Shown: positions 1 to 25,023 of the stretch, in pieces
How positions within the stretch are numbered: the first letter of the stretch is position 1
Layout of the letters: each line of letters begins with the position of its first letter
DNA from: a virus
Reading direction: 5' to 3' (one strand)
Virus record (IMG/VR): IMGVR_UViG_3300042389_000266
Coordinates: 1-25,023 of that record
DNA length: 25,023 nt
Made by a program: the position numbers and the translations under genes
Notes under the pieces: model-generated
Seen by the model: only the letters and a program-made list of their open reading frames with translations
What the model was told of the DNA's origin: nothing
The model's database searches: none

Positions 1-3000
1 CGAACAAAGTTCCATTCTGGTTCTGATGGCTTAATAAACAAAAAGTTTACTAATAGAATTGTAACTACAGATTATTTAACTTTATCTGTAGGTAACATAG
101 TGTATGTTGGAACAATTACTGATGGAGATATTACTTATGCAAAAGCGCAAGCATCTCCTGCTGGAAATTATGATGTAATTGGTATAGTGGAATCTATTAG
201 TGGTGGTTCTGCAACAATAGTGTTGAATGGTGAATTTGAACTCAATGGAGTTAGTTCCCTAGAACCAGGCATAAAATATTACTTATCTCAAACAACTGCT
301 GGTCAATATGTTCAAGAAGGTACATATTCAACTGGTATAATAAAGCCAGTATTTGTTGCAATTTCTTCCAGCAAGGGTATTTTGCTTGGTGCAAACGAAA
401 ATGCAAACATATCAAGTGTATCTGTCACCGATCAAGCACTTAATGAAGAAACTCTAGAAGTAAATTCTCCAAACTTTGATCTTAAGTTTGTTGCTGGACC
501 AAATATTGATTTGGATATTAATTCCAACAACGAAGTTGAAATACGAGTAGTAGATCTTGCTGGTTCTCAAGACACATTTAGAACTATTACTGTTAATGGT
601 GTTGGTTCCGATGGTGATGGTTCTGTGGTTGCTGATGTTCCAAATGATACTTTGACATTTACTAGTAGTACTTTGTCAATCACAGCAAACTCCACTACAG
701 ATACTATAAATTTTGAAGCACCAAATGCATTTACTACATTTAAATTCAGTGATGGAACAGATTATTCTTATGTTGCTGAATCAACATCAGATACTTTACA
801 ATTAATTGCTGGAGATGGTGTCACCTTCACACAAAACACCGATGATTCTATAATCATTTCGGCAACTGTTGAGGGTGGAGTTGCCCCAGAAAATATTACA
901 TATTCTGGAGCATATCAAGTATTGGTTTCCGATTCATCATCTGATGGAATGGCAGTATCGCTTTTAGGTGGTGATGCAGATTCGTTCACAATAGGTTATG
1001 GTTTGGGAACAACAAATATTGCTTTGGATCATACTAAAGAAATAACACTTTCCGCAGGAACTGATGAATACACATATGATGGTGATCTTTATAATTTAAA
1101 CTCTAGCGGTGACTGGCCAACAACAACTTGGTCAAAATATTTACCAGATCAACTTGCTGGTTATATGGTGGGAAGAATTACAACAAGTGCTTTAGGTGAT
1201 AATAGCACATTCCCTGATAGTAAAATAAGAAGACTTTCAAGAAGAGATGTCAGACACTTTTTGGGTATAGCCCAAGAAGGATTTATTGATAATATTGGAA
1301 GTGTTTTTAATCAATGGACAATAGACGGCGGGTCAACTTATGTTACTGCAAACGATAAATCTGGTGTTCTTAACATACAGGCGGGTGCTGGTATATCTCT
1401 TTCAAATCCCGGCGCACCAGATAGAATAGTAATCACAAATACAGGTGTTGCTCAAAATGCATTTGGTAGCGTAATAGTTAAAAATTACAATGGTAGCACG
1501 ATAGATTCATTTGATGCTGCTAGTTCTTCAGATAATTTTACTTTAAAATCTGGTAGATTTGTTACAATTGACACAGATACCAATAGTGATACTGCAATTT
1601 TTGATATTTCTATACCAGACGATTACTCAATATTGGGTAACCCAGGCACAACAGATGGTATGGGTATAATTAGTCTTGCAAGTAATAGTTACTCTTTATT
1701 GGGTCGTTCTGGTGGTCCAATTGAAGCAATTACAGCAGATACTCTTAAGTGGACTGGAGTAACTTCTGGTACTTTAACTTCTCCCGAAATGGAACTACCA
1801 TATTTTGGTGTAGTACAAGTTGGAACAGCAGGCACACCAACCATATTGAACTCATATGGTGTTGGTAAAGGTGCATTAAGAGTTGAAGCTGGTTCTGGTG
1901 TAACTTTAACAGCAGACACCAATACAAATACAATTACTATTACATCTGAAGGTGGTCCAGGCACTACAACCGAAAATGCACTAAGAACACTATTTGCTAA
2001 TAGTTCGCAATATAATTTTAGTTCAACTTTTAATAGAGTCAGATTAAATAACGGTAATGGAATTGCCATAACAAGCAGTTCAGATTCAACCGACGCAATA
2101 TTGAATTTTAATCTAGCATCTATACCAAACAACAGTGTTCTTGCTAATACCAATAGTATTGACGCGGTTCCTACACATTTGAGTTTTGCTACCGATCAAA
2201 TTTTAGGTAGACTTGGTGGTTCTGGTGCATTGGGTGCGTATCCCATTAAGTCTGGTACTGGAACAACATTAAGAGAACGACTTGACATAAGACATTATGG
2301 TAAGGTTCAAATATCAGATGGAACCACAGTAACAGATTTAACAGCTCTCGGTAGCGGCACTGCAACCTCAACGACAGGTGCCACTTTACGATTAAGAGCT
2401 GGATCAAATATTACATTGTCTGGCTCACTTTCCAACGATAGCACATCTATAATAACAATCACCGGAGCAAATCCATCATTAATTTTAGATACTAATCCAG
2501 AATTTTCTGGAAGCGTATTCAGTGGTACTGGAAGACAAAATGTTATAACATATGGTGATCCATTTATTGGTGTCGTTCCTAGCGGTAAAGCAATAGTAGA
2601 ACGACACAGAACATATGATGTTTCTAATGCAAATAATGAACATTTTATAACATTTAGAGAACTACAATTACCTCTAATTAATAGTTCACTTTCTACTTTT
2701 GCCACAGTAACTTCTCCAGTTACAGGACAAAGCATAAAAGCAGATTCTGGTAATGCAACTCAATACATGTATGCGGGTGGGTATACCTTAAATGTTAGAA
2801 ATCTTTCAGCCGGTTCAACAACTCAAGGTAATTTGACTTTTGTTGGTGATGCAATTCGTTTAAGTGCAACTGGCACCATACATTTAGAAGGAACTGGTAC
2901 TGCTGTAAACTTGAATGCTAAAGTTTTAAGAGGTACTTCTAATACATTTAAATTTGGTGCTGTTGGAGAATGTATTCTGTCATCAACAAATACAAGCGGT

Positions 3001-3606
3001 ACAGTTAGTAGTACAAATTTTATAATGCACAGCGGTTCTTCATTCATGTTGCGTTTTGGTGCAACACCGATAACTCAACTACTTTTCACAGATGAAGATC
3101 AAGATGGTGAAGTAAGAATAACCACAACTGGAACAGGAGCAAATAAAAAAGTAGTATTTGATACAGATGTTGATTTTGGTGTAGTTAGTGGCTCTACAAG
3201 AACAATTGATTTTGCAAATGCTACGATAGTAGGTTTAACTGTATCTTCGCACAGTTCAACACACGACGCCGTTGATAGTGCCAGTTCCAATACTGTAGCA
3301 AGTATTGGTACAGATCCTATACAGGCTTGGCAAGTGGGTGGAGTTGCGCGCGGTCAACCCACCATGCTAAATACTATCGGTATAGTAAATGGAGATGGAC
3401 AGTACGATTTTGATTTAAGTGCTGTATCCAAAGCACTCCTCTATAGTGGTTCTACCACATACAATACTACAAATTATACCAGTAGTATAACAGCATCGAC
3501 AAAAGGACCACTTTACTTAGTCGTTCCAAGTGATACGGATACCACAAATCCTGCTGCATGGCCTCCAGGTCCTCCAGGTCAAATTATTCTCATAAGAAAG
3601 CCATAA
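1..3606 (+). CDS. Large repetitive tail fibre-like structural protein, 5' end missing
   Basis: The reading frame is open from the first base of the window, so the gene starts upstream; the GTG at 100 is only the first possible internal start. About 1201 residues are visible. The protein is rich in Ser, Thr, Gly, Asn and Asp and almost lacks Cys. It carries many divergent copies of a beta-strand module of the form aGsGvtlt-(D/N-rich turn)-ntitIs, for example near 811-870, 1381-1440, 1885-1947 and 2395-2463. Such modules are typical of phage fibres and adhesins. The C-terminus ends in a short Pro/Gly stretch (WPPGPPGQ). The next gene starts 4 bases after the stop. Its position ahead of the neck genes fits a virion fibre. 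I cannot match it to a named T4 fibre gene, and the receptor or partner is unknown. Virion fibre is inference from composition and repeats. Confidence 0.7.
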   Translation, partial: RTKFHSGSDGLINKKFTNRIVTTDYLTLSVGNIVYVGTITDGDITYAKAQASPAGNYDVIGIVESISGGSATIVLNGEFELNGVSSLEPGIKYYLSQTTAGQYVQEGTYSTGIIKPVFVAISSSKGILLGANENANISSVSVTDQALNEETLEVNSPNFDLKFVAGPNIDLDINSNNEVEIRVVDLAGSQDTFRTITVNGVGSDGDGSVVADVPNDTLTFTSSTLSITANSTTDTINFEAPNAFTTFKFSDGTDYSYVAESTSDTLQLIAGDGVTFTQNTDDSIIISATVEGGVAPENITYSGAYQVLVSDSSSDGMAVSLLGGDADSFTIGYGLGTTNIALDHTKEITLSAGTDEYTYDGDLYNLNSSGDWPTTTWSKYLPDQLAGYMVGRITTSALGDNSTFPDSKIRRLSRRDVRHFLGIAQEGFIDNIGSVFNQWTIDGGSTYVTANDKSGVLNIQAGAGISLSNPGAPDRIVITNTGVAQNAFGSVIVKNYNGSTIDSFDAASSSDNFTLKSGRFVTIDTDTNSDTAIFDISIPDDYSILGNPGTTDGMGIISLASNSYSLLGRSGGPIEAITADTLKWTGVTSGTLTSPEMELPYFGVVQVGTAGTPTILNSYGVGKGALRVEAGSGVTLTADTNTNTITITSEGGPGTTTENALRTLFANSSQYNFSSTFNRVRLNNGNGIAITSSSDSTDAILNFNLASIPNNSVLANTNSIDAVPTHLSFATDQILGRLGGSGALGAYPIKSGTGTTLRERLDIRHYGKVQISDGTTVTDLTALGSGTATSTTGATLRLRAGSNITLSGSLSNDSTSIITITGANPSLILDTNPEFSGSVFSGTGRQNVITYGDPFIGVVPSGKAIVERHRTYDVSNANNEHFITFRELQLPLINSSLSTFATVTSPVTGQSIKADSGNATQYMYAGGYTLNVRNLSAGSTTQGNLTFVGDAIRLSATGTIHLEGTGTAVNLNAKVLRGTSNTFKFGAVGECILSSTNTSGTVSSTNFIMHSGSSFMLRFGATPITQLLFTDEDQDGEVRITTTGTGANKKVVFDTDVDFGVVSGSTRTIDFANATIVGLTVSSHSSTHDAVDSASSNTVASIGTDPIQAWQVGGVARGQPTMLNTIGIVNGDGQYDFDLSAVSKALLYSGSTTYNTTNYTSSITASTKGPLYLVVPSDTDTTNPAAWPPGPPGQIILIRKP

Positions 3607-3610
3607 TATT

Positions 3611-3745
3611 ATGTTTGTAAGAGATAGTGGAAATACACCAAGAGAAATATCTAGAATATTTGTCAGAGATAGTTCTGGAAATCCTCAAGAAATTTCAAAA
3701 ATATATGTCCGCGATGGTAGCGGTAATCCTATATTAGTTTTTGAT
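3611..3745 (+). repeat. Three tandem 45-bp (15-codon) repeats encoding VRD modules
   Basis: The first 45 codons of this gene are three consecutive 15-residue units, each with the core (F/Y)VRD followed by SGN-P and, in the first two, EIS. The units differ at many synonymous positions, so the repeat is old or under protein-level selection rather than a fresh duplication. Confidence 0.8.
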
Positions 3746-5986
3746 AATACCACTGTAGTTGTTCCTGATTTATGTCCAAGTTGCACTGCTGGTAGTGTTT
3801 ACTATTTTACTGTGGGTGGTAGTGGTACGGGGAATACCATTTTCACATTGTCTTTGGGACAATCATATGCTAATTATCCTCAAATTAGCAGTACCGTCCA
3901 AAATGGAACAAATACACCCTCAATCAATATACAAAAAGATTATTGGTCAAAAGTATCAATAAAATATGACATTTTAAAAACAAATAGTGAAAATTTAGAA
4001 ACACAAACCACTTATTATAATACTCTTGAACAAAATTTAGATAGTAGTTTTTGTGAATGGTGCATAACGGATTTTTCTATTACTTCGCTTTTTCCAACTC
4101 TTATGGCAGAAACGTTATTGGGAACTTCTATTGATGGACAACCAATTACAGGTTATGGAAATTTAAATAATTATCCTGTGCTTCCGGGCTACATTATAGT
4201 GGATTATAAAACATACAACAAACGAAGCACGGTATTTTCTATTATGAATATGCCTCAAATTCAATGGACCACTCATGGTGTAAATTACACAAATCCAGAA
4301 ACATCACAGGTTTTGGTTCCTTTTGGTGCATATGATTCTCGATTTGCCCCAGATACAGTCCCTAGTACCAGAAGTAGTACAATTTACCCGTTTTATAACA
4401 GGCCTGTGTTATTAAATGTTCCAGATTTACAACCCGGTGGTCAAGGGTTTAGTCATAATAGTTTATGTGGGCAAGAGTATTGCGGTGGTATATTTACTCA
4501 AGAATTTTTTGAACGTTGGGCATTTGGTTCATGTTGGAATTGGGGTTCTGGTGGATCTCAAAGATTTTTTGAATCCATTATCCCATCTGGCATAAACATA
4601 GATCCTTGTATTACTGGTGATGTTTTTCTACCACCAAATGGTAGCACTTTCCCAACAGTAAATAATGGTACTGGAGATGATTGTAGACTATTTGTTGGTG
4701 GTTACGATCAAACCGATTGGGAAGGAATTAATCCATATTCTTGGATTCTTTATTATGAAAACGGTGCAACAGGAAACACTATACCTGAAGTATTATCATC
4801 TGCAAAACCACAAGATTGCTGTACTAGTTGTTTTTATGGACCAGTAGAATCTTCTACCCCAAACACAAATGATATGTGCAGACACATATATCAAATACCA
4901 CCAATCAATTCTTTAACTCCTCCTAGTACAAAATTAGATTTCTTTGACAGTATTGGTACTGGAGCCGTTCTTGGACCAGAAATTCAGGGTTCTTCCTCTA
5001 GTGCAGTTATTCGTTATACTCTTCCTGCGTATGTTACGCTAGATCCTGCATTAAAATCAAAAATAGTAAAAATGTTTGCCGTGAATTCTAGCAATTCTAA
5101 TATAGATTCATTTATAAATGCTGGACCAGATTTGTTTGGTGATGATTCGGGTAGCACACTAACGACAGAAGAACTTTCTGTTTGGAGAGCTATTAGTGGG
5201 TTCATGGGTTTAAATATTAAAAATGGATTACCTTTAGAAAATTTTGAAAGAGTTTATTTATCATCTTCATCTTTTTATTATGAAGAAAACAGATTTGATG
5301 CTAATCCATTTGGTCCAGCACCACAACTTTCATTTTATCCCGCAGCACCAATAGGCATTTCTACAGTATCTGGTGCCTCTTCTCTTGGACAATATCCTTT
5401 GATATGGTGGAGTATGTCTGGATATCCAACAGAACAATCAACTCATTATATTGTATTGGAATTAGAATTTAATGCAGAAAACTGTGCGACTTCTATAGCA
5501 AATAAAAATGATGCATTCCGATTAGAAAATTTAAGAAAAATACTAAAAGGTATACAGTTTTATCCAGTACAATTTTCTTGCAAAAATATGATAGGTTTGA
5601 AATATCAAACAGGAATTGCGACTCCCACAGAAGTAGACGCAATTAGACATTTTCCACATCCTGCATATGCAGAATTAGTAATCGATAGTACAGTACAAAA
5701 TGGTATAGATGTAGTTACTGGTACAAATGTAAATGGTTGTGGATTTGTTGATATATTATGGACTAATCAATTGATACCAGTAGATCAGGGTGGAACTGGT
5801 GTAGTAACAAGTACTACTTCTTCATCACAACAAACGAGGGAACAAAAAACATTACTTTATAATTATAAGTTTATTTCCAGTAGTGTTCCTGTTGCACGTT
5901 ATACCTTTATGAGATTAAGATTACCATCAATGACATATAGCAAATTCTTAACCAAATATTATAAACCACAAACTACTATTTCTTGA
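3611..5986 (+). CDS. Probable virion structural protein with N-terminal VRD repeats and CxxC pairs
   Basis: The protein has 791 residues. It opens with three in-phase 15-residue repeats (consensus (I/M)(F/Y)VRDsSGNPqeIS, residues 1-45). Similar VRDG/VKDG-type repeats occur at the ends of other phage tail structural proteins, from memory. A long body without a recognised domain follows, rich in Ser, Asn, Tyr and aromatic residues. Cysteine pairs stand out: CPSC at residues 55-58, CEWC at 148-151, and further on a CGQEYC cluster and a CCTSC cluster. No signal peptide or membrane segment is seen. It lies 4 bases after the fibre gene, with only a weak ribosome-binding site, so translation is probably coupled to it. 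A sigma70-like promoter overlaps its stop codon and serves the next gene. Its role is probably tail fibre, fibre connector or baseplate-associated. The exact function is unknown. Confidence 0.6.
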   Translation: MFVRDSGNTPREISRIFVRDSSGNPQEISKIYVRDGSGNPILVFDNTTVVVPDLCPSCTAGSVYYFTVGGSGTGNTIFTLSLGQSYANYPQISSTVQNGTNTPSINIQKDYWSKVSIKYDILKTNSENLETQTTYYNTLEQNLDSSFCEWCITDFSITSLFPTLMAETLLGTSIDGQPITGYGNLNNYPVLPGYIIVDYKTYNKRSTVFSIMNMPQIQWTTHGVNYTNPETSQVLVPFGAYDSRFAPDTVPSTRSSTIYPFYNRPVLLNVPDLQPGGQGFSHNSLCGQEYCGGIFTQEFFERWAFGSCWNWGSGGSQRFFESIIPSGINIDPCITGDVFLPPNGSTFPTVNNGTGDDCRLFVGGYDQTDWEGINPYSWILYYENGATGNTIPEVLSSAKPQDCCTSCFYGPVESSTPNTNDMCRHIYQIPPINSLTPPSTKLDFFDSIGTGAVLGPEIQGSSSSAVIRYTLPAYVTLDPALKSKIVKMFAVNSSNSNIDSFINAGPDLFGDDSGSTLTTEELSVWRAISGFMGLNIKNGLPLENFERVYLSSSSFYYEENRFDANPFGPAPQLSFYPAAPIGISTVSGASSLGQYPLIWWSMSGYPTEQSTHYIVLELEFNAENCATSIANKNDAFRLENLRKILKGIQFYPVQFSCKNMIGLKYQTGIATPTEVDAIRHFPHPAYAELVIDSTVQNGIDVVTGTNVNGCGFVDILWTNQLIPVDQGGTGVVTSTTSSSQQTREQKTLLYNYKFISSSVPVARYTFMRLRLPSMTYSKFLTKYYKPQTTIS

Positions 5987-6010
5987 CTTTTATTTACTTG
6001 TCTATATAAT
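5983..6010 (+). promoter_or_regulatory. Sigma70-like promoter for the 115-aa gene
   Basis: A TTGACT -35 box (5983-5988) and a perfect TATAAT -10 box (6005-6010) are separated by 16 bases. The start of transcription would fall near 6017, about 20 bases before the AAGGAG ribosome-binding site (6028-6033) of the gene at 6039. The -35 box begins inside the previous stop codon region. This is an unmodified host-type or phage early-type promoter, unlike the TATAAATA late boxes elsewhere. No transcript data are available, so use is inferred. Confidence 0.65.
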
Positions 6011-6038
6011 AAGCATAGAAATGCAATAAGGAGATATT

Positions 6039-6386
6039 ATGAAAGTTAGATTGATTGACATTTATGGATCTGTTTCAGTTTTAAACAAATTAGTAGAAGA
6101 ACCACTTCCAACCAAAATTTCATTTAAATTAATGAAATTGCTAAATGCTTTAAATGCTGAAGTGAAACTAGTAGAAGATCAAAGATTAAAACTAGTTAAA
6201 CAATATTCTGAAGACGGTAATACCGTGTCTGAACAAAACAAAGAGGCATTTATAAAAGAATTTAGTGAATTCTTAAATGACGAGATAGAAGTAACATGGG
6301 AACCACTTAATGTAGATATTTTGGGTGATTCTATAAAACTTTCTGTAACCGATTTAGCAAAAATTCAATATTTGTTTAAAGATTAA
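6039..6386 (+). CDS. Small phage protein of unknown function, faintly DUF1617-like
   Basis: The protein has 115 residues and no membrane segment or signal peptide. It is predicted to be mostly helical in the middle (about residues 25-65, Leu/Lys/Glu-rich, heptad-like) with a strand-rich C-terminal part. The pattern of a short N-terminal start, PLPTKISFKL, a Lys/Glu helix and a C-terminal LSVTDLAKI reminds me of the DUF1617 family of small phage proteins, but this is from memory and weak. The start is supported by an ideal AAGGAG at 6028-6033. It is the only gene between the fibre and neck genes with its own sigma70-like promoter, so it may be made earlier than its neighbours. It is followed by the gp13 control hairpin. 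The function is unknown. Confidence 0.75.
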   Translation: MKVRLIDIYGSVSVLNKLVEEPLPTKISFKLMKLLNALNAEVKLVEDQRLKLVKQYSEDGNTVSEQNKEAFIKEFSEFLNDEIEVTWEPLNVDILGDSIKLSVTDLAKIQYLFKD

Positions 6387-6409
6387 GTAAACAACATTTA
6401 CAAAAAAGG

Positions 6410-6448
6410 ATCTCCTTGGTTTTATAAATAATGTAGAACCAAGGAGAT
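6410..6448 (+). promoter_or_regulatory. RBS-masking hairpin upstream of gp13 with late promoter in its loop
   Basis: ATCTCCTTGGTT (6410-6421) and AACCAAGGAGAT (6437-6448) form a perfect 12-bp inverted repeat around a 15-base loop; G-U and A-U pairs can extend the base outward. The right arm contains the AAGGAG ribosome-binding site of gp13 (start at 6456), and the loop contains TATAAATA. RNA reading through from upstream would fold and hide the site. RNA started at the late promoter, near 6436, would lack the left arm. The same logic is known for T4 genes e, soc, 49 and I-TevI. The sequence is seen; the function is inferred. It could also act as a weak terminator, but only a short T tract follows. 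Confidence 0.75.
6423..6430 (+). promoter_or_regulatory. T4-type late promoter box (TATAAATA) for gp13
   Basis: This is a perfect match to the T4 late promoter core recognised by the gp55/gp33-modified host RNA polymerase. It lies 25 bases before the gp13 start codon, inside the loop of the masking hairpin, so initiation would occur near 6436. It probably drives the gp13-gp14-gp15 block and onward. Confidence 0.75.
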
Positions 6449-6455
6449 TTTACAT

Positions 6456-7280
6456 ATGGCAAAACCTTCAACAAGGGAACAACTTAAAGATTATTGTCTA
6501 AGACGACTCGGTTATCCTGTTGTACAAATCAACGTGGATGATTCGCAAATAGAGGATCGTGTAGACGATGCTTTACAGTTTTTTGCCGAATACCATTTTG
6601 ATGGTGTAGAGAGAGTTTATTTAAGAAAACAAGTCACTCAGCAAGACATAGAGCGGGGTTATATAGATTTAACCCAACCAACTTTGGCTGCAACAGACGA
6701 TGGTATAGAAATTAAAGCAGCACCCGCATTAGACCCAGATGGAAATTCAATAATTAGTGTAATTCGTTGCTTTCAATTATTTGATACTCTGGGTGGTTTG
6801 GGTATGTTTGATGCAAAGTATCAAATCGCTTTAAATGACTTATATGGATTAAGAACCAACACATATGGTGACTCATTAATTGGTTATAACATAACAAGAA
6901 GTCATATGCAAATGCTTCAGGATATGTTGACCCCCGAAAAGATGATTGAGTTTAGCCGTGTTACAAACAGAATTTATGTGGAAACAAATTGGTCAGAAAA
7001 AATGACTAAGGGTGATTACTTGGTATTTGAGGCATATAAAATTCTTGATCCTTCGTTGTATCCAGAAATCTATAATGATCGTTTATTAAAGATGTACTTG
7101 ACAGCTTTAATTAAGCAACAATGGGGATTGAATTTATCGAAGTTTAGCGGTATGAGTTTACCCGGTGGTGTTTCATTTAATGGTGCTAACATGGCATCTG
7201 AAGCAAAAGCGGAAGTTGAAAAAATAGAAAACGAAATTCAAGCCAAATACGAACTCCCACCACAAGGATTTATAGGATAA
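6456..7280 (+). CDS. 13: Neck protein gp13
   Basis: The protein has 274 residues (T4 gp13 about 309). The N-terminal region with REQLKDYCLRRLGYP, the V-D-D-SQIEDRVDDAL helix and the following FFAEYHFDGVERVYLRK segment is characteristic of gp13 in T4-like phages. gp13 works with gp14 at the head-tail joint: after DNA packaging it binds the portal vertex, seals the head and makes it competent for tail attachment. gp14 begins 1 base after its stop, as in T4. The start is fixed by AAGGAG at 6441-6446, 9 bases upstream. Expression is probably controlled by the late promoter and hairpin just upstream. Identification is from remembered family features and gene order; confidence is high. Confidence 0.92.
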   Translation: MAKPSTREQLKDYCLRRLGYPVVQINVDDSQIEDRVDDALQFFAEYHFDGVERVYLRKQVTQQDIERGYIDLTQPTLAATDDGIEIKAAPALDPDGNSIISVIRCFQLFDTLGGLGMFDAKYQIALNDLYGLRTNTYGDSLIGYNITRSHMQMLQDMLTPEKMIEFSRVTNRIYVETNWSEKMTKGDYLVFEAYKILDPSLYPEIYNDRLLKMYLTALIKQQWGLNLSKFSGMSLPGGVSFNGANMASEAKAEVEKIENEIQAKYELPPQGFIG

Positions 7281-7281
7281 A

Positions 7282-7998
7282 ATGGCTTTAAATCCACACT
7301 TCAATAATTACGCCTATAAACCCCAACAAGATCTCATGGAAGATCTTATTGAGGAGTCCATTAAAATTAATGGAATAAATGTCTATTACATTCCTCGTAG
7401 ATTTGCAAATTTAGATCAGTTGTTTGGTGAAGATTCTACTTCTTATTTTAAAGATGCAATTCAAATAGAAATGTTTATGGACAACTACTCTGGGTTTTCT
7501 GGAGAGCGCGAAATTATTTCAAAGTTTGGTTTAGAAATAAGAGATACATTAAGTTTAGTTGTTTCGAAAAGAAGATTCCAAAGAGAAGCAGCAAAATTTG
7601 AAGTAATGGCAGATCGTCCAGTTCAAATAAGCAATCCAATGGAAGGTGATTTAATTTTTCATCCATTCTCAAAGGGATTATTTGAAATTAAATATGTAGA
7701 TAACAAAGAAGTATTTTATCAATTTGGAAAACTATACACATATAAATTAGAATGCGAACTCTTCAAGTACTCTTACGAAAACTTGAATACAGGCATATCC
7801 GAAATAGACTCTATACAAACAAATATGACGCAAACTGTTACACAACAAATGGATTATAATTCCGATGGAATCATAGACGAGACCATCACATCTATTCAAG
7901 ATACAAAACAACAAAGCGATAATGATATACTACAATCTGGTACAAGAGATTTGATTGACTTTACTGAAATTGATCCATTCTCGGAGAATAAGTATTAA
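7282..7998 (+). CDS. 14: Neck protein gp14
   Basis: The protein has 238 residues (T4 gp14 about 256). The opening ALNPHFNNYAYKPQQDL and the following DLIEESIKINGINVYYIPR segment are a hallmark of gp14. It forms the neck with gp13, and this complex completes the filled head and accepts the tail. A Gln/Thr/Asp-rich, probably flexible C-terminal region covers roughly residues 175-238. The gene sits 1 base after gp13 and its TAA stop overlaps the gp15 ATG by one base (TAATG at 7996-8000), so the three neck and tail-completion proteins are translationally coupled. There is nothing unusual otherwise. Confidence 0.92.
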   Translation: MALNPHFNNYAYKPQQDLMEDLIEESIKINGINVYYIPRRFANLDQLFGEDSTSYFKDAIQIEMFMDNYSGFSGEREIISKFGLEIRDTLSLVVSKRRFQREAAKFEVMADRPVQISNPMEGDLIFHPFSKGLFEIKYVDNKEVFYQFGKLYTYKLECELFKYSYENLNTGISEIDSIQTNMTQTVTQQMDYNSDGIIDETITSIQDTKQQSDNDILQSGTRDLIDFTEIDPFSENKY

Positions 7999-8666
7999 TG
8001 TTTACTACTTTCTATCATGGTATTACAAAAAAGATAACAGCGGCTTTCGGTACGCTGTTTAATAACATTTACATAGAACGTGGTTCCGGCAATACTTACA
8101 AGAAAATAAAAGTTCCATTAACATATGCTCCAAAAGAAAGAATGATGGAGCGTTTAAATTTGGAATTGGATGATCCTGTTGCATATGCTACTGCTCTCGG
8201 AATACCAAGAATGTCATTTATGATGACGGGATTGGAATACGATACGGAAAGAAAATTAAACAGTTCAACAAAGAGACGAGCAGAAAAGGTACAAACAAAT
8301 GGTGATGTTATTATTAATTATCACTTTAATGAAGTACCATATAAATTAACATTTTCTTTATTCATTTATAGCCGTACTATGGATGATGGTTTAAAAATTA
8401 TTGAACAAATATTCCCATTCTTTACACCAGAATTCACAATAACAATTAAACCAAGTGTATTGAGTGATGGTTACGAAAAACTAGATATTCCGATTACATT
8501 GGTTAGCACCAATACTGATCAGCAATTCGAAGGTTCTTTTAAAGACGACAACCAAAGATCTATTATATTTGAATTGCAATTTGTCGCTAGAACTTATTAC
8601 TATGGACCAGTAAGAGAAGCAGGACTTATCAAAACTATCGACGTTAATCTTTTTAATTTGGATTAA
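7998..8666 (+). CDS. 15: Tail sheath stabiliser and completion protein gp15
   Basis: The protein has 222 residues (T4 gp15 about 272, so this copy is short). The segments YIERGSGNTYKKIKVPLTYAP and PRMSFMMTGLEYD are typical of the family. In T4, gp15 forms a hexamer at the top of the finished tail, caps sheath and tube, and joins the tail to the gp13/gp14 neck. The start ATG overlaps the gp14 stop. The order gp13-gp14-gp15-gp16-gp17 is the canonical T4 one, except for a tiny extra gene inserted before gp16. Confidence 0.9.
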   Translation: MFTTFYHGITKKITAAFGTLFNNIYIERGSGNTYKKIKVPLTYAPKERMMERLNLELDDPVAYATALGIPRMSFMMTGLEYDTERKLNSSTKRRAEKVQTNGDVIINYHFNEVPYKLTFSLFIYSRTMDDGLKIIEQIFPFFTPEFTITIKPSVLSDGYEKLDIPITLVSTNTDQQFEGSFKDDNQRSIIFELQFVARTYYYGPVREAGLIKTIDVNLFNLD

Positions 8667-8667
8667 T

Positions 8668-8835
8668 ATGGCAAAGAAATTAGTAAATATTCATATAGAA
8701 CCAGTAGTATATTTAAAGGACACCAATGATGATTATGTCCTAGATACTAATGGCGATAAAATCGAATTAAAGTCTGGAGTACAAGTAGTTCCAAGTGATG
8801 ACTACGATATAAAAGAAACAATCACAGAATATTAA
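8668..8835 (+). CDS. Small orphan protein of 55 residues between gp15 and gp16
   Basis: The ATG at 8668 lies 1 base after the gp15 stop, and the frame runs 55 codons to TAA at 8833-8835, 10 bases before the gp16 start. It fills the gap exactly, in the same strand and with the same packing as its neighbours, so it is likely a real gene. The product is acidic and strand-rich, with MAKKLVNIHIEPVVYLKD at the N-terminus and a DTNDD...DTNGD repeat-like stretch. I recognise no family. No strong ribosome-binding site is visible, so translation is probably coupled to gp15. The function is unknown. Confidence 0.65.
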   Translation: MAKKLVNIHIEPVVYLKDTNDDYVLDTNGDKIELKSGVQVVPSDDYDIKETITEY

Positions 8836-8845
8836 TGGATACATT

Positions 8846-9301
8846 ATGTCATTTGATGAACTGGAAAAACAATTTAATATAGAACCAACCCCGCAACCAG
8901 AAGTCCCACAATTACGCAAAGCAACAGAAATTACTGTTCAAAAGGACGATCTGGATAAAGATTATCTCACGGTAAGGGATAATTTAAAAGAACTAATAAA
9001 CAAAGGTACATCTGCTATAGATGGTATTCTTAATTTAGCATCAGAAACAGAACAACCAAGAGCATATGAAGTTCTTGCACAATTAATTAAAACTGTTGCT
9101 GAAACAAATAAAGATCTGTTGGATATGCACAACAAAATGAAGGTTATTAAGGGAGAACCTCAAACTAATACTCCCAATTCTGTAACTACCAACAATTCTA
9201 TATTTGTCGGTAGTACGGCAGATCTGCAAAAACTGCTTCGTGGAAAAATAAAAGAAATTGAGAAGTTAGAAAATAATGGCGATATTATAGATGCAGAATA
9301 A
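8846..9301 (+). CDS. 16: Small terminase subunit gp16
   Basis: The protein has 151 residues (T4 gp16 about 164). A variable acidic N-terminus is followed by a central helical core (about residues 35-105, with YLTVRDNLKELINKG and helices ending in DLLDMHNKMK) that in T4-like small terminases forms the coiled-coil oligomer. The C-terminal FVGSTADLQKLLRG segment is also family-typical. It recognises phage DNA and regulates the gp17 ATPase and nuclease at packaging start. Its last 11 bases overlap the start of gp17, which suggests translational coupling of the two motor subunits. Confidence 0.9.
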   Translation: MSFDELEKQFNIEPTPQPEVPQLRKATEITVQKDDLDKDYLTVRDNLKELINKGTSAIDGILNLASETEQPRAYEVLAQLIKTVAETNKDLLDMHNKMKVIKGEPQTNTPNSVTTNNSIFVGSTADLQKLLRGKIKEIEKLENNGDIIDAE

Positions 9302-10913
9302 AGAAAAAACATATCTTGGAAATCCAAATCTTAAACGAGCAAATGTAAACGTTTCTTTTACTCCCGAACAAGTAGAAGAATATGTTAAGTGCTCCCAAGA
9401 TCCGATTTACTTTATTAAAAACTATGTCAAGATTGTAAGTCTGGACAAAGGACTTATCAATTTTAATATGTTTGATTTCCAAGAACTGTTTGTTGAAACT
9501 ATTAATGAAAATAGATTTACGATAGGCAAAATGCCTCGTCAATGTGGTAAGTCAACTACTCTGGTTGCTTATATTCTTTGGTATATTCTTTTTAATCCTA
9601 CCAGCAATGTTGCTATTCTTGCAAATAAACAAACCGTAGCAAAGTTGCACATGGATAGATTAAAAGTTGCATACGAATACCTTCCGAAGTGGCTACAACA
9701 AGGTATTAAGGAATGGAACAAAATGAGCATAGAACTGGAAAACGGTTCTAGAATTATTGCTGCTGCTACCTCTGCTTCTGCTATCCGTGGTGGATCTTTT
9801 AATCTTATCATGTTGGACGAGTTTGCTCACGTTCCCGAAAACATTGCAAATGATTTCTATACCTCTGTATTTCCAACAATTACTTCCGGTAAGACTACCA
9901 AATTAGTAATAATTTCCACACCAAACGGTTTGAATTTATTCTATAAGATTTGGGTAGATTCTGCGGAACACCGAAACGACTTTAAGAATGTAGAAATCCA
10001 TTGGAGTCAAGTTCCCGGCAGAGATCAAGTTTGGCGCGAACAAGAAATCCGCAACTTGGGTTCTGAAGATAAATTCCGAACAGAACACGAATGTGATTTC
10101 ATTGGTTCTACAAATACACTCATTAGTGCAAATAAATTGAAGACTTTGGTATTCCGCAATCCAATTTATAAAAATGACGATGGATTGAAAGTTTATGAAA
10201 AACCAAAAGAGAAGCACAGTTATTTGACTTTGGTTGATACCTCTAGAGGTCAAGGATTAGACTATAGTGCATTTTGTGTACTTGATATAACTGAGATGCC
10301 CTATAAGGTTGTTGCTGTGTTTAAAAATAACATGATTTCTCCTATGGTATATCCTAATATTATTATGAATACTTCTAGGGAATATAATGAAGCATTTATT
10401 TTAGTAGAAATAAATGATATTGGCGGACAAGTTGCTGATATTTTATATAAAGAATTAGAATATGAAAATGTTCTTATATCTTCTGTGCGGGGAAGAAAGG
10501 GTCAGACTTTAGATGGTGGGTTTGGTAACTCAGATACCCAGTTGGGTGTACGCACCACAAAGGTTGTAAAGCGTCTAGGATGCTCCGTATTGAAGAGTAT
10601 GATAGAGAGTGACAAACTGATACTAAACGATATCGATATCATGCGAGAACTTGTTACCTTTATTTCAAAAAATAATTCATATGAAGCAGATACTGGCAGC
10701 AATGACGATCTTATTATGTGCTTGGTTCTTTTTGGTTGGTTAAGTACCCAAACTTATTTTAAAGATTTGACAGATTTGGATATAAGAAAGACTCTATTTC
10801 AAAAGCAAATTGATGCGATTGAGGAAGAAATTATGCCTTTTGGTTTCCTAAGTAACGTGGATTATGGGGATGATGATGGGTTTGGTGGTGAATTTGGCGA
10901 TACTATTTTGTAA
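9291..10913 (+). CDS. 17: Large terminase subunit gp17, ATPase and nuclease
   Basis: The protein has 540 residues (T4 gp17 610). The N-terminal ATPase domain shows a Walker A variant MPRQCGKST (residues 81-89), Walker B LIMLDE (172-177) with the catalytic Glu, and the coupling motif STPNG (209-213). The C-terminal RNase H-like nuclease shows acidic residues in LVDTSRGQGLDYS (D316, D324), EINDIGG (E373, D376) and GSNDDL (D472 or D473). gp17 translocates DNA through the gp20 portal and cuts the concatemer at headful. The start overlaps gp16 by 11 bases. The gene is uninterrupted, with no intein or intron, and all key residues are present. Confidence 0.96.
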   Translation: MQNKEKTYLGNPNLKRANVNVSFTPEQVEEYVKCSQDPIYFIKNYVKIVSLDKGLINFNMFDFQELFVETINENRFTIGKMPRQCGKSTTLVAYILWYILFNPTSNVAILANKQTVAKLHMDRLKVAYEYLPKWLQQGIKEWNKMSIELENGSRIIAAATSASAIRGGSFNLIMLDEFAHVPENIANDFYTSVFPTITSGKTTKLVIISTPNGLNLFYKIWVDSAEHRNDFKNVEIHWSQVPGRDQVWREQEIRNLGSEDKFRTEHECDFIGSTNTLISANKLKTLVFRNPIYKNDDGLKVYEKPKEKHSYLTLVDTSRGQGLDYSAFCVLDITEMPYKVVAVFKNNMISPMVYPNIIMNTSREYNEAFILVEINDIGGQVADILYKELEYENVLISSVRGRKGQTLDGGFGNSDTQLGVRTTKVVKRLGCSVLKSMIESDKLILNDIDIMRELVTFISKNNSYEADTGSNDDLIMCLVLFGWLSTQTYFKDLTDLDIRKTLFQKQIDAIEEEIMPFGFLSNVDYGDDDGFGGEFGDTIL

Positions 10914-11002
10914 AAATCGAAACACCATAAAATTATACATATTCCTAGCAAATAGTATTTTCTAATTATAGAAATAACACACGGCGTCTAGAAGGAGAAA
11001 CA

Positions 11003-12829
11003 ATGGCAATTCAAATTAGCCCAGGCGTAAATGTAACAGAAAAAGATGTCACACTTTTGGTGCCAGCAATCGCCACCACACCAGCAGGTATGGTTGGCTT
11101 GTTCCAATGGGGACCAGGCAACGAACCAGTGACAATTACTAGCGAAAAAGAACTTTCAGAAGTATTTTATAAGCCAGCAAAAGCATCAGGCGCAATGACC
11201 GATGCCACCAAATACAACAGATGGTGGTGGTCTGCTGCCAATTTCTTGTCTTACGGTAACAATATTAAAATTGTAAGATTTATTAATGATGGTGGTGGTT
11301 CATATACTGCCACTTCAGGTACTGCTGCTGTAGCAGGTGAAGATCTTTGCGGATTAACATCATTTAGAGCATATACCCCAGTAGTTGGAAATGGATTCTG
11401 GGGAGCAAAGTATCCAGGCGAACTCGGCAACAGCATCAAGGTAGTTGTTTTAGATTACTATGCTGCTGAAACATATGATGCCGATACAGACGGAAACGCC
11501 AATCAATATATCGACTACATTGGTAATTTTGATGGTTTGCCAGGAACATCTCCTTGGGCAGAAACAGTAACCGGAGCAGAAATTAAAGACGAGATTCACG
11601 TTCTTGTAATTGATGCTGATGGTAAAATTTCTGGTACTGCTGGTACAATTCTTGAAAAATTTGCATACCTTTCAAAGGCATCAAACGCAGTAAATCAAAA
11701 CGGAACAACTAATTATTATAAAGATGTTATTAACAATGAATCAAAGTATGTTTGGTCATTATATCATTTAGATAACGCAAGTGCTGCAAATAATTCATCA
11801 AATGTAAGTGCATTTGGTGCTGTAAGTTCCACTGGTACTACACCGTGGGGAACCGCCGTAACAACTACTACATCCGCCTTTAAAGTAGTTAAAACTGGTG
11901 AAAATCTTGTTGTTACTATGCTCTACGGTGGATTGGTTGGAAATACACCAAATGATAACGACATTGCAGAGGCATTCAACACATACATGGGTGATCCAGA
12001 AATCATCGATGTTTCAATGTTTATCACAGGACCACTCGGTAAAACTGCTGCATACCGTGTAACAGAAATAGCAGAAACAAGAAAAGATGTTGTGGCATTC
12101 GTGTCCCCAACACCAACAAATGGTTTCAATCAAACACCAAGTGCATATTTGAATGATATCGTTGCATTTAGAACAAATGGCGATTCCACTTCCTATGGTG
12201 TTGCTGATACTGGTTACAAATTGCAATACGACAATTATAACGACGAATATGTTTATATTCCTCTAAATGCAGATATTGCAGGATTGTGCGCTCGTACAGA
12301 TAGCACAAATGATCCTTGGTTCTCTCCAGCCGGATTAAACCGTGGTGGAATTAACAGAGTAATCAAACTTCCTTTCAATCCAAATCAAGCACAACGCGAT
12401 GATTTGTATAAGATTGGAATGAATCCTGTAGTTTCATTCCCCGGAATTGGTCCTGTTCTTTACGGAGACAAGACTCTCTTAAGTAGACCATCTGCCTTTG
12501 ACAGAATCAATGTTCGCAGATTGTTCATAATTCTTGAGAAATCAATTGCAACTGCCGCCAAGTTCCAACTCTTTGAATTCAACGATGAGTTTACAAGAGC
12601 ACAATTTGTAAACTTGGTAACTCCATTCCTCAGAAATGTTCTTGGAAGAAGAGGTATCACCGATTTCCGTGTAGTTTGTGATGAAACAAACAATACAGCA
12701 CAAGTAATCGACTCAAACAACTTTGTAGCAGATATCTATATCAAACCAAACAAATCAATCAACTTCATTCAACTCAACTTCATTGCTACACCAACTGGTT
12801 TGAGCTTTGAAGAAGTCGTTGGAGCCTAA
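11003..12829 (+). CDS. 18: Tail sheath protein gp18
   Basis: The protein has 608 residues (T4 gp18 659). The N-terminus ISPGVNVTEKDVT and the downstream VGLFQWGPGNEPV and NFLSYGNNIKIVRF segments are characteristic of myovirus contractile sheath subunits. The C-terminal conserved core includes KSINFIQLNFIATPTG. It polymerises around the gp19 tube and contracts to drive the tube through the cell envelope. A strong AGAAGGAG precedes the start. The 89-base gap upstream is the largest in the tail region but contains no perfect TATAAATA. A short inverted repeat, TTTCTA-ATTA-TAGAAA (10959-10974), lies in it. Codon use is richer in C-ending codons than in the unknown genes, which fits strong late expression. 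Confidence 0.95.
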   Translation: MAIQISPGVNVTEKDVTLLVPAIATTPAGMVGLFQWGPGNEPVTITSEKELSEVFYKPAKASGAMTDATKYNRWWWSAANFLSYGNNIKIVRFINDGGGSYTATSGTAAVAGEDLCGLTSFRAYTPVVGNGFWGAKYPGELGNSIKVVVLDYYAAETYDADTDGNANQYIDYIGNFDGLPGTSPWAETVTGAEIKDEIHVLVIDADGKISGTAGTILEKFAYLSKASNAVNQNGTTNYYKDVINNESKYVWSLYHLDNASAANNSSNVSAFGAVSSTGTTPWGTAVTTTTSAFKVVKTGENLVVTMLYGGLVGNTPNDNDIAEAFNTYMGDPEIIDVSMFITGPLGKTAAYRVTEIAETRKDVVAFVSPTPTNGFNQTPSAYLNDIVAFRTNGDSTSYGVADTGYKLQYDNYNDEYVYIPLNADIAGLCARTDSTNDPWFSPAGLNRGGINRVIKLPFNPNQAQRDDLYKIGMNPVVSFPGIGPVLYGDKTLLSRPSAFDRINVRRLFIILEKSIATAAKFQLFEFNDEFTRAQFVNLVTPFLRNVLGRRGITDFRVVCDETNNTAQVIDSNNFVADIYIKPNKSINFIQLNFIATPTGLSFEEVVGA

Positions 12830-12847
12830 TCGAAGAGGGAGCAATAA

Positions 12848-13393
12848 ATGGACATTAGCAAGTTTACATCTAAATTCGATGGCGGAGCAAGATCAAATCT
12901 GTTCCAATTCAGAGTCAGTAATTTACCAGCAGGCGTTCCTGCATTCAATGCAGATGATCAAATCATCCACGTTAAAAGCATTCAATTGCCAGAAACAACA
13001 GTTGGTGAAATTCCTGTAAATCACATGGGAAGAATTTACAAATTCCCAGGCGATAGAGTTTATAATGACGTATCACTTACTATCTTGAGTGATGGTACTG
13101 ATATGCGCGTAAGACATTTCTTCGAAGCATGGAACCATGTTTGGAATCGTCATTTTGCAAACGTAGGATTGTTGCCAAATGATGCAAACTTGAACGCTGT
13201 AGTTGAATTAATTCAATTGGATCGCAATCACAGTCCAATCAGAACATATAAACTGCAAAAAGCATGGTGCAGTGATGTCTCTGCCGTAGATTTGTCACAC
13301 GACAACAATGACGCTTTAGTTGAATTTACAGTAACACTGAAGTACCACTTCTTCGAAGTAGACGGTAAGAACGGTCTTCACTTAAGACGTTAA
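12848..13393 (+). CDS. 19: Tail tube protein gp19
   Basis: The protein has 181 residues (T4 gp19 163). The N-terminal DISKFTSKFDGGARSNLFQF, the VKSIQLPETTVGE strand and GRIYKFPGDRVYNDVSLTIL are typical of the tail tube family. It forms the inner hexameric tube through which DNA passes. The gene follows gp18 by 18 bases with its own GAGGGAG ribosome-binding site. A second protein with a similar fold pattern is encoded at 21987-22514. Confidence 0.94.
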   Translation: MDISKFTSKFDGGARSNLFQFRVSNLPAGVPAFNADDQIIHVKSIQLPETTVGEIPVNHMGRIYKFPGDRVYNDVSLTILSDGTDMRVRHFFEAWNHVWNRHFANVGLLPNDANLNAVVELIQLDRNHSPIRTYKLQKAWCSDVSAVDLSHDNNDALVEFTVTLKYHFFEVDGKNGLHLRR

Positions 13394-13424
13394 CCTACCT
13401 ATATACTCGTGAAGGAGTTTTATA

Positions 13425-15062
13425 ATGGCATTTGATATATTCGGTTTTACTTTTGGTAGAACTAAAGAGCAACAACAATCTGTTCCCTCAGTAATTCCCC
13501 CGGCTATGGACGATGGCGCATCCTTCGTCCAAGCCGGTGGTTTTCAAGGCTGGTATGTAGATCTTGATGGTACTGTCAAGTCTGATGTAGATTTGGTTAA
13601 AAAGTATCGTGAAATGAGTCTTCATGCTGAAGTTGAAATGGGAATAGACGACATCGTAAATGAAGTAATAACCGAAGATGCTTCTGGTACATTTATTAAA
13701 TTAAATATAGACAAAGTAGATTCTAGTATTATTCCAGAAGAAGTTAAAAAAGTTTTATATGACGAATTTAAACACATTTTATTCTTATTGGATTTCAATA
13801 GAAAGTGTTATGAGATTGTTCGTCGCTGGTATATTGATGGTAGGTTATATTATCACATTATTCTGGAAGATGATCCACGACAAGGAATAAAAGAAGTACG
13901 ACAAGTAGATCCTCTTAGAATTAAAAAAGTAAGAGAAATAAAGAAAAAACAAAAAGTAAATGGTGTTGATGTTATTGATGGTGTAGAAGAATATTATTTG
14001 TACACCGTTCAAGAAAGATTTAACATGTATGATACCACTCAAGGTATCAAGTTATCTCCCGACTCCATTAATTACTGCCACTCTGGTTTATTTGATTACG
14101 GCACAAAAAGAGTAGTAAGTTATCTTCATAAAGCAATTAAACCATTGAACCAATTAAGAATGGTCGAAGATGCTACCGTAATTTATCGTTGGTCAAGAGC
14201 ACCAGAGCGTAGAATATTCTATATCGACGTTGGTTCTTTGCCAAAAAATAAAGCAGAGCAGTATCTAAGAGACATCATGTTGCGTTATCGCAATAAGATT
14301 ACATACGATGCCGGTACTGGTGAAATCCGCGACGACAGAAAACACTTGAGTATGTTGGAAGATTATTGGCTCCCCCGTCGTGAAGGTGGTAAGGGAACAG
14401 AAATTCAAACACTATCCGGTGGTCAAAATCTAGGTGAAATGGAAGATGTAAAATACTTCCAAAAGAAACTGTTTAGAAGTTTGAATATTCCTATGTCTCG
14501 TTTAGAAGCAGACAATGGATTTAACATGGGTAGAGCGGCGGATATTAGCAGAGATGAATTGAAGTTTGCTAAATTCATTTCTCGCCTTCGCTCTCGGTTC
14601 TCAGAGTTGTTCTTAAACTTTATGAGAACTCAATTGATTGCAAAAGGAATAGTAGATATTGACGAATGGAATAAGATTTGTCAATACATTCGTTTTGAAT
14701 TTTCAACGGATTCAATGTTCTTAGAATCTAAGCAATCTGAAGTGCTAAAAGACAGAATGGCAATTTTGAGAGAAGTTTCCGATTATTCTGGTAAGTATTT
14801 CTCGGAAGAATGGATTAGAAAGAATATTCTTCATCAAACAGACGAAGACATTCAATTGATTGATTCTCAAATTGAACAAGAAAAAATGATACAAGAACAA
14901 AAGCAAATGGAAGAACAAATGCGCGCCGAGCAATTGGCAGCACAAACTATGGGTGTTCCTGGCGGTGCGCCTGGAGCAGGAGCATCTGCACCAAGTCAAC
15001 CAACAGCAGTTGCACCACAGCAATCAACGGGAGTAGATTACGATGCCAGCAGCCTTTTATGA
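13425..15062 (+). CDS. 20: Portal vertex protein gp20
   Basis: The protein has 545 residues (T4 gp20 524). Family-typical segments include the GWYVDLDG region, EMGIDDIVNEVI, the RQVDPLRIKKVR region, RAPERRIFYIDVGSLPK, the DDRKHLSMLEDYWLPRREG segment and SRLEADNGFNMGRA. The dodecameric ring initiates prohead assembly, then holds the gp17 motor and later the neck. The C-terminus is an extended Gln/Glu-rich helix ending in a low-complexity Ala/Gly/Pro/Gln tail (about residues 500-535), which looks flexible. An ideal GAAGGAG precedes the start. The last 20 bases overlap the next gene, the first of the accessory cassette. Confidence 0.96.
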   Translation: MAFDIFGFTFGRTKEQQQSVPSVIPPAMDDGASFVQAGGFQGWYVDLDGTVKSDVDLVKKYREMSLHAEVEMGIDDIVNEVITEDASGTFIKLNIDKVDSSIIPEEVKKVLYDEFKHILFLLDFNRKCYEIVRRWYIDGRLYYHIILEDDPRQGIKEVRQVDPLRIKKVREIKKKQKVNGVDVIDGVEEYYLYTVQERFNMYDTTQGIKLSPDSINYCHSGLFDYGTKRVVSYLHKAIKPLNQLRMVEDATVIYRWSRAPERRIFYIDVGSLPKNKAEQYLRDIMLRYRNKITYDAGTGEIRDDRKHLSMLEDYWLPRREGGKGTEIQTLSGGQNLGEMEDVKYFQKKLFRSLNIPMSRLEADNGFNMGRAADISRDELKFAKFISRLRSRFSELFLNFMRTQLIAKGIVDIDEWNKICQYIRFEFSTDSMFLESKQSEVLKDRMAILREVSDYSGKYFSEEWIRKNILHQTDEDIQLIDSQIEQEKMIQEQKQMEEQMRAEQLAAQTMGVPGGAPGAGASAPSQPTAVAPQQSTGVDYDASSLL

Positions 15063-15696
15063 ATTTAGTGTAGAACAAGGATCTGATTTCGTCACATCCT
15101 TTAAAATATTAAAACCAACTGGCGGTTTATTTAATTTTTTACCAGCAAATGGTGCTTCTTTTTGGAATAGTGCAAATACTTCAGTAAATTTTGATGTTCC
15201 TGAAGAAATTAAATTAGCATATCCAGAAAATGCTGATTCTTTTGGTTGGTTAAAAAATGTAACAACATCTGCTAGTTGGGTTGATAGAACTTTTCTTACC
15301 ATAAGAATGAAAGTGAAAGATAACAAAGGTTGTCAAAAACTTAACGGTCAACGAATTTACAAAGCAGTTAGAAAAACAGCAACAGATGAAATAATTGTAC
15401 AACAAGATGATACAAATTTTGTAGTGGATAATTCAAATCCAGGATCTTGTACTCCTATTGGTTCTGGTGCGGGTGCAATTAAAATGAAACTTTTTGATAA
15501 TAGAACTGACTATAATGCCAATTTAATTATACCTAATGCAAATACTTCTTTGTTTTTGGGTAAATATCTATATGACATTGAACTTGAATATAGGTTAGGA
15601 GTTTATAATTCAAATCCAAATAATATAACTACAAGTGGATTTGTTATAAGAATGTTACAAGGAAAAATGACATTTAATCCAAATATTACTGCTTAA
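15043..15696 (+). CDS. Beta-rich virion-type protein of the accessory cassette
   Basis: The protein has 217 residues, and no named family is recognised with certainty. The layout (YEFSVEQGSDFVTSFKI at the start, strands separated by D/N turns, then FLGKYLYDIELEYR and a final VIRMLQGKMTFNPNITA) resembles the beta-sandwich modules of phage baseplate or upper-fibre proteins, in which a ligand-like domain ends with a G-x-hydrophobic-x-hydrophobic-xP-x-(I/V)T strand. The start overlaps the gp20 end by 20 bases and is supported by GGGAG at 15029-15033. The next gene starts 1 base after its stop. In T4 this interval carries prohead core genes 67 and 68, so this is an insertion relative to T4. It may be an anchor for the collagen-like protein that follows. 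That role is inference. Confidence 0.6.
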   Translation: MPAAFYEFSVEQGSDFVTSFKILKPTGGLFNFLPANGASFWNSANTSVNFDVPEEIKLAYPENADSFGWLKNVTTSASWVDRTFLTIRMKVKDNKGCQKLNGQRIYKAVRKTATDEIIVQQDDTNFVVDNSNPGSCTPIGSGAGAIKMKLFDNRTDYNANLIIPNANTSLFLGKYLYDIELEYRLGVYNSNPNNITTSGFVIRMLQGKMTFNPNITA

Positions 15697-15697
15697 T

Positions 15698-17191
15698 ATG
15701 GCAAACAATTTTAAAATATTTGTAAGTTCTTTTCCTACAAAGATTGCATTTAAAAGAAGTAATGCAATTGATGTCTATCAAATAAATAAAATTGAGTACA
15801 CAGAAGCAAAAATTATTGAAAATCTTACGTTAGCCGGAGAACTGTACGGAGCAGGAACTACGGGTATAAATGTAGGGGAATCTTGTACATCAAATTTAAT
15901 TGGTTGTGATGAAGAATTCGTAGCACCAACTCCAGAATGTGAAACCGGGGGAACGGGACCACGAGGGCCCGCTGGACCTGCTGGACCACAGGGACCTACC
16001 GGACCACAGGGACCACCGGGTGCCGGAGGATCAAGAATATTCTGTGGTTATTTGGGAGGACCACCAAAACCACCAGAAGGTAAAATATCAGTTGATTGTT
16101 TAAAAAATGCAACAGGTTATGTTGTTAGTAGAGCACCTGGTCCAACTTGCAATGGTGGAGGAAATCCATTAGCGTCTGGTAGTGGTGCAAATTTAAACGA
16201 ATTTAAGAAAAGATTTTTTACTACAGATGAGTACTATGTTATAGGAGATGTTAATGGTTGCGGATATTCTACAGTACCATTAGCGGATGGGTGTACAACA
16301 GGCAACACTCACTATGAACATAGAACTGTATATAATGGTTATAAATCTAATGGTATTTGTTATTCATCGCAGCAATGGGATTTTGGTAAATACACACAAT
16401 CCGTTCTAGGTACTACACTAACGGAAGAAAATAGAAGTTCTGTGGCTGCTTCGGCAAGAACAGGCGGTTCCAACCAATTAATTTTTATACCAACCCAACA
16501 AATATATGGTGGTGCAGAAACTGCAAGATTGGATGATTGGTTCGATGTTGTTGGAGGTGGAACTGGTAATGGATTGTATGATATCTTGGCAGATTACAAT
16601 CCAGATTGTGGTCCAGAAGGACCACCAACAGCACCACCAATAGCAGATCAGGGATCTACTATTTGTGCAGATGGAATAGAACCATCCGGTGCGCCGTTGC
16701 CTGGAGATGAAAATGAATGTAATGGTGGTTGCAATAATCCAATATCAAATTGCGATGAAGTTACTGATGGAGATATATTCATCGATGCAACAAATGGAGT
16801 AATGTATTTTTACTCTGAAGGAGCGTGGTCCTCGCAGGGAATCCCTTTAGGGGGTGAGTCTGATTGTACAAAACAATCAGACTGCAAAGACAAAACTGGT
16901 GCTGGATCTTGCGAAGGAACCGTTACTTGTTTTTGTCCACCGGGTGAAAATTGCGGCGATTTTGCGGGATGCACAAGTCCAGAAGGTTGCTCTGATTGCG
17001 AAGCAGCAAAAGCAGCAGCAATAGAAATTTTAAAGGCATGCACAAATGGTACATGTGCTGGTGCAATTGCGGCGCTTGGTGGGGAATGTCCATCGAGTAG
17101 TGATTGTGCAGATTGCATTAGTTCTTTCTATTGTTATTATTATAATGGTTATCATTATCCCGGAATAATTGTGGCGCCCGGTGGAGTTTAA
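15698..17191 (+). CDS. Collagen-like, cysteine-rich fibre or surface protein
   Basis: The protein has 497 residues. The N-terminal approximately 60 residues are strand-rich, perhaps for attachment. Residues 87-110 are eight Gly-X-Y triplets, Pro-rich, of the kind that forms collagen triple helices in phage fibres. A central region follows, with a GDIFIDATNGVMYFYSEGAW motif common in collagen-like phage tail proteins. The last approximately 110 residues contain 15 cysteines, including FCPPGENC and CSDC-type spacing, and end in a Tyr-rich and Gly/Pro tail. Such a Cys density is unusual for a phage virion protein and suggests disulphides outside the cell or metal binding. The gene follows its neighbour by 1 base and is followed by a glycosyltransferase-like gene. 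It is probably a trimeric fibre or a head or tail decoration. The location on the virion is unknown. Confidence 0.65.
   Translation: MANNFKIFVSSFPTKIAFKRSNAIDVYQINKIEYTEAKIIENLTLAGELYGAGTTGINVGESCTSNLIGCDEEFVAPTPECETGGTGPRGPAGPAGPQGPTGPQGPPGAGGSRIFCGYLGGPPKPPEGKISVDCLKNATGYVVSRAPGPTCNGGGNPLASGSGANLNEFKKRFFTTDEYYVIGDVNGCGYSTVPLADGCTTGNTHYEHRTVYNGYKSNGICYSSQQWDFGKYTQSVLGTTLTEENRSSVAASARTGGSNQLIFIPTQQIYGGAETARLDDWFDVVGGGTGNGLYDILADYNPDCGPEGPPTAPPIADQGSTICADGIEPSGAPLPGDENECNGGCNNPISNCDEVTDGDIFIDATNGVMYFYSEGAWSSQGIPLGGESDCTKQSDCKDKTGAGSCEGTVTCFCPPGENCGDFAGCTSPEGCSDCEAAKAAAIEILKACTNGTCAGAIAALGGECPSSSDCADCISSFYCYYYNGYHYPGIIVAPGGV
15956..16027 (+). repeat. Collagen-like Gly-X-Y coding repeat, eight triplets
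   Basis: Twenty-four codons encode consecutive GPR, GPA, GPA, GPQ, GPT, GPQ, GPP and GAG triplets. The DNA here is clearly more G+C-rich than the rest of the cassette because of the Gly and Pro codons. It is short for a collagen helix, so it would act as a trimerising linker. Confidence 0.85.
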
Positions 17192-17198
17192 TTTAATT

Positions 17199-18170
17199 AT
17201 GAAATTGATACACAGTTTTTCAACTAATATTGATGATACACAAAACACTAAAGAAGCAATAAACTCAAAAAAATGGGGAGACAGTCTATCCAAAAGAAGA
17301 GTTCATTGGTATTGTTGGGTTTGGTCTTTTTTATCTGCCTCTAAACATTCCGATCAATTTGAGTTATATACTGATGCTATGGGTGCAGATATTTTAGTTG
17401 GTGCATTAAATTTACCATACAGTAGAGTTAATTTGACATTAGATGGTATAAACAAAAAATACTTGTATCTTGGGAAAATAAAAACATATGCAGTTCAAAG
17501 AGAACCGTTTTTACACATGGATGGTGATGTTGTTTTTAGAGAATTTTTCCCCACCAATTTGCCTAATCTATATGCACAACAATATTCATGGTGGTTAAAG
17601 GATTTATACCAAAACATTTTAGTACTATTGTTTAATAATAATTTTGAAGCAATACCCGAAGAATTTAAAAAATTAAACATTCTAACAATGAAAAATTCCG
17701 AGTTTGGAACTCTAAATGCGGGAGTATTTGGTGGAACTGATTTAGAATTAATACGAGAATGTGCAAATAAAACTTTATTGTTTTTTGAAAATACACACAA
17801 TACAAAATTATTAAATGATCTGCTGGATGAGTTTAGTCTTATGACTTTTTATGCAAATAATAAAAAAGGTAGTACATATACACAAACCGCATTATTTTCT
17901 TTATTTGAAGAGTTTTTACCAGTTTTAATGTATAAACAAAAGTATAAAAATTTAGATGGGTTAAAAACCGTATTAAATGAAGAAGACATAGAAAAAGAAC
18001 ACACAGTAGAATTAAATATTGATAGAAGTACAAAGTTAAAATATGTGCATTTAATGGATGCAAAACGTGATGATGGAGAACCAAGCATAGCATATAGACA
18101 ACGCTTTATCCAAAAGTTCAGAGAAGAGTATCCAGAGTGGGCAGCCAAAGTCGATACATATCTAAGTTAA
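17199..18170 (+). CDS. Glycosyltransferase-like protein (DUF6734-type)
   Basis: The protein has 323 residues. I chose the ATG at 17199 (MKLIHSFSTN) because an earlier in-frame ATG at 17169 lies inside the previous gene. Signs of a GT-A glycosyltransferase fold are a first strand KLIHSFS, YTDAMGADIL (residues 57-66), the acidic HMDGDVVF motif (106-113, a DxD-like metal and nucleotide-sugar site at D108-D110), NAGVFGG (173-179), which in such enzymes lines the acceptor side, and a C-terminal HLMDAKRDDG. The order matches DUF6734 proteins as I remember them. It is inferred to transfer a sugar in the host cytoplasm. Placement directly after the collagen-like gene suggests a virion protein as substrate, but lipopolysaccharide or another host glycan is also possible. 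Codon use is very AT-rich, unlike gp23. Confidence 0.65.
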   Translation: MKLIHSFSTNIDDTQNTKEAINSKKWGDSLSKRRVHWYCWVWSFLSASKHSDQFELYTDAMGADILVGALNLPYSRVNLTLDGINKKYLYLGKIKTYAVQREPFLHMDGDVVFREFFPTNLPNLYAQQYSWWLKDLYQNILVLLFNNNFEAIPEEFKKLNILTMKNSEFGTLNAGVFGGTDLELIRECANKTLLFFENTHNTKLLNDLLDEFSLMTFYANNKKGSTYTQTALFSLFEEFLPVLMYKQKYKNLDGLKTVLNEEDIEKEHTVELNIDRSTKLKYVHLMDAKRDDGEPSIAYRQRFIQKFREEYPEWAAKVDTYLS

Positions 18171-18176
18171 TAAAAC

Positions 18177-18184
18177 TATAAATA
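18177..18184 (+). promoter_or_regulatory. T4-type late promoter box (TATAAATA) for the prohead core gene
   Basis: A perfect TATAAATA lies 18 bases before the ATG at 18203 and directly after the glycosyltransferase stop. It restarts late transcription for the core protein and gp21 after the accessory cassette. Confidence 0.75.
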
Positions 18185-18202
18185 ATAAAAAAGAGGTATT
18201 CT

Positions 18203-18478
18203 ATGTCTAGCGAAAAAATAATCGATGCACTATTCGATAACAATTTAGAAAAATTCCGAACAGAAGTTCGTACTGCTTTATACACAAAAGCAGGAGAGTA
18301 TATGAACAACGCAAAGCAAACCGTTGCTGGTGTCATGATGAATCCTCCAGAAGAAGTACAAGAGGAAAAAAAGAAACTATCTAAAGAGCAATTAGCAGCA
18401 GTAAGAGCACCACATGATAAGATTACCCGTGGAGACATTATTGCTCTTGCTCAAAAGAACGCAAAGAAAAAGGGGTAA
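18203..18478 (+). CDS. Probable prohead core (scaffold) protein, gp67/gp68-like by position
   Basis: The protein has 91 residues, is charged and helical, and has no membrane segment. The first half (KIIDALFDNNLEKFRTEVRT, then AGEYMNNAKQTVAGVM) has the pattern seen in small T4-like head-core proteins: an amphipathic helix, a linker, and a second helix ending in A-x-x-(M/L/F). The C-terminus is Lys-rich. It lies between portal and gp21 protease, where T4 has core genes 67 and 68. An AGAGG ribosome-binding site and a late promoter precede it, and gp21 begins 5 bases after its stop. The family assignment rests mainly on position and composition. Confidence 0.6.
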   Translation: MSSEKIIDALFDNNLEKFRTEVRTALYTKAGEYMNNAKQTVAGVMMNPPEEVQEEKKKLSKEQLAAVRAPHDKITRGDIIALAQKNAKKKG

Positions 18479-18483
18479 TATAG

Positions 18484-19131
18484 ATGAAACTTATTACTGA
18501 AACAAGACAACAAGACATTCAATATGTTTCTGAAGCCGCAGAGGGTGGTAAGAAGTCTTACTTCATTCGTGGTGTTTTCGCAGAGTCCAATAAGGTAAAC
18601 AAGAATCAACGATTTTACGAAGGACCAGTCATGGAGATGGCTGTACAAACATACAATGATACCTTTGTAAAAAATAGTCGCGCTTTGGGTGAACTTGGAC
18701 ATCCAGAAGGACCAACTGTTAATTTAGAAAGAGTATGCCACATGATCAAAGATCTTCATGTGGAGGGTAGTCAAGTAATGGGTAATGCAAAGATCATGGA
18801 CACCCCATATGGTAGAATTGTACAAAACCTTATTGATGAAGGTGCTAAACTTGGAGTGTCTACCCGTGGTATGGGTTCATTGGCTGAGCGTAATGGAGTC
18901 AATTATGTGCAAAAAGACTTCATGCTTGCCGCTGTCGATGTAGTTGCAGATCCCTCTGCACCAAACGCATTCGTAGACGGCATCATGGAAGGTAAAGAAT
19001 GGGTTTGGGACAATGGTGTTTTCAAACCAACAATCATTGAGAATTACAAAAAACAAATTGAAAAAGCAGGATCAAGAAACTTGGAAGAAGCCAAATTAAA
19101 AGTATTCCGCGATTTCTTATCTAAATTGTGA
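18484..19131 (+). CDS. 21: Prohead maturation protease gp21
   Basis: The protein has 215 residues (T4 gp21 212). The herpesvirus-type serine protease fold is indicated by RGVFAESNKVNKNQRFYE, the catalytic His in GELGHPE (H73), the catalytic Ser in KLGVSTRG (S126) and the AAVDVVADPSAP segment with the third acidic residue of the site. It is built into the prohead core, activates itself, and cleaves gp22, the core proteins and the gp23 N-terminus during head maturation. An AAGGGG ribosome-binding site precedes the start. All key residues are present. Confidence 0.95.
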   Translation: MKLITETRQQDIQYVSEAAEGGKKSYFIRGVFAESNKVNKNQRFYEGPVMEMAVQTYNDTFVKNSRALGELGHPEGPTVNLERVCHMIKDLHVEGSQVMGNAKIMDTPYGRIVQNLIDEGAKLGVSTRGMGSLAERNGVNYVQKDFMLAAVDVVADPSAPNAFVDGIMEGKEWVWDNGVFKPTIIENYKKQIEKAGSRNLEEAKLKVFRDFLSKL

Positions 19132-19135
19132 AATG

Positions 19136-19143
19136 TATAAATA
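19136..19143 (+). promoter_or_regulatory. T4-type late promoter box (TATAAATA) for gp22
   Basis: A perfect TATAAATA lies 30 bases before the gp22 start and just after the gp21 stop. It gives gp22, needed in high copy for the core, its own late transcript. An AAGGAG ribosome-binding site (19159-19164) follows and sits in the loop of a weak AAATC/GATTT hairpin. Confidence 0.75.
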
Positions 19144-19173
19144 ACTGAGCGACAAATCAAGGAGATTTAACAA

Positions 19174-20397
19174 ATGGACCCCAAGAAAATTGCAGAAGAA
19201 ATCGTAAAAGATTTATTCGATACATATGAACTCGTCGAAGAAAAAGAAGAAATGGACGAGGAAGAAGAAGGCGAAGAAGAAGAAGAAGCCGGTGAGGAAG
19301 AAGAAGGCGAAGAAGAAGAAGCCGGTGAGGAAGAAGAAGCTGGTGAGGAAGAAGAAGGCGAAGAAGAAGCAGAGGACAAGGCTCCAGTTGCTAAAGCAGT
19401 TGGTAATGCCATGAAGGGTTCTGCTACTACATCTGCTGCCGCTTCAATCTCCCTTAAAGGTCAATTACCACAACCAACAAAGGGCAGTGGACATGTTCAT
19501 GATGCCTTGGGTGGTGGTGTAAAAGATGCACATGGTGGTGGCGAACAAATCATCCAACCAACTGGTGGAAATGCAGGTGCATTGGCTGCAACCCTCAACA
19601 TGAAGCCATCTTTCACTTCCCCACAAGCACCACAAATGACCAGCGAACAATTGGCTTCTGATATTACAGCAATCTTCGGTTCACAAGAACTATCTGAAGA
19701 TTTTGTAAAGAACGCCGCTTCAATTTACGAAGCCGCAGTTGCTTCAAAGGTTGAAACAATTGCAGAAGCATTAGTCGAACAATTTGAAGAAAAGTTGGTA
19801 GAAGAAGTAGAAACTGTAAAGTCTGCTTTGGTAGAACAACTTGATAATTATTTGGCTTATGTTGTTCAAGAGTGGGCAAAAGAAAATGCAGTTGCCATTG
19901 AAAATGGTTTAAGAACTGAAATTGCAGAAGACTTCATCAATGGTTTGAAGAATCTTTTTGCAGAATCTTATGTTGAAATCCCAGAAGAGAAAGTAGATTT
20001 GTTTGCTGAACTTTCAGAAGCAGTCGAAACTCTTGAAGGTAGAATAAACGAAGAGATTGAAAAGAACGTAGTTCTCAATCAAGAAATCAGTTTACTAACT
20101 GCTCAAAGAGTATTTGCTGAAGAAACAAGAGGTTTGACTGTTCTTCAAGCAGAAAAAGCAAGAGAGATTGCAGAAAATCTTGAATACTCTGGAGAAGAAG
20201 ATTTCCGCAGTAAAGTAAAGACCTTGGTTGAAGGTGTTGTTTCTGGAAGTAAAAAAGTTGCACCAAAGAATGTTCAAAAAGTAAATGAACAAATTACACT
20301 TTTGGAACAAGCAACTGAAGATGAGCCAGAGCAAGAAACACTCTCTCCACTCATGGAACTTTATTCAAACACAATTAACAGAACACTAAAATCTTAA
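19174..20397 (+). CDS. 22: Prohead core scaffold protein gp22
   Basis: The protein has 407 residues, much longer than T4 gp22 (about 269). Residues 1-22 form a short amphipathic start, and residues 23-68 are an almost pure Glu/Gly/Ala acidic tract. A Gly/His-rich linker with GGG motifs follows (about residues 100-135), then a long helical, coiled-coil-prone body typical of gp22 (ADITAIFGSQELSEDFVKNA onward, many Glu/Ala/Val heptads). It assembles the core around which gp23 polymerises and is degraded by gp21. The position between gp21 and gp23 is diagnostic. The length excess comes from the acidic tract and linker. Confidence 0.9.
   Translation: MDPKKIAEEIVKDLFDTYELVEEKEEMDEEEEGEEEEEAGEEEEGEEEEAGEEEEAGEEEEGEEEAEDKAPVAKAVGNAMKGSATTSAAASISLKGQLPQPTKGSGHVHDALGGGVKDAHGGGEQIIQPTGGNAGALAATLNMKPSFTSPQAPQMTSEQLASDITAIFGSQELSEDFVKNAASIYEAAVASKVETIAEALVEQFEEKLVEEVETVKSALVEQLDNYLAYVVQEWAKENAVAIENGLRTEIAEDFINGLKNLFAESYVEIPEEKVDLFAELSEAVETLEGRINEEIEKNVVLNQEISLLTAQRVFAEETRGLTVLQAEKAREIAENLEYSGEEDFRSKVKTLVEGVVSGSKKVAPKNVQKVNEQITLLEQATEDEPEQETLSPLMELYSNTINRTLKS
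19240..19378 (+). repeat. Acidic GAA/GAG/GGC tandem repeat within gp22
   Basis: Near-identical units built from GCCGGTGAGG followed by runs of GAAGAA and GGCGAAGAAGAA encode a Glu-rich tract with AGEEEE and GEEEE units. The low codon variety makes it slippage-prone, in a way that keeps the frame only if changes are multiples of three. Confidence 0.85.
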
Positions 20398-20414
20398 TTC
20401 AAAAATTGAGAAAT

Positions 20415-20422
20415 TATAAATA
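20415..20422 (+). promoter_or_regulatory. T4-type late promoter box (TATAAATA) for gp23
   Basis: A perfect TATAAATA lies 35 bases before the gp23 ATG, downstream of the gp22 stop. With the strong AAAGGAG ribosome-binding site and the terminator after gp23, it defines a single-gene, high-output late unit. Confidence 0.8.
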
Positions 20423-20457
20423 AACTCAGACAAAAAGGTTTAAAGGAGCAAAGAAAA

Positions 20458-21918
20458 ATGGACCCTAATCGTCAAATGATCACAGAATCTGCCCGCAAGA
20501 AGTGGCAACCAATCCTTGAGCACAAGGCATTGCCAGAAATCAAGGACAGTTATAAGAAGACTGTAACAACAATCCTCTTGGAGAACCAAGAGCGCGCCCT
20601 CCGCGAATCATACCAAGGTATTGCCGGTACAGGACTCGGTAACATTGGTGGGTTTGAAGCCGGTGCAACCTCAACAACTGGTACTGGTATCGATTCATTC
20701 GATCCAATCATGATCAGTTTGGTTCGTCGCGCTATGCCAAATTTGATGGCTTACGACATCGCTGGTGTTCAACCAATGAACGGCCCAACCGGCTTGATCT
20801 TCGCAATGAAGACAAAGTATCAAAACGCTGGTACAGGAACAATTGGTGCCCGCGCTGGTAATGCCAGTGAAGCACTGTTCAAGGAAGCCAACACAAGTTG
20901 GTCCGGTGAAACTGGTGCTGCTGGTGACATGGGAGATATCTTCCAAGATGACGCCGGTTCAACCGATGGACGCTTCGAAGCCGGTCGTGGATTTGCCACA
21001 TCTAAGGGTGAAAAACTCGGAGATGGTACAAATAACTTTAACGAAATGTCTTTCACAATCGAAAAGACAGCCGTTACAGCCAAGACTCGCGCCCTCAAGG
21101 CAGAGTACACAACAGAACTCGCTCAAGACCTCAAGGCCGTTCACGGACTTGACGCTGAGACAGAGTTGGCTAACATCCTCTCAACTGAAATCATGTTTGA
21201 AATCAACCGCGAGTTGGTTCGTCAAATCTATGATGTCGCTAAGTTGGGTTGCCAACAAGCCGACCTCGCCGGTAAGGCTACAGGTGGTGGTTTGAATGGT
21301 GCCGCAGGTGGTGGTACATATAACCTAGAACTTGACTCCGATGGACGTTGGAGTGCTGAAAAGTTCCGTGGTTTGACCTTCCAAATCGAGCGCGAGTGCA
21401 ACGTAGTAGGTGCTGAGACTCGTCGTGGTAAGGGTAACTTTATCATCACAAGTCCAGACGTTGCTGCTGCCCTCAGTATGAGTGGTTTGCTCGACTTCTC
21501 TCCAGCATTCAGTGGTGCTCTTAACACAGACGTTAATGGTAACACCTTCGCTGGTACACTCCACGGTGGACGCATCAAGGTTTACATTGATCCATATTCA
21601 ATGCCAACCCACACAGAAACCTTCTCACCAATCAATTTCGTATGCGTAGGATATAAGGGAACAAGTCCATACGACGCTGGTCTCTTCTACTGCCCATACG
21701 TTCCATTGCAAATGGTAAGAGCCGTTGATACAGGTACATTCCAACCAAAGATTGGTTTCAAGACCCGTTATGGTATGGTAAGTAACCCATATGTTCTCAA
21801 TGGAAGCAACCTCCCAGACGCAGAAGTATTGACCCGCAGACGCAATCAATACTACCGCATCTTCCGAGTTGACAACCTCCACGGTAACGACGCTACATAT
21901 CACCCAACCACTAACTAA
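20458..21918 (+). CDS. 23: Major capsid protein gp23 precursor
   Basis: The protein has 486 residues (T4 gp23 521). Typical segments are the basic-acidic N-terminal propeptide, the FDPIMISLVRRAMPNLMAYDIAGVQPMNGPTGLIFAM stretch (residues 81-117) that is the classic T4-type capsid signature, EKTAVTAKTRALKAEYT and the C-terminal YCPYVPLQMVRAVD. Hexamers form the head shell; gp21 removes the N-terminal propeptide. A TNNTF-like cleavage site is not evident and I do not place it. Codon use is strongly shifted to C-ending codons (CTC, CGC, GCC, ATC), unlike neighbours, as expected for the most abundant product. It has its own late promoter and terminator. gp24 is not in this window. Confidence 0.96.
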   Translation: MDPNRQMITESARKKWQPILEHKALPEIKDSYKKTVTTILLENQERALRESYQGIAGTGLGNIGGFEAGATSTTGTGIDSFDPIMISLVRRAMPNLMAYDIAGVQPMNGPTGLIFAMKTKYQNAGTGTIGARAGNASEALFKEANTSWSGETGAAGDMGDIFQDDAGSTDGRFEAGRGFATSKGEKLGDGTNNFNEMSFTIEKTAVTAKTRALKAEYTTELAQDLKAVHGLDAETELANILSTEIMFEINRELVRQIYDVAKLGCQQADLAGKATGGGLNGAAGGGTYNLELDSDGRWSAEKFRGLTFQIERECNVVGAETRRGKGNFIITSPDVAAALSMSGLLDFSPAFSGALNTDVNGNTFAGTLHGGRIKVYIDPYSMPTHTETFSPINFVCVGYKGTSPYDAGLFYCPYVPLQMVRAVDTGTFQPKIGFKTRYGMVSNPYVLNGSNLPDAEVLTRRRNQYYRIFRVDNLHGNDATYHPTTN

Positions 21919-21944
21919 TAATTAGTGTGTAAACTAACGAGTAG

Positions 21945-21976
21945 AGGGTTCCGAAAGGAACCCTTTATTCTTTTAT
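21945..21976 (+). terminator. Intrinsic terminator after gp23
   Basis: AGGGTTCC (21945-21952) pairs perfectly with GGAACCCT (21957-21964) across a GAAA tetraloop, followed by the T-rich tract TTATTCTTTT. This is a textbook Rho-independent terminator. It ends about 10 bases before the next start codon. A second, weaker 6-bp hairpin (CACTAA/TTAGTG, 21909-21927) overlaps the gp23 stop codon. Confidence 0.9.
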
Positions 21977-21986
21977 AGATACTATT

Positions 21987-22514
21987 ATGAGCAATCTAAT
22001 AACAAACGCAATACAAAGACAGCCAAAGTCGATCAACCCAATGCAGTTGAACGAATATAAAATGGTATTGCATAGAACTCCTCATATAGTTTATTTCTGT
22101 CAGTCAATCAACCTACCCGGTATCCAATCTAGTCCTATATCGCAGCCTAGTCCCTTTGCCACCGATATAAAGAGGACTCCAGGCAAGGTAACGCATGATG
22201 ATTTAAATGTTAAATTCATTGTAAACGAGGATATGTCTAATTGGTTAGAATTGTATAATTGGTTACGAACAATTACGCCAATTGATACATTCAATAATCA
22301 AGTTCAAGAAACACAAAGATTTTCTGATATTTCAATAATAGTGATGAACAGTAAGTCTTTAGGTTTATTGCATTTCACATATAGAGATTGTTTTCCTTTG
22401 GCAATATCTGGATTAGATCTAGACAGTACTGTTAGTGATATTAATCCTGCGATTGCTGGAGTAACATTTGCATACAGCGGGTTTACAGTAGAAACCCTCA
22501 GACAGAACATTTAA
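21987..22514 (+). CDS. Tail tube-fold structural protein, gp3 position
   Basis: The protein has 175 residues. The segments VYFCQSINLPGI, PFATDIKRTPGKVTHDDLNVKF and VNEDMSNWLELYNWLR follow the tail tube (gp19) superfamily pattern: a strand ending in LPG, a GDK-like turn, then DDL-x-V-x-F-x-V(D/N)E. It is not a recent copy of the gp19 at 12848-13393. In cyanophage-type T4-like genomes, as I recall, gp3 (tail terminator, about 176 aa in T4) lies here between gp23 and uvsY, so this may be its counterpart; tail terminators and tubes share a fold. The start has no clear ribosome-binding site and lies just after the gp23 terminator, so expression probably depends on read-through or on an unseen promoter. 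Confidence 0.65.
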   Translation: MSNLITNAIQRQPKSINPMQLNEYKMVLHRTPHIVYFCQSINLPGIQSSPISQPSPFATDIKRTPGKVTHDDLNVKFIVNEDMSNWLELYNWLRTITPIDTFNNQVQETQRFSDISIIVMNSKSLGLLHFTYRDCFPLAISGLDLDSTVSDINPAIAGVTFAYSGFTVETLRQNI

Positions 22515-22542
22515 TTGCTTTTTACTTGATGTGTGATATACT
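22515..22542 (+). promoter_or_regulatory. Sigma70-like promoter for uvsY
   Basis: A TTGCTT -35 box (22515-22520) and a TATACT -10 box (22537-22542) are 16 bases apart, and a TG one base before the -10 box (22534-22535) makes an extended -10. It lies between the stop of the previous gene and the uvsY ribosome-binding site. Recombination genes are expressed before late genes in T4, so a non-late promoter fits. A start would fall near 22549, very close to the AGGAG (22548-22552), leaving a short leader; this slightly weakens the call. Confidence 0.5.
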
Positions 22543-22558
22543 CCCCATAGGAGATTTT

Positions 22559-22996
22559 ATGCTATTTGATGATATTAAAAAGATGGCGGAAGTTGATTTG
22601 AAGTTTAACGAATCCGAACTGGATACGGAGTCTCTACGCATTCCCCAGTTACATGGTAAATATTTAAATATGCTGTACGATGAGAAACTTGTACTACGTA
22701 AATGGAAAAATGAACTGGGACAACTTTTAAAATTAAAGTGGGAATACTATACTGGCAAAATGTCAGAGGAACAACTAAAGGAACTTAATTGGGAGCCATT
22801 TCAGTTGCGTATTCTAAAGCAAGATGTTGAATTGTATATGGAATCGGATGTGGATCTGAATCAAAAAAGAGATAGAGTATTTGTACAAGAAGAGAAAGTA
22901 AACTACTTAGAATCAATTATTAAAATGATTTCTAATCGCCAATATCATATCAGAGATGCTATCACTTGGCGTAAGTTCATAAATGGAGAATCATAA
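22559..22996 (+). CDS. uvsY: UvsY recombination mediator protein
   Basis: The protein has 145 residues (T4 UvsY 137). The ATG at 22559 is chosen over one 33 bases upstream because AGGAG (22548-22552) is correctly spaced for it. Family-typical segments are LFDDIKKMAEVDLKFNESEL, ESLRIPQLHGKYL, KLKWEYYTGKM, a middle acidic helix, and a C-terminal YLESIIKMISNRQYHIRDAITWRKF. UvsY helps load the UvsX recombinase on ssDNA covered by gp32 and acts in recombination-dependent replication and repair. It lies directly before uvsW, as in T4 apart from two small T4 genes, and ends 2 bases before the uvsW hairpin. Confidence 0.92.
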   Translation: MLFDDIKKMAEVDLKFNESELDTESLRIPQLHGKYLNMLYDEKLVLRKWKNELGQLLKLKWEYYTGKMSEEQLKELNWEPFQLRILKQDVELYMESDVDLNQKRDRVFVQEEKVNYLESIIKMISNRQYHIRDAITWRKFINGES

Positions 22997-22997
22997 T

Positions 22998-23016
22998 TGT
23001 CCTAAATAATAGGACA
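22998..23016 (+). promoter_or_regulatory. Hairpin masking the uvsW ribosome-binding site
   Basis: TGTCCTA (22998-23004) and TAGGACA (23010-23016) form a perfect 7-bp stem with an AATAA loop. The right arm holds the AGGA ribosome-binding motif and the A of the uvsW ATG. The stem begins 2 bases after the uvsY stop, so a ribosome finishing uvsY would melt it: uvsW translation is likely coupled to uvsY. The loop side also contains CTAAATA, one step from a late box. The structure is seen; the effect is inferred. Confidence 0.65.
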
Positions 23017-24491
23017 TGAGTGATTTAATAATTGAACCAGTTGATTCTGTTTATATCAAGGTAAAGTGTGAAAAAGGATATGCTAAAGAACTTTCCGATT
23101 TTTTCACGTTCAAAGTACCTGGTCATAAATTCATGCCTGCGTTTAGGAATAAAATGTGGGATGGGCAGATCAAACTGTACAACATCTATAAGCAAGAAAT
23201 CTATGCCGGATTGGAAGATTATGTCATCCAATTTGCAAAAGATAGATCGTATAACATTGAGAGACGCGAAACTCCAAAGAAAAATTCGATTACTCCTGAT
23301 GAAGTCGTAAAGTTTGCAAAACTTTTAAATATCCCATTTAATCTTCACGACCACCAAGTAGAAGGCATCTGTCATGCAATTAATAATGATAGATGTCTTT
23401 TGCTTTCTCCAACTGGTTCCGGAAAGAGTCTTATCATTTATACTTTGGTAAGATACTATCTTGATAGAATCAACCCTAAAAAGAAAATACTAATCATTGT
23501 TCCAACTATTTCATTAGTTACACAAATGTATTCGGATTTCTTTGAATATTCAAAAACATCCGAATGGAAACTGCGGAAGTATTGTCACAAAATACATGGT
23601 GGAGAAGAAAAAGAAACAGACAAGCAAATAGTAATCTCAACTTGGCAAAGCATTTATAAGATGCCAAAAACTTACTTCGACGAATTCGAAGTAGTAATAG
23701 GTGACGAATGCCATTTGTTTAAATCAAAATCACTAACAGCGATAATGACCAAACTTACAGGTTGTCCTTATCGCATCGGTACAACTGGTACTTTGGATGG
23801 AACATTCACCCATAAACTAGTAATAGAAGGACTGTTTGGAAGAGTCCACAAAGTCACCAGTACAAAAGAGTTGATGGATAAGGAATTATTATCCAAATTA
23901 AATATTGATTGTATTGTTTTAAATTATCCACCAGAAGTAAAACAAAGTTGTAAGAAATTCAAATACGCAGAAGAAATTGACTGGTTGGTGCAAAATCAAA
24001 AACGAAACGAATTCATTTGTAATCTGGCAGAAAGTTTAAAGGGAAATACTCTAATACTATTTCAGTTTGTAGAAAAACATGGAAAGGTATTGTACGACAT
24101 TTTACAAAAGATGAACAATAAAAAAGTATTCTTTGTGCATGGTGGTACTGAAGCAGATGACAGAGAAATGATAAGAAAAATTGTAGAGAAGGAAGAAAAC
24201 GCCATTATTGTAGCATCATACGGTACATTCAGTACAGGTATATCCATTAAACGACTACATAATATTGTATTCTCATCTCCATCTAAGAGTAGAATACGGG
24301 TGTTACAAAGTATTGGAAGACAACTTAGAAAATCGGAATTTAAAGAAAAAGCAAAGTTGTATGATATAGCGGATGATTTGTCTTGGAAGTCTCATCAAAA
24401 TCACACGCTTAGACATTTTGGTGAAAGACTTAAAATATATGAACACGAAAAGTTTGATTTTCGTAAAATAGTAATATCGATAGAGGAGTAA
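23016..24491 (+). CDS. uvsW: UvsW superfamily 2 helicase
   Basis: The protein has 491 residues (T4 UvsW about 500). An N-terminal DNA-binding region has HKFMPAFRNKMWDGQIKLY, as in T4 UvsW. The helicase motifs follow: Q-type HDHQVEG (111-117), Walker A SPTGSGKS (131-138), VPTISLVTQ, the DEAD-box equivalent DECH (230-233), motif III TGTL (257-260), the late VASYGTFSTGISIK block and motif VI QSIGRQLRK. UvsW unwinds branched DNA and R-loops, drives fork regression, and in T4 ends origin-initiated replication late in infection. The start is placed at 23016 by the AGGA and the UvsW-like N-terminus. The gene is complete, with no missing motif. Confidence 0.95.
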   Translation: MSDLIIEPVDSVYIKVKCEKGYAKELSDFFTFKVPGHKFMPAFRNKMWDGQIKLYNIYKQEIYAGLEDYVIQFAKDRSYNIERRETPKKNSITPDEVVKFAKLLNIPFNLHDHQVEGICHAINNDRCLLLSPTGSGKSLIIYTLVRYYLDRINPKKKILIIVPTISLVTQMYSDFFEYSKTSEWKLRKYCHKIHGGEEKETDKQIVISTWQSIYKMPKTYFDEFEVVIGDECHLFKSKSLTAIMTKLTGCPYRIGTTGTLDGTFTHKLVIEGLFGRVHKVTSTKELMDKELLSKLNIDCIVLNYPPEVKQSCKKFKYAEEIDWLVQNQKRNEFICNLAESLKGNTLILFQFVEKHGKVLYDILQKMNNKKVFFVHGGTEADDREMIRKIVEKEENAIIVASYGTFSTGISIKRLHNIVFSSPSKSRIRVLQSIGRQLRKSEFKEKAKLYDIADDLSWKSHQNHTLRHFGERLKIYEHEKFDFRKIVISIEE

Positions 24492-24493
24492 AT

Positions 24494-25023
24494 ATGGATT
24501 CAGAATATAAAGTGCTAAAACTAACAAACGGTGATAGCGTTATTACGGAAATAAGTTCTACTTCCGAAAAATCAATATTTCTCCATAGACCTATGGCATT
24601 TAAGACAGTAATGATGATGGATGAGAATATGAATTCTACCGAAGTTCTTTTATTAAAAAATTGGGCGGAGTATTCAGCCGATACTGATATAGAAGTACCA
24701 TTAAATTCTATTATGACATCATGGAAACCCGATGTTCTATTATTGAATTGTTATGAGATGGAAAAGATAAAACAAGACGCTCCGGAGATATACAAACTTT
24801 TAAAATCAAAGGATAAAAGTTTGCCTCCAGTAAATCCAAACATAATGCCAATGTTGCCTGGAATGCCTGGATTACCCACACCAACACCAAAGAACATCCC
24901 AAATAATATGGCAAATTTTAATTTAAATTTACCAATGGATGTCGCTAAACAATTGATTGAATTTTTAGAATCGCAGGGAATAGATTTAATTGGACCCGAC
25001 TTTTCTGATAATGAATTACCCGA
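24494..25023 (+). CDS. Orphan phage protein, 3' end missing, with Pro/Met-rich segment
   Basis: The frame is open to the window edge, giving 176 residues. The start lies 2 bases after the uvsW stop, with a GAGGAG ribosome-binding site inside the uvsW end. The N-terminal approximately 80 residues (YKVLKLTNGDSVITEIS, then strands ending FLHRPM, and EVPLNSIMTSWKPD) resemble the Sm-like small beta-barrel proteins found in many T4-like marine phages, where a LxxGDxVI-type strand opens the fold. That link is from memory and uncertain. Residues about 115-140 are rich in Pro and Met (LPPVNP, LPGMPGLP, TPTP), a likely flexible linker, followed by a Leu-rich helix. In cyanophage-type genomes gp55 often follows uvsW; this product is not gp55. 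The function is unknown. Confidence 0.6.
   Translation, partial: MDSEYKVLKLTNGDSVITEISSTSEKSIFLHRPMAFKTVMMMDENMNSTEVLLLKNWAEYSADTDIEVPLNSIMTSWKPDVLLLNCYEMEKIKQDAPEIYKLLKSKDKSLPPVNPNIMPMLPGMPGLPTPTPKNIPNNMANFNLNLPMDVAKQLIEFLESQGIDLIGPDFSDNELP

Follow-up and report, generated by a model that had tools for sequence, protein, structure and literature searches.

In bacteriophage T4, a hairpin hides the ribosome-binding site of the lysozyme gene e, and the late promoter of this gene is located within the 5' part of the hairpin (McPheeters et al. 1986, reviewed in PMC3014915). According to the cited passages of that review, translation of e from the long early RNA is poor, and its late RNA does not include the 5' strand of the hairpin. 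A late promoter combined with a sequestering hairpin is likewise described, in the passages of PMC2988022 cited here, for the leaders of I-TevI, I-TevII, I-TevIII, segB and Aeh1 mobE. In addition, T4 soc, 49, 25 and 26, which include two baseplate genes and one capsid gene, are given in the cited parts of both articles (PMC3014915, PMC2988022) as late genes repressed by RNA structure at their ribosome-binding sites. The known cases, as the cited part of PMC2988022 presents them, are late genes that share long transcripts with early or middle genes. In the passages cited, this control is tied to lysis, to homing endonucleases and to a small number of genes for capsid, baseplate and nuclease proteins.

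The late promoter motif occupies positions -13 to -6 relative to the transcript start (PMC1524935). It reads CTAAATA in Aeh1, and its first base is loose in other phages (PMC1524935); in cyanophages the motif has been reported as NATAAATA (PMC2984593).

Here, we describe the leader of a gp13 neck gene in a stretch of viral DNA of 25,023 nucleotides (positions 1 to 25,023 of IMG/VR record IMGVR_UViG_3300042389_000266), referred to below as the window. This leader very probably contains a cis-acting RNA switch of the T4 gene e and I-TevI kind, built into the late promoter of gp13, and the protein is probably translated only from messages begun at that promoter. The mechanism itself is known; its presence at gp13 and in this lineage is new, as far as the searchable non-subscription literature goes. 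A control known from T4 would thereby reach a core neck gene of an uncultured lineage, with covariation over dozens of sequences, and infection RNA-seq could directly reveal the transcript starts and the timing rule that follow from the switch. It also raises the question of why neck protein synthesis should be barred from read-through RNA.

The arrangement at gp13 is the same as that of T4 e, and it is like those of the I-TevI, I-TevII, I-TevIII, segB and mobE leaders. Gene e differs in being a lysis gene with two late promoters, and its repression is experimentally shown in the passages cited, whereas for gp13 we infer it. The I-Tev, segB and mobE genes, as described in the cited text, are homing endonuclease genes, some of them intronic and carrying an autorepressor site; gp13, in contrast, is a core virion gene and involves no endonuclease. 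Genes soc, 49, 25 and 26 are not neck genes, and gp13 of T4 itself has no such hairpin.

Table 1. Features of the gp13 leader and of the surrounding genes (window coordinates)
Feature	Position	Strand	Remarks
Two long ORFs upstream of the 115-aa gene	100-3606, 3611-5986		no family match
Sigma-70-like promoter, TTGACT-N16-TATAAT	5983-6010	+	11 of 12 consensus bases; conserved in the near group
115-aa gene, phrog_1401	6039-6386	+	E 4.7e-7; directly 5' of the hairpin
Left arm (anti-Shine-Dalgarno strand)	6410-6421	+	ATCTCCTTGGTT; absent from RNA begun at 6436
Late promoter motif TATAAATA (-13 to -6)	6423-6430	+	motif match; position rule from PMC1524935
Predicted late transcript start (G)	6436	+	from the -13 to -6 rule
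Right arm	6437-6448	+	AACCAAGGAGAT; contains the gp13 Shine-Dalgarno AAGGAGA (6441-6447)
gp13 neck gene (head-tail adaptor Ad2), controlled gene	6456-7280	+	phrog_211, E 5.6e-37; tblastn to annotated gp13 neck proteins
gp14 homologue	7282		
gp15 homologue	7998		
Small terminase	8846		
Large terminase	9291		
Sheath	11003		
Tail tube, gp19-type, phrog_45	12848-13393		beside the sheath gene
Portal	13425		
Prohead protease	18484		
Scaffold	19174		
Major head protein	20458		

The genes that come after gp13 are structural genes of T4 type (Table 1). A distant DNA search in annotated phages returned just short, weak pieces. Between the portal and prohead protease genes, at the position of T4 genes 67 and 68, tail-fibre-like and unmatched ORFs occupy 15698-18170.

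Structure of the gp13 leader and cost of opening the ribosome-binding site

The initial annotation had described a perfect 12-bp inverted repeat with the gp13 ribosome-binding site in its right arm, and both statements are correct: the arms are fully complementary, spaced by 15 nt and extend to 15 nt each if one mismatch is allowed, and the Shine-Dalgarno sequence lies inside the right arm, 5' of the ATG at 6456. The folded leader RNA has an energy of -28.3 kcal/mol (z = -6.0), which was equalled in none of 200 shuffles. Its minimum-energy helix joins 6407-6426 with 6432-6451 across a 5-nt loop and is longer than the arms first described. Because this helix takes half of TATAAATA into its upper stem, the earlier placement of the late motif in the loop applies to the 12-bp arms only and fails for the minimum-energy fold. 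The claim that the arms are very unlikely to be fortuitous was borne out. The window contains no second perfect inverted repeat of 12 bp or longer with a loop of at most 30; 200 dinucleotide shuffles had an average of 0.08 such repeats per window, and in none of them did a repeat of this kind enclose TATAAATA. TATAAATA taken alone occurs at chance frequency (4 in the window versus 3.1 expected). Rfam, searched with the whole window at the curated gathering score, gave no match.

The predicted start at 6436 falls 3' of the left arm. RNA entering from upstream would have both arms and would lock the gp13 Shine-Dalgarno in a stable helix, with little gp13 made; in the window, such RNA is probably early, coming from the sigma-70-like promoter at 5983 via the 115-aa gene. 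Late RNA polymerase would start at about 6436 and leave the left arm untranscribed, so that the Shine-Dalgarno would be free and gp13 translated. We infer from sequence the start at 6436, the early read-through RNA with its timing, and the translational repression.

Genes having a Shine-Dalgarno and a late-promoter motif were scanned for the free energy required to open the Shine-Dalgarno, once for RNA entering from upstream and once for RNA begun at the predicted late start. The opening cost at gp13 of the window is 14.5 kcal/mol in the long RNA versus 1.1 in RNA from 6436; the difference is at most 0.9 for the remaining TATAAATA genes of the window (18203, 19174 and 20458). A cost of at least 10 was reached at one of the 22 scored gene starts, that of gp13. 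When applied to T4, the scan recovers known cases, as I-TevII (11.1), e (10.1), 26 (9.9), 49 (5.2) and segB (4.9) all score, and 51 scores 8.4. The literature case soc reaches just 2.0, and the scan is therefore not a complete detector. Long contigs of four relatives gave differences of 14.4, 13.4, 12.3 and 6.0 at gp13, and the only other promoter-bearing gene above 4 in these contigs is a 478-aa gene of the L021 contig (7.3).

Two other loci came to attention in the scan. The 478-aa gene (L097:7938-9374, minus strand) has weak tail-fibre matches and carries TATAAATA in its promoter-in-hairpin leader. In T4 (NC_000866), the divergent hub genes 26 (116428) and 51 (116479) both score as promoter-in-hairpin genes within one short intergenic stretch; the T4 passages cited above mention 26, and not 51, as repressed by structure.

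Paired changes among relatives

Compensatory changes in the arms of related phages had been named beforehand as a test of the hairpin, and the outcome was strongly positive. Five protein scans of viral contigs yielded 131 distinct gp13 upstream regions, of which 52 form the clade of the window, with about 60-100% identity and including CATAAATA or CTAAATA variants of the motif. Such variants were counted in relatives because PMC1524935 and PMC2984593 report variation of this kind. In each of these 52 distinct sequences, the ribosome-binding site is paired within a helix that extends across the late-promoter motif (for example, TCTCCTCTTTATAAATAACAGATAAAGAGGAGA in L017, TCTCCTTATATATAAATATTATATAAGGAGA in L025 and TCCTCCGAAAAACATAAATATTAGAGAAGATTTTTCGGAGGA in L292). 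The motif is retained, or varied as C/A-ATAAATA or CTAAATA, and remains within the helix despite varying loop length and arm sequence.

Changes on both sides were found at 11 of the 14 pair positions. Pairs were counted on 36 distinct arm pairs (504 cells): 83.7% of the cells are paired versus 62.6% after shuffling, and 120 are changed on both sides versus 47. The covariation score is 0.545 versus 0.189 in shuffles, and it drops to 0.12-0.20 when the partner is slid by one to three columns. When whole right arms were dealt among the sequences in 10,000 trials, at most 352 of the 504 cells were paired, compared with 422 observed. Placing the arms by the own fold of each sequence favours pairing, but the shuffles, made on the same arms, still fall far below the observed values. 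The steadiest part of the arms is the Shine-Dalgarno and its complement, a CTCC core being kept opposite the Shine-Dalgarno. These data show that the hairpin is maintained across the clade through compensatory base changes.

Upstream transcription and alternative readings

The sigma-70-like promoter claimed upstream of the hairpin is present, 473 bases 5' of the gp13 ATG. A consensus match alone is not evidence here, because the sigma-70 scan gave fewer sites (39) than the shuffles (53.5), and the site at 5983 was therefore judged by its conservation. L004, L006, L007, L015 and L016 retain both boxes although their spacers have diverged; this retention is explained in part by the overlap of the first box with the stop codon of the preceding gene. 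In L004, the site matches the consensus at 12 of 12 bases, and the 108-kb contig of this relative has four intergenic 12/12 sites, this one included, versus 0.5 expected. Early read-through RNA in the subclade of the window would probably originate at the promoter at 5983. Since the 115-aa gene lies behind a sigma-70-type promoter, the window would fit the pattern of late genes on early or middle transcripts set out in the cited part of PMC2988022.

A profile search of the upstream ORFs placed a phrog_1401-like gene just 5' of the hairpin wherever the sequence of a clade member reaches far enough upstream; the association of this gene with the hairpin may simply reflect shared descent. The 115-aa protein has a confident helical model (pLDDT 91), which in a viral fold search resembled many siphovirus and myovirus proteins, all uncharacterised. 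No match was obtained by tblastn against annotated phages or by a PDB fold search, and none that could be trusted in NCBIfam and Pfam.

In further relatives, which make up most of the clade, the sigma-70-like site before the 115-aa gene is absent, and the gene starts some 10-22 bases after a fibre-like gene. The early promoter is accordingly well supported in the near group only, and the early/late switch proposed in the initial annotation may apply to just part of the clade. Since a convincing promoter of this kind is limited to the nearest relatives, the general statement is one of read-through RNA versus RNA from gp13's own promoter; in subclades without the sigma-70 promoter, the upstream RNA may be late RNA. 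A ribosome terminating at the upstream stop codon might disrupt the helix in compact subclades, in which only a few bases lie between this codon and the left arm; the corresponding distance in the window is some 20 nt.

These observations bear on the possibility that the read-through RNA is itself late and that the switch makes gp13 output independent of a late fibre operon located upstream. The close succession of the fibre and 115-aa genes in most of the clade speaks for it, as does a late-like CATAAATA before a 1959-aa ORF well upstream and in the same orientation on the L004 contig. However, a conserved sigma-70-type promoter directly precedes the 115-aa gene in the near group of the window, and the T4 cases described in the cited passages of PMC2988022 sit on transcripts with early or middle genes. 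We regard this reading as a real possibility, though not the probable one; it shares the RNA mechanism with the early/late account and differs from it in purpose only.

It is unlikely that the hairpin is mainly an intrinsic terminator of the upstream gene, overlapped by a late promoter and hiding the ribosome-binding site incidentally. The stem is strong, and a U run follows it in some subclades: of the 8 bases next to the stem on its 3' side, 4 are T in the window and 5-7 in L008-L020, L036, L116-L127 and L223. Over the clade, however, this count ranges from 0 to 7, and many members with 0-3 T after the core (for example, L021, L025, L030, L118, L281 and L293) still pair the Shine-Dalgarno. 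Moreover, a terminator scan of the window did not pick up the gp13 hairpin, and a pure terminator needs neither a Shine-Dalgarno in its arm nor a promoter in its loop. Because the U run is present only in some subclades, termination would be at most an added role.

The repeat brackets a promoter, and I-TevI is known to repress its late promoter at its own operator (PMC2988022, in the part cited), which could suggest a DNA operator for a repressor of the gp13 late promoter. This is very improbable, as the arm letters vary freely while pairing persists, whereas an operator would conserve the letters, and the most constant part of the repeat is the Shine-Dalgarno with its complement. Finally, although short inverted repeats are common in this AT-rich genome (four of at least 10 bp in the window versus 1.1 expected), a chance repeat has a negligible probability given the rarity of 12-bp repeats and of promoters inside them in shuffles, and is refuted by the clade-wide covariation.

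Distribution of the hairpin over the gp13 tree

In a FastTree phylogeny of gp13 with 139 rows, the clade of the window comprises 51 rows, with scores of 4 kcal/mol or more in 49 and of 2.9 and 3.8 in the remaining two. Outside this clade, the trait is scattered and most gp13 genes are without it. L331, L333, L335 and L336 score 9-13 kcal/mol, their left arm overlapping the promoter at its downstream edge, and their sister group L339-L344 lacks the trait. L171 and L182, also outside, score 12-15 kcal/mol with a CTAAATA promoter; the gene 5' of gp13 in L182 matches a glycosyltransferase family. No strong gp13 hairpin was found in L037-L080, a group at 43% identity, or at gp13 of the annotated T4-like phages (T4 and 14 phages), a set that includes T4, P-SSM2, HTVC008M, Melnitz-3, S-SRM01 and S-SZBM1; Mosig has TATAAATA with a weak version (3.4).

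Several independent origins of the gp13 hairpin look likely from this fast tree with long branches. We suggest only tentatively, and consider it rather doubtful, that gp13 is a recurrent target of such gates in T4-like phages, in differing geometries, where it lies behind non-late genes and untimely neck protein would harm assembly.

In a set of distant phages (L145, L147, L150-L154, L157-L160, L170, L175, L176, L181, L183, L185 and L299-L302), NATACATA stands upstream of gp13 in place of NATAAATA and is perhaps their late promoter motif. In the window, a strong hairpin, GAGGGTTCCGAAAGGAACCCTTTATT, lies at 21945-21966, 3' of the major head protein gene, and is followed directly by a TATAGATA motif and a second gp19-type tail tube gene (phrog_45, 21987-22514). 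The hairpin and motif resemble a terminator with a late-type promoter behind it.

Follow-up and report, generated by a model that had tools for sequence, protein, structure and literature searches.

Between the portal gene gp20 and the prohead core genes of a T4-like phage lie two genes, A and B, that probably encode an anchor and a fibre of the host-contact apparatus; a third gene, C, where present, is likely to specify an enzyme that modifies the fibre. The site normally holds no adhesion module in T4-like phages. The phages that carry this one are uncultured and represented by sequence only, and the strongest evidence for a host-contact module comes from swapping of A and B alleles among near-identical genomes.

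Gene organisation between gp20 and gp21

The window, that is the whole stretch of DNA analysed, is the 25,023-base IMG/VR virus record IMGVR_UViG_3300042389_000266. Pfam and PHROG profiles showed that it encodes a T4-like structural module in the order gp13 to gp23, with a T4-type portal. The features of the interval are as follows.

13425..15062, + strand: gp20 portal gene, left flank (Pfam Portal_T4, E 2e-167), with the start of A inside its last 20 bases
15043..15696, + strand: gene A, 217 aa, Ig-like/beta-sandwich protein, fibre-anchor-like (phrog_1084 type, E 5.9e-5), with a predicted fold close to T5 p132 (AlphaFold pLDDT 80; VIA-align Z 8.2)
15698..17191, + strand: gene B, 497 aa, Cys-rich collagen-stalk fibre protein with a conserved N-terminus and an exchangeable C-terminus
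15947..16036, + strand: collagen-type GXY run of B, residues 84-113, GGTGPRGPAGPAGPQGPTGPQGPPGAGGSR (triplet shuffles; Pfam Collagen, 15.5 bits)
17199..18170, + strand: gene C, 323 aa, DUF6734 protein (PF20508, E 9.3e-38; motifs HxDGD and NxGxxGG), possibly a GT-A-type protein-modifying glycosyltransferase
17514..17528, + strand: HMDGD motif of C, residues 106-110 (alignment of 42 DUF6734 sequences)
18177..18184, + strand: late-promoter-like site TATAAATA, exact match, 26 bases before the gp67/68-like start
18203..18478, + strand: gp67/68-like prohead core gene, right flank (weak PHROG matches, including prohead phrog_1064, E 0.002)
from 18484, after the gp67/68-like gene: gp21 (phrog_207, E 7e-75)

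The initial annotation had described three closely packed genes between gp20 and the prohead core, and its coordinates proved exact on re-reading. gp20 and A overlap by 20 bases (15043 to 15062), A and B are separated by 1 base (15696 to 15698), and B and C by 7 bases (17191 to 17199). The start codon of C is ATG.

Variation of A and B among near-identical phages

Three genomes were compared: G001 (locus L006), G002 (locus L015) and G003, which does not differ from the window in the part compared. DNA identity between the window and G001 was 99-100% up to about position 15,090, fell to roughly 40-73% over A and B, and returned to 93-99% from about 17,100 onwards, C included. At the protein level, gp20 of G001 was 99.8% identical to that of the window, A 42% and B 58%. 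In locus L003, whose gp20 (92%) is more distant from the window than that of G001, A was 86% and B 79% identical. Against G002, the drop in identity spans about 15,090 to 18,250. Sliding DNA identity delimited the following segments.

15090..17100, unstranded: segment swapped for a divergent allele in G001/L006
15090..18250, unstranded: segment swapped in G002/L015 (A, B and C; C is absent there)

On these identities, the alleles of A and B are exchanged by recombination, as one unit, and the joint variation of A and B suggests that the two proteins must match each other.

Apart from A and B, the genes from gp13 to gp23 were 94-100% identical between G003 and G001/G002. Low identity between the same genomes was found in A and B, in two fibre genes before gp13 (1558 aa, 47%; 791 aa, 37%), in a run in the baseplate region, where gene names were assigned by place and size (mostly 47-79%), in two further long genes (56 and 67%) and in one more (75%); besides A and B, the genes of low identity were mostly those of the tail fibre and baseplate region (37-83%). 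The alternative alleles are common to G001 and G002 (A 94%, fibres 71-89%, baseplate genes 97-100%). Because A and B co-vary with tail-fibre and baseplate genes, in a sample of three genomes of which two carry the same alternative alleles, they behave like members of the group of host-contact genes. This agrees with the original description of the genes as a module for a surface structure.

Conservation of A beside gp20

A search of IMG/VR with gp20 returned 80 loci. In all 29 loci in which the end of gp20 was readable and gp20 was at least 54% identical, a start codon lay precisely 20 bases ahead of that end; these 29 include several near-identical loci. The start has the context ATG(C/T)CAGCAGC and opens A in the 29 loci, one of which, L080, ends soon after. 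Wherever the IMG/VR sequence continues, a large gene follows. In nearer relatives it is B, with 462-772 aa, and in deeper relatives it encodes a protein of 819-875 aa with about 55 Cys, such that in each readable locus A is followed by B or by some other large protein rich in Cys. Homology between the N-terminus of B and those of the 819-875-aa proteins was considered and dropped, as hhalign scores were at background.

A was missing from the slot in 43 IMG/VR loci with gp20 identity of at most 53%, which held short genes only. The portal-protease interval likewise holds short genes only in S-CAM8, Mosig, C48C1, Melnitz-2, P-TIM40, phiM7, D483 and Ozark. In this comparison across T4-like genomes, which the initial annotation had proposed, A was thus fixed where gp20 identity was at least 54% and absent where it was at most 53%. 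The same annotation would have been contradicted by relatives carrying the genes scattered; A and B were never found apart in relatives. Since A occurs with the 20-base gp20 overlap in all readable relatives, A together with a large Cys-rich partner is an old, fixed feature of the clade. By sequence comparison, A is ancestral there and no recent insert.

A is predicted to resemble fibre-anchoring proteins

The profile phrog_1084 matched 17 of 18 members of the A family (best E 1.1e-12), and matched A of the window with an E of 5.9e-5 over profile positions 6-115 of 123. Genes of this type lie in tail-fibre clusters of Mosig (54133-54474) and C48C1 (153094-153450), where annotations read 'putative tail fiber protein' and 'L-shaped tail fiber protein assembly'; a second phrog_1084 copy adjoins fibre genes in G001 and G002. 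One A family member also gave a weak match to the PHROG 'L-shaped tail fiber protein assembly' (E 0.0096).

An AlphaFold model of A built from 18 sequences was all-beta, with a mean pLDDT of 80 and a pTM of 0.79. When it was compared with 997 PDB chains by VIA-align, the top matches were a T5 tail-tip chain and a DT57C baseplate chain (Z 8.2, 112-113 residues, 2.6-2.7 Å), a score that is borderline according to VIA-align's own note and near background, with antibody-like and other Ig domains close behind. The T5 chain was taken as p132 by its size (PMC10038345), and A is about 11% identical to it. One match to the model in a viral library was named LtfC/p132/Gp6 beta-sandwich protein. The P74-26 neck chain 9oab_Ga matched with a Z of 6.4 (2.2 Å, 79 residues, 18% identity), tying with antibody rows. 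Foldseek returned no PDB match to the model at E ≤ 0.001, and its neck/collar matches from Milano phage, being of low probability, were set aside. Searches of 50,697 deposited phage records gave no match to A, B or C, for C also at E 1.

T5 p132, a dodecameric Ig-like collar, serves as the anchor of the L-shaped fibre and is lost when this fibre is truncated; it resembles the BppU N-terminal domain, and probably holds the fibre by its N-terminus, over ~50 residues (PMC10038345). The prediction that A is an Ig-like sandwich is a safe statement and firmer than kinship to p132, which, going by the model, would be the best functional parallel. The beta-sandwich, anchor-like character first attributed to A is supported by the model, its best PDB match and phrog_1084.

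B has a collagen-type run and a cysteine-rich C-terminus

B contains 29 Cys in 497 aa, and its first ~110 residues are conserved among relatives. About eight GPX/GXY triplets lie in residues 84-113, and at least seven triplets were obtained in 3 of 5000 shuffles. The Pfam Collagen profile PF01391 scored 15.5 bits, under its gathering cut-off of 27.2, and no curated family matched B above cut-off. PHROG tail-fibre matches of B fall mainly on the collagen run, and a PDB sequence search with B gave nothing meaningful. With triplets above chance and this content of Cys, the collagen fibre with a Cys-rich head that had been proposed for B is supported. Phage adhesins are commonly built from a conserved base, a stalk and a variable end, a plan that by analogy B would follow.

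The third element is modular

What comes behind the conserved portion of B differs among genomes: C, a fused B tail, a protein of 740 aa or RCC1-propeller proteins. C is present in the window, its near-identical copies, G001 and L003. In G002 and L004, which lack C, B is longer and carries a fused tail. L035/L037 have in third place a separate Cys-rich protein of 740 aa, and L058 and L062 encode RCC1-repeat proteins of 1302 and 1567 aa (Pfam E 9.5e-66 and 9.8e-54). In L015, the C-terminal 293 aa of B looked by eye like a nucleotidyltransferase; Pfam, NCBIfam and PDB searches gave nothing for it, and we refer to it as a fused tail. L004 and L015 share 95% identity in their fused tails, yet 52% in the B heads and 87% in gp20, and on this comparison B tails swap independently of heads. 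Between the window and G001, a 97%-identical block consists of the last ~30 codons of B together with C. Because the block common to both spans these two parts, the tail of B may be a target of C.

C belongs to the DUF6734 family

C matched PF20508 (DUF6734) with an E of 9.3e-38 (130.7 bits against a cut-off of 27; residues 1-315, profile positions 1-280 of 286). Six positions, H106, D108, D110, G175, G178 and G179, are invariant in 42 of 42 DUF6734 sequences, and the family motifs are HxDGD and NxGxxGG; C retains all the key motif residues. HxDGD recalls the D-x-D metal motif of GT-A enzymes, a likeness that is suggestive only. Profile and sequence searches of the PDB with C gave no meaningful match. 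When DUF6734 was compared by hhalign with GT8/GT32 sequences of Bacteroidota, scores were at background, like those of six unrelated phage proteins, although few GT sequences were used and a GT-A fold is still compatible with this result. The initial annotation had suggested structure prediction of the single proteins, which was informative for A but not for C, whose AlphaFold model from three sequences had a pLDDT of 33 and was unusable. For its reading of C as a sugar-transfer enzyme, the conserved motifs are compatible with a glycosyltransferase role and make it plausible, whereas the GT8/GT32 comparison and the model lent it nothing.

DUF6734 relatives in GTDB genomes were from Bacteroidota by record titles, save one from Chlorobiota among the 80 kept. 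The neighbours of 14 bacterial members (n = 81, raw counts) included 8 C39 peptidases, 6 VKOR, 6 HlyD and 4 LanC-like proteins, with C39 peptidase-ABC genes among the neighbours in Bacteroidota. Two plasmid copies adjoin VKOR and TlpA genes, and one of these is also near a lantibiotic dehydratase. Such neighbours may point to exported, modified peptides, and an enzyme with peptide or protein substrates, as a role for C, would fit the C39/VKOR/HlyD/LanC neighbourhood.

A late-promoter-like site follows the genes

A late promoter had been predicted directly after the gene unit, and a late-promoter-like TATAAATA is indeed found at 18177-18184. The window contains four exact copies of this sequence, all on the + strand and preceding gp13, gp67/68, gp22 and gp23; 3.1 are expected by chance, so the number is unremarkable and the placement is not. 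An exact copy precedes the gp67/68-like gene in 13 of 14 A-bearing relatives readable there. In three loci without A (L106, L108 and L114), an exact copy precedes gp22 and is absent before gp67/21. The site had also been taken as a sign of insertion. We discarded it as proof, the contrast being weak: most loci without A have no exact copy anywhere.

Proposed function and alternatives

We infer the following course of events. Late in infection, gp20 and A would be made in linked fashion, and A would probably form a ring or patches on the virion and hold there the N-terminal ~80-110 residues of B trimers. B, probably trimeric, would extend through its short collagen stalk to a disulphide-rich head that contacts the host surface. 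C most likely modifies the B fibre, perhaps by sugar addition. A bolder version is that of a second portal-linked adhesion device with a duplicated anchor and an allele-swapped, disulphide-rich fibre that is modified post-translationally, within the cell, by a peptide-tailoring enzyme derived from Bacteroidota, the phage decorating its own fibre; we regard this version as unlikely.

The position of A beside gp20 could also fit a head or neck appendage. A and B might then resemble the whiskers or head fibres of T4, sitting at the portal vertex and aiding assembly or holding on to surfaces, with no part in receptor choice. Such an appendage is favoured by the constant association of A with gp20, the two overlapping by 20 bases in 29 loci, and by the presence of the P74-26 neck chain among the better structural matches of A. 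However, gene order does not fix virion location, the neck match is level with antibody rows, and the way in which A and B alleles change together with those of tail-fibre and baseplate genes is a better fit to receptor contact, so that we consider it unlikely. A and B might even be non-structural proteins from a late operon. This is scarcely credible given the predicted fold of A, the collagen stalk and Cys-rich build of B, the occurrence of phrog_1084 in fibre clusters and the co-variation with tail genes. The reading of A and B as anchor plus fibre is well supported.

A different question is whether C belongs with the fibre. It could be an enzyme that adds sugar elsewhere, changing the host surface or some other target (as a means, for instance, of excluding other phages), and have no tie to the fibre beyond a place in a tolerant slot. 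Host-recognition clusters of pelagimyophages carry glycosyltransferases that have been read as changing host O-chains (PMC7029224), and C is optional, being absent from G002, and 97% conserved where B changes. Yet C starts just 7 bases after B, the block in common with G001 takes in the last ~30 codons of B, and the bacterial DUF6734 neighbours are peptide-export and modification genes. An unconnected C is thus possible but rather unlikely, and we favour action on the fibre. As for origin, the initial annotation regarded the three genes as a self-contained inserted unit. That other T4-like phages have a short slot and that a late-promoter-like site follows the genes would suit a single mobile cassette newly inserted between gp20 and gp67. 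Against this, A with the exact gp20 overlap and a large next gene is found in every readable locus with gp20 identity of at least 54%, only C and the distal parts vary, and no mobile-element gene was seen within the gp20-gp67 interval. With the overlap fixed in the clade, A-B alleles that recombine and an optional C, insertion as a cassette is not supported and seems very improbable.

Comparison with known systems

Like the T5 p132 (LtfC) collar with its pb1 L-shaped fibre, and the BppU N-terminal domain of TP901-1, A is a small predicted Ig-like sandwich paired with a fibre. Unlike T5 p132 (140 aa), A, known here from a predicted model, has 217 aa, with extra loops and helices, and is encoded beside a T4-like portal. 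The phrog_1084 proteins of Mosig and C48C1 belong to the same sequence family as A and are encoded beside or among fibre genes; whereas these copies lie in the tail-fibre cluster, A is encoded at a further site, after gp20, and is paired with a fibre of its own. A hypervariable host recognition cluster has been described between VrlC and gp14 in pelagimyophages and cyanomyophages (PMC7029224). The A-B-C module is like it in combining variable adhesion genes and putative glycosyltransferases within a conserved structural module, but lies at another site (gp20 to gp67/21), is much smaller and has a fixed anchor gene.

While the ingredients are already known, the site and the clean allele swap are of interest to the specialist. 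Near-identical genomes that differ at the module and in tail-fibre genes amount to a natural experiment on host-contact genes, and the module gives a first functional lead for both DUF6734 and phrog_1084. B shares its GPX/GXY stalk with collagen-like phage tail fibres of several PHROG families, but has only about eight triplets, below the Pfam cut-off, together with a Cys-rich head and a swappable C-terminal module. Bacterial DUF6734 members are often 440-590 aa long and lie in peptide-export clusters, whereas C is a phage gene next to a fibre gene.

DUF6734 genes in Bacteroidota

The DUF6734 genes of Bacteroidota (loci L134, L135 and L136-L215) were found clustered with C39-ABC exporters, VKOR, HlyD and LanC-like genes. 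This clustering suggests that DUF6734 has a part in a peptide-modification or export pathway in these bacteria.

Variation in related phages

In the deeper relatives L069-L079, the Cys-rich collagen-stalk fibre gene (B) is replaced by a single protein of 819-875 aa, encoded 3′ of the anchor-like gene (A). This protein contains approximately 55 Cys residues, and a search for its family recognised none. The fused C-terminal tail of B (L015:10039-10917; also present in L004) appeared nucleotidyltransferase-like by eye, a reading supported by none of the libraries searched.

In two other phage loci, the portal-side slot, between gp20 and gp21, holds Cys-rich proteins bearing RCC1-type beta-propeller repeats:

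L058:10206-14114, Cys-rich phage protein, RCC1-type beta-propeller repeats
L062:10930-15633, Cys-rich phage protein, RCC1-type beta-propeller repeats

A different T4-like branch (L092, L106, L108 and L114) carries approximately 5-6 small unrelated genes in the gp20-gp21 interval.

Fibre genes also lie 5′ of gp13:

window 1-5986, fibre genes (the products are 1558 aa and 791 aa long in G003, the longer copy)

Their identity is just 47% and 37% between otherwise near-identical phages, the same pattern as that of A-B.
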